Assembly (NCBI GenBank): GCA_028873515.1
Contig: JAGWIG010000014.1
Span: 1 to 48,809 of the forward strand
Origin: Pseudomonadota bacterium
GTDB lineage: Bacteria > Pseudomonadota > Gammaproteobacteria > Burkholderiales > REEB80
Reading direction: 5' to 3'
Length of the DNA: 48,809 nucleotides
Shown piece by piece: positions 1 to 48,809 of the stretch. The notes under the pieces are model-generated. The model did not search any database. It saw only the letters and a program-made list of their open reading frames with translations, and was not told where the DNA came from. Numbering within the stretch: position 1 is the stretch's first letter; every line of letters begins with the position of its first letter. The translations under genes were made by a program, and so were the position numbers.

Positions 1-486
1 TATTTTCGTCTTAACGCATTTCATATTCATATACCCCCGTTACGTGAAATGCGTGAAGACATCCCAGCACTAATTACATTTCTGTTACAAAGCGTTACAA
101 GTAAAACTACGACAGCTTATCACAAATTTATAGACCCTTTCGTTGAGAAAATATTAATAGCTTACGAGTGGCCTGGAAACGTCAGGGAGCTGAAAAATGT
201 TCTGGAGCATTCATCCATTCTTGCAGATGGGGACAATATCTCTGTAGATGATCTTCCTCCTGAAATTAGAAAGACCCACAAAACCAAAATAATAAACGAT
301 GAAGTTGATTCCCTAAATGGTGATCTTCGTCACATGATTCATCAATTTGAACTTTCAATATTAACGAAAGCTGTTAAAGAAGCCAGTGGCGATCGACGCC
401 TCGCTGCACAAAGACTGGGAATTGGTTTGTCTTCCCTTTATAGAAAACTTGAAGAATTGGAGCAAAGAGATTCGCATTCAATCTGA
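1..486 (+). CDS. Sigma-54-dependent transcriptional activator, C-terminal part (5' truncated by window)
   Basis: The reading frame is already open at base 1, so this is the 3' end of a longer gene. The first residues, YFRLNAFHIHIPPLREMRED, are the late AAA+ region of NtrC-type enhancer-binding proteins, which use ATP hydrolysis to open sigma-54 promoters. GNVRELKN follows near residue 59, the conserved end of that ATPase module. The last 45 residues form a Fis-type helix-turn-helix (core LAAQRLGIGLSSLYRKLEEL). The GAFTGA loop and any receiver or sensor domain lie upstream and are not visible. A sigma-54-type promoter lies about 1.8 kb downstream, before the Cyc2-like gene, so this protein could act there; that link is inference. 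The family call is firm, the signal it senses is unknown. Confidence 0.88.
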   Translation, partial: YFRLNAFHIHIPPLREMREDIPALITFLLQSVTSKTTTAYHKFIDPFVEKILIAYEWPGNVRELKNVLEHSSILADGDNISVDDLPPEIRKTHKTKIINDEVDSLNGDLRHMIHQFELSILTKAVKEASGDRRLAAQRLGIGLSSLYRKLEELEQRDSHSI

Positions 487-655
487 ATAAACCGGTATCA
501 ATGCATCCCCAAGAAAAGGCCGGGATTTGCAATGGATTTAATGTTGTTCCTGTTTTACAGGCTTATCTTCTGACTAGCCGAAGGAAGCATTAGCGTTGAA
601 CGTTTTAACAGGAAGCAATGGGTTCTTAATATGTAGTATTTACAAGGAGGGTACC

Positions 656-1009
656 ATGAAAAAAAAACTTTGGCTATCGATTGGGCTACTGATTACGGCA
701 TTTTCTTTACAGGCAAATGCAGCAACTTATCTTAACCAGACTGATGCTGACAAACTATCTGCTTATATTAATAATAATAGTTTGGCATGCATGTCCTGTC
801 ATGCGATTAATCAAAAAATTGTTGGTCCGGCATTTATAGACATATCCAGAAGATATAAAAGGGATCCCAAAAGCTTATCCAGCCTGACGTTCCATATCGC
901 AAATGGTAGCACTGGCGTCTGGGGGCCAATTAATATGCCATCAAACATGGCGACCGAAGCACAGGCTAAGATTCTCAGTGGGCTAATTTTAAATTTAACA
1001 AAAAAGTGA
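656..1009 (+). CDS. Small periplasmic class I cytochrome c (c551/c8-like)
   Basis: The 117-residue protein starts with a clear Sec signal peptide (KKK, then a hydrophobic stretch, then QANA-A cleavage near residue 22). One haem-binding motif CMSCH lies near residue 44, and a likely axial methionine sits in GPINMPSN near residue 96, as in c551/c8-type electron carriers. The ATG was chosen over an in-frame TTG 60 bases upstream because it follows a strong AAGGAGGG ribosome site and gives a proper signal peptide. It is expected to shuttle electrons in the periplasm. The Cyc2-like outer-membrane cytochrome lies 1.3 kb downstream on the same strand, so it could be its partner, but the two are not in one operon. 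Confidence 0.86.
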   Translation: MKKKLWLSIGLLITAFSLQANAATYLNQTDADKLSAYINNNSLACMSCHAINQKIVGPAFIDISRRYKRDPKSLSSLTFHIANGSTGVWGPINMPSNMATEAQAKILSGLILNLTKK

Positions 1010-1694
1010 TCATTTTAAATGGATCGACATGGTATGAGTTTGAAATTCAAGGTCAATGAACCTTTTCGGAAAAAACTTTGCCATGAAGCCGCAGAATCCA
1101 GGTAAGCCACTTTATCTGGTATTGGGGACTGGGAAAGAGCGTCCACTCTCGAAATATCTTATGTAAGTGGTTTCTCCTACAAAAGTATTTAACTTTATGG
1201 AGAGGACTGTAAATCGTATTCCTGTTTAGTACTCAGAAGTACGCGATCAGCCTGTTGCAATTTTAAAAAAGCTGCAACACTTGGGTATACAGGCTGATTG
1301 TCATACCAATCATGCTTATTAGACACTTTATTTTTACAATAAAAGCAGACATTAATGAAAATATAGATGGGATTAAAATGAATATGCTAAGGAGAGAAGG
1401 TAAATCCAGTAAAAATGTGAAAGATAGTCATTCTTTCAGAAGATACACAAACTGATTCCCGAATGAACTCCGATGAGAGGCATCTACGTATGATACTTGC
1501 AACATGCCTTGACGGGTAACACACCCTGGATGTTTCCAGGGAAACTACTCGCAAACAGGCAGTAAAAGTAAGCTCTTCCTTATAAGGATCTATTTAATCG
1601 AAGATTTTTACTATCCTCATTAAATTTTTCTAATATTCAAACTTAATCATAAAATTCTGGAGGCAATATAAAAGGTATATGTCTGGAGGTATAC
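1010..1694. other. Gene-free stretch between cytochrome c and DUF190 gene
   Basis: No convincing coding region was found here in any frame. Only short open stretches without good ribosome sites occur. The last bases carry the ribosome site (CTGGAGG) of the next gene. The rest may be decayed sequence, but I recognise no gene remnant. Confidence 0.5.
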
Positions 1695-1994
1695 ATGTCT
1701 GAATTCACAACCCATGGAAATACACCACAATATCAATGGCTGATTGAAAGTGCTGGCCGTATGGGATTGAGCGGGGGAACTGCTTTTAAAACTTTGGCAG
1801 GTTTTGGTCGCGATCAAGTGCACCGAAAAATTTTTCATCAGGTTTTAATCACATCTAATGTTTCAGTTATTGTACAGCTTATTAGCACAGAGTCGAACAT
1901 CAATCGAATGATCAATCTGCTGATAGAAGAGAAAATTAGCGTATTTTTTACAAAGTTGCCTATTGAATATGAAACCCTTGAAGGCACGTATTAA
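1695..1994 (+). CDS. DUF190 family PII-like protein
   Basis: The protein has 99 residues, the size of the DUF190 family. The family's signature order is visible: an N-terminal helix ending GRMGLSGGTAFKTLAGFG (residues 22-39), then a VHRKIF segment, then a beta strand VSVIVQLIST followed by a helix and a last strand. DUF190 proteins have a PII-like ferredoxin fold and probably bind a small ligand; their exact role is not known. They often neighbour the fluoride exporter gene crcB, but no crcB is visible here and the gene stands alone. The start is supported by CTGGAGG eight bases upstream. The call rests on motif recognition by eye. Confidence 0.72.
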   Translation: MSEFTTHGNTPQYQWLIESAGRMGLSGGTAFKTLAGFGRDQVHRKIFHQVLITSNVSVIVQLISTESNINRMINLLIEEKISVFFTKLPIEYETLEGTY

Positions 1995-2187
1995 TCCACC
2001 TGTTCATGCTCGATCCAGAAGATCGGGCATTATCGTTTAATTAAATCTGGAATTTTTAAAAAAATCAGATTAATCCAATTAAAATTTTATAATTCTCATT
2101 TTTTGCAAAACAACCTCCTTGATTCCCAGTTATTAGAAAAAACAAAATATAAAAAATATATACATATTAATCATAATATTAGCAAAT

Positions 2188-2223
2188 AATATAAAAATTT
2201 AGTAGCCAGTAAATTTTTATATT
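2188..2223. promoter_or_regulatory. 13-bp perfect inverted repeat, candidate enhancer (activator) site
   Basis: AATATAAAAATTT at 2188-2200 is mirrored exactly by AAATTTTTATATT at 2211-2223, with a 10-base spacer. Its centre lies about 100 bases upstream of the predicted start point of the sigma-54-type promoter at 2281-2298, a usual distance for an enhancer-binding protein. The surrounding region is very AT-rich and could bend or bind IHF. It could alternatively form a hairpin in RNA, but no transcript is expected to cover it. Confidence 0.5.
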
Positions 2224-2280
2224 TGAGAAGAAATTGTTTTTTTAAATCATTCAACATATTGAAAACAAATAGAAATTATA

Positions 2281-2298
2281 TTGGTACGTTACTTGCTT
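2281..2298 (+). promoter_or_regulatory. Sigma-54-type promoter of the Cyc2-like gene
   Basis: TTGGTACG-TTAC-TTGCT matches the -24/-12 consensus (TGGCACG-N4-TTGC) with one transition. GG at 2283-2284 and GC at 2295-2296 have the required 12-base offset. Transcription would begin near 2308, about 40 bases before the ATG. No competing sigma-70 promoter of equal quality is seen, although the region is AT-rich. Confidence 0.62.
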
Positions 2299-2347
2299 TA
2301 AGTACGGGGCCGTATTGGTATATAAAATATTCAAAAAGGAAATAAAA

Positions 2348-3745
2348 ATGGCAGCCATCCCGTACGCAAAAAAAATTACCGTTATACTCATCAGCCTATC
2401 AGGAGTCGGCATCTCGATAACCGCACAAGCTGTTCCCAGTTTTTCAAGACAGACAGGTTTGGCCTGTATGGCCTGTCACACCCAGTTTCCTGAACTAACA
2501 CCATTTGGGCGTCAGTTCAAGTTAAATGGTTATGTCATGGACAGTCTCAAACAAATCAAGGCTGGCGCAATCTCTAAAAGGGATCTGCTGGTGCTCAACC
2601 AGATTCCTCCCCTTTCCTTAATGTTCCAGGGATCCGTAACACGTACCAACAAAGCACTGCCAGACAGTGCCATTGCAGGAGCTTATGCACAAAATAGCCA
2701 GGTCCAGTTTCCCCAACAGGTCAGCCTGTTCTATGCGGGTCGCCTTGCCCCGAAGATGGGGGCTTTCATCCAGATGACTTATGATGCCGGTTCTGGGAGC
2801 TGGGGCATGGACAATACGGACATCCGATATGCAGATAAATATAAGAATCCACTTGCTTCAGGGAAATCCCTGGTCTGGGGATTTACCCTCAATAATAATC
2901 CGACCGTTCAGGATGTCTGGAATAGTACACCGGCCTGGGGTTTCCCATATGGATCTGGTTCCGCAGCCCCGGGCTCCATTGCCTCACCTCTGCTTGATGG
3001 AACCCTCGCTGGAGACGTTGGCGGACTGGGTGCTTATGTCTGGTGGAACAACTGGCTCTATGCCGAAGTCACCGGTTACCGTACCGCCCGCCAGGGGGCT
3101 CTTGGCCCTACTGGGCAAGGTCCTCTCGACAGTGAAAACTTAGGAGTCATTAGCGGCCTGTCTCCCTATTGGAGAATTGCAGCCGAGAAAGATTGGGGCC
3201 CCAATGCCTTGGAAGCAGGCCTCTTTGGCATGGACGCCAAACTTCTTCCCGGCGGAGGTGCAGCACTTGACGGACCTACCAACAATTTCAACGATGTCGG
3301 CTTTGATACCCAGTACCAATGGCTCACCGATACCCAGGATGTTACCCTTCAAGGTCGCTACATCCACGAAAGCCAGACGCTCGATGCTGCATTTGCCAGT
3401 GGCGGCTCATCCAACCTGAATGACAAACTTAATGAGCTCCGTCTCACCGCTTCCTATCTTTTTGATCACCAGATTGGTGGGTCTTTTGGTTTCTTCAACA
3501 CAACTGGCACGACCGATGCAGGCCTGTATCCAGGAGGATCTGCCTATTCGGGCAGTGTGAACAACAGCCCAAATACCCGCGGCTATGTTGCGGAACTGGA
3601 TTACCTGCCCTGGCTCAATACCAAACTATCGCTCCAATACACCATGTATACAAAATTCAATTGGGGATCAAGCAACTATGATGGACTAGGCAGAAATGCG
3701 TCTGACAATAATACACTCTACATACTTGCCTGGTTCAACTTTTAA
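2348..3745 (+). CDS. Outer-membrane cytochrome c-porin fusion, Cyc2-like
   Basis: The precursor has 465 residues. A signal peptide (about residues 1-31, ending ITAQA) is followed by VPSFSRQTGLACMACHTQ, a single CXXCH haem motif, and then FPELTPFGRQFKLNGYVM. This arrangement is typical of Cyc2-type proteins, in which a small cytochrome plugs an outer-membrane beta barrel. The remaining 400 residues are rich in aromatic and Gly/Asn segments with alternating strands, and the protein ends in LYILAWFNF, a terminal-Phe signal for outer-membrane insertion. Cyc2 itself moves electrons from extracellular Fe(II) into the cell; many relatives have unknown donors, so iron oxidation is a hypothesis. The start was set by AAGGA at 2336-2340 and by signal-peptide fit; an earlier in-frame start adds only a charged extension. 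A terminator follows. Confidence 0.8.
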   Translation: MAAIPYAKKITVILISLSGVGISITAQAVPSFSRQTGLACMACHTQFPELTPFGRQFKLNGYVMDSLKQIKAGAISKRDLLVLNQIPPLSLMFQGSVTRTNKALPDSAIAGAYAQNSQVQFPQQVSLFYAGRLAPKMGAFIQMTYDAGSGSWGMDNTDIRYADKYKNPLASGKSLVWGFTLNNNPTVQDVWNSTPAWGFPYGSGSAAPGSIASPLLDGTLAGDVGGLGAYVWWNNWLYAEVTGYRTARQGALGPTGQGPLDSENLGVISGLSPYWRIAAEKDWGPNALEAGLFGMDAKLLPGGGAALDGPTNNFNDVGFDTQYQWLTDTQDVTLQGRYIHESQTLDAAFASGGSSNLNDKLNELRLTASYLFDHQIGGSFGFFNTTGTTDAGLYPGGSAYSGSVNNSPNTRGYVAELDYLPWLNTKLSLQYTMYTKFNWGSSNYDGLGRNASDNNTLYILAWFNF

Positions 3746-3871
3746 AAATAAGGCGGCAAATCATGAAAATTTCATCCTGCTTTCCGTTTTCTAGAAGGGA
3801 GAGTAAATAAACAAGAATTTCCATAATGGAACACTGCTTGTGTAATGCTTACCTCCGAGAAATTGTTTAAC

Positions 3872-3932
3872 GGGTCGGCTCCTGTTCTCCCCTGCCTTAT
3901 AATGTAAGCGTCTAGGGAGCCGATCCCTTTTT
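3872..3932 (+). terminator. Rho-independent terminator after the Cyc2-like gene
   Basis: GGGTCGGCTCC at 3872-3882 pairs with GGAGCCGATCCC at 3916-3927 (one bulge), with a long loop of roughly 33 bases, followed by T5. It lies about 130 bases past the stop codon. The long loop makes it slightly unusual. Confidence 0.6.
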
Positions 3933-4049
3933 AAATTTCCTTACACATCTTTTATTCTTATAATTTTCTGTGTTAAAAGCGTGTACCACCACAAACTCTG
4001 TTTATCAATGACTGATTAACTTGCTTGGAAATTCAGGTAATGTGTAATG

Positions 4050-4196
4050 ATGCCCAGATGTATTGGTGACTACAAAAACACTTTATTGAACCAATCTGAG
4101 TCTGATAAGAAGCTTGCAAAAGTGAGCGTCAGCGGATTTGCAATGCTGGCCGGTTTCAAGATTGAAGAGCAAAAAGTGCAGCATGATGATGCCTAA
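4050..4196 (+). other. Doubtful 48-codon ORF, possibly a remnant
   Basis: An open frame reads MPRCIGDYKN near its start and ends EEQKVQHDDA. A second mini-frame overlaps its end (4183-4275, ending KRFTRPWEF). Both lack strong ribosome sites and I recognise neither. They lie in a gene-poor gap beside a decayed minus-strand frame, so they may be leftovers of a mobile or phage-like segment. Confidence 0.15.
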
Positions 4197-4283
4197 AATC
4201 AAATATATCTGGGGTGAACAGAACGACAAGGCATTTAAAGCCAAGCGATTTACAAGACCTTGGGAGTTTTAAACCTTAACACC

Positions 4284-4499
4284 TTAACCGGGCTTTCCCT
4301 TATTCAACCTGGCTTCATACCGGGCCAATTTTAATGGCTCATGCGACAATACCTTGCTCACCCCCCTGAAATCCACCCCCTTGATCCAGCACCTGAGCAG
4401 ACTCTCATGAATCCTAAAGCCCTTCGTCCCACAACGAACTCCAGAATGTTTCGCCAGGTTCTTCGCTTCAGCCTTACAGAAAGCTGACTCACAGCCGAT
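4284..4499 (-). pseudogene. Decayed ORF, 71-codon C-terminal remnant, unknown family
   Basis: The minus strand is open for 71 codons and ends in TAA. It reads like real protein (for example FRIHESLLRCWIKG followed by VLSHEPLKLARYEARLNKG) but has no start codon; an in-frame stop directly precedes it. I cannot name the family. Sequence upstream does not continue the frame, so most of the gene seems lost. The rest of the gap between 3933 and 4773 shows nothing else convincing and becomes very AT-rich near 4680-4770. Confidence 0.3.
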
Positions 4500-4773
4500 T
4501 TACTTTTAACTGGCTAACGTATGGAAGTTTTGGCCAACTTTGAGACAGTTGCAACCCTTAACACAAACCTCCGCCTAAAGCACATCTTTGTCAGGCAGAC
4601 TTTGCTATCAGGCTAGTAGATTTCTTCGGCCTAAGCCAATTATGGAGAAATAACGAAATAAGATTCGATTTTTATAAAACGATAAAAAAAATCTCGAGTT
4701 AACCCATTAATACCATCAAACTTACCAACTTAAACGTTTAAATATTTTTTTATTAAAAACAATCAAGTAAAAG

Positions 4774-5502
4774 CTAAAGATAATTACATGCCATCCTGTC
4801 CATAATGCTTCCTTCTGGAAAGCTCGCGTTTTTATCAATGCCTAGCCTCCTCCACATTTCATTGTAGCAATGAAGAAATACAGCATTGTCAGAAAGCTTA
4901 TACCCGGGAGCTAGCAGGGCATTTGGGCAGTCCCAATAATTTATTGAATTGGCGTAATCGGTATTCTGAATTAAAAAACCATGTTTTTGATATATTGTCA
5001 CAATGGCGGTCAATAAATCCGGGCCAATTTCGCTCCAGGTAATGTCTGTTTTTGGAAATCTCATGCTATAGACATAGGCAAGATCAACCACATTTCCTAT
5101 TTTTGGAATCGGGTTAAATAAAATATTACCATTAATCTTGCTTCTTCCTTCTATCCCTTGTATTTTCTCTGTAACAAGAAAAGGGGTTTCGGGAAGGATA
5201 GATGGAGGTTTGAGCGCTATGACATCAGTATCTGAATAAAGTCCACCAACACTATTTAATACTGCGTAGCGAAATAAATCTGAAAAACCCGCATATGATC
5301 CCATACTATTTAGAAAAAGTGTATCTTCAGGCAAGATCTCCCGTGCATCCTTGAGTTTTACGCCAATCGGGGCATTGGACATGTCCCCATATGTCCAAAG
5401 GTTTAATTCATAACCTTGTAAAACAAAACTACTGCAACAAATTTTTTCAAGATTGCTTAAATTGCCGTACGCCCAAAACATATGCACGGATGTAATTTTC
5501 AT
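4774..5502 (-). CDS. Glycosyltransferase with DXD motif (GT32-like / capsular sugar transferase)
   Basis: The 242-residue protein begins with MFWAYGNLSNLEKICCSSFV, the typical opening of glycosyltransferases that move a sugar onto a polysaccharide or glycolipid. The nucleotide-sugar/metal site is clear: SDLFRYAVLNSVGGLYSDTD near residues 74-93, where the SDTD aspartates form the DXD motif. The C-terminal part (AVFLHCYNEMWR) carries a conserved HxxxxxW-like region. No signal peptide or membrane segment is visible, so it is cytoplasmic or peripheral. It stands alone, without other polysaccharide genes, in an AT-rich, gene-poor segment, which suggests lateral acquisition. Donor and acceptor sugars cannot be deduced. 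Confidence 0.85.
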   Translation of the reverse strand: MKITSVHMFWAYGNLSNLEKICCSSFVLQGYELNLWTYGDMSNAPIGVKLKDAREILPEDTLFLNSMGSYAGFSDLFRYAVLNSVGGLYSDTDVIALKPPSILPETPFLVTEKIQGIEGRSKINGNILFNPIPKIGNVVDLAYVYSMRFPKTDITWSEIGPDLLTAIVTIYQKHGFLIQNTDYANSINYWDCPNALLAPGYKLSDNAVFLHCYNEMWRRLGIDKNASFPEGSIMDRMACNYL

Positions 5503-6692
5503 TTATATACTTTTGCCGTCTAAGATTAAGGTATGATTTTAGTGACATTTAACTATATTGGATAGATAGAAGCAGAATACCCAGTATATTCCGGAGCCAA
5601 GTAGCTAAAAACAGCCTAGCTTCAAGTCCCACTGTGAATCCAGTTCCATGGATTAGTAATCCGCGTTCCTCACAACAAACCAGTCAATGCAGTAATTCCT
5701 TCATTACGCAGTGCCTATGTTTGCCCGAACCAAAGAGTCAAAACCACTACAGCTATCGATTCAGCCAGTAGTGTGTCAGCCCGCAGTTATGCATATTGTT
5801 TGCTGATCCAAAATAAAGGGTTTAATACGTTCCATGGATATTCCTAAAATTACTTCAAATCATTTAAATACCTGATAGTCAACATAAGAATGTTTACATA
5901 ACCTGCCTTTTTCCAGGTTTCTAGACAGGCTTTGCAATGTTTAAACGGGTTGGAACGTTATCATCCGGCAAAATGTTTATAGTTGTTTACCTCATGGATG
6001 ATCCCAACAAGCTTGAGAATAAACCCTAAAGAGAGTCATTGGATTCAGTATTCAGGCCAAATTCGTGGCCACATGTATGGTGATGAAAACCTATAACTAC
6101 TGAATCTTTAGCAAAAACGCCTATGTAACCCTTGAGCTTCCTGATATTTGGCTAACATATTTAGTATCCTAAGTAAATTCAATACCCAGTTGCTATTCTA
6201 AGCACCTTATCTGGTAGAAATAATTTCGCATTCGAATAAGATGACCCTTGCGTTTTTTTCGTGTATAAATTGCGCATTTACCTGTCTGGAACATTACCAT
6301 GACTTTAGTTCAATATTACCGATCCAGTTTGAACCAGAAACAATGATGAGATCACTGAATCGAGCCAAGCCAGAACAAACCAGTGAAACCCATGCCGGCT
6401 TTGAAACATTGCCATTCTGGATGGCGCTAGAAAAAACAGACAAACCAGACTCAAGATTAGCCCAGTTTGGACCTTGGCACAAAAACTAAAGCAGGGATCA
6501 TTCGACTACGAAGAAAATCGGCCTGTCTGGATCCTTTAAAACTTCATCCATCTGTGTCCGGGTTTCATCTGGCACTAACCTTGCTGACAGCTTTTACATT
6601 GATTCAGACTAAAACCCCTGAAAGCATATTGGAGCCATCATGCGAAACAAAAAGCATTTCCATTTTTCCTGTTCCGGAATCATTTCCACATC
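5503..6692. other. 1.2-kb stretch without a convincing gene
   Basis: Many stops interrupt all frames between 5503 and 6240. An 82-codon open frame at 6241-6489 (plus strand) has no ribosome site and a minus-strand shadow of similar size, so I do not call it. The bases just before 6693 hold only a weak ribosome site for the methyltransferase. The segment looks like decayed accessory DNA. Confidence 0.45.
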
Positions 6693-7613
6693 ATGAGCGA
6701 TAGCCTGCACACTTCTCAATCTGATGTATGGACCGAATGGCTCTTTCACCGACGCCATGCTGACGATCCTGTCTACCATCAGGCTGTTCAAGCCAGAGTC
6801 AATAAATATGCCGATCATGTTCTTGATGCAGCTCATCTCGCTCCAAGCATGACCCTCGCTGACATTGGAAGCGGAGAAGGCCTTGTCGCCTTTCGCGCCA
6901 TTGAACGTATCGGCCCTTCGCTAAAGCTTATCTTAACCGATATCTCCGCCCCAATGCTCAGTCATGCGGAAAAATCAGCAATCCAGCGCGGAGTACGCAG
7001 TCAATGCAGGTTTCTGGAGTGTCCTGCCGAAAATCTCAAAGAAATTGCCGATGCCTCCGTTGATATCATCACAACTCGTGCCGTTCTTGCCTACGTCCAG
7101 AACAAGACTGCAGCGCTATGTGAATTCCACCGCATTCTCAAACCCGGGGGTCGTATTTCAATTGCTGAACCTATTTTCCAGGATGAAGCGTTCGCAGCTA
7201 GGGCACTGAAACATGCAGTCGATACGCAAACCCCACAAACTCATGACCGTTTCCTGATTCTTTTGCATCGCTGGAAAGCCTCACAGTTTCCAGACAATGA
7301 GGAACAGATGACAAAAAACCCACTCACCAATTACTCCGAACGCGATCTGCTGCGTTTCACCCAGAATTCAGGATTTACTGAAATCCATATGGAGCTTCAT
7401 ATTGACGTGTTTCCATCTCCCATCATTTCCTGGATAACATTCCTCAACAATTCACCCCATCCTTGGGCTCCATCCTTGAACTCTGTCATGGGCGCACAGT
7501 TCAGTTCAGAAGAACAGCAATTCTTCGAACAAATCCTTCGGCCGGCAATAGAAGCTCCTTCGGTCACGACTGATCGTATCGCCTATTTGACCGCAAAAAA
7601 ACCCCTGTCTTAA
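6693..7613 (+). CDS. Class I SAM-dependent methyltransferase
   Basis: The 306-residue protein has a Rossmann-type methyltransferase core. Motif I is LADIGSGEGLVAFRA (residues 54-68), which binds S-adenosylmethionine. An acidic residue at the end of strand 2 (ILTDIS) follows, then VDIITTRAVLAY and the post-motif FHRILKPGGRISIAEP, which is typical of UbiE/type-11 methyltransferases. About 55 residues precede the core and a 130-residue C-terminal extension follows, which could form the substrate pocket. The substrate is not evident. The start is supported mainly by frame and length; the ribosome site is weak. It is monocistronic, and hairpins with T-rich ends follow. Confidence 0.85.
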   Translation: MSDSLHTSQSDVWTEWLFHRRHADDPVYHQAVQARVNKYADHVLDAAHLAPSMTLADIGSGEGLVAFRAIERIGPSLKLILTDISAPMLSHAEKSAIQRGVRSQCRFLECPAENLKEIADASVDIITTRAVLAYVQNKTAALCEFHRILKPGGRISIAEPIFQDEAFAARALKHAVDTQTPQTHDRFLILLHRWKASQFPDNEEQMTKNPLTNYSERDLLRFTQNSGFTEIHMELHIDVFPSPIISWITFLNNSPHPWAPSLNSVMGAQFSSEEQQFFEQILRPAIEAPSVTTDRIAYLTAKKPLS

Positions 7614-7720
7614 TTTAGTCTAAAAGACTTTGCTTCCACTTCATGAGTGAATGGCATCCCTCCAGCTTCAGCATGTAATTACAGCATTTAGAACCATGAG
7701 TGATTAAATGCCTCCCAGCA

Positions 7721-7775
7721 GGGCAAAATTGGATTTTTGCCCATTGAGGGCCCAACAGGCTAAAGCCCTTTTATT
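7721..7775 (+). terminator. Tandem hairpins, likely terminator of the methyltransferase gene
   Basis: GGGCAAAA at 7721-7728 pairs with TTTTGCCC at 7735-7742. A second short stem, GGGC at 7748-7751 with GCCC at 7764-7767, runs into TTTTATTTTT. The second has the U-tract of a rho-independent terminator. The first could serve as an additional stop signal. Confidence 0.45.
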
Positions 7776-7784
7776 TTTCTTGTG

Positions 7785-8125
7785 AACCACTCCGCCCTAA
7801 AGGACGGAGCTTCCAACTTCAACGGCACGCGCGAGGACGGAGGACTTGCGTCCCGCGCCTCGACTGACCATGCCTCCATTGGCAGTACCGGCGGTTCCCG
7901 CCACTATCATGCGCTGTGCCTCCAGGCTGATGTTCTGGGCGGCATTGGTATCCCTGTCATGCAGGATGCCACATTTATCACATCGCCACGCCTTGGCAAG
8001 GGCTTGCTCCTGCCTGGCCTCTGGATAAAGGCGAAGTCGGGTAACGGTTAACATGATTTTTCATATATGCAGTCTACAATAAGTCAAGTTATGCCTTATA
8101 TCCCCGCCCTGAACAGTGGGGTCTT
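7785..8125 (-). mobile_element. Internally deleted IS200/IS605 (IS1341-group) TnpB element
   Basis: The element keeps both ends but only fragments of tnpB. At its 3' end (plus-strand left side) lies the characteristic hairpin CTCCGCCC-TAAA-GGACGGAG (7790-7809), the region that in intact elements forms the omega RNA. At the other side a second hairpin, CCCC...GGGG, lies at 8102-8121. Such ends carry no inverted terminal repeats, as expected for this family. The length of about 340 bases fits a MITE-like derivative that would need a transposase in trans. Exact boundaries are inferred from hairpins, not from target comparison. Confidence 0.6.
7797..8054 (-). pseudogene. TnpB remnant: N-terminus joined in frame to C-terminal zinc-finger/RuvC end
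   Basis: The 85-codon frame begins MLTVTRLRLYPEARQEQAL, like the first 20 residues of TnpB/OrfB proteins. It then jumps at residue 23 straight to RCDKCGILHDRDTNAAQNI, which holds the second half of the zinc finger and the last RuvC aspartate (HDRD). Intact TnpB has roughly 370-400 residues, so some 300 central residues, including the other catalytic acids, are missing. The deletion preserved the frame. The product cannot be an active nuclease. The retained 3' end overlaps the place where an omega RNA would be encoded. Confidence 0.72.
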
Positions 8126-8698
8126 ACGGCACTTTTAGATAAAAGGGGGCACACATAGTCAAAGGTAAGCTTTTAATATGCATCAAGCACATACCCATTG
8201 GCAAAAATTTCGATGTTCGATCAGTTTCATGATAGGAATTAACCTCTAGAATCCATAGCATATTTCACCAAACTAATAACAAAAATTCCATTTGATCAAT
8301 AAAAATACAAGCCGCCTGCTGCCTCGATGAAGCAGATAGAAATATTTAATCAAAACCCATTTTATCCGCTTTAGCTTTTCCTCTGCAGATACTCAACATC
8401 TCTCCCCTTGCATACCTTTCCGGATTCAAATTTTATGGGAAAATCAATTCCACTAAAGCTTGATTTCGGGTGTTGTAATGTGAAAGAGAAAGTGCTAGCT
8501 TAATTTCACAGATGAATGGTGGCAGGATGTTAAAAGAGAGTAAATAGGACTTTTGCTGCTATCCCTCTCTTCTCATCATGATCATGAAGGTTCTTCCCCG
8601 AAGTTTCACGGTGGTCGTTATCTGTAATCCACAGTCACGGGTCTTTGGGATGTTGACACCTTTTAAGCATTTTAATGCTATAAAACGAAGGGACAATC
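8126..8698. other. Gene-free stretch upstream of a small ORF
   Basis: No convincing gene is visible. Its last 50 bases contain a promoter-like sequence: TTGACA at 8653-8658 and an extended -10 (TGC-TATAAA, 8676-8684) with a long 20-base spacer, pointing to the small frame at 8699. Confidence 0.4.
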
Positions 8699-8839
8699 AT
8701 GTCAAATACATACGCAACTGCAGCAAATCATCACAGACATGGGCCTGACGCACCCCTTCAAGGACATATTAAACCCGATTACGGTATGTTAATTTTTTCA
8801 TTCAGCCTCCTCGGGACAGGTAGCTCATCAACAAAATGA
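8699..8839 (+). CDS. Possible small protein of 46 residues
   Basis: The frame starts MSNTYATAANHHRHGPDAPL, contains a short hydrophobic segment (MLIFSFSLLG) near its end, and stops at TGA. GAAGGGA lies 8 bases before the ATG and a promoter-like pair lies just upstream, so the expression signals are better than chance. I do not recognise the sequence. It precedes hsp20 by 190 bases and could also be a leader region rather than a gene. Confidence 0.25.
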   Translation: MSNTYATAANHHRHGPDAPLQGHIKPDYGMLIFSFSLLGTGSSSTK

Positions 8840-8902
8840 TGATCCCTGTTTCTTGTATCTGCACTCAAGGTAGCACACAGTTTCAATGATATTGATTCAA
8901 AC

Positions 8903-8918
8903 TGGCATAATAGGTGCA
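8903..8918 (+). promoter_or_regulatory. Possible sigma-54-type promoter upstream of hsp20
   Basis: TGGCATA-ATAG-GTGCA has GG at 8904-8905 and GC at 8916-8917 with correct spacing, but one mismatch in the -12 box (GTGCA for TTGCA). A start near 8929 would give a 100-base leader that includes the palindrome at 8980-8998. No clear sigma-32 promoter is seen. Confidence 0.35.
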
Positions 8919-8979
8919 AGAAGAGGAGTTCCTGCATCGCCAGGCAGTTGGCGCAGTAATATACCCCCTGATTGCTCCA

Positions 8980-8998
8980 AAAGACTTTTAAAGTCTTT
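8980..8998. promoter_or_regulatory. Perfect 19-base palindrome in the hsp20 leader
   Basis: AAAGACTTT-T-AAAGTCTTT lies 30 bases before the hsp20 start. It could be an operator. It could also fold in the mRNA, where the CUUU arm may compete for the AAAGGA ribosome site just downstream, as in simple RNA thermometers. The sequence alone does not decide between these. Confidence 0.45.
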
Positions 8999-9028
8999 GT
9001 GGCATATTAAAGATAAAGGATAAAGATC

Positions 9029-9478
9029 ATGGCAAACATCATTCAGCGTAGTCCGATTTTCGGCAGACTTTCTCGTTTTGATCCTTTCTATGATGATGAC
9101 TGGCTTAAGAATTTCTGGACTCGAAACTTCCCGGTTGAAATGATCACCGCTCCCCAAATCAAAGTTGACATCACTGAGGATGACAAGAATTATAAAATTC
9201 TCGCAGAAATTCCTGGGGCCAAAAAAGAAGATGTCAAAGTGGAAGTAGATGGCAACCGGATTGTAATCAGTGCCGAAGTCAAGGAAGAAAAGAAAGAAAA
9301 GGAAAACGAAAAGATCATTTGCCAGGAACGCTACCAAGGTTCGAGCTACCGTAGTTTCATTCTGGACAGCGATGTGGATGAATCCAAATCCCAGGCAAAA
9401 TATGAAAATGGCATACTTGAACTGACCCTGCCAAAGAAAAGCGGAGCAGTTGTTTCCAAACAGCTTATGATCAGCTAA
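9029..9478 (+). CDS. Small heat-shock protein, Hsp20/alpha-crystallin family
   Basis: The 149-residue protein has the layout of class A bacterial sHSPs. A 45-residue N-terminal arm is rich in Phe/Trp/Asp. The alpha-crystallin domain runs from about residue 46 (IKVDITEDDKNYKILAEIPG, then EDVKVEVDGNRIVISAE) to residue 140, with the conserved A-x-x-x-NGILELTLPK motif (YENGILELTLPKK). A short C-terminal extension follows. These proteins form oligomers that hold unfolding proteins for later refolding by ATP-dependent chaperones. The start follows AAAGGATAAAGATC. It opens a run of plus-strand stress genes. A hairpin lies just after the stop. Confidence 0.95.
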   Translation: MANIIQRSPIFGRLSRFDPFYDDDWLKNFWTRNFPVEMITAPQIKVDITEDDKNYKILAEIPGAKKEDVKVEVDGNRIVISAEVKEEKKEKENEKIICQERYQGSSYRSFILDSDVDESKSQAKYENGILELTLPKKSGAVVSKQLMIS

Positions 9479-9494
9479 GAAATATACAGTTGAC

Positions 9495-9520
9495 GGGGTG
9501 GCATATCGGATGGTCACCCC
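9495..9520 (+). terminator. Hairpin after hsp20
   Basis: GGGGTG at 9495-9500 pairs with CACCCC at 9515-9520. There is no T-run behind it, so it may be a weak or Rho-assisted terminator, or an mRNA-stabilising 3' stem. Confidence 0.4.
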
Positions 9521-9639
9521 ACTTAATAACTCATCAAAGCACCAATTCCAGAAATTTCCATAAAAATGCATGGATCCAGAAAGTCCTGAATTACCCCCTC
9601 AAACTGATCACACCCTTTTGACACGACGGTTAACATTAA

Positions 9640-9653
9640 TTGAGATAGATCAA
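9640..9653. promoter_or_regulatory. FNR/ANR-like box upstream of the secreted Gly-rich protein gene
   Basis: TTGAGATAGATCAA differs from the FNR/ANR consensus TTGAT-N4-ATCAA at one position. It is centred about 100 bases before the chosen start codon. TTGACA at 9618-9623 lies just upstream and may be a -35 element. Similar boxes occur at 15203 and 21436. Confidence 0.5.
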
Positions 9654-9747
9654 GGCCTGACTCTAATTAGATGTCACAGTGACTATACTAGTCATGCACT
9701 CCGTCAAAAAAAGGATTTCGCTACTTACTACTTCAGAGGAAAAATCC

Positions 9748-10140
9748 ATGTTAAAACAAACCTTATTGATGTCAGCCATAGTGGGAGTTTTGACTGCTTC
9801 TTCCACCATTGCACTAGCAGCTGATCAAACTCGCACACAGCAGCAGATACAGTCCCAAACACAAGAAAGAATATATGGCAGTCAATTGATGACCCGACAG
9901 GAACGCATCCAATATCGGGACAGATTACGTGCAGCAAAAACCTCACAGGAACGGGAACGAATCCGCAGGGAACACCACGAACAAATGAAGGAACGGGCCA
10001 AAGAGCGCGGTGTTACGCTTCCTGATGAACCCCCAGTCAACGGCCGCGGCATGAGAACGCCTGGTAGTGGCCTGGGTGGCGGTGGGGGGATGGGAGGAGG
10101 AATGGGTGGAGGTGGTGGGGGAGGTGGGGGAGGTCGATAG
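9748..10140 (+). CDS. Secreted Gln/Arg-rich protein with poly-glycine tail
   Basis: The 130-residue precursor has a signal peptide (MLKQTLLMSAIVGVLTASST, cleavage after ALA near residue 24). The mature middle part is highly charged and helical (RQERIQYRDRLRAAKTSQER, then HEQMKERAKERG), and the last 30 residues are almost only Gly with a few Met. I have seen this pattern in small exported proteins of betaproteobacteria, but no function is known to me. A periplasmic chaperone-like or metal-binding role would be a guess. The ATG at 9748 was preferred over an upstream in-frame ATG because AGAGGA precedes it and the signal peptide then begins properly. Confidence 0.75.
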   Translation: MLKQTLLMSAIVGVLTASSTIALAADQTRTQQQIQSQTQERIYGSQLMTRQERIQYRDRLRAAKTSQERERIRREHHEQMKERAKERGVTLPDEPPVNGRGMRTPGSGLGGGGGMGGGMGGGGGGGGGGR

Positions 10141-12136
<1,996 letters not shown>

Positions 12137-12204
12137 CAGAACACATGGAGTGAAACTTAATAAAAATTCAGCCATGCAGATGATTAACCCTAGGAGGATT
12201 CATC

Positions 12205-12708
12205 ATGGGAACAGTGCCTTCTTCTGACGGTTTCCGTCAAATCCATCGGCACGATGGCATTTTCCAGGAACGTGAACATGACAGTTATAAAGCATCTGAC
12301 AAGCCACTGGAACCTACTGTCTGCTCACACTGTGGTGCACTCTTCCATGCAGGCCGCTGGCAATGGGGTCGAGCTCCTGAAAATGCACATCGATCCATTT
12401 GCCCTGCATGCCATCGTATCCAGGATCATTATCCTGCTGGCTTCATTAGCTTGAAGGGAAGTTTCTTTCAGTCCCACCGGGATGAGGTCATGCATCTAAT
12501 ACGTAACCATGAAAAGCATGAAAAACAGGAGCATCCCCTCAAGCGCATCATGGATGTGGAAGAAAATGAAGGTAAATCACTAATTACCACTACAGATATT
12601 CATCTTGCACGTGGAATTGGCGAGGCATTACATCATGCCTATCAGGGTACGCTCGAGTTTCATTATAACCCGGAGCAAAATCTGTTACGGGTAAACTGGG
12701 CACGCTAA
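12205..12708 (+). CDS. BCAM0308-type zinc-ribbon protein
   Basis: The protein has 167 residues. Two Cys pairs form a zinc ribbon, VCSHCGALF at about residues 40-48 and ICPACHRIQD at about 65-74, separated by GRWQWGRAPENAH. The second half is mixed alpha/beta with LITTTDIHLARGIGEALHHA and ends in FHYNPEQNLLRVNW. The pattern matches proteins annotated as BCAM0308 family in Burkholderia and relatives, and distantly recalls the zinc region of archaeal NMD3-like proteins. The function is unknown; nucleic-acid or ribosome binding is a guess. It starts behind TAGGAGGATTCATC and lies 68 bases after groEL, probably in the same transcript. Confidence 0.65.
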   Translation: MGTVPSSDGFRQIHRHDGIFQEREHDSYKASDKPLEPTVCSHCGALFHAGRWQWGRAPENAHRSICPACHRIQDHYPAGFISLKGSFFQSHRDEVMHLIRNHEKHEKQEHPLKRIMDVEENEGKSLITTTDIHLARGIGEALHHAYQGTLEFHYNPEQNLLRVNWAR

Positions 12709-12775
12709 AAAGGCATTGTGCCATAACCCTGCTGTTTAAACTGGTTACATCTGCCCGAAAAAGAAGGAGAACGTC

Positions 12776-13225
12776 ATGCCTGTGAGCGAAATCTGTAACC
12801 GTGAAGTCATCATCATGCAGCCCGGCCAAACCGTATTCGACGCAGCATGCCTCATGAGGCAGCAACACGTCGGGGATGTTCTGGTTGTTGAAGAGCGTGA
12901 AGGAACACGAGTTCCGGCCGGTATCGTTACCGATCGTGATCTGGTGATAGAAATCATGGCTCCAAACCTTGATCCAAAAGTCATCACAGTTGGCGACATC
13001 ATGGTTCCGGAGCTTGCAACTGTGAAGGAAAATACAGGTCTTTTTGAGACGATCGAATATATGCGCGTAAAAGGTGTAAGGCGCTTGCCAGTAGTAGATG
13101 AAAACAATGAACTGGTTGGTATTATCACATTGGATGACTTGCTGGAACTCCTGGCAGAAGAACTGGCAACGCTTGCCAAATTAATCCAGCATGAACGAAA
13201 AAAGGAAGTCTTGAGCCGTCGATAG
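12776..13225 (+). CDS. CBS-pair domain protein
   Basis: The 149-residue protein consists almost only of a tandem CBS pair. The first repeat spans about residues 1-65 (VSEICNREVIIMQPGQTV, then VPAGIVTDRDLVIEIM). The second spans about 75-130 (DIMVPELATVKENTGLF, then RRLPVVDENNELVGIITLDD). CBS pairs bind adenine nucleotides (AMP, ATP, NAD, SAM) and report energy state to partners. A charged tail (HERKKEVLSRR) ends it. Without a fused effector it must act on another protein. AAGAAGGAGAACGTC precedes the ATG. It lies 67 bases after the zinc-ribbon gene and 30 bases before the HPF gene, so joint expression is likely. Confidence 0.92.
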   Translation: MPVSEICNREVIIMQPGQTVFDAACLMRQQHVGDVLVVEEREGTRVPAGIVTDRDLVIEIMAPNLDPKVITVGDIMVPELATVKENTGLFETIEYMRVKGVRRLPVVDENNELVGIITLDDLLELLAEELATLAKLIQHERKKEVLSRR

Positions 13226-13255
13226 CAACAACAACTTGAAATTCAGGAGAAGACC

Positions 13256-13585
13256 GTGCAGATCCCGTTGCAGATTACCCTGCGTGATATTGAACATTCA
13301 GATGCACTTGAAAAGCATATTCGAGACAAGGCCAAAAAACTCGAAGAGTTTTTTGATCATATTACTTCCTGCCGTGTAATGGTCGAACTGCCACACAAGC
13401 ATCACCATCAAGGCAAACAGTACAATGTTCGAATTGAAATCAGCGTACCCGGTCACGAAATCGTGGCGAATCGAGAGTATGCCGAAGATGTGTATGTCGC
13501 CCTGCGCGATACCTTCGATGCTGCAATCCGCCAGCTTGAAGACTACGCACGCAAGATACGGGGAGACATAAAGAAACATGTGTAG
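13256..13585 (+). CDS. HPF/RaiA family ribosome-associated protein
   Basis: The 109-residue protein is a short-form ribosome hibernation factor: IQLTLR-like first strand (LQITLRDIEHSDALEKHIRD), a helix rich in Lys, the central strand CRVMVELPHKHHH, the strand YNVRIEISVPGHEIVA and the last helix VYVALRDTFDAAIRQLEDYA. Such proteins sit in the decoding region of idle ribosomes and protect them. It lacks the long C-terminal dimerisation domain. The start codon is GTG, set by CAGGAGAAGACC. It ends the plus-strand run groEL, zinc ribbon, CBS, HPF and would complement Hsp20/GroEL in dormancy. A main hpf gene near rpoN is expected elsewhere; this may be a paralogue. Confidence 0.9.
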   Translation: MQIPLQITLRDIEHSDALEKHIRDKAKKLEEFFDHITSCRVMVELPHKHHHQGKQYNVRIEISVPGHEIVANREYAEDVYVALRDTFDAAIRQLEDYARKIRGDIKKHV

Positions 13586-13805
13586 CATGCTGGCAGGAAA
13601 ACAGGGTTGCCTGTATTCCACCAGGAATGCAGTAACTGCCTTCACGAATTGCGTGTTATTTGAAAGACCAGGAGAGATCCATACCTAACCCGCTAAAAAC
13701 GGATATCCCAACTATTCCTGATAATTCTATCCAAAGCCGGAAAAAATGTACGGAAAAGAAAGAAAATACAGCCTGTCATCACCTTGACGCTCTTATTCAT
13801 TTCTC

Positions 13806-14432
13806 ATGAATACCATACACATTCCAACAGGCCAAGTCATGCTTCCTGGAGAACTTATCCTGCCTCCTCTGGCAAAAGGAGTTGTATTATTTGCACATGG
13901 AAGTGGCAGTAGCCGTTTCAGTCCAAGAAACACCTTTGTTGCCCAGGTATTTCAACAGCATGGCATCGGCACACTGCTGTTTGATCTGCTGACCCCCGAT
14001 GAAGATGAAAATTATGAAACACGCTTTGATATCGCATTGCTAGCCCTGCGCCTTCTGGATGCGACTTCCTGGCTGCAGAAGCATCCCGACACCCAAGCTA
14101 AGCATCTGGGTTATTTCGGGGCCAGTACGGGTGCTGCAGCAGCAATCCGTGCTGCAGCAAAAGCAGGTAACAAGATATCTGCAGTGGTATCACGTGGAGG
14201 CCGCCCCGACCTTGCTGGACAGGATGCCTTGAGCCGGCTTAATACCCCAACCCTATTAATTGTCGGGGCTAATGACTTCGGTGTAATGGAATTAAACCAG
14301 GAGGCTTATGCGCTGATCAATTGCGAAAAAAGCTTCATCAGAATTCCAGGCGCGACCCATCTGTTTGAAGAGCCAGGCAAACTGGAACAGGCTGCAACCC
14401 ACGCCACTGACTGGTTTAGACGTTACCTTTAG
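13806..14432 (+). CDS. Alpha/beta hydrolase, dienelactone-hydrolase-like
   Basis: The 208-residue protein shows the alpha/beta hydrolase fold. The oxyanion-hole strand is VVLFAHGSGSSRFSPRN (about residues 26-42). The nucleophile elbow is GYFGASTGAAAA with Ser at about 105. The acid lies in LLIVGANDFGV (about residue 155) and the His in IPGATHLFEEPG (about residue 181). The natural substrate is unknown. In related proteobacterial clusters such hydrolases are often paired with, or fused to, a phosphoribosyltransferase like the one encoded here on the opposite strand. The 3' ends of the two genes overlap by 17 bases. No signal peptide is present. Confidence 0.88.
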   Translation: MNTIHIPTGQVMLPGELILPPLAKGVVLFAHGSGSSRFSPRNTFVAQVFQQHGIGTLLFDLLTPDEDENYETRFDIALLALRLLDATSWLQKHPDTQAKHLGYFGASTGAAAAIRAAAKAGNKISAVVSRGGRPDLAGQDALSRLNTPTLLIVGANDFGVMELNQEAYALINCEKSFIRIPGATHLFEEPGKLEQAATHATDWFRRYL

Positions 14433-15075
14433 TCCTGCCAGAAGCAGGGATTTTTCTATTGAGGATTTTAACTACTTCTGCATCAGTTATCTGGGGGAAA
14501 GACTGGTAAAACTGCCCTACCGCATAAAACATTGCAGGAGTACTCAGGCACACTATTTCATCAGCGTAAGGCTTTACCTTGTCCAGCGTATCCGCTGGAG
14601 CTACTGGCACAGCACAAACCAGCTTTTTTGGAGATTGAACCCGTATGGCATGCAAGGCAGCAATCATGGTTGAACCTGTTGCAAGACCATCATCGACAAC
14701 AATGACAATACGCCCTGCCGGATTGAGCGGCGCCCGCGCTGGAGTATACATTGCACGTCTTTCACGAATCAGCCCAAGCTGAATATCTTTTTCATTCTCA
14801 ATATATTTTGAGGTCTGCCCGGTCTCGTTAGCATAATCACCAAGGTAAATCCATCCAGATTCATCTACAGCACCAATGGCAAATTCAGGGTTGCCCGGAG
14901 CACTCAATTTACGGACCAACACCACATCCACTTCACCGCCTAGGACATCAGCAATGATTTTGGCCATTGGAACCGCACCTCGCGGAATTGCGAGCACCAG
15001 AGGATTAAGGCCACGGTATTGCAAAAGCGCATCAGACAGACGTCGTGCGGCATCTTCACGATCACTAAAATACAT
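14416..15075 (-). CDS. Phosphoribosyltransferase (type I PRTase fold)
   Basis: The 219-residue protein has the PRPP-binding loop VIVVDDGLATGSTMIAALHA at about residues 124-143 and an upstream flexible region (ERRAMYTPARAPLNPAGR). Early motifs LVLAIPRGAVPMAKIIAD and DVVLVRKLSAPGNPEFAIGA match a group of predicted PRTases common in stress-type gene clusters, rather than a known purine or pyrimidine enzyme. Substrate and product are not established. It is convergent with, and overlaps, the hydrolase gene, so the two transcripts share antisense ends. An FNR-like box lies about 130 bases upstream of its start. Confidence 0.88.
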   Translation of the reverse strand: MYFSDREDAARRLSDALLQYRGLNPLVLAIPRGAVPMAKIIADVLGGEVDVVLVRKLSAPGNPEFAIGAVDESGWIYLGDYANETGQTSKYIENEKDIQLGLIRERRAMYTPARAPLNPAGRIVIVVDDGLATGSTMIAALHAIRVQSPKKLVCAVPVAPADTLDKVKPYADEIVCLSTPAMFYAVGQFYQSFPQITDAEVVKILNRKIPASGRTKGNV

Positions 15076-15202
15076 TTTTTGTCACCGAAAATCCCCCTTT
15101 TTTTCTTATGAAAACAGCATTCTTCCATGTCACTTTTTATCAGGTATTTTATGAAATCACGATTCCAACCAGATTACTTTGCCATTAAATTTGCACTTTT
15201 CA

Positions 15203-15216
15203 TTGATCCATCTCAA
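15203..15216. promoter_or_regulatory. FNR/ANR-like box in the phosphoribosyltransferase-polX gap
   Basis: TTGATCCATCTCAA matches TTGAT-N4-ATCAA except for one base. It lies about 130 bases upstream of the minus-strand phosphoribosyltransferase gene and 410 bases before polX. The rest of the gap from 15076 to 15621 holds no supported gene. Confidence 0.45.
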
Positions 15217-15621
15217 TCATGATGCTCCTATATGTTAGTGGACACTCAAAACCTGCCATCAATCCCTTGCCATAACCTGTCTGCTCGAGACATCTTGCAA
15301 GAAATCCTTGCCTCTTTCGCTTCTTCATGACTCAAGGACATGACCATAAACAATAATCCTTTTTTATTCAAACCTGCCAGTCCCAGGGCTTCCACATCAC
15401 CGGCATTTGTATGCGCAACTCCTTCTGCCGTATTGTAATGACGAGATTAATATATTTAATCATGGTGTTAATCAGATTATGAAATGTTCACAAACTTACC
15501 TTCTAAATAAAAAGGCATGGGGTATTTCAAATGCTCAAGGAGTGACTTTCCGGCTGGACAACAACAGGAAACAGCGTAATGTTATTCAAGCAAGAGCCAG
15601 ATTTACAATCAGGAAAACCTC

Positions 15622-17346
15622 ATGCCCATCCATAATGCAGACATTATTGCCATCTTCGAGGAAATTGCAGATCTGCTGGAAATACAGGGTGCGAACCCAT
15701 TCCGGATTCGTGCCTATCATAATGCAGCGCTGACTTTCAGCAGATTATCAGAAGAAGCCAGCTTGCTGGTTAAAAATGGGGTTAACCTGACAAAACTGCC
15801 TGGTATTGGAGAAGATTTGGCCGGTAAAATCCGTGAAATCATCTCCACCGGTCACTGTGCCCTGCTCGATCGCCTGCATAAGGAGGTGCCTCCTGCTGTA
15901 ACCGAATTGCTGAAAATACCCGGTTTAGGGCCAAAACGGGTAAAAGCGGTCTATCACGAACTAGACGTCCAGACTGTTGAACAGCTTTATCGTGCAGCTC
16001 GTGACAAACGTATTCGCACCCTTCCGGGTTTCGGAGAAAAAATGGAACACAACATCCTCCGGGCCATAGAAATACATTCAAGCCAGACCCGGCGCTATAA
16101 ACTGGTAATGGCTTCCCAATACGCAGAATCTTTACAAACCTACCTTGCGAAGATACCCGGCGTAGCACAAGTCACAGTGGCCGGGAGCTTCCGCCGCATG
16201 CGCGAAACTGTCGGGGATCTCGATATTCTGGTTAGCGCAAAGCCGAAAAGTGCAGTCATCCATCAGTTCATAATCTATGATGAGGTGAATAAAGTACTAT
16301 CATCTGGCCCCACACGGGCCAGTGTTATACTGAAATGTGGGATACAGACTGATTTACGTGTAGTAGCACCAGATGAATATGGTTCAGCATTACTGTATTT
16401 TACCGGATCCAAGGCTCATAACATTGCAATTCGCCGCATTGCCCAGAAAATGGGTCTGAAAATTAATGAATATGGAATATTCCGGGGAAAAGTTCGAATC
16501 GCAGGAATCACCGAAGAGTCAATTTATCAGGCTATTGGCCTGCCCTACATTCCGCCGGAATTACGTGAAAATCATGGGGAAATCGAAATGGCACGCGCTG
16601 GGAAACTACCAAAACTGGTAGAACTTGACGATTTGTGCGGCGATTTGCATGCCCATACCCGTGCCACTGATGGTCATAATACATTACGGGAAATGGCCAA
16701 TGCGGCCAAATCATGCGGATTAAAATATCTTGCCATTACCGAACACTCTAAAAAACTTGCCATGGTCCATGGCCTCGATCCATCACACCTCCTAAAACAA
16801 TGCGATGAAATTGACCAGCTCAACACCGAATTACAGGGAATCGTCCTGCTTAAGGGCATCGAGGTCGATATTCTGGAAAATGGCGATCTGGACCTTCCCG
16901 ACGCGGTCCTGTCACAACTGGACATAGTCGTCGGGGCCATACATAGCAAGTTTGATCTTTCACGTTCCAAACAAACCAGCCGGATTCTACATGCGATGGA
17001 GCACCCGTATTTCACACTGCTGGCCCATCCCACAGGCCGTCTTATCGGGAAACGTGAACCTTATGATGTAGACATGTTACGCATTATCCACATGGCCCGG
17101 GAGTATCAATGCTTCCTGGAGCTCAATGCACATCCTGATCGTCTTGATCTTCTTGATACTTACTGCCAAATGGCAAAGGATGAGGGAGTCCTGATCTGCA
17201 TCAATTCGGATGCCCATAGCACGTTCGATTTTGCCAATTTACGTTTTGGCGTTGGACAAGCCCGGCGTGGCTGGCTTGAAAAGCAAAATGTGCTCAACAC
17301 CCGATCACTGACTGAACTTCGCCCTTTAATCCAGAAAAACCAATAA
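15622..17346 (+). CDS. polX: DNA polymerase/3'-5' exonuclease PolX
   Basis: The 574-residue protein has the full bacterial PolX layout. An N-terminal 8-kDa-like domain with helix-hairpin-helix motifs (LPGIGEDLAGKI near 58, IPGLGPKRVKAV near 98, LPGFGEKM near 133) comes first. The Pol-beta-type palm follows with VAGSFRRMRETVGDLDILVS (metal Asp pair) near residue 185 and TDLRVV as third acid. A C-terminal PHP domain starts near 335 (GDLHAHTRATDGHN, ITEHSKKL, then GIEVDIL, AHPTGR, INSDAH), with all metal-binding His/Asp motifs visible. Family members fill short gaps and trim 3' ends in base excision repair. It ends 16 bases from the convergent pncB stop codon. AGGAAAA precedes the ATG. Confidence 0.95.
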   Translation: MPIHNADIIAIFEEIADLLEIQGANPFRIRAYHNAALTFSRLSEEASLLVKNGVNLTKLPGIGEDLAGKIREIISTGHCALLDRLHKEVPPAVTELLKIPGLGPKRVKAVYHELDVQTVEQLYRAARDKRIRTLPGFGEKMEHNILRAIEIHSSQTRRYKLVMASQYAESLQTYLAKIPGVAQVTVAGSFRRMRETVGDLDILVSAKPKSAVIHQFIIYDEVNKVLSSGPTRASVILKCGIQTDLRVVAPDEYGSALLYFTGSKAHNIAIRRIAQKMGLKINEYGIFRGKVRIAGITEESIYQAIGLPYIPPELRENHGEIEMARAGKLPKLVELDDLCGDLHAHTRATDGHNTLREMANAAKSCGLKYLAITEHSKKLAMVHGLDPSHLLKQCDEIDQLNTELQGIVLLKGIEVDILENGDLDLPDAVLSQLDIVVGAIHSKFDLSRSKQTSRILHAMEHPYFTLLAHPTGRLIGKREPYDVDMLRIIHMAREYQCFLELNAHPDRLDLLDTYCQMAKDEGVLICINSDAHSTFDFANLRFGVGQARRGWLEKQNVLNTRSLTELRPLIQKNQ

Positions 17347-17362
17347 TCAAGATTTCATCCAC

Positions 17363-18700
17363 TTATTCCTGCGCATCCATGGTCGCAGCCAATTCATGCA
17401 AAGCCGGGGCAATGGCAACTGGATAAACATAACCTTCTGTCAATGATGCCAACCTGGCAGGAAGCCGTCCAAGATTATAAAGGGCATACTGACGCACCTC
17501 TTCCAGAGAAAGTCTTGACTCAAGGCGAGATCCCCCCGACATTACGGTTACAAGGAGCGGCTCACCGTTCTGGCTGTCTTTAGCCAGGCTTAGGATATCG
17601 TCTGCCAAACGGCCCTCATCATCATATTGCCGCCACACCTGTTTTCGGCCAGGCCAGGTAACCTTGCCCGTGGAGCGCTTGCGCCGCGGGCGCTCATCAT
17701 ACTCCTGAAGTTTATAGGCACAATCGAGATAAGGCGCATCAGCAGAAGTATCAAGCCGGGTTCCAATTCCAAAGCCATCAATCGGTGCACCTTGTGCAAG
17801 TAGTTCAAGCAGGCGGTATTCGTCAAGATCTCCACTGGCAAAAATAGTTGTGGAATTCAATCCGCCTTCGTCAAGAATGCTTCTTACCCGTTTCGCCAAC
17901 CCTGCAAGATCCCCGCTGTCCAGACGTATCCCTTTAACAGCAATACCTTCTTTGGAAAGTTCATGCCCAAGTGCCACAACCTGATGTGCCGCCGCCTCGG
18001 TATCATAGGTATCGACAAGTAGAACGACATTATCAGGCTGTGCATGGGCAAAGACACGGAAAGCTTCAATTTCCGTATCATGTGCCTGCACGAAAGAATG
18101 GGCCATCGTACCATAAAGCGGGATACCAAATCTCTTGTTAGCCAGGACTGTCGAAGTACCGGAAAAACCGGCAAGATAAGTCGCCCGCGCCGCCAGCAGC
18201 CCGGCCTCTGCACCATGTGCTCGGCGCAAACCGAAATCCACCAGAAGTTTTCCAGGTGCCATGAGAACTGAACGTGCTGCCTTGGAAGCAATTAACGTCT
18301 GAAAATGCAATAAATTGATAAGACGGGTCTCAATGAGCTGTGCCTGAGGAAGTGACGCTACGACTCGTAACAAGGGCTCATTGGGGAAACAGATGGTCCC
18401 TTCGCGCATGGCCTGCACTTCTCCCTCAAAATGCCAGTCAGCGAGCCAGTCAATAAAATCTTTCGTAAAACGACCGGTGGACCGTAACCAATCGAGTTCC
18501 TCTGAAGTAAATTTCGACTGCTCAAGAAAATCCAGAACTTGCTCCAGCCCAGCCATGATGAGAAAACCACGATTTGGATGCAACTTGCGCACGAAAAACT
18601 CGAATGCAGCAATTCCAGTTAAACCTCGCTCAAAATACCCCTGAAGCATGGTTAGCTGATAAAGATCCGTAAGCAGCAGTGAAGATTCGACATTCATCAT
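17363..18700 (-). CDS. pncB: Nicotinate phosphoribosyltransferase
   Basis: The 445-residue enzyme joins nicotinate to PRPP to make nicotinate mononucleotide, the entry step of NAD salvage. Signature parts are LLLTDLYQLTMLQGYFERG at the N-terminus, GTMAHSF (residues 197-203; His201 is the residue phosphorylated in the family), LLVDTYDT and GIRLDSGDLAGLAKRVR in the PRPP/ribose region, and FGIGTRLDTS. It is the last gene of a minus-strand operon: its ATG overlaps the TGA of pncA (ATGA), so the two are translationally coupled and catalyse consecutive steps. Confidence 0.95.
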   Translation of the reverse strand: MMNVESSLLLTDLYQLTMLQGYFERGLTGIAAFEFFVRKLHPNRGFLIMAGLEQVLDFLEQSKFTSEELDWLRSTGRFTKDFIDWLADWHFEGEVQAMREGTICFPNEPLLRVVASLPQAQLIETRLINLLHFQTLIASKAARSVLMAPGKLLVDFGLRRAHGAEAGLLAARATYLAGFSGTSTVLANKRFGIPLYGTMAHSFVQAHDTEIEAFRVFAHAQPDNVVLLVDTYDTEAAAHQVVALGHELSKEGIAVKGIRLDSGDLAGLAKRVRSILDEGGLNSTTIFASGDLDEYRLLELLAQGAPIDGFGIGTRLDTSADAPYLDCAYKLQEYDERPRRKRSTGKVTWPGRKQVWRQYDDEGRLADDILSLAKDSQNGEPLLVTVMSGGSRLESRLSLEEVRQYALYNLGRLPARLASLTEGYVYPVAIAPALHELAATMDAQE

Positions 18701-19281
18701 TTCAGATCCGTTATGGTTGCAAACTGTACTCCAAGTTGGCGCATCTCATTTAATGCCCGGACTCCATCACCCGGTTTCACATTTACAGCCCGTATGGCAT
18801 CTTCAAGAAGAACCCCTGTATAACCCAATGCCAATGCATCCTTAAGTGTATTGAGAACACAATAATCTGTAGCCAGTCCGCCTGCAAAAAGACGTTTTAC
18901 CCCATCATGCTTAAGACTTTGATCAAGATCGGTTTCCTCGAAGGCAGAATAAGCATCCCTATCGCGCACTCTGGCCTTGGAAACAATCCTGATTCCGGCG
19001 GGTAATTCGAGACGCTCGGAAAATGCAGCGCCATAGGTCCCAGCCACACAGTGCGAAGGCCAAATCCCGCCCTGTGCATGAAACGAACAATGATCAGGGG
19101 GATGCCAGTCGCGTGTTACATAAATCGGCAGTTCTTTTTGGGAAAAAAGTTCAAGGTAATGATTTATTACTGGCACTACCTCTTCTGCTCCCGACACAGC
19201 CAGACTGCCACCGTGAAGAAAATCATTCTGCACATCGATAACAAGCAATGCATCACCATCAGCAGGTATCAGGTTGTCCAT
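18697..19281 (-). CDS. pncA: Nicotinamidase (isochorismatase-like hydrolase)
   Basis: The 194-residue protein hydrolyses nicotinamide to nicotinate and ammonia. The catalytic triad is visible: Asp in LLVIDVQNDFLHGGSL (about residue 16), Lys in RIVSKARVRDRD (about 102), and Cys in GLATDYCVLNTLKDA (about 145). The metal-binding His motif is RDWHPPDHCSFHAQGG. It sits 3 bases after rtcB and overlaps pncB by 4 bases, giving direct hand-over of nicotinate to PncB. All catalytic residues are present. Confidence 0.94.
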   Translation of the reverse strand: MDNLIPADGDALLVIDVQNDFLHGGSLAVSGAEEVVPVINHYLELFSQKELPIYVTRDWHPPDHCSFHAQGGIWPSHCVAGTYGAAFSERLELPAGIRIVSKARVRDRDAYSAFEETDLDQSLKHDGVKRLFAGGLATDYCVLNTLKDALALGYTGVLLEDAIRAVNVKPGDGVRALNEMRQLGVQFATITDLK

Positions 19282-19284
19282 TAA

Positions 19285-20715
19285 CTATCCTTTGATGCAC
19301 ACCATAGGAGCAAGCTTTGCTACCTTGTGCGCAAGCCCCACACGATCAGCCACCTCCACCACGGAACTCACATCCTTGTAGGCACCCGGGGCTTCTTCAG
19401 CCACACCCCGAAATGAAGGACTTCGAATCAGGATCCCCTGAGAAGCCAGTTCATCCACGACTTTTCGCCCCTGCCAACGGCGCGAAGCTGCATGACGGCT
19501 CATTGCTCGACCCGCTCCATGACAGGCTGAACCAAAAGCAAGCTTCATACCTCGTTGAGTGCCGGTAAGAACATAAGAAGCTGTTCCCATGCTGCCACCG
19601 ATCAACACCGGCTGCCCAACAGCGCGCAAAAAAGCAGGAATGTCGGGGTGGCCTGGCCCAAAGGCACGGGTTGCCCCTTTGCGATGAATGTACAGCTGTT
19701 TTTTATGGCTTCCTACCTCATGTTCCTCCAGTTTGCAGGTATTGTGTGACACATCATATAGAAGTGGCATCCTGACCTGTGGATAAATCCTGTAGAAAAC
19801 CTTGCGTACCAGATAGGTGAGAATCTGACGATTGGCTAAAGCACAATTAATAGCTGCACGCATGGCACCCAGATAGTTCCTGCCAAGTTCTGAATGAATG
19901 GGGGCACAGGCAAGTTCACGATCAGGCAACATGATCTGGTAGCGGGAAGCAGCCTCAACCATTTGTTTCATGAATTCAGTTCCAATTTGGTGCCCGAGGC
20001 CCCGGGATCCACAATGAATACTGACTACTACATCATCTTGCGACAGCCCCAAAACCTTCGCTATCCTTTCATCCAGAATCGAAACCACACGCTGCACTTC
20101 AAGATAATGGTTGCCAGAGCCCAGGGTACCCATTTCGTCTCGCTGGCGCTTCTTGGCAAGATCTGACACCCACTGCGGATCTGCGCCCTGTACCTGCCCT
20201 CCCTCCTCGATACGTTCTAGATCCACCTCTTCACCATATCCTTGCTGAACCGCCCAACGAGCGCCACCCATAAGCATTGCATTCATTTCAGCCATGGAAA
20301 GCCACAAACGGCCTGTACTACCCATACCCGCCGGTATGGCATGAAACAATGCTTCCGCGAGGCTAAATTGCTGGGCAGCCAGGTCAACCGCTTTCAATCC
20401 GGTCAGCAGGCAACGCACCCCGCATGAAATATCAAAACCTACCCCTCCAGCCGTAATCACTCCACCAGCATCAGGGTCGAACGCGGCCACGCCACCGATT
20501 GGAAAACCATAACCCCAATGTGCATCAGGCATCGCATAGGAAGCACGGACAATCCCGGGCAACATGGCCACATTGGCAATCTGCTCGCGCACCTTTTCAT
20601 CCATGGCTAAAAGTAGTGCTTCATCTGCATAAATAATAGCTGGAACATGCATTCCACGTGTTGCAGGAAGTTGCCACTCGAATTCGGACAAACGCTCAAA
20701 ATCAGAAGGATTCAT
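19285..20715 (-). CDS. rtcB: RNA-splicing ligase RtcB (3'-phosphate/5'-OH RNA ligase)
   Basis: The 476-residue enzyme joins RNA 2',3'-cyclic-phosphate or 3'-phosphate ends to 5'-OH ends using GTP and Mn(II). Family motifs are complete: GGVGFDISCGVRCL (metal Asp and Cys, about residues 90-103), GTLGSGNHYLEVQRV, VSIHCGSRGLGHQ, YDVSHNTCKLEEH, HRKGATRAFGPGHP, GSMGTASYVLTG and SACHGAGRAMSRH with the His that carries GMP. It follows archease by 11 bases and precedes pncA by 3, so archease, rtcB, pncA and pncB form one operon. In E. coli the rtc genes are under RtcR and sigma-54; no such promoter was found here. Confidence 0.96.
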   Translation of the reverse strand: MNPSDFERLSEFEWQLPATRGMHVPAIIYADEALLLAMDEKVREQIANVAMLPGIVRASYAMPDAHWGYGFPIGGVAAFDPDAGGVITAGGVGFDISCGVRCLLTGLKAVDLAAQQFSLAEALFHAIPAGMGSTGRLWLSMAEMNAMLMGGARWAVQQGYGEEVDLERIEEGGQVQGADPQWVSDLAKKRQRDEMGTLGSGNHYLEVQRVVSILDERIAKVLGLSQDDVVVSIHCGSRGLGHQIGTEFMKQMVEAASRYQIMLPDRELACAPIHSELGRNYLGAMRAAINCALANRQILTYLVRKVFYRIYPQVRMPLLYDVSHNTCKLEEHEVGSHKKQLYIHRKGATRAFGPGHPDIPAFLRAVGQPVLIGGSMGTASYVLTGTQRGMKLAFGSACHGAGRAMSRHAASRRWQGRKVVDELASQGILIRSPSFRGVAEEAPGAYKDVSSVVEVADRVGLAHKVAKLAPMVCIKG

Positions 20716-20726
20716 GACAATACCTA

Positions 20727-21140
20727 TCAGACATCAACAACACACTGGGCAACCCATATTTCCCCTTCCCTGTGTACAGTAAGGCAGGTATAGGTTGCAC
20801 CTTTAGGCTCAACTACAGGATGATGGCGCAAGGGATCGATCTTCTCGCCCCAAGCTGAACCATCAAGATGCCCATTAGTAAGCCTGACTTCATAAGAACT
20901 GAATACCAAGTGACGCGTTGCCATCTCACAAATGATAGTGTTAAGCCAGTCGACCAGCAGTAAATCATTATCAGGAGCATCGCAGAACAATTCGACATGC
21001 ACCAAAGGTTTGACACCTTCGAGATCCGTCACCATAGCAGTTAACCCCAACGCAGCCTGCTCAAATGCTTCGGCACAGGTTGCTCCGATTCCCCGTATCC
21101 CCATATCTGCCTCGTGTGAAAAATGCTCCCAGTGTTTCAT
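20727..21140 (-). CDS. Archease, RtcB-activating protein
   Basis: The 137-residue protein begins MKHWEHFSHEADMGIRGIGA, the archease signature with its metal-binding Asp, and ends with the second acidic site in WVAQCVVDV. DLLLVDWLNTIICEM marks the middle helix. Archease speeds guanylylation of RtcB and lets it turn over many times. It is the first gene of the operon, 11 bases before rtcB, which supports the role. The start codon is preceded by AGAGGTAATC. Confidence 0.92.
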   Translation of the reverse strand: MKHWEHFSHEADMGIRGIGATCAEAFEQAALGLTAMVTDLEGVKPLVHVELFCDAPDNDLLLVDWLNTIICEMATRHLVFSSYEVRLTNGHLDGSAWGEKIDPLRHHPVVEPKGATYTCLTVHREGEIWVAQCVVDV

Positions 21141-21917
21141 GATTACCTCTGATTGAACCTGCTCCTGCTTTTCTGGGAGCCGCTTCTTAATATCAGATCC
21201 AGCTTTTCCATCAGAATGCGTTTTTTCAGGCCATCTGTCTCAATACAGGTCACCTTCTTGCGCTCCCATCAGCTCTAGCCATCAGCGTTAGAATTATATA
21301 TTTAATCAATTGGTTGTTTGATTACGCTCTTGCATAATCAAGAACGGTACAAGACATATATGCTGTAAAAAAAACTGCATCCACATATGAAAAAATCACC
21401 TCAAATCATTATTACTTAAGAAAACGAAACACTTCATGATCCATATCATATGAATCAATCTGTCCAACGTCTGGATCCAAGGCCCAAACCTAAATCCTGT
21501 CATCGGTTTCTGCCTACCCGAATTGCAGTCATGAGAATAGTTCACTTATCCATGACACATGCCAGGGGTGTTGCGGGTTTTGAGAAGACTTGTTCATCTC
21601 CACCCTTGACGATGACAGACGCTGACTTAAAAATAGGATGAGTGAAACAAGATGGAGAAAAGGATCACCTTCCTCGTTGCTGAACTACCTACCAAATGTA
21701 ACTGAATCAAAACAGGTAAAGAGTGTTTAATATGCAGCAATATCCTTATCTAAAAAAAGCTGTAGTCCGGATATCAGAAAAACCGAGAATAGCCGTCAAG
21801 GATCCCCTGCCATTTCGCCAAAAATTGCATAGAAATAGCGACTGACATGATTCGAAACACGAAATCCTGCATGGGGAAAGACATCCTCAAAGGGAATACC
21901 AGTCCTTACAACCTGAT
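21141..21917. other. Upstream region of the archease-rtcB operon and gap
   Basis: The AT-rich part at 21290-21420 probably holds the operon promoter (minus strand), but no single promoter stands out. A 63-codon frame at 21450-21641 (plus strand) is doubtful and not called. An FNR-like box at 21436 is listed separately. Nothing else was recognised. Confidence 0.4.
21436..21449. promoter_or_regulatory. FNR/ANR-like palindrome upstream of the archease-rtcB operon
   Basis: ATGATCCATATCAT has the exact inner core TGAT-N4-ATCA of FNR/ANR sites, with changed outer bases. It lies about 300 bases upstream of the archease start, which is far for direct control, so relevance to this operon is uncertain. 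Confidence 0.35.
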
Positions 21918-22217
21918 CTAGTGATTCGCGCCCTCATCCTGCTGAATTTTTTGCATTGTATCCATTTGCCATCGTCTGGTTTGTGCCGCCTGCTCATTGC
22001 TCAAACCCGACAATCCACCCATCGTACCCTGCAAGGACTGCATGGCAGATTGAGAAGTTTCAGGGCCCTCCTGAACAAGGAAAGATCGATTCTGCATTTG
22101 CTGGGAAGCGGCCCGATCCCTTGCCTGGACACTTGCTTCATAACCATTATATGCAAAAGCCCGAACCTGCAGTGCTACAAGTATCAACGCCAACATCACA
22201 GATATCAAATTCTTCAT
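21918..22217 (-). CDS. Small exported Gln/Met-rich protein of unknown function
   Basis: The chosen start gives 99 residues: a signal peptide (MKNLISVMLALILVALQVRA, cleavage after AFA near residue 22) and a mature part rich in Gln, Met, Ser and Gly (SQSAMQSLQGTMGGLSGLSN, then MQKIQQDEGANH). An upstream in-frame start would put a Cys/Lys-rich stretch before the signal peptide and is unlikely. Purine-rich bases (GGGGATGG) precede the ATG. I do not recognise a family. It resembles the 27.4-kb gene product in its Gln/Met/Gly bias, but not in detail. Confidence 0.6.
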   Translation of the reverse strand: MKNLISVMLALILVALQVRAFAYNGYEASVQARDRAASQQMQNRSFLVQEGPETSQSAMQSLQGTMGGLSGLSNEQAAQTRRWQMDTMQKIQQDEGANH

Positions 22218-22507
22218 GCTAAAACCATCCCCATAAAACCCTCTACACTTTCCTTTTAAACTACACCGTTTTCTGTAACAAAGCCAGCTTGATTCTGCCA
22301 ATAATCATCTGGGCCATAATGCAGACAAACCACCTCTTATCAATAGGCTATTTATTTTAACGACATAAACTGATGAATGAGAGTTGGCAAACTTACATTT
22401 TATATGACAAGAACGTACAATGCTTCAGGCGCTGGGGTCAAAATCCCGGGTTATGATATGTATCCAGATGTCAGAAATTATCCTGGACTCTTGAATAGAA
22501 AGCTTTC
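22218..22507. promoter_or_regulatory. Divergent intergenic region before the AI-2E permease gene
   Basis: About 290 bases separate two divergent genes and should hold promoters for both. AT-rich hexamers such as TATGAT near 22456 could be a -10 element for the plus-strand gene, but no confident -35/-10 pair was found. Confidence 0.3.
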
Positions 22508-23569
22508 ATGCTCATAACTAAATCCATCATGCAACGCACCGGAACAATCATCCTGATTTTTATATTAGCCCTGGCAGCTTATTCACTTAGTCCCTTTATT
22601 CCTTCTTTACTTATGGGCTCCATGCTTGCCGTAATTGGCTGGCGCCCCCAGCTTTGGCTTGAAAAACGCTTCAATTTACCCAGATGGCTTGGTGCAGCAA
22701 TCCATTCACTCATCTGGCTAATCATCATCGTTGTACCTCTGTGGCTAATCCTTGAGCCTGCCGGTGAAAAAATAGCCCCCCTCATTATCCAGTGGCGGGA
22801 TGAAATCCCTTTGCTGAAACCTCCACCCGAACTCATAAAAATTCCCCTGATAGGTGACTGGATTGCCCAGCAAGCATCACCGCTTACAGCAAAAGCGCTA
22901 CTTCAATTTCTTGGCGGCCACTCGAATCTGGTCGTAGGTTGGGTCTGGCGTATCTGGATCTATGCCCTGCATAGCGTGTTTGCCGTGCTCACTGTTTTTT
23001 CCATTGGATTCGCAGGAGATGGGATTGCCAAAAAACTCAATATGCTGTCCATTAGAATGTGGGGAGTCAAAGGACCTCAATTTCTTGAATCTGCAAAGCA
23101 GTCCGCCCATGCGGTCATGATAGGGCTCATTGGTGTCGGGGTCGTAGAAGGCCTGCTTATCGGAATTTCATTCGGTGTCACGCACATGCCACTCTGGTCT
23201 ATCTGGGCACTTGCAACTGTATTTCTGGCACCGATCCCATTTGGCGCAGCGATTATCATTCTTGCAGCATCTGCATGGCTCATGCTGACCGGGTACTGGA
23301 TCAACGGTTTGTTGGTAGCCGCATGGGGGTTTTTTATCATCGGCCTCGCCGATTTACTGCTTCGCCCCCTTTTCGTCGGAGCAAAAAACCGGGTTCCTTT
23401 CATACTTGTCCTGTTCAGCATCCTGGGGGGCGTGAAGGTTTTTGGATTTATCGGGATCATTATTGGACCCATGGCCATCAGTCTTGCTGGAGCTCTGATG
23501 GACGAATTGCCCTTATCGAAACCTGAAAATCCACTTCCAGCTACCCAACCCGATATTGAGAGCAGATAA
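22508..23569 (+). CDS. AI-2E family (PerM/UPF0118) membrane permease
   Basis: The 353-residue protein has about seven to eight hydrophobic segments: paired helices at the start (ILIFILALAAYSLSPFIPSL), a broad soluble loop around 100-150, and a dense C-terminal bundle containing the conserved GVVEGLLIGISFG and ATVFLAPIPFGAAIIIL plus LLRPLFVGAKNRVPFILVLF and GPMAISLAGALMDE. These match the AI-2E transporter family, whose members move diverse solutes (for example AI-2, or Na+/H+ exchange). The substrate cannot be read from sequence. The ribosome site is weak; the Met at codon 8 is an alternative start. Confidence 0.88.
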   Translation: MLITKSIMQRTGTIILIFILALAAYSLSPFIPSLLMGSMLAVIGWRPQLWLEKRFNLPRWLGAAIHSLIWLIIIVVPLWLILEPAGEKIAPLIIQWRDEIPLLKPPPELIKIPLIGDWIAQQASPLTAKALLQFLGGHSNLVVGWVWRIWIYALHSVFAVLTVFSIGFAGDGIAKKLNMLSIRMWGVKGPQFLESAKQSAHAVMIGLIGVGVVEGLLIGISFGVTHMPLWSIWALATVFLAPIPFGAAIIILAASAWLMLTGYWINGLLVAAWGFFIIGLADLLLRPLFVGAKNRVPFILVLFSILGGVKVFGFIGIIIGPMAISLAGALMDELPLSKPENPLPATQPDIESR

Positions 23570-24078
23570 ACCCACACGATGAATCATAAATAAACCCTTT
23601 GAACCGGATTTTCCCGCTTTCATCGGCATAATTTTTCTACCCTTGGCATGATTCATGTGGCTGTCATGTCCAGACCGCTTCAGCTCGAACATGTCATTCT
23701 TTATGACAATTCTAGAACCGGCCCCACCTTCATCCGAATTGAAATCCCTTGTAATCCCAATAGCCAGGTCGATTCACAGGACTCTTGTCAAAAAACGGGA
23801 TGTTATTGCTATCGTAAACAGATACGATTTTGCCTAAACCAAGTCCAGACAATCCGGACACAGACACACGAAGCATTCCAGCCAATGAACAGATGCCTCT
23901 TAGCCAATCCAAAAAAATAACGTTACTTACCGATTCTAAGCCAGTAAAACTAAACATGAACAATTTCACGATAAAACAATGGCTTCAGGTAAGCAGTGTG
24001 CAATATATACTGCCATTTTCTGTGCCCTGTTCAAATACTGAAAAATACCTCAAAAAGCCGAACAGAATAATTATCGGT
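23570..24078. other. Gap between convergent permease and MscS genes
   Basis: Open frames of 79-120 codons exist on both strands here, but they overlap each other, lack ribosome sites and look random. I support no gene and see no clear terminator. Confidence 0.4.
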
Positions 24079-24645
24079 TCAGGAAGGTTCAGCACGCGAG
24101 TGATGCGCCGCACTAGCCGCACTTCTTCGAATAACCCTTTGAAAAAACATATTGTTTGGAATTACAATGATCCTGCCATCTTCCTGGCGTAATTCTGTAA
24201 ACATTAAATTTTCCTGTACGACAATACCCTGCAACGCTTCTGGAAAAACCTCAATTTGTTGGCCCAGGCGCATTGGACGCCAGAACCATATAAAAAAGCG
24301 GGCTGTAATATTGCTGACCATGGTCCAGACCGCAAGTAGACCGACTCCTATTATTGCAATCGTACTTACAAATGCGGTCCATAAAGCTGTTACATCAACT
24401 CCCCAGACATGCAGAATCAGGATGAACCCAAAGATCCAGATTAACCATTTGATTACACTATGAAACAGCTTGGCATATCCTTCTGATACATTACGATGGG
24501 CACCCATCCATTTGGCCAGACCGGCTATACTCCGGCCTACTATACGAACCAGAATCAATACACCAATTACCAGCAGCAGACTCAATATCAAATGCTGAAA
24601 CCACCATTGGGAATGTGTGTCGAAGTAGTGCAGATAATCTTTCAT
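24079..24645 (-). CDS. Small MscS-family mechanosensitive channel
   Basis: The 188-residue protein has three membrane helices: LILSLLLVIGVLILVRIVG, WLIWIFGFILILHVWG and WTAFVSTIAIIGVGLLAVWT. The pore-lining TM3 is followed by MVSNITARFFIWFWRPMRLG and a short MscS beta domain (IEVFPEALQGIVVQE, then IIVIPNNMFF). The long cytosolic vestibule of E. coli MscS is missing, so this is a minimal form. Such channels open on membrane tension and release solutes. The start at 24645 was chosen because GGAG lies six bases before it; earlier in-frame starts are worse. Confidence 0.88.
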   Translation of the reverse strand: MKDYLHYFDTHSQWWFQHLILSLLLVIGVLILVRIVGRSIAGLAKWMGAHRNVSEGYAKLFHSVIKWLIWIFGFILILHVWGVDVTALWTAFVSTIAIIGVGLLAVWTMVSNITARFFIWFWRPMRLGQQIEVFPEALQGIVVQENLMFTELRQEDGRIIVIPNNMFFQRVIRRSAASAAHHSRAEPS

Positions 24646-24785
24646 GTTCATCTCCAAAAAACTGAACAGCAGATTCTGAGCCCTCCTCTTGTAATTCTAT
24701 ATTCAGGAAACACCATGGTTTACTATTCATAACATGAATAGCGCTCAGTTCACCAACAAGGAAACAGACATCCGAAATAAATCAT

Positions 24786-25793
24786 TCAGAGAAATGCGGC
24801 AAGCTTGTTCCTTATTTCACTAAACCGTAATTTATTTTTGCCTCGTAAGATAATTGCAGCCGGCAACCGTACTTTCAATGGATTTTCAGGAACATTACGA
24901 ACTCTTAACTCATAATGTAAATGGGGCCCAGTAGCCCATCCAGTCATTCCAACATAACCTATTACCATACCTTGCCTGACGGGGCTACCGATATGAAGGT
25001 GTGCAAAACGACTCATGTGCGCATACAAAGTTGAATAAACATGACCATTCTGTAGAATGACTACTTTGCCATAACCACGCTGCCAACCCATAAATTTTAC
25101 GTAGCCATTCGCTGTAGCATGAATAGGCGATCCTTCAGGAGCTACTAAATCTACTCCATCATGCGGTAGCCACTTCTTAAGGACAGGATCAAACCTCAAT
25201 CTTGCAAAAGGTGAGCTCACTCTGCTGTATGCAAGGGGAAAGCGCAAAAAAGATCGTTTCAAACTACTTCCCGTAGCCGAGAAATACCCTTTTACTGCCT
25301 TACCAAAAGCATACCAGTATGCTGTATGGCATTGGCCAAGATGACAAAATTTAGCAGCTAAAAGATGATTGTCAGCATAATTTTGTCCTGTTGAGCGACG
25401 ATAGATAACCCAGAATTTGTCTCCTGGCCAGATTCCTTTTCGGAAATTTATTCTGGATGACAGGATATGGACAAACTGGAAAATAACTGGATAAGGGATT
25501 CCAAGACGCCGTGCTGAAATAGAAAAAGAACCGTGAACTGTTCCCGAACGAACAATATCGGTATGGGGAAGCATGGATCGATTAATAGTGTTATGAGCTG
25601 GGGTCTGCAGGGGATTTGTAGCCTGATTATCCTGCTGCACCGAATTTATTGCCGGATAAGGTTGAAATGACTGATGAAGTTCAGCAGGCATCGGGATACT
25701 CATGGATGCAATTGCACCCAACATCAGTACCAGAAATAAAATAGCGGGCCAAAAAAAAGTTCGGATAACAGGAATTATTTTCACTTGAATCAA
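24786..25793 (-). CDS. M23 family metallopeptidase (MepM-like murein endopeptidase)
   Basis: The 335-residue protein has an N-terminal membrane anchor (FFWPAILFLVLMLGAIASM), a spacer, and a region resembling the OapA/LysM-like domain of MepM (ISARRLGIPYPVIFQFVHIL, then PGDKFWVIYRR). The M23 (LytM) domain starts near residue 215 (PHDGVDLVAPEGSPIHAT) and has the zinc ligands of HxxxD and the HxH motif in TGPHLHYEL. It would cut peptidoglycan cross-links in the periplasm. No ATG fits: the start is TTG at 25793 or GTG at 25784, since later Met codons would remove the anchor. Confidence 0.9.
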   Translation of the reverse strand: MIQVKIIPVIRTFFWPAILFLVLMLGAIASMSIPMPAELHQSFQPYPAINSVQQDNQATNPLQTPAHNTINRSMLPHTDIVRSGTVHGSFSISARRLGIPYPVIFQFVHILSSRINFRKGIWPGDKFWVIYRRSTGQNYADNHLLAAKFCHLGQCHTAYWYAFGKAVKGYFSATGSSLKRSFLRFPLAYSRVSSPFARLRFDPVLKKWLPHDGVDLVAPEGSPIHATANGYVKFMGWQRGYGKVVILQNGHVYSTLYAHMSRFAHLHIGSPVRQGMVIGYVGMTGWATGPHLHYELRVRNVPENPLKVRLPAAIILRGKNKLRFSEIRNKLAAFL

Positions 25794-26324
25794 TATTCAG
25801 ACTATTCGCAGGTTAAAAGTTTAAAATGAAACCTCATACATAATTTTGAGCCTGGATGTAAGCCTGCGCGCCAGGTGATATCTTCCAGGTTCAAGCTTAT
25901 AGCCCGGAATCCTGCTCGATTGATTGGGCTCATCGGAACAACCCTTATTTTACAGGCTCAAATGTCTTTCCCCTTTCTAAGTCGATTCAACCGAATCCAG
26001 GACTTGGCTGCCCGTTACAAATAAAGAAAGTTGAAAGCTACCAGGAAATCCTTCCGGGCTATTTCAATTGTGCATCGCTTGATACTCTCAGCGACACGGA
26101 CACATAAAAACCTGAATAGACCTATTCAAGCGAACGAAAAGCTTACCACATCTATTTTTGTATAAAAATACATAATTTACTACTTATATGCAAGTTAAGC
26201 AGTGAAGCCTTACCACGATACCAGATCCGCATACGATCAATGCTCGCACTTGAATCGTGACAAAAGTCCTGAACGCCACATTTTCCAGGTGTAAAATTGC
26301 TATACACGGCTTGATAAGGCTAGC
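25794..26324. other. Gene-free stretch downstream of the small-RNA candidate
   Basis: Stops are frequent in all frames and no coding region is supported. The part near 25800 should contain the promoter of the M23 peptidase gene (minus strand). No other structure stands out. Confidence 0.4.
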
Positions 26325-26348
26325 AAAAAAAAGCCACCCGAGGGTGGC
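26325..26348 (-). terminator. Rho-independent terminator of the small-RNA candidate
   Basis: Read on the minus strand, GCCACC-CTCG-GGTGGC is followed directly by T8. This is a textbook intrinsic terminator. No protein gene on the minus strand ends here, so it points to a non-coding transcript. Confidence 0.8.
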
Positions 26349-26550
26349 CAAAGCGGATGAAGCGCATTGAAATACAAATGACATGGGATACTCACAAGCC
26401 CTGCAATCAACCTGGTTCAGCGGCAAATCAGTCCAGAGCGGACTGTGCAAAAATTTTAGCGCCAAACAATTTAAGCGCCAGAATCTGGCTAACCATACAC
26501 ACAGCAAAATAAAACAACCATCTTTACAGTTTCCTTTCAGTGGTATTACG
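26325..26550 (-). ncRNA. Candidate sigma-54-dependent small RNA, about 226 nt
   Basis: A good sigma-54-type promoter lies immediately upstream and a perfect intrinsic terminator ends it. Between them are at least two strong local stems: GCCAG-AAT-CTGGC at 26477-26489 and CAGTCC-AGAGC-GGACTG at 26429-26445. A near-repeat (AGCGCCA twice, at about 26458 and 26474) adds to the structure. A minus-strand open frame crosses the region, but it runs through the terminator and is unlikely to be translated. A ten-codon peptide (MVVLFCCVYG) behind AAAGGAAA near the 5' end is possible. I do not recognise a known RNA family. Sigma-54-driven small RNAs such as GlmY/GlmZ in enterics are a precedent for this type of control, not a homology claim. 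Confidence 0.6.
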
Positions 26551-26560
26551 CCTATATCAA

Positions 26561-26576
26561 AGCAAGTCTCATGCCA
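26561..26576 (-). promoter_or_regulatory. Sigma-54-type promoter of the small-RNA candidate
   Basis: On the minus strand the sequence is TGGCATG-AGAC-TTGCT, one base from the TGGCACG-N4-TTGCA/T consensus, with the GG and GC 12 bases apart. The predicted start is near 26550. AT-rich DNA lies upstream (26580-26620), suitable for bending. Confidence 0.65.
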
Positions 26577-27114
26577 GTTATAATTTAATTTATTTATTAT
26601 TTATATTCAATATGATAAACACGAATCACTGACATCAACCATCCAATGCAGCCAGATTGTGATCAACCATAGTGCATAAAGCGACGGGCCTTCCCACTTT
26701 GGAACAAAAGCGAAGAATGTGAAATACAGCATTTCGTCATAACCACAGAATTACCTGACTTTCTATCTTTACAGCCTTAAATCCTTGTCATTACATTCAG
26801 AAGTACGACATAAAATTCCTATGGAATATCCATTTTTCTATATTCAGCCACCCCAACACCCATACATTGTTTATCAACACGGATAAATGGAAGGCTTTTT
26901 ACTCACCATGGGAAATTAGATATGGTATCCACAATGAATCTTGCGGTTTCATTAAAAAATTCTACAAAAACCCTGAACCCTCTACCGGATTAAAAAATCC
27001 AGCCTCAAGATAGTCATGCAGAAAACATGAGGCTGAACAGGAAAAGAAAATAAAACAATTGACTAATCAGCTAGTTGCTGTAAAAATAAGTGTCTAAACA
27101 TCAGGAGCTACATT
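26577..27114. other. Gap between the sRNA promoter and a small-protein gene
   Basis: No gene is supported. A stem AGCCTCA (27000-27006) with TGAGGCT (27028-27034) is present; on the minus strand it is followed by a T-run and could be a terminator or just a hairpin. Near 27060, TTGACT is followed by an AT-rich -10-like segment that could drive the next gene. Confidence 0.35.
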
Positions 27115-27351
27115 ATGCAAGTCTCTGGCGCGGCCTACCCGACCTTTAACAGCACCCAGACAACGCCACAAAATCAGGCGTCAAAACAGCCTCAAGTCAG
27201 CAAAAGGGTCAAGGAAGGGAATGATCAGGAAAATGATAACGACGCGGATGACTCTAAAGTCGCTTCCACCCAAAAAACACTCTTGCAACTTAACCCGAGT
27301 GTAAACAGTAATGGTCAAACCACCGGGACGCGCATCAACACAACAGCCTGA
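27115..27351 (+). CDS. Small hydrophilic protein, unknown function
   Basis: The 78-residue protein is rich in Gln, Asn, Lys and Asp with a strongly acidic middle (GNDQENDNDADDSK) and looks disordered. The C-terminus, NSNGQTTGTRINTTA, resembles an ending I have seen in several small proteobacterial proteins, which favours a real gene. No signal peptide or membrane segment is visible. CAGGAGCTACATT precedes the ATG. It is convergent with the next gene. No function can be proposed. Confidence 0.55.
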   Translation: MQVSGAAYPTFNSTQTTPQNQASKQPQVSKRVKEGNDQENDNDADDSKVASTQKTLLQLNPSVNSNGQTTGTRINTTA

Positions 27352-27401
27352 ATCAAAACAATGTGGGACCCCAATACGGGACGACCATCCCAGCCCCGGA
27401 A

Positions 27402-27797
27402 CTAAAAGGAATTAAAAATATCATTAACGATATTTTCACCAACCCCAAGACCCGCGCCCAAACCCAGCCCTGTCATGATATTACTGAAAAATCCACCACC
27501 TCCTGACATCCCTTGCGACCATCCCATAGGCTGCATCGTCGGCTGCGGATGAGTCTGTAACTGCATTTCAAGTTGATGAATATACTGGGCCATCTGCTGC
27601 ATAAGCATTCCAGCTGTCTGGGTATTACTCTGTTCCTTCAAGGCGATTTCCCGCAAATCCATGGCCAGTTCTCGGGCAGTAGCTTCATCTTTTGCATCAG
27701 TTTTCAGGCGCAACGCCAGGGCCTGCATGCTTTGCAACAATTCCTGTGACTGCTGCCCCAACTGGGTAGCCTGCTGTTCTGCCAACTGATAATCCAT
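27402..27797 (-). CDS. Small Gln-rich helical protein with Gly-rich tail
   Basis: The 131-residue protein starts MDYQLAEQQATQLGQQSQEL behind a perfect AAGGAGG ribosome site, which overrides a longer in-frame start. Residues 1-85 are predicted helical and Gln/Leu/Ala-rich, likely a coiled coil. The C-terminal third is Gly/Met-rich (GMSGGGGFFSNIMTGLGLGAGLGVG) and could be a glycine-zipper-like membrane-associating segment. There is no signal peptide. I recognise no family. The strong ribosome site suggests abundant expression. Confidence 0.65.
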   Translation of the reverse strand: MDYQLAEQQATQLGQQSQELLQSMQALALRLKTDAKDEATARELAMDLREIALKEQSNTQTAGMLMQQMAQYIHQLEMQLQTHPQPTMQPMGWSQGMSGGGGFFSNIMTGLGLGAGLGVGENIVNDIFNSF

Positions 27798-28207
27798 ATT
27801 CAACCTCCTTTTAAAATAATTACTCTTCCAGGTGTGCCAACCTGCAAAACACTTTCCAGAACTCGATGAATTAGTCGAAGTCATGATAATAAGCAAGCCC
27901 CGGGCTTTTGGAAAGAAATTTAACAGGATAATAGCTTACCCGTCCTACTATCAACTGAAACCATGTAAGCCGAAATGAAGCTATTCCCTCATGGCAGTGC
28001 AAAGTGACTTTTAACACCTGATATCCCATGAGCTATAAAATTTCTCATGTCCTCAGATGAGGGCTATCACATATTTTATCAACCCCGAAATATTCATTAA
28101 AGCAGGAACCCAGCCCCATTACAAACATGTTGGACTCATGAAATTGCCTCAGTAATAAAAACAGCAGATACTTGAAAGACCGATTCCAGAACTGGATAAA
28201 AGCATCG

Positions 28208-28489
28208 ATGAAAAAAAAGATCTGCCCCCTCCTGTCACTAGTGTTCTTTTTACCCATGCAGAACGCACATGCGAATCAGACCCGATCCGTTGAACACTTC
28301 AGGAATAGTGATAAGGCCCAGGCAAGCTGCCCTGATGACATAGTAGTCTGGTTAAATCTCAATTCCGGAAAATTTTATTACAAGGGAAGTGATCTTTATT
28401 CACGGATTAAGCCGGGATCCTATGTTTGCAGGCAGACAGCCATCAAGGCTGGTGATCACCCTGCCCTTCATGTTCCTTTAATGTATTGA
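28208..28489 (+). CDS. Small secreted protein with VVWxNxxSGxxY motif
   Basis: From the chosen ATG the precursor has 93 residues with a signal peptide (MKKKICPLLSLVFFLPMQNA, cleavage after AHA). The mature domain CPDDIVVWLNLNSGKFYYKG, followed by DLYSRIKPGSYVCRQTAIKAG, matches a widespread proteobacterial motif (VVWVNxxSGVYH...G...YG.T..G.YMCE..A...G) found in small exported proteins of unknown role. Two Cys residues may form a disulfide. An in-frame start 36 bases earlier exists; neither has a strong ribosome site. Confidence 0.68.
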   Translation: MKKKICPLLSLVFFLPMQNAHANQTRSVEHFRNSDKAQASCPDDIVVWLNLNSGKFYYKGSDLYSRIKPGSYVCRQTAIKAGDHPALHVPLMY

Positions 28490-28572
28490 TTTCTTTCAAT
28501 CGCAGATTGAATCTCGGGGTACTGTCCCCTATCCTAGACTGGTCGATGAACCAAAATAAAATAATCCAGTGT

Positions 28573-29181
28573 TCAGTGTTCAAGATTCTCAACCTGTATC
28601 CTTCGCGCCAGCCAGGCTCCAATTTGCCTTACTATCAGCAAAGAAGCTTCGGATAGAGCTTTGACTCCACCTTGAGCATTATTCTGACGGGCCTCAACAT
28701 CCTGCACAAAACTCCTGCGTGCCAGCACAGCACGATCAGAAAGACGAATCAGCGTTGCATTCAGCCTTACCCGACCATAGCTCTGATCTGGTGTAACAAA
28801 AACCTGTTCGAAATCAATAAGATTGGTGGATAACTCCCAATCAGCATGATTTCCCGCTTTACGACCGGCTATCAGAACATCATGAGCAAGCAGGCCTCGC
28901 ATCAAGGGTGCGAGTAACTGTGGAGGCGGGCTTATCCAGCGACTCAATGCATAACGACGTACCTGCACGGGATCATTGTAAGTAAACCTGTAATAAATAT
29001 TTGTGGATTGGAGCCAGTCAAACGCATCGGGGTTCTGGACTACAACAGCTGTGCCCATTGATGACGAACCCTTCATGGCTGGCAACATGCCCAAATCATA
29101 ATGCTTCAGAGCCGGTCCCCGGGCAGGCAATGCCTGGCAGGCGACAAGAAATAACAGAAAAGAAAGACCCAGTTTTTTCAC
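28573..29181 (-). CDS. ABC-type transport auxiliary lipoprotein (PqiC/DUF330-like)
   Basis: The 202-residue protein has a lipoprotein signal with lipobox LVAC (Cys15), so it is anchored to a membrane in the periplasm. It contains the order typical of the auxiliary lipoprotein family: an early YDLGMLPAM strand, AVVVQNPDAFDWLQSTNIYYRF, a central ARR-type helix region, and RLNATLIRLSDRAVLARRSF near the end. In Mla/Pqi-type systems such lipoproteins dock the MCE protein to the outer membrane. It overlaps the MCE gene by 4 bases and ends the operon. Confidence 0.82.
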   Translation of the reverse strand: MKKLGLSFLLFLVACQALPARGPALKHYDLGMLPAMKGSSSMGTAVVVQNPDAFDWLQSTNIYYRFTYNDPVQVRRYALSRWISPPPQLLAPLMRGLLAHDVLIAGRKAGNHADWELSTNLIDFEQVFVTPDQSYGRVRLNATLIRLSDRAVLARRSFVQDVEARQNNAQGGVKALSEASLLIVRQIGAWLARRIQVENLEH

Positions 29182-30107
29182 TTTTTCTCCCTGACCTGAA
29201 ACCCTGGCTCACCAGGACCGGGAGGGTGTACCGGTCGACCGAAAATAAGCTGTTGAGGATACTCCTGCTGTTGCCTGAGAATTTCTTCCAGGAGCGTCGC
29301 ATTACGCGACAGTCTCGAAATAAGCCTATCAAGATCAGGAAGAGTTGAATCGTTGACTGTTTTGGCTGCTTTGGCAGCCCTGTCACCAGCAAGTCCAACT
29401 TTATCCAGAACACTCATTCTTTGCTTCAGTTCAGCTCCAAGCAAACCAAACTGCTTTACCATCTTATCTGTATCCTTCAGTGACTGATTCAACTGCCGGG
29501 TAGTTCCGGGTAGCTGTGAGACTGCCGGAGCCAGGGATTGTTCAAGATTCAGCAACTGTTGCGTAGCCTGGGATAGATTCTTTAGCATCTGACTTAAATT
29601 CTGCAGATTGTCATTATCAAGCAGGCGATTCATCCGATCGGCTATCTGCCTGAGATTAATCAGCAAAACCTGGCCTGTATCCCCTACCTGCTGAAGTAAC
29701 GACGGAAGCATATAAATGCGGCCAGGATTATCCGGACTGGTTTTAAGAGGCAGGCGGGTTGCCCCCTTGTCATTAAGTTCGATATAGGCAAGCCCGGTCA
29801 ACCCCTGATATTCAAGTTTTGCATAAGTTGTTCGCGTAATGAGTGTATCAGGCCGTACACCAATTCGAATGAGTATCGTACGGCCATCTCGGTCAAACCG
29901 GATATCCTGCACATGACCGACTTCTACACCACGGTACCTGACCAAAGCCTGCTGGTTCAATCCTGAAACAGAATTTTTGGTCACCACGAGATAAATGGAC
30001 AGATCACGAATATGATTCTGGCCAAACCATATAGCCCATCCAACAAGTGTTACCAGGAACAAAAGGGTAAACGATCCTACCCACAGGGCATATGATCGGT
30101 TCTCCAC
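29178..30107 (-). CDS. MlaD/MCE-family substrate-binding protein
   Basis: The 309-residue protein has one N-terminal membrane helix (ALWVGSFTLLFLVTLVGWAIWF) and then a single MCE domain (about residues 38-118: SIYLVVTKNSVSGLNQQALV, then VRYRGVEVGHVQDIRFD). A long C-terminal helical part is rich in Gln/Leu and may form the tube seen in other MCE proteins. It would carry phospholipids between inner and outer membrane. It directly follows the ATPase gene (no gap) and overlaps the lipoprotein gene (ATGA). Confidence 0.92.
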   Translation of the reverse strand: MENRSYALWVGSFTLLFLVTLVGWAIWFGQNHIRDLSIYLVVTKNSVSGLNQQALVRYRGVEVGHVQDIRFDRDGRTILIRIGVRPDTLITRTTYAKLEYQGLTGLAYIELNDKGATRLPLKTSPDNPGRIYMLPSLLQQVGDTGQVLLINLRQIADRMNRLLDNDNLQNLSQMLKNLSQATQQLLNLEQSLAPAVSQLPGTTRQLNQSLKDTDKMVKQFGLLGAELKQRMSVLDKVGLAGDRAAKAAKTVNDSTLPDLDRLISRLSRNATLLEEILRQQQEYPQQLIFGRPVHPPGPGEPGFQVREKK

Positions 30108-30875
30108 CTAATCCTCCGCACCATCTATAAGCACAAGTTCCGGTGAAAAATAGCTCTGGATGAATGGATGATCCACCTTTTTGACCTCCTCGACCGTTCC
30201 TTCAGCAATAATGCACCCATCAGCCAGTATCCCTACCCTGTTGCTTAAACCTTCAAGCAAACCCTGATCGTGGGTAATCATGACCACCGTCAAACCCAGT
30301 TGTTGGTGTAACTGTTCAATTAAAGCCCTGAACCGGACGCCTGCCACAGGATCCAGACCCGATGTAGGTTCGTCCAGAAATATTAATTCAGGTTCCAGCG
30401 CCAGGGCACGGGCAAGAGCCACACGCTTTACCATACCCCCGGAAAGGGCTGCAGGCAATTTATCGGCAACCTCAACATCCAAACCAGTCATAGCCAGTTT
30501 CTGCATGACCAATTCACCCACCAGCACTTCGTCCAGCACATGCAATTCACGTAATGGAAGGGCAATATTATCAAACACCGTCATGGCACTAACAAGGGCT
30601 CCCTGCTGAAACAATACCCCCCAGCGTGAACGGATTTTCTCCCGTGATTTATCATCTACCTTTTTCCAGTCTAGACCAAACAGGCGGATCTCTCCGTATG
30701 CAGGTTGCATCAACCCAATCATTTCCCGCAACAGCAAAGTTTTACCGCTTCCCGATCCACCCAGCAATGAAAAAATCTCGCCTGCCCTGATATGCAGGTT
30801 AACATCCCTATGCACCCAGTTACCATCTACCAGTGTGCCTACATGTTCACATTCAACGACAAAAGGAAGGATCAA
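30108..30875 (-). CDS. MlaF-like ABC transporter ATPase
   Basis: The 255-residue ATPase has Walker A LLGGSGSGKTLLLREM (residues 38-53), signature ALSGGMVKRVALARAL, Walker B ELIFLDEPTSGLDP and the switch His in VVMITHD. These belong to the MlaF/Ttg2A group that powers phospholipid transport by MCE systems. It overlaps the permease gene by 4 bases and abuts the MCE gene, so it is the core of the operon. Confidence 0.94.
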   Translation of the reverse strand: MILPFVVECEHVGTLVDGNWVHRDVNLHIRAGEIFSLLGGSGSGKTLLLREMIGLMQPAYGEIRLFGLDWKKVDDKSREKIRSRWGVLFQQGALVSAMTVFDNIALPLRELHVLDEVLVGELVMQKLAMTGLDVEVADKLPAALSGGMVKRVALARALALEPELIFLDEPTSGLDPVAGVRFRALIEQLHQQLGLTVVMITHDQGLLEGLSNRVGILADGCIIAEGTVEEVKKVDHPFIQSYFSPELVLIDGAED

Positions 30876-31582
30876 ACTCCAACTCCGGAAAAAATCACGG
30901 CAAAAACCGCATCAAGAATAATTACAAGGGTAATGGATATCACCACCGAGCGGGTAGTCCCACGCCCCAGGCTTTCACTGTCTGGGTGGATTCTTAAACC
31001 TATGTACGTTGCCATTAACGCAATCATTAAACCAAATACGACTCCTTTGCCTATGCCCAGCCATAAATTAACAATTGGCACGACCTCGGGGAGCCTGTGG
31101 AAAAAAAACTTGAAACCAATGCCCAGTTTTTCATATGCAATGAACATCCCCCCAGCCAAAGCCATAATATTGGTCCAGACCACAAGAAGCGGTAACGCCA
31201 GAGCAAGCCCCATGATTTTTGGCAATATAAGCCTTAGGGGCACCGAAATCCCCATGGCTGCAAGGGCATCCAGTTCCTGGGTTACCTGCATGGCGCCCAG
31301 TTCGGCTGTCATGGCCGACCCTGATCGACCTGCAACCAGTATTGCAGCAAGCAGGGGTCCCATCTCACGCAGGATTCCGATACCCAGCAAATTAATAACA
31401 TAAACATTGGCGCCATACATCTGAAGCTGTTGGGCGGACAGATAACTCAGGACGACACCTATCAAGCAGCCAACTAGCGCTGTAATCGGTAAAGCTGTCA
31501 CACCGGTTTTATAAATCGTTACTGAAAGCTCCTTCCATGGAAAACGGAAAGGATGCCACACAAGCCATGCACAGGTCTGCAC
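30872..31582 (-). CDS. MlaE-like permease, C-terminal part of a STAS-permease gene split by a frameshift
   Basis: The 236-codon frame holds the complete MlaE permease: PITALVGCLIGVVLSYLSAQ, EMGPLLAAILVAGRSGSAMTAE, MGISVPLRLILPK and later helices ending FSGVGV. The only start available is GTG. Upstream of it the same frame runs on without a stop back to the T8 run at 31625-31632 and reads LRESLEFIVFFGQL, the usual linker of fused STAS-MlaE proteins. The intact gene would therefore be 30872-32010. Either the split is real (slippage at the T8 run, phase variation or mutation) or the T8 run is one base short through a sequencing error. Confidence 0.85.
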   Translation of the reverse strand: MQTCAWLVWHPFRFPWKELSVTIYKTGVTALPITALVGCLIGVVLSYLSAQQLQMYGANVYVINLLGIGILREMGPLLAAILVAGRSGSAMTAELGAMQVTQELDALAAMGISVPLRLILPKIMGLALALPLLVVWTNIMALAGGMFIAYEKLGIGFKFFFHRLPEVVPIVNLWLGIGKGVVFGLMIALMATYIGLRIHPDSESLGRGTTRSVVISITLVIILDAVFAVIFSGVGV

Positions 31583-31620
31583 AAGCTGCCCAAAAAAAAC
31601 AATAAACTCCAGGCTTTCCC

Positions 31621-32010
31621 TCAGAAAAAAAATATGAAATATCCAATGACAACTATCGGCTGCAGCCAGTCATGTGAAGAGGAGCGCATCAATGGCTGGG
31701 GTAATCGGGAGATTTTCTCAATAACCGTGCGATCTGCATCTCGAATGTTTAGATGAACAGGCCATTTTCTTCCCCAGCCTCGCCAAATCATCAAGGCGCC
31801 CACTGAGTCCATCCCCTCAATTCCTGTCAAATCCCATTCCACCTCTTCATGCGCATATTTTGATACTTCATCGTACAGGGTTTCGTAGCCAGCCCCAATT
31901 TGTCCCAATCGCCAGATCCCGGATACAACCACGGCTTGTCCCGTCTTCCCGCTGACAGATGGTTTTTTCGTTAAACCATCATTTCCAGATTCGTCATTAC
32001 CATGGTTCAT
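31621..32010 (-). CDS. STAS domain, N-terminal part of the split MlaE-type permease
   Basis: The 129-residue frame contains an MlaB-like STAS domain (AVVVSGIWRLGQIGAGYETL, then EEVEWDLTGIEGMDSVGALM, LNIRDAD). It ends WLQPIVVIGYFIFFF and then TGA, immediately at the T8 run (31625-31632). Shifting by -1 at that run joins it to LRESLEFIVFFGQL and the permease, as in fused homologues. A TATAAT (minus strand, 32013-32018) lies only two bases before the ATG, so the start may be leaderless or misplaced. Only 22 bases separate this ATG from that of the divergent GGDEF-EAL gene. Confidence 0.75.
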   Translation of the reverse strand: MNHGNDESGNDGLTKKPSVSGKTGQAVVVSGIWRLGQIGAGYETLYDEVSKYAHEEVEWDLTGIEGMDSVGALMIWRGWGRKWPVHLNIRDADRTVIEKISRLPQPLMRSSSHDWLQPIVVIGYFIFFF

Positions 32011-32032
32011 CTATTATAACCCATTGAGTTTA

Positions 32033-34207
32033 ATGAACACCCTTAAATCATTTCTCCATACACCTTGTCATAACCACCAAGGATATGTTAATAAGGATAC
32101 CATTTACAGCATCATTAATAATCGAATAAAAATGGCGTTGCCAATAACCGATGCTCCTGATTGCCTGATTGATCCTTACGACATCGTCGGGGGTGTTTCT
32201 ACCACTGACGATGCCTGTCTGACAATCAATCCGAAAGGATACATTCTTGAAGCTAATGAAGTCGCACACCAGCTAATCAGGCTAGGTGACATAGCACGTT
32301 CGCCCAAAATTCTCGATTATTTTCATTCAGATGATCAACCTCATGCAGCCCAATGCCTTGCCCAGGCAGCAAAAGGGCAACCTGGCAAGTTTGCAGCAGT
32401 ATTCGAGCAGGCGAATGGTTTAACAAAATCATGCCTTGTCCTTTGTCATCCAGTCAGCAAAGGAAAGCAGGTCAAAAGCATCAACGTGATTATACGCAAC
32501 CAGAATATTCGGGCATTAAACCAGGAACTTCATATTAGTCGGTTGCAGGCAGAACTCATACTGTCATTACCAGATTTTGCTTCATGGGAACACAGCCTTA
32601 GGGACGGAACCCTTGTTAGCCATAACCTCTCGAACCTGATAGGACTTGATCCCTCACACCAGATCAGGACATTTGAAGAGTTTAGCGCTTTTGTTCATGA
32701 AAACGACCTGCACCGTTATCTTGAAAACTACCACCAACTCCTGGGCAACAATTCCATAGGTTTAATTGAATACAGGGTCAGCCTTGAAAATGGTCGCATA
32801 AGGTGGCTATCCGATCGTTTTCATATCATTAGCAATACAGAAGGGCAGCCTGCAAAGATTATTGGGGTGACCCGGGATATCACCTATCAGAAAAATACTG
32901 CAGCAGGTGAAGCACAATATTGTCCCCTTACGGGATTACCCAACCGCAACCTCTTCAGGCAACGGCTTGATCAAGCCATAAAACGCGCAAGCCGGACAGG
33001 CTTCCCGGGTTCCGTTTTTTTTATAGACCTCGACAAATTCAAGGAAATCAATGATTCACTAGGCCATGAAACCGGGGATCATATCCTGGTTGCTGTTGCC
33101 AACCGATTATCTGCATGTTTGAGAGAAACGGATACAGTAGCCCGATTAGGTGGCGATGAATTTACAATTCTTGTGGAAGACTTAAAACAGGTTGATCAGG
33201 CTGAACTGGTTGCCCAGAAAATTCTGGATGCGTTTACTTCGCCATTCATTTGTGACGGGAAAGAATTTTTTCTCACCGTAAGCATCGGAGTTTCATTATT
33301 CCCCATTGATACGGACGAAGTTGAAGATCTGCTTAAAAAAGCCGATCTGGCCATGTATCAGGCCAAGGATGAAGGCCGCAACAATTACCAGTTTTTTACA
33401 CCAGAAATCAACAAAAGATCAGTCGAGCGAATTACCATCAAGCGACAGTTGCGGGCAGCACTTGATCATCATGAACTTTGCCTGCAATACCAGCCTCAGG
33501 TAGATATCTATACCGGTGAAATTGTCGGTGTGGAAGCGCTGGTCCGGTGGCGCCATCCTGAACGAGGCCTCATTTCTCCAGCTCGTTTCATACCTATTGC
33601 CCAGGAAACAGGGCTCATTGTTCCCATAGGTGAATGGGTACTTGAAGCCGCCTGCAATCAATGCAAATCATGGATTGACATGGGATTGCCACCCATCAAG
33701 ATGGCTGTCAACCTGTCCCCTCGACAGCTTAAGGATACCCGCTTTCTAGACAGTATCCGAAAAATCATAGAACGGAGTGGACTTGATCCCCATTATCTTG
33801 AATTCGAGATTACCGAAGGACTCCTGATTGAAAATATACGGTTTGGGCGTCAAATTCTGGGTGAGCTTAAAGCAATGGGAATCCATCTAGCCCTCGATGA
33901 TTTTGGTACGGGTTATTCATCTTTGAGCTACCTGAAAGACTTGCCACTTGATATTCTGAAAATGGATGGTTCGTTTGTACGGAACCTTACAACTGAAACC
34001 CATAATTCGGTAATCGCCAGGACAATTATAGCCCTGGCTCACAGCCTTAATCTCAATGTTATAGCCGAAGGGGTAGAAACCCGGGAACAACTCGAACACC
34101 TGCGTGACCATGAGTGCATCTACGTCCAGGGATTTATATACAGCAAGCCAGTAGACGCCGGAGTCATGACACGGCGCCTGCGCCGGGGCCCTTTCAAGAT
34201 ACTCTGA
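32033..34207 (+). CDS. PAS-GGDEF-EAL cyclic-di-GMP signalling protein
   Basis: The 724-residue protein has an N-terminal PAS-like part (about residues 45-150), a PAS_3-type domain (about 170-285; WEHSLRDGTLVSHNLSNLIG to KIIGVTRDITYQK), a GGDEF domain with RLGGDEFTILVED and the inhibitory RETD just before it, and an EAL domain. The EAL domain keeps EALVRW, NLSPRQL, FEITEG, ALDDFGTGYSSL, ILKMDGSF, AEGVE and YVQGF, so both cyclase and phosphodiesterase could be active. No membrane helix is present. The start is uncertain: the ATGs at 32033 and 32132 both lack a ribosome site, and the first lies only 22 bases from the divergent STAS gene. Confidence 0.92.
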   Translation: MNTLKSFLHTPCHNHQGYVNKDTIYSIINNRIKMALPITDAPDCLIDPYDIVGGVSTTDDACLTINPKGYILEANEVAHQLIRLGDIARSPKILDYFHSDDQPHAAQCLAQAAKGQPGKFAAVFEQANGLTKSCLVLCHPVSKGKQVKSINVIIRNQNIRALNQELHISRLQAELILSLPDFASWEHSLRDGTLVSHNLSNLIGLDPSHQIRTFEEFSAFVHENDLHRYLENYHQLLGNNSIGLIEYRVSLENGRIRWLSDRFHIISNTEGQPAKIIGVTRDITYQKNTAAGEAQYCPLTGLPNRNLFRQRLDQAIKRASRTGFPGSVFFIDLDKFKEINDSLGHETGDHILVAVANRLSACLRETDTVARLGGDEFTILVEDLKQVDQAELVAQKILDAFTSPFICDGKEFFLTVSIGVSLFPIDTDEVEDLLKKADLAMYQAKDEGRNNYQFFTPEINKRSVERITIKRQLRAALDHHELCLQYQPQVDIYTGEIVGVEALVRWRHPERGLISPARFIPIAQETGLIVPIGEWVLEAACNQCKSWIDMGLPPIKMAVNLSPRQLKDTRFLDSIRKIIERSGLDPHYLEFEITEGLLIENIRFGRQILGELKAMGIHLALDDFGTGYSSLSYLKDLPLDILKMDGSFVRNLTTETHNSVIARTIIALAHSLNLNVIAEGVETREQLEHLRDHECIYVQGFIYSKPVDAGVMTRRLRRGPFKIL

Positions 34208-34278
34208 CTTCAATCAGGGATGCATTCCGGCAAGCTTGGCGCTACAATCAACCCCTGTTTCATTGACCGGGAAGAATC

Positions 34279-34611
34279 GTGTACCCATTTATCTTTTTTT
34301 CTTTAACCATATGCATCGGGTTAATGCTCGCAATCCGCCCTCTGGGATTCTTCACCCAGCCCCGTTTAACCTCTCTGATGCATGTCATCTCAGGGACAGT
34401 CGCCCTATTCTGGCTATATCTTGAAATTCACAACGGGACAAAGAATCTTTTCAGGAATAATGCGTTGCTCCTCTTTTGCATTACCTTTTTCCTTGGACTG
34501 GTCATGCTGCTACTACGACTAACCAAACAACCCCGGTTTATGACCTTGATTGTCATGCATGGCTTGTTTGCGGGGCTGGCCCTTACCGTTCTGGGTTTAA
34601 GCCTGTTTTGA
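34279..34611 (+). CDS. Small four-helix membrane protein, unknown function
   Basis: The 110-residue protein has four hydrophobic helices: FIFFSLTICIGLMLAIRPL, LMHVISGTVALFWLYLEI, ALLLFCITFFLGLVMLLL and LIVMHGLFAGLALTVLGLSL. A His in the second and one in the fourth helix (SLMHV, IVMHG) could bind haem or metal, but that is only an observation. It starts with GTG behind GGGAAG. It follows the GGDEF-EAL gene by about 70 bases and converges on uppP. Confidence 0.6.
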   Translation: MYPFIFFSLTICIGLMLAIRPLGFFTQPRLTSLMHVISGTVALFWLYLEIHNGTKNLFRNNALLLFCITFFLGLVMLLLRLTKQPRFMTLIVMHGLFAGLALTVLGLSLF

Positions 34612-34657
34612 ACCAAGCTAGGGACTGTGCAATTACTGTTTAAGGTTTAGTCTTAGC

Positions 34658-35491
34658 TCAAGAAAAATGAAGCGCCAATGCTACGATACCCGCAATAAGA
34701 CAATAAAATCCAAAAGGTCTAAGTGCTGCAGCCTCGTGTTTTTTAAAATACCGCATCAGGAACCACGTACTCATCCATGAAAACAAACCAGCCAGAAGTC
34801 CAGCAAGAATAATGGTGCCCAAGGGAACACCCGGTGTCAGGTGATGAAATAATTTCGGTACTTCAAGAAGTCCTGCTGCTGAAATGATTGGGGTAGCCAA
34901 TAAAAAAGAAAAGCGGGCTGAAGCTTCATAGTCAAGGCCAATAAAAAGCCCGGCAACAAGCGTGGCTCCAGAACGCGACATACCAGGGATCAAGGCCAGC
35001 GCCTGGGCACACCCAACCAGTATGGCATCTCCAAATCCCAAGCGATCCATGGTACGGCCAGACAGAATACTTTTTTTAAGGCGATCTCCCATTATCAGCA
35101 TGATGCCATTGAGAATGAGGCAGATGGCTACAATAACATACCCTCCAAAAAGACGGCTTAACGGGTGTTCAAAAAACAGGCCCAACAATCCTGCAGGGAT
35201 TGAACCAACAGCCAGCATTGCCAGGAGGGCTGTAGAGGGATCTTTCAGATTTCCGCGTGTTTTAATCGCCGATCCGATTAACTGATACCAATCCTTCCAG
35301 AAATAAAGCAGCATTGCCGAAGCGGTTCCAAGATGTAAAATCACAACAAATGGTAAAAACCATGGAGCAGTTCGATCAATAGACCACTTGAATATCGCAG
35401 GAACAAGCACACTGTGACCCAGGCTGCTAATTGGAAAGAGTTCGGTTACACCCTGCATGATTGCGATTAGATATAAGTGCAAAGTTGTCAT
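34658..35491 (-). CDS. uppP: Undecaprenyl-diphosphate phosphatase
   Basis: The 277-residue integral membrane protein has the BacA/UppP signatures: QGVTELFPISSLGHS at about residues 13-27 with the catalytic Glu, and LIPGMSRSGATLVAGLFIG in the second repeat with the catalytic Arg/Ser. Eight hydrophobic helices are visible. It dephosphorylates undecaprenyl diphosphate to recycle the lipid carrier of cell-wall synthesis. The common form has GVTEFLPISS; here the two residues are swapped (GVTELFPISS). The start at 35491 was chosen because CGGAATAAAC precedes it and it matches the family start. Confidence 0.94.
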   Translation of the reverse strand: MTTLHLYLIAIMQGVTELFPISSLGHSVLVPAIFKWSIDRTAPWFLPFVVILHLGTASAMLLYFWKDWYQLIGSAIKTRGNLKDPSTALLAMLAVGSIPAGLLGLFFEHPLSRLFGGYVIVAICLILNGIMLIMGDRLKKSILSGRTMDRLGFGDAILVGCAQALALIPGMSRSGATLVAGLFIGLDYEASARFSFLLATPIISAAGLLEVPKLFHHLTPGVPLGTIILAGLLAGLFSWMSTWFLMRYFKKHEAAALRPFGFYCLIAGIVALALHFS

Positions 35492-35646
35492 GTTTATTCC
35501 GAAAAAAATCATGGCCAGTATATGAATGACTGTACGAACAGACTTCCTGCACCATTCGGTGAATCTGGCCTAGCCAACCCAGATGAAGTCAATGCCCTGG
35601 TTATGCCTGAACTGAAATTCAGGCGCGAAAACTTCAGATCCCGGAA

Positions 35647-36162
35647 TCAATCAATAGGTGAAAGCGGATCCATAGGCGAAGTTTCATCCTTCATTTTCAA
35701 ACTATGGACGAGTACACCAAGACTCTCACCAAGCATGGCAATAGTCTCATCAGGCAGATTACGCAATGCATCAGTCAAAACACCCTGTACCGGTCCAGGG
35801 GCATGTTTAAATACCTCTTCCCCAGCTTCCGTAAGATAAAGCCTGACTACTCTTTGATCATCTTTACTGCGTTCCCGCCAAAGAAATTTCTTTCGATCAA
35901 GTTTATCCAGCAAATTACTCAAGGTCGACTGATGAATGGCCAATACCCGGGCCAAATCAGAAGAACGCATACCTGGCCGGTTGGCAAGTTCCCCCAAAAC
36001 CCACAATTCTGCTCCACTTACTCCACACTGTTCCTTGATTTTTTCGGAATGGCGTTTTACCGATTTAACAACAGTACGAAAATATTTCAATACTTCCCGG
36101 ATTTGGGCAGATCGATGATCTTCGAAATTCTCGTCTCGAATTCCACAATTTGATTCTTTCAT
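35647..36162 (-). CDS. MarR-family transcriptional regulator
   Basis: The 171-residue protein has a winged helix: CGVSGAELWVLGELANRPGM, SSDLARVLAIHQSTLSNLLD (recognition helix) and the wing FLWRERSKDDQRVVRLYLTE. N- and C-terminal helices would form the dimer interface. Ligand and targets are unknown; such regulators often control a neighbouring gene or themselves. The start at 36162 follows GAGGGAAAC. It lies 155 bases upstream of uppP on the same strand, so uppP could be a target or co-transcribed. Confidence 0.9.
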   Translation of the reverse strand: MKESNCGIRDENFEDHRSAQIREVLKYFRTVVKSVKRHSEKIKEQCGVSGAELWVLGELANRPGMRSSDLARVLAIHQSTLSNLLDKLDRKKFLWRERSKDDQRVVRLYLTEAGEEVFKHAPGPVQGVLTDALRNLPDETIAMLGESLGVLVHSLKMKDETSPMDPLSPID

Positions 36163-36541
36163 GTTTCCCTCTAATACACCGGAATGGTCAGACGGTTCCA
36201 GCATCTCTGTATAAACTGCTATTCTGGCCTAAAAATTGCCACCTGAATCGTAAAAAAACTTCAGGATATTAACCTGATTAATCCATCTTAAATTAAAACT
36301 CTAATCGCATGCTGTCTAGTACAACGCTTTTTCCCAAAACTTTTGCCACGCGTATCATGCCTCATCGGAAAAAAAATTGCATCGGGTTGCTTAATTAATA
36401 TCGAAAAAATTTTATCCTTCACTTCAGACTTGAAAAAATTTCCCCTTAACCCAACTGGCAGACATCAGTCCAGATACAGGATTGATCACATCTATATCAT
36501 GAGTTAATATTATAAAGGTTTGAAATATAGAAGGATATAAT
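36163..36541. other. Divergent promoter region of marR and a small gene
   Basis: The stretch is AT-rich and carries no gene. AGAAGGATATAAT just before 36542 is the ribosome site of the small gene. Possible -10 sequences (TATTAT, TATAAT) are frequent, and no single promoter can be picked. Confidence 0.35.
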
Positions 36542-36736
36542 GTGAATATTCAGGAAATCGGAGCCACACCCATCCCGATTCCCGTCTCAGCCAGGGGACG
36601 TCAGGATTTTATCCGGCGTCAAACCAGTCAAACCGGGGATACACACCCTGTTCCTGGCGAAAAGAAAAAAAATTCCACTTCAGAATCAGAAGATAGCGAA
36701 CGCATGCTTGGTCGCTATATCGATATTTATATCTGA
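36542..36736 (+). CDS. Small hydrophilic protein, unknown function
   Basis: The 64-residue protein begins MNIQEIGATPIPIPVSARGR and ends LGRYIDIYI, with a charged Ser/Lys-rich middle. The ATPIPIPV start and the IDxY end resemble a family of short proteins I have seen in betaproteobacteria, without known role. The start codon is GTG behind AGAAGGA. The length is near the limit of confidence, but the ribosome site and the composition support it. Confidence 0.5.
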   Translation: MNIQEIGATPIPIPVSARGRQDFIRRQTSQTGDTHPVPGEKKKNSTSESEDSERMLGRYIDIYI

Positions 36737-36960
36737 GCACTGGAAACAAGCAGACTATTCGGGTATAGTCTCTGCAAACGGGATAGGCTGCAGAATCCAC
36801 TCAGGCATCACCATCTTAACCCGAATCAGGAATTCTTGTTTAATTTTACCTGGGGGTAATCCAGGACTGGTTTTAAGAATGTACCGAAACCCATCGATAT
36901 CAAGACGGTCGAGTTAAAACATATCCAAGTAATCAGAAGACCTGCGATAGGAGTCTACAA

Positions 36961-37161
36961 ATGTCACTAAACTCAATTCTCTCTATGGCTAAAACAACTG
37001 GACAGATTGCGCTTGCCTGTACAGCAGTGTTCGCACTCATGCGTGCAGGAAAAGTAACAAAATCAAAATTTCAGCGCCGATCTGGTAATCAATTCGGCTT
37101 TCTGGAAAATATCGAACACTACCAGCCCAATGAATTAGCCGATTGCCACTGGCTGTCTTAA
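36961..37161 (+). CDS. Small protein with one hydrophobic segment, unknown
   Basis: The 66-residue protein has a hydrophobic N-terminal half (SMAKTTGQIALACTAVFALM), a basic middle (RAGKVTKSKFQRRSGN) and a polar tail. It could be a one-helix membrane protein. TAGGAGTCTACAA precedes the ATG at a good distance. It is convergent with the HDOD gene (16 bases apart). No family is recognised. Confidence 0.5.
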   Translation: MSLNSILSMAKTTGQIALACTAVFALMRAGKVTKSKFQRRSGNQFGFLENIEHYQPNELADCHWLS

Positions 37162-37176
37162 ACCGTAAAGACGATA

Positions 37177-38073
37177 TCAGGAACGACTCCCCGCACGATT
37201 CGACCAATCAGTCAACTCTCCTGAAATCGCCTTTTCCTTGACATCAGCCTCCAAATCCGAAAACTCGGCTTCTGTCAATCCAAGATAGCTCATGACATCA
37301 TCCCTGACCGCAATCCAGTCATTCGCATCTTCAAGATGCCGATTACTATGACTAAAATATATTGCCATGCGCAATATGGCAGTTAGTGTCAACACCTCTT
37401 CTGAATAGTTTTTTTCACCCGCACGGGTAAACACATCAGAATCCTGATGCACCAGCATGACCTGACATATATGTTCCGGCAAATGCCAGCATCTGCCGAC
37501 CAGATAACTAATTACCGCATGATTTGTATTGAATCTTGCTTCTTCCATTCTTAAAAGTGATGCGCTACTGGTTTTGTTTGCCTTCTGGAGGAGACCCTTA
37601 TAATCTGGATAACGCTGAATCATGACTGCCATGCCACAATCATGAAACAAGCCCAGAGTAAAAGCATCATCCGCTCTCACACCAGGAATTTTACCTGCAA
37701 GGTAGGCTGATATTCTCGCAACATCTCTCGCTGTATCCATAAATCTTTCCATTTTGACCGGCTGGTCTTGTGAAAGTGTACGGATCGATAATCCTGCGAC
37801 CAGATTGGCAAGGTTTTCCCTGCCAAGGATTTCCAGTGCATGGCCCACAGATGCAATTTTCTCGTTACCCCCATAAAGAGGTGAATTCACGGTCTTGAGC
37901 ACACTTGATGCCAAACCGGCATCGTTGACGATAAGCGCAGTCAAGTCTTCAAGTGACGAATCCCGTTGTGCCAGCATTTTCGCAAGCTTGGCCAGCATTT
38001 CCTGGCGAGGCGGGATACGGAAACCCTGTAATAAGAGACTGGTTTCTTCAGCACTTAGACGAACATCGGACAT
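37177..38073 (-). CDS. HDOD domain protein
   Basis: The 298-residue protein is mostly one HDOD domain (about residues 18-215), seen in PRQEMLAKLAKMLAQRDSSL, LIVNDAGLASSVLKTVNSPLYGG, ASVGHALEILGRENLANLV and LGLFHDCGMAVM. HDOD domains are HD-related but usually lack the full metal site and serve in signalling, often with cyclic-di-GMP systems. The start at 38073 follows AAAGGAATGGTT; earlier in-frame starts lack a ribosome site. It could act with the GGDEF-EAL protein encoded 3 kb away, but this is only suggested by type. Confidence 0.9.
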   Translation of the reverse strand: MSDVRLSAEETSLLLQGFRIPPRQEMLAKLAKMLAQRDSSLEDLTALIVNDAGLASSVLKTVNSPLYGGNEKIASVGHALEILGRENLANLVAGLSIRTLSQDQPVKMERFMDTARDVARISAYLAGKIPGVRADDAFTLGLFHDCGMAVMIQRYPDYKGLLQKANKTSSASLLRMEEARFNTNHAVISYLVGRCWHLPEHICQVMLVHQDSDVFTRAGEKNYSEEVLTLTAILRMAIYFSHSNRHLEDANDWIAVRDDVMSYLGLTEAEFSDLEADVKEKAISGELTDWSNRAGSRS

Positions 38074-38490
38074 AACCATTCCTTTCTTCTGCCCGTTATG
38101 ACAAACGTGTAACCTCATCAGCAAATTGATCGCACTGAATTCACTCAGGCCCTAATCTTTATTTCGGCTTATAAACCTAAAACTTGAGATGGCACTTGCA
38201 TAATTCTGCCATAGAAACTCCTGACTCCAAAACGCCAGAACCCTGATCTTAAATTAAATTATCTTGAGGTATAAGCCAGATCCATCATGATCCTTTCCAG
38301 TCAACCTCAAAAGCTGCTCAGAAGCCTATCCTCAACCCTGAGGGTTATCCATACTTGTCCCCCACCATACAAAAATCAAGTCGTGGGGACAGGCAATCAA
38401 AACGATAAAAAATCCATCAATAAAATCCCAGGCTATGCTTTTGTGTCTATTGTGTACAGACCCTGTTAAAACCAGGCAGGGAAGGGTTCC
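38074..38490. other. Gene-free stretch upstream of the HDOD gene
   Basis: No coding region is supported on either strand. It should contain the HDOD promoter. Nothing else was recognised. Confidence 0.35.
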
Positions 38491-38766
38491 ATGGAAAATA
38501 AGGAGACAGCAAATATTACCAATCTGAGGGGCAACACCTCTGGTTTCAATACCGCCATCGCAAAAACAGGCCCCCTTACTCGGGATTTTATTGGGGGTGT
38601 TCATGAAGACTCCAGAACCCATGACTATCTCGATGCTTAGTGTGAAGTACATGAACTCGGCTTTGGTAATGAATTCACACCCGTTCAAATGAATCCTGAA
38701 ATATGCAAACAACACCCTTGGGTGCCATTTTGTTTATGCATCAATAGATGGGTGGTACAATCTTAA
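38491..38766 (+). pseudogene. ORF interrupted by one in-frame TAG, unknown
   Basis: From an ATG behind GGAAGGG the frame reads MENKETANITNLRGNTSGFN and runs 49 codons to TAG at 38638-38640. The same frame continues for a further 41 codons (CEVHELGFGNEFTPVQMN, ending RWVVQS) before TAA. This pattern suggests a small gene with one nonsense change, or two unrelated open stretches. I recognise no family. Confidence 0.25.
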
Positions 38767-38800
38767 ATCAGGACTCTTGTGCCAACTAACGGAAAACACG

Positions 38801-40327
38801 ATGACCACCATACGGCAGGATGATTTCATCAATAGCATACATCACGCTCTTCAGTATATTTCCTATTACCATCCCAAAGATTATCTTCAGGCATTAAACC
38901 AGGCCTATATCATGGAACAATCCCCTGCAGCCAAGGATGCCATGGCCCAGATCCTGATTAATTCCCGTATGTGTGCCTTGGGTCACCGGCCAATCTGCCA
39001 GGATACAGGAATAGTTGTAGTCTTCCTCAAGGTCGGCATGAATGTTCACTGGGAAGCAGATCTGTCAGTTACGGAAATGGTTAACGAGGGAGTTCGCCGT
39101 GCCTATCTCGATCCCTCCAATGTTCTTCGCGCTTCAATCGTAACGGATCCTGCTGGATCACGAAAAAACACCCAAGATAATACCCCTGCAGTCATTCATG
39201 TGGAACTGGTTCAAGGTGATACCGTCGAAGTAACCCTTGGGGCAAAAGGCGGGGGATCAGAAAACAAGGCCAAATTTGTCATGCTCAACCCATCCGACAG
39301 CATAGTTGACTGGGTAATCAAAACTGTACCGACCATGGGCGCTGGCTGGTGTCCTCCTGGCATTCTAAGCCTTGGCATTGGTGGCACACCTGAAAAAGCC
39401 ATGCTGATGGCAAAAGAAGCTATGATGACACCCATCGACATGCATATGCTGCAGGAAAGAGGTCCGCAAAACAGACTCGAAAAACTGCGTTTGGAGATCC
39501 ATCAAAAAGTAAATGCCCTGGGAATAGGAGCACAGGGCCTTGGAGGGCTGACAACCGTTCTGGATGTCAAAATCATGGATTACCCAACTCATGCTGCTTC
39601 GCTTCCTGTTGCGATGATTCCAAATTGCGCAGCAACCCGACACATTCATTTTACCCTGAATGGTAAAGGAGAGGCAGATTTACCCGAACCTTCCCTGGCA
39701 GACTGGCCTGAGATTTTCCGTAATGACACGGAAAGGGCCCGCAGGATTAATCTTGACACCCTTACCCGCCCTGATATTGCGACCTGGAAAGCCGGGGATA
39801 CCCTGCTCATAAGTGGTAAACTCCTGACCGGCAGGGATGCCGCCCATAAGCGGATAAGTGAAATATTCTCGCGCCATGAAAATCTTCCGGAAGGTGTTGA
39901 TTTCACAAACCGGTTCATCTACTACGTAGGCCCCGTTGATCCTATTGGTGATGAAGCAGTTGGGCCAGCTGGCCCGACCACCGCTACCCGTATGGATAAA
40001 TATACGGATATGATGCTCGACCATACCGGAATTATAGGAATGATAGGAAAAGCGGAAAGAGGGCCTGAAACCATCAATTCTCTCCACCGTCATGGAGCAG
40101 TCTATCTGGTTGCTGTGGGCGGAGCAGCCTATCTTGTATCCAAAGCAATCAAATCGGCAAAGATTATTGCTTTTCCCGATCTTGGAATGGAAGCTATTTA
40201 TGAATTTATCGTTAAAGACATGCCGGTGACCGTCGCTGTGGACACTTCTGGACATTCAATACACCAGGCAGGACCAAAAGAATGGAAAATGAAAATTGGA
40301 AATATTCCGGTGGCTGAACAAAAATAA
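38801..40327 (+). CDS. Fumarate hydratase class I ([4Fe-4S])
   Basis: The 508-residue enzyme interconverts fumarate and malate in the TCA cycle. It is the iron-sulfur class: RPICQDTGIVVVFLKVGMN holds the first cluster Cys (near residue 69), AMIPNCAATRHIHF another, and the C-terminal half has FIYYVGPVDPIGDEAVGPAG, TATRMDKYT and MIGKAERG. The conserved GGGSENKAK is present. The start at 38801 follows a GGAAAAC sequence and aligns with the family start. It stands alone, 5 kb from the gltA-sucA-sucB operon. The oxygen-sensitive class fits microaerobic life, but does not prove it. Confidence 0.93.
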   Translation: MTTIRQDDFINSIHHALQYISYYHPKDYLQALNQAYIMEQSPAAKDAMAQILINSRMCALGHRPICQDTGIVVVFLKVGMNVHWEADLSVTEMVNEGVRRAYLDPSNVLRASIVTDPAGSRKNTQDNTPAVIHVELVQGDTVEVTLGAKGGGSENKAKFVMLNPSDSIVDWVIKTVPTMGAGWCPPGILSLGIGGTPEKAMLMAKEAMMTPIDMHMLQERGPQNRLEKLRLEIHQKVNALGIGAQGLGGLTTVLDVKIMDYPTHAASLPVAMIPNCAATRHIHFTLNGKGEADLPEPSLADWPEIFRNDTERARRINLDTLTRPDIATWKAGDTLLISGKLLTGRDAAHKRISEIFSRHENLPEGVDFTNRFIYYVGPVDPIGDEAVGPAGPTTATRMDKYTDMMLDHTGIIGMIGKAERGPETINSLHRHGAVYLVAVGGAAYLVSKAIKSAKIIAFPDLGMEAIYEFIVKDMPVTVAVDTSGHSIHQAGPKEWKMKIGNIPVAEQK

Positions 40328-40505
40328 ACGGGACCCAAACTGACTCCCGCCTCATTCCTGCCAGCAATGAGGTCCACGGGACTGGAACTAATCCGGTTTG
40401 ATATGACCAGGATTCAAATGTCATCATGCTGAATTCCCATTCCAGTCCAGATTAAACCAGCCGGCAAAAAAGTTAAGCGATTTTTCATTACCGGATGCGG
40501 AGGAA

Positions 40506-41048
40506 TCAGGAGCCCATTTCATTTGGAATGAGTACGACGAGATCTGTTACACCCACATCAATACCTGCCTGGGACAAGAGCGTTGTAATCTGTCCCCGAT
40601 GATGTGTTTGATGATTGAAAAAATGCATGACCACACTGAAAAAATCTTTTTTCATCTCAATCCCTTTCATGTTTGAGTAACACAAAACATGAAGAAAATC
40701 CTCCTCCGCCAACTCCATTGCCCACTGCCTGATTATTCCATCCAGAAAAGTTCGATGCCGGCTTCCCACAGCAATATCAGAAAACAGCCATTCATCCAGT
40801 GTTCGAGGGGTTTGCAGGTTTCTAACCGGATCCAGTGCATGATGGCTGGATGGATGGGTTGCAAAACGCTTTAACCAAAGCGTATCTGCAACGACAAGAT
40901 GATTTAGTGTCCCAATGATTGAATGAAAAAAAGCATTTCTATCTGCAATCAGTTCTTCTGGAGGCAGTGTGCCAGCCGCTTCATATAGTTTGGCATTCAT
41001 CCACTCATTGTATGAAGCCATTAAAATAATCAGAGAACAGGTCATCAT
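40506..41048 (-). CDS. DinB/YfiT-like family protein
   Basis: The 180-residue protein is a four-helix bundle of the DinB type. The three metal-binding His positions can be placed: one in GTLNHLVVADTLWLKRF, and two in MHFFNHQTHHRGQITTLL near residue 145. Family members are metal-dependent thiol or hydrolytic enzymes, or of unknown function. The start may be one of several closely spaced Met codons. It lies alone between fumarase and the sucB gene. Confidence 0.85.
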   Translation of the reverse strand: MMTCSLIILMASYNEWMNAKLYEAAGTLPPEELIADRNAFFHSIIGTLNHLVVADTLWLKRFATHPSSHHALDPVRNLQTPRTLDEWLFSDIAVGSRHRTFLDGIIRQWAMELAEEDFLHVLCYSNMKGIEMKKDFFSVVMHFFNHQTHHRGQITTLLSQAGIDVGVTDLVVLIPNEMGS

Positions 41049-41183
41049 ATCCTATCCATTCTTCCCTTAAAGTATCATGCACAAGCTATACCTTGGGTAA
41101 AAATGAAAAATTCAAGCAAAAAAACACCTGGATTTTAAAAAAACTACAGGGTAAATTCCCATATCCCTTTTGTAAAAAAAAAA

Positions 41184-42287
41184 TCAGAATTCCAGAAGCA
41201 GACGTGCAGGTTCCTCAACCAGATCCTTGACATGAGCAAGAAAAAGTACAGCATCACGGCCATCGATAATCCTGTGATCATAAGACAAAGCCAGATTCAT
41301 CATGGGCCGCACGACAATCTGCCCGGATTCTACAACCGCCCTGTCCTGAATCCGGTGCATGCCAAGTATTGCAGACTGGGGGGGATTAAGAATCGGGGTA
41401 GACAGAATGGATCCATAAACCCCACCATTGCTGATGGTAAATGTTCCTCCAGCAAGTACATCCAGAGTCAGTTCGCCATTTTTTGCCAAATCGCCCATCC
41501 GGTCAATTTCCATTTCTATCTCTGCAAACGAAAGCAAATCGGCATTTTTTATCACGGGCACGACAAGCCCTCTTGGTGCGCTTACCGCAACACCGATATC
41601 AAAATAACCATAATAGACAATGTCATCGCCATCGATTGCAGCATTGATGACAGGAAATCTCTTCAAGGCCGCAACAACAGCTTTTACAAAAAAAGACATC
41701 AACCCGAGTTTAACGCCATGAGTTTGCTCGAAACTCTCCTGATGATACTTACGCAAGGACATTACCGACTGCATATTGACTTCATTAAAGGTTGTCAAAA
41801 TCGCATAATCATGCTGGGCACCAAGCATGCGCTCTGCAATTCGCTGCCTGAGACGGGTCATCTGTACCCGTTGCATCGGCCTCTCTTCGGTTAAAGCCAC
41901 GTGAGCCCCAACTCCCTTTACTGCAGACATTGACGCAATGCCTTGCTGAATTTCAGGGGCCTTTTCCAGCCTTGGAGGGTTCTTCTCCTGCTTGGCAGGT
42001 TTGGCCTGAACTGGTTTTTCTGACTTTGAGGAGGTAACAGGTGGACGAACCGATGTATCAATTCTCGCAATAATCTGTTCACTGGTTACAGTCGCAGAAT
42101 CAGGAGCCAGAACCTCGACCAGTTTTCCTGAAGCCGGGGCAGGCAAATCAAAGATCACTTTATCTGTCTCTACATCAATCAGGTTGTCGCCCTGCTGCAC
42201 AAAATCATTGATTTTTTTCTGCCATGAAAGCAATCTGGCATCAGTTATCGATTCAGCAAGCATAGGGGCCTTAACATCTACCAGCAT
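41184..42287 (-). CDS. sucB: 2-oxoglutarate dehydrogenase E2 (dihydrolipoyl succinyltransferase), shortened
   Basis: The 367-residue protein has an N-terminal lipoyl domain (residues 1-80; lipoylated Lys43 in ETDKVIFDLPAP), a Lys/Pro-rich linker, and the catalytic domain from about residue 135 (MTRLRQRIAERML) to the end, with SYDHRIIDGRDAV as active site. E. coli SucB has 405 residues. The missing ~38 residues correspond to the peripheral-subunit-binding domain that anchors E3: the linker shows only AVKGVGAHVALTEE where PSBD would end, without the preceding SPAVRRL-type helix. Its ATG shares one base with the sucA stop (TAATG), so it is coupled to sucA. No lpd gene follows. Confidence 0.93.
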   Translation of the reverse strand: MLVDVKAPMLAESITDARLLSWQKKINDFVQQGDNLIDVETDKVIFDLPAPASGKLVEVLAPDSATVTSEQIIARIDTSVRPPVTSSKSEKPVQAKPAKQEKNPPRLEKAPEIQQGIASMSAVKGVGAHVALTEERPMQRVQMTRLRQRIAERMLGAQHDYAILTTFNEVNMQSVMSLRKYHQESFEQTHGVKLGLMSFFVKAVVAALKRFPVINAAIDGDDIVYYGYFDIGVAVSAPRGLVVPVIKNADLLSFAEIEMEIDRMGDLAKNGELTLDVLAGGTFTISNGGVYGSILSTPILNPPQSAILGMHRIQDRAVVESGQIVVRPMMNLALSYDHRIIDGRDAVLFLAHVKDLVEEPARLLLEF

Positions 42288-45088
42288 TATTTTTCTCCAA
42301 GTGCGGCATCAATTAAATCGCGCTGCTGCCGTTTGTGCTTGGCAGCATATCCCACAGCAGGTGCAGCGGCAACTTCTCTTGCAAGCCCCTTCAATACCAT
42401 TTTCCTAGGCAACAGCAAAGATAGCTCCCGAGCCATATAATTCCATGCTCCCTGATTTTTCGGCTCTTCCTGAACCCATAGCCACTCTTCGGCTCCTTGA
42501 TGCATTTTTATGGTTTCAACAAGGTTTTCCACAGGCAAGGGATAAAGCTGTTCAATCCGAACCAGCGCAATATTTTTCTTTTTTCTGGTAGATATTGCCT
42601 CTGCCAAGTCGAAGTATATCTTGCCTGAACAAAACAATACCTTACGAACATGGCCCGAACAAGGGGTGGTCAGAACAGGAGAAAACCCGCCAGTTGTCAA
42701 ATCCTCAAGAACAGATACCGATACCCGGCTGCGCAATAAGCTCTTGGGTGTTATGAGAATAAGGGGGTTACGTCTGGAGCGAAGCATCTGGCGACGAAGA
42801 AGATGAAACATCTGTGAAGGCAGGGAAGGAATACAAACCTGCATATTATTCTCCGCACAAAGCTGGAGATACCGTTCAATCCGTGCTGAAGAATGCTCAG
42901 GGCCTTGCCCTTCATAACCATGGGGAAGCATCATGACAAGATTACTGACCTGCCCCCATTTGGATTCTCCCGAACTGATAAACTGGTCAATAACAACCTG
43001 GGCACCATTGGCAAAATCTCCATACTGGGCTTCCCAGATAACAAGTTCTTCAGGTTTCGTGACAGAATACCCATATTCAAAAGCCAGCACTGCTTCTTCT
43101 GACAGCAACGAATCGATGATAATAAAATGGGGTTGGCCCTTCTTCAAGTGCTCCAGGGGGATATACAGCCCTTGATCCCAGCGTTCACGTATCTGATCAC
43201 GCAACATGGCGTGACGATGAAAAAAAGTACCCCGGCTACTGTCCTGTCCAGAAAGACGCACGGCATAACCATTCGTGAGCAAAGTTGCATAAGCCATTAT
43301 CTCGGCAAATCCCCAATCCAGATCAAGTTTGCCCATGGCCATCAATTTTCGGTCAGACATCACTTTCTGGACAATAGGATGAAGGGTAAAGCCCTCAGGG
43401 ACGGTGCTGAGTTTTAGGCCCAACTGGCGAACTTCTTCAAGAGATACGCCTGTTGCAACGGATTCACTGCTTCCTGATCGATCAGATTGGCGAGCCTCCA
43501 GATATTGCTGGTCCTTATTATCGACCAGAAGAATCTGATGATTGACAGGACCACCAGCCTCAAGTGCCTTGCGATAATTCTCAACCAGAGACCGGGTTAT
43601 TTCGGGCGTTACCTGATTTTCCTGCTCAAGACGCCTGGCATAAAGCGCTCTTACCCCAGGATTCATTGCTACTGCCCGATACATCATGGGTTGAGTTACA
43701 GAAGGCTCATCCGCTTCATTATGGCCAAGTTTCCTGTAACAGACCAAATCAATAACCACATCCTTATGAAACTGCATGCGAAAATCAAACGCGATCTCGG
43801 CTGCCTGCAAAACTGCTTCAGGATCATCCCCATTGACATGAAATACAGGCGAGTCCACTATTTTCGCCACATCAGTACAATAAAGTGAAGATCGGGCATC
43901 TCGCGGATCACTTGTTGTAAATCCAATCTGGTTATTAATGACAATATGTACAGTGCCTCCAGTAAAATAGCCCCGGGTCTGTGACATATTAAGCATCTCC
44001 ATGACCACTCCCTGCCCTGCAAAGGAAGCATCACCATGAATCAATACCGGAATAACCCGATCCCCCCCCCTATCTTCCAGCTCATGCTGGCGGGCACGAA
44101 CGGAGCCTTGCACGACAGGCCCTCCAATTTCCAGGTGTGAGGGATTGAACAAAACACGTAGATGCAAAGGGCCGTAAGGCCCGGAAATATCCGTAGTGAA
44201 TCCCTGATGATACTTAACATCCCCAACAGGAAGCGCTTCGACCTGGACCCCCTCGAATTCCTTAAACAAATCAGCTGGACGTTTACCAAAAATATTGACC
44301 AGCACATTCAGGCGTCCTCGATGTGCCATACCAAAAGCCATTTCCTTGACTCGGGCAAGACCAGCCCGCTCTATCAGGTAATCAAGCAAGGCAATAAGGC
44401 TTTCACTGCCCTGCAGGGAAAACCTTTTTTGACCGATATATCGTGAATGCAGATAAAGCTCCAGTGTTTCCGCAGCAGAGAGCCGCTCGAGAATGCGAAG
44501 TCTGGTTTCAGGAGAAAATTTCGGACCCCCGGGCTGACTTTCAAACCGTTCCTGCAGCCAGCGTTTTTGTTCAGTTGATGCAATATGCATATATTCAGCG
44601 CCAAGCGTGCCACAGTAAATCAATCTCAAATTACGGTAGATGTCTCTTAAAGACAAGGTCTCAGGGCCAGCAAGCGAACCGCAATTAAAAACCGTATCCA
44701 TATCGGCTTCAGTAAAACCGTAAAACGCCAAATCGAGCTCTGGTGCCTCGACTGAAGATAAACTACGGCCAAGTGGATCCAGATTTGCTATCTGGAAACC
44801 ACGATAACGATAGGCATTGACAAGCTGTGTTACGGCAACCTGCTTTTGAACCAGGGATGCCAGATCAGGCATGGCACGTTTTTCTGACATTCGGTGTGCA
44901 AGATCTATGAGGTTATGCCGGATTGAAGTATGGTTTATGTCTGGTTTAAGACCATGACCCAGTGAAGCAAAGTAATCACGCCAAGATTCATCCACTGACT
45001 TGGGGTCAGCAAGCCATGCCTCATACTGATCCTCAATATAAGGTGCGTTCAAACCGAACAGATAACTTGAAATCCCGGTATCTTGCAA
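42287..45088 (-). CDS. sucA: 2-oxoglutarate dehydrogenase E1
   Basis: The 933-residue protein has exactly the length of E. coli SucA. The N-terminus (ISSYLFGLNAPYIEDQYEAW) is the E2-contact region. Typical parts are GMAHRGRLNVLVNIFGK, the thiamine diphosphate site HGDASFAGQGVVMEMLNMSQ with VINNQIGFTTSDP, YSVTKPEELVIWEAQYGDF and LMLPHGYEGQGPEHSSAR. It decarboxylates 2-oxoglutarate and passes the succinyl group to the E2 lipoyl arm. It follows gltA by 43 bases in the same operon, after the usual order gltA-sucA-sucB. Confidence 0.97.
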   Translation of the reverse strand: MQDTGISSYLFGLNAPYIEDQYEAWLADPKSVDESWRDYFASLGHGLKPDINHTSIRHNLIDLAHRMSEKRAMPDLASLVQKQVAVTQLVNAYRYRGFQIANLDPLGRSLSSVEAPELDLAFYGFTEADMDTVFNCGSLAGPETLSLRDIYRNLRLIYCGTLGAEYMHIASTEQKRWLQERFESQPGGPKFSPETRLRILERLSAAETLELYLHSRYIGQKRFSLQGSESLIALLDYLIERAGLARVKEMAFGMAHRGRLNVLVNIFGKRPADLFKEFEGVQVEALPVGDVKYHQGFTTDISGPYGPLHLRVLFNPSHLEIGGPVVQGSVRARQHELEDRGGDRVIPVLIHGDASFAGQGVVMEMLNMSQTRGYFTGGTVHIVINNQIGFTTSDPRDARSSLYCTDVAKIVDSPVFHVNGDDPEAVLQAAEIAFDFRMQFHKDVVIDLVCYRKLGHNEADEPSVTQPMMYRAVAMNPGVRALYARRLEQENQVTPEITRSLVENYRKALEAGGPVNHQILLVDNKDQQYLEARQSDRSGSSESVATGVSLEEVRQLGLKLSTVPEGFTLHPIVQKVMSDRKLMAMGKLDLDWGFAEIMAYATLLTNGYAVRLSGQDSSRGTFFHRHAMLRDQIRERWDQGLYIPLEHLKKGQPHFIIIDSLLSEEAVLAFEYGYSVTKPEELVIWEAQYGDFANGAQVVIDQFISSGESKWGQVSNLVMMLPHGYEGQGPEHSSARIERYLQLCAENNMQVCIPSLPSQMFHLLRRQMLRSRRNPLILITPKSLLRSRVSVSVLEDLTTGGFSPVLTTPCSGHVRKVLFCSGKIYFDLAEAISTRKKKNIALVRIEQLYPLPVENLVETIKMHQGAEEWLWVQEEPKNQGAWNYMARELSLLLPRKMVLKGLAREVAAAPAVGYAAKHKRQQRDLIDAALGEK

Positions 45089-45131
45089 AATCTGGGCCCT
45101 CTGTCAGATCCCGAACAAGTTTCTTCGACGT

Positions 45132-46427
45132 TTAATCCCGGCGATCCAACGGCACAAAATCCCGACGCTGGCTTCCTTTATATAGCTGACGCGGACGACC
45201 AATCTTTCGATCCGGATCACTGGCCATTTCATTCCATTGTGCGGTCCAGCCTATCGTACGGGCAATCGTAAAAATCACCGTGAACATATTGGAAGGAATA
45301 CCCATCGCATGCAATAGCAACCCGGAATAAAAATCAACATTCGGATAGAGCTTACGGGCAATGAAATAGTCATCATCCAGGGCAATCCTTTCAAGTTCCA
45401 GGGCGATGCGGAAAAGACTATCATCTTCAAGACTCAGTTCATGCAGAACCTGATGACAGCTATCACGTAAAACTGATGCCCGTGGATCGTAATTTTTGTA
45501 TACCCTGTGGCCAAAACCCATTAACCTGAATGGATCTTTTGCATCTTTCGCACGAGATACAAAACCTCTGATATTGGAAACCTCCCCGATCTGTCTTAAC
45601 ATATTCAGCACAGCTTCATTGGCCCCTCCATGGGCCGGACCCCACAATGAAGCGATACCTGCCGCAACACAGGCAAAAGGATTTGCACCTGATGATCCTG
45701 CCAGCCGAACAGTCGAGGTAGAGGCATTCTGCTCATGATCGGCATGAAGGATAAAAATCTGTTCAAGCGCACGGGCCACAACTGGGTTGACCAAGTATGA
45801 TGCACAGGGTGTTGCAAACATCATGTGAAGAAAATTGGTCACATAAGGGAGATCATTTCGCGGATACTGAAAAGGCTGACCAATACTATATTTAAAACAC
45901 ATGGCGGCAAGCGTTGGCACCTTCGAAATCAGCCTGTAGGCAGCAACTTCCCGATGCTGCGGATTGGCCATATCAAGCGAATCATGATAAAAGGCCGACA
46001 AAGCACCCACCATTCCAACCATAACAGCCATAGGATGGGCATCACGACGAAATCCACGAAAGAAGGTAAGCATCTGGTCATGGACCATGGTGTGCTTACT
46101 CACCCGGCTGACAAAACGCTCCTTGCGATCCCGATTGGGTAATTCCCCATGCATGAGCAAATAACTGACATCCATGAAATCAGCCTGATCAGCAAGCTGT
46201 TCGATTGGGTAGCCCCTGTAGAGCAGGATGCTTTTTTCGCCATCTATGAAACTGATGCTCGAACTGCAACTGGCTGTGGATACGAAGCCCGGATCGTAGG
46301 TAAAGATATTATGTCGGCTCAGATTACGGATATCCACAACATCAGGACCCATCGTTCCCTCAAGCACAGGAAGCTCTATCCTCCCTCGTCCATCACCCAT
46401 ATCCAGATAGGCCTTGCGGTCAGTCAT
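45132..46427 (-). CDS. gltA: Citrate synthase (type II, hexameric)
   Basis: The 431-residue enzyme condenses acetyl-CoA and oxaloacetate. Family parts include [59 protein letters not shown] with the catalytic His, [34 protein letters not shown] and the catalytic Asp in [14 protein letters not shown]. The long N-terminal part marks the type II, NADH-regulated form of Gram-negatives. The start at 46427 follows GAGGAGAGTGTGT. It is the first gene of the operon, with a divergent promoter region shared with the deacetylase-like gene. Confidence 0.96.
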
Positions 46428-46745
46428 ACACACTCTCCTCGCATTCGTCCGCCCCGAGGCGAAATAACCTCAACCAGTCTTTAAGAGGCCATTTTAACAT
46501 AATTACCACAAGTTCCATGTGTAGCCGCAAACTGACATGAACTCAGGGGCAATTAATCAGCAAGCTACAGACTCTCCCTGTCAACCAGACATCGCTCCTT
46601 GAAACAGGATGCTTATTTTCAGCTACAATGATCATATTGATCAGCCCGGACTTTTTTCAAGCCCAACCGCCTCTGCTGAATGTCTTTTTTGCTATAATCG
46701 ACGCATTATAACCTTGATTGAACACCCTGACAGGCGAACCTACAC
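46428..46745. promoter_or_regulatory. Divergent region between gltA and the deacetylase-family gene
   Basis: About 318 bases hold no gene and must contain both promoters. TTTGCTATAATCG near 46688-46700 is a good plus-strand extended -10 (TATAAT) for the deacetylase-family gene. For gltA only AT-rich candidates are visible. Confidence 0.45.
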
Positions 46746-47675
46746 ATGGATACCTTGTTCTATACTCATCCTTCCTTTCTTTCACATAACCCTGGCCCCG
46801 GCCACCCAGAATCTCCTGAACGCCTGAGGGCCGTCTGGAAAGCTTTGGATGCACCCCAGTTCAATTTGCTGATACGGCGTGAAGCTCCAGCAGGCAGCCT
46901 TGATCAGGTAAAACTCATTCATGATGCTGAATATGTGGAAACCATCATGTCATCCATTCCAGCACGTGGTCTGGTTCAACTTGATCCAGACACTTCCCTG
47001 TCGCCTGGTTCCGGCGAGGCACTGATTCGTGGAATAGGCGCAACCTGTGCAGCTGTCGATGCAATAATGGCTGGCGATGCCGATAATGCCTTCTGTGCAG
47101 TACGGCCCTGTGGCCATCATGCAGAACCTGCGCGCGCAATGGGGTTCTGTATTTTCAACCAGATTGCTGTCGCAGCAGCGCATGCCAGAGTTGCTCATGG
47201 CCTGTCACGTGTTGCTGTCGTGGACTTCGATGTTCATCATGGCAATGGCACTCAGGCAGCCTTCCAGGCCGATCCGGGGTTTTTTTATACTTCAACCCAT
47301 CAATCTCCGCTATACCCTGGCACTGGATCCCGTAACGAAAAAGGTCTGGGAAATATTGTAAATATTCCATTGCCACATGGAACAGGTTCTGAGGCTTTCC
47401 GACAGGCTGTCGAATCTGAGATGTTACCTGCGCTTGAAGCCTTTGATCCTGAATTTATCTTCATTTCAGCAGGCTTCGATGCACACTACTCTGATCCCCT
47501 TGCCGGTCTCAATTTTAATGCGGAAGATTATTACTGGATTACCCGCGAACTGATGCATCTTGCAGACAGGCACTGCAATGGCCGCATTGTTTCCATGCTT
47601 GAAGGCGGCTACAGCATGGAAGGTCTGGAACAAAGTACCGCAGCGCATGTAAAGGCCCTGATGCAGGATCTTTAA
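46746..47675 (+). CDS. Histone-deacetylase-family amidohydrolase
   Basis: The 309-residue protein has the arginase/deacetylase fold motifs: PGPGHPESPERLRA at the N-terminus, RPCGHHAEPARAMGFCIFN with the catalytic His pair, VAVVDFDVHHGNGTQ with the zinc Asp/His, and FIFISAGFDAHYSDPLAGL with the second zinc Asp. Bacterial members are class II-like deacetylases that act on acetylated polyamines or lysines, or on small amides (acetoin utilisation, acetylpolyamine amidohydrolase). The substrate is unknown. A TATAAT box lies about 50 bases upstream. It is a single gene. Confidence 0.93.
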   Translation: MDTLFYTHPSFLSHNPGPGHPESPERLRAVWKALDAPQFNLLIRREAPAGSLDQVKLIHDAEYVETIMSSIPARGLVQLDPDTSLSPGSGEALIRGIGATCAAVDAIMAGDADNAFCAVRPCGHHAEPARAMGFCIFNQIAVAAAHARVAHGLSRVAVVDFDVHHGNGTQAAFQADPGFFYTSTHQSPLYPGTGSRNEKGLGNIVNIPLPHGTGSEAFRQAVESEMLPALEAFDPEFIFISAGFDAHYSDPLAGLNFNAEDYYWITRELMHLADRHCNGRIVSMLEGGYSMEGLEQSTAAHVKALMQDL

Positions 47676-47853
47676 TTCAACCTTCCGGCGGGATGATACA
47701 GGGCTTTCAAAACATTTATTTATTCCTGCCAGATTGCCCGGCACAGAGTCAAATCAAGGCAGAAGAACCATTTTTTGACTTTACCTGATATCTCCTACCT
47801 TACTACGATGCCGTATTTTTCAGCTATTTTTCCTGCTGGCAGAAGAGGAGCAA

Positions 47854-48809
<956 letters not shown>

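Follow-up and report, generated by a model that had tools for sequence, protein, structure and literature searches.

A probable NtrC/sigma-54-controlled small mRNA for a predicted one-helix membrane microprotein in a Burkholderiales genome

Introduction

Transporters, enzymes and regulators are the classical members of the NtrC/sigma-54 regulon, and the small RNAs linked to sigma-54 include GlmY and GlmZ as well as NrsZ, which is dependent on NtrC. In the passages that treat it in PMC9731577 and PMC6606865, NrsZ of Pseudomonas aeruginosa is a short, nitrogen-regulated and RpoN-dependent transcript, and the former source describes it as non-coding and places it downstream of ntrBC. The same part of PMC9731577 describes GlnZ, an RNA from the 3' end of the glnA mRNA in enterics, as a case in which mRNAs under NtrC/sigma-54 can release regulatory RNAs. 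Among small proteins, sP36 and sP26 of Methanosarcina mazei belong to nitrogen limitation, sP36 being concerned with the regulation of AmtB1 and sP26 with glutamine synthetase (PMC11456600, sections on these proteins), and the small stress-induced membrane proteins of YohP type have fewer than 50 residues and are often up-regulated in unfavourable conditions (abstract of PMC12719787).

Here we describe a short unit on the minus strand of a 48,809-nt contig (the whole stretch is hereafter called the window), which an earlier note had taken for an undescribed regulatory RNA with GlmY/GlmZ as the precedent. The unit resembles NrsZ as a short, RpoN-dependent and nitrogen-regulated transcript, its regulation being read from the sequence, but it differs from NrsZ as described in that source (PMC9731577) in carrying a conserved frame in its first half and in having other neighbours. 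It shares with GlnZ the putative NtrC/sigma-54 control and a conserved stretch at the 3' end, whereas GlnZ, as the same source presents it, comes off the mRNA of an enzyme and acts on known targets, and the mRNA in the window would encode a microprotein alone. The likeness of this microprotein to sP36 and sP26, which are archaeal and under other regulators in the sections cited, and to the YohP-type proteins, from whose description there it is set apart by its predicted NtrC/sigma-54 control, is one of description. We consider it quite probable that this unit belongs to the NtrC/sigma-54 nitrogen regulon as a small mRNA that encodes a one-helix membrane microprotein.

Predicted sigma-54 promoter, terminator and transcript

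For comparison we used G001 (MAG REEB80), which alone among 59 other genomes searched belongs to the genus of the window. The gene order is common to both genomes: three Mla-like transport genes (names from reading by eye), an ABC auxiliary lipoprotein gene, three function-unknown genes, the unit, an M23 peptidase gene and a mechanosensitive channel gene (lipoprotein, peptidase and channel named by Pfam). The features of the unit are as follows.

26660 to 26676, minus strand: NtrC-like enhancer dyad TGCACTATGGTTGATCA, matching TGCAC-N7-GTGCA in 8 of 10 letters, all 5 in the first half and 3 in the second
26561 to 26576, minus strand: predicted sigma-54 (-24/-12) promoter TGGCATGAGACTTGCT, exact motif; counterpart in G001 TGGCATGAGGATTGCT
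26325 to 26550, minus strand: predicted transcript, about 225 nt long, its start taken from the promoter and its end from the terminator
26532 to 26537, minus strand: possible ribosome-binding site AAAGGA, 14 bases 5' of the TTG, a long spacing; aligns with AAGGAG of G001
26428 to 26517, minus strand: predicted frame of the microprotein, 29 aa from TTG to TGA, (M)FYFAVCMVSQILALKLFGAKIFAQSALD, of uncertain start (TTG at 26517 or in-frame ATG at 26496)
26350 to 26427, minus strand: 3' untranslated stretch, the last 35 bases or so well conserved in G001
26325 to 26349, minus strand: predicted intrinsic terminator, stem plus T8, 7 of 7 predicted pairs unchanged in G001

The promoter letters TGGCATG-AGAC-TTGCT at 26576-26561 satisfy the sigma-54 promoter motif, TGGCAYR-N4-TTGCW, with exact spacing, and the site is kept in G001. 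The exact pattern TGGCAYGNNNNTTGCW was found once in the window, at this position, against a mean of 0.05 in shuffled sequences (present in 5 of 100). In the whole genomes it occurs six times in that of the window and six times in G001, with the reversed control pattern absent from both, and since some of these 12 sites lie inside genes on reading by eye, the match alone is little proof. One gene for sigma-54 (rpoN) was found in the window's genome. Under the general rule for sigma-54 promoters, transcription would start near 26550. At the other end, the terminator letters GCCACC-CTCG-GGTGGC-T8 at 26348-26325 are the sole match in the window even when up to three mismatches are allowed (mean in shuffles 0.01). 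A looser scan of 25800-27200 gave one terminator against 1.3 expected and is near chance, so that the weight of the terminator lies in its exact stem, its T8 and its conservation. The minus-strand TGGCATG-N4-TTGCT promoter with correct spacing, the 6-bp stem with T8 and the length of about 226 bases, all claimed in the earlier note, are confirmed at the level of sequence.

The corresponding unit of G001 consists of TGGCATG-AGGA-TTGCT, AAGGAGATAGCA-ATG, a frame of 38 codons, MIEWFCLAVLIAQIVGLGLFGEKLFSHSMLDELTAGLG, and then the terminator. Over 40-base windows, the similarity between the two genomes is raised between about 26615 and 26255; it dips at 26434-26395 and is greatest over the terminator. 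The spacer around the unit is mostly less similar, with a short peak at 26734-26675 beside the NtrC-like site. With promoter and terminator at the same place in the relative and an NtrC-like site upstream, a sigma-54-driven short transcript with its own terminator is well supported as a prediction. Just 3' of the terminator, the block 26255-26295 is also conserved in G001, CCTGGAAAAT and GGCGTT being kept. Two divergent function-unknown genes at 27115-27351 and 27402-27896 are kept in G001, the second with 83% identity, and no Pfam family reaches its cut-off for either.

A conserved microprotein frame inside the predicted transcript

The earlier note had described the region as gene-free and lacking a convincing coding frame. 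This claim did not hold, for a conserved frame of 29 codons lies inside the predicted transcript, its stop being 78 bases 5' of the terminator stem; a frame running through the terminator, which that note had set as the refutation of its reading, was not found. Over the 28 codons aligned with G001, 51 of 84 bases (61%) and 14 of 28 residues are identical, and the differences fall 9 times on first, 7 times on second and 17 times on third codon positions. The BLOSUM sum is 70 in the microprotein frame versus 30 or less in the other five frames, a protein score that three null models reached in 7, 22 and 0 of 20000 trials, and the NG86 estimates are dN 0.37 and dS 2.9 (saturated), with dN/dS about 0.12. 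The basis of this codon test is the DNA alignment of the window with G001, less the window codon TGT, which stands opposite a 3-base gap; in the final four-row peptide alignment the 3-column gap is placed otherwise. When a profile of the three other copies (see below) was run against 1909 six-frame segments of the window, the frame came first, with an E-value of 2.8e-5, the next segment having 0.57. By these measures the differences between the window and G001 follow protein coding.

As to the start of translation, the ATG of the G001 orthologue is preceded by a strong ribosome-binding site, AAGGAG, and start codon and ribosome-binding site are clear in three of the copies, that in the window having the choice of a long-spaced TTG and an inner in-frame ATG. 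Since the start ATG of G001 is missing in the window, translation would begin at TTG 26517 or at ATG 26496, the latter leaving 22 aa, or else the coding function may be decaying. In the DNA alignment a 2-base gap lies directly 5' of the window TTG, and the sole gap within the frame is 3 bases long. Another ATG, at 26521, is in a different frame and meets a stop after 10 codons.

Paralogues and spread of the family

Two copies of the microprotein gene are present in each of the two genomes, and the second copies adjoin electron-transfer-flavoprotein genes. The paralogue of G001, MLPFIFCYIAMAIQVILLQSVGNKWFSHTSPDRFPLY, lies behind another sigma-54 site, with a hotdog thioesterase gene next downstream. 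The fourth copy, MFPYLLCYAAIAVQVILLQQIGTEWFKHADPDRFSPF, was found in the window's genome by a profile of three copies (E 8e-9), and only after this match were its sigma-54-like site, ribosome-binding site and neighbourhood noticed: it is preceded by TGGTATG-ATTT-ATGCT and AGGAG, and adjoins, on reading by eye, the same electron-transfer-flavoprotein and reductase genes as the G001 paralogue. All four copies (29-38 aa) carry a hydrophobic stretch of 19 residues with a Kyte-Doolittle mean of 1.7-2.1. A profile made of the two paralogues alone missed the frame in the window (E 5), so that its link to the paralogues runs via the G001 orthologue.

The search of the order, with a profile in which the window peptide was entered as 31 aa (two extra residues ahead of the neighbour of the TTG codon), gave matches at E of 0.5 or less in 69 of 399 genomes, and below 1e-4 only in the window's genome and G001. 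In the class, 7 of 369 genomes matched at E of 0.02 or less and only the window's genome below 1e-3, G001 not being among the genomes reported; in the phylum, 3 of 398 matched at E of 0.01 or less, the third being G1079 at 0.0044. Nine of the marginal loci from the order and all seven from the class and phylum were judged by eye on the DNA to be chance matches, and the pattern TGG.A.......TGC was absent from the 250 bases 5' of the match in all of the latter seven. Plasmids searched by tblastn with the G001 peptide (E up to 1) and Pfam searched with the four copies (E up to 0.1) gave no match, and NCBIfam gave with the four copies one sub-threshold match, of 12.9 bits against a cut-off of 75. 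As far as these searches of order, class and phylum genomes go, the family is confined to the window's genome and G001, with no other convincing member. No account of it was found in the literature on sigma-54/NtrC, small RNAs and small proteins that we covered, which left most subscription journals outside its scope.

An NtrC-like site shared with nitrogen genes

The NtrC dyad motif is TGCAC-N7-GTGCA. The dyad in the window stands at -100, and TTATGCACT is also kept in G001. Taken alone the dyad is weak: in shuffles, 8 letters are reached 64 times in 1000 over the 300 bases upstream, and 46 times in 5000 when only the range -120 to -60 is scored. In all four microprotein copies, a dyad is located 91 to 105 bases 5' of the -24 element, with 8 (window), 8, 9 and 8 of the 10 letters.

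Using the relaxed pattern TGGYAYGNNNNNTGCW, we collected 40 sigma-54-like sites, 23 and 17 in the two genomes (reversed control, 2 and 4), and 8 of them have, in the range -120 to -60, a dyad that matches in 8 or more letters. These eight belong to the four microprotein genes, the two glnA genes (10 of 10 letters each), amtB (9) and a nitrate-reductase gene sharing an operon with nirB (8). None of the 32 other sites, which include those of pilA-like and flgB-like genes (named by eye), has such a dyad in this range; two of the 32 have one of 8 letters farther upstream, at -161 and -154. Once the nitrogen genes, four in number, are excluded, the probability that four dyads fall on exactly the four microprotein sites among 36 is 1.7e-5, a value to be read in view of the choice of dyad and range after the sites had been seen, and of the setting aside of the nitrogen genes before the 32 were counted. 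Among 5120 dyads (1024 half-sites with gaps of 5 to 9), TGCAC with gap 7 ranked top over the four upstream regions, which controls the choice of dyad, not that of range.

The genes called glnA and amtB were named from N-terminal pieces of 60 residues, whose matches lie below the full-length cut-offs, and of the two glnA genes only that of the window's genome was scanned, that of G001 being named by eye. For the nitrate-reductase gene, the best profile is formate dehydrogenase (519.6 bits, below cut-off), followed by NasC and NasA; the name nitrate reductase was chosen in view of its operon, which also contains nirB (above cut-off) and a siroheme methyltransferase gene. NtrC is encoded in the window's genome, with 693.5 bits against a curated cut-off of 558.6. 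Another upstream box at 26690-26706, TCCAA followed by TGG, likewise resembles its counterpart in G001 and might be a second NtrC site.

RNA folding, the conserved 3' end and other readings

The two strong stems claimed in the earlier note found no support, the folded transcript being no more stable than shuffled sequences (z -0.10, with 83 of 200 shuffles as stable or more so). In G001, 44 of the 72 predicted RNA pairs can form, among them the 7 unchanged ones of the terminator; outside the terminator, 37 of 65 can form and 28 are impossible, in a comparison of two sequences only, and from 26494 to the terminator 23 of 45 can form. Selection thus shows in the protein frame, which is conserved, but not in the predicted stems. 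Rfam includes GlmY/GlmZ; the window as a whole has no match to any family at the gathering threshold, and up to E 5 the scan gave three weak matches to unrelated families. For the covariance check proposed earlier, this Rfam part was negative, and for covariation there are only two homologous sequences. What stands of the undescribed regulatory RNA is a short, terminated sigma-54 transcript; a main function as RNA is not supported in view of the conserved frame, the ribosome-binding site in G001, the paralogues and the loss of 28 of 65 pairs.

The most conserved part of the spacer, 58 bases at 26383-26326, is 84% identical in G001, compared with 61% for the coding part, which is more than a pure mRNA requires. 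The conserved 3' end may have an additional role at the RNA level, and the unit might be a dual-function RNA, a microprotein mRNA that also yields, under nitrogen limitation, an Hfq-bound small RNA from about 26385-26325 in the manner of GlnZ. This is an unlikely reading, though one in agreement with the conserved 58 bases, the T8 terminator, an hfq gene encoded in the window's genome and the precedent of GlnZ as an RpoN/NtrC-dependent 3'-end RNA in the part of PMC9731577 that deals with it. Against it, the terminator itself makes up much of the conserved stretch, and conservation runs past it to about 26255; with two sequences only, there is no covariation test for an RNA role of the 3' end. 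A crude duplex folding of the 3' end against 31 gene starts of the window (positions set by hand) gave no usable target, in a ranking that is uninformative because long unconstrained duplexes rank first. We hold it less likely still that a dual-function NtrC/sigma-54 gene, with a lineage-specific microprotein and an Hfq-bound 3' RNA, is shifting from coding to RNA in the window species after loss of the start ATG.

A purely non-coding sigma-54 regulatory RNA, with the frame in the window as a relic, would fit the intact promoter and terminator next to a missing start codon of the orthologue, but we regard it as rather improbable, for the frame is conserved at the protein level with a single 3-base gap inside, and the broken pairs outside the terminator, the shuffle-like fold and the Rfam result speak against it. 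The peptide has the size and hydrophobicity of a type I toxin, whose translation would be repressed by an antisense RNA; this we think very unlikely in view of a control region of NtrC/sigma-54 type shared with glnA and amtB; moreover, sigma-70-like sites in 25800-27200 number four against 3.7 expected, and none is a clear candidate for an antisense promoter. A leader peptide with attenuator for the downstream peptidase gene would account for a short frame followed by a terminator ahead of a gene in the same direction, but can hardly be upheld with 531 bases from the terminator to the listed peptidase start and paralogous copies that adjoin other genes.

Proposed role of the microprotein

In our preferred reading, what was taken for a regulatory RNA is more probably the mRNA of a membrane protein of about 30 residues that had so far escaped notice and that nitrogen shortage would induce. 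The parts of this reading supported by the DNA sequence are the promoter, the terminator, the enhancer-like site, the coding frame, the paralogues with the same control region, and the ntrC, rpoN and hfq genes. Under nitrogen shortage, phosphorylated NtrC would bind the dyad at 26660-26676 and activate the sigma-54 RNA polymerase at 26561-26576, and a transcript of about 225 nt, stopping at the T8 terminator, would yield on translation a mostly hydrophobic 29-residue peptide. This peptide may insert in the inner membrane as one helix and, by analogy to sP36 and sP26, would most likely adjust a partner in or at the membrane that is used under nitrogen limitation. Two paralogous membrane microproteins per genome appear to share the control region type of the genes for glutamine synthetase and the ammonium transporter; if this is right, it suggests that tiny membrane proteins take part in the bacterial nitrogen response. 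For small-RNA candidates predicted from a promoter plus a terminator, relatives should be checked for frames shorter than 40 codons.

Other sigma-54-related observations

Another contig of the same genome (C117) carries, at about 274-470 (L034), an exact sigma-54 site before a hydrophobic frame of 31 aa that by eye is unrelated to the microprotein family. In the window, the sigma-54-like site TGGTACGTTACTTGCT at 2282-2297 lies ahead of a CxxCH-containing protein whose start is near 2348. The start of the window (1-459), which is the contig start, encodes the C-terminal piece of a sigma-54 activator of the NtrC family. Contig C160 of the same genome also has an activator fragment at 1-459 and, at about 3030, a sigma-54-like site with a short frame, similar to the window at about 3505. 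The likeness of the window start to C160 suggests a repeated region at contig ends.
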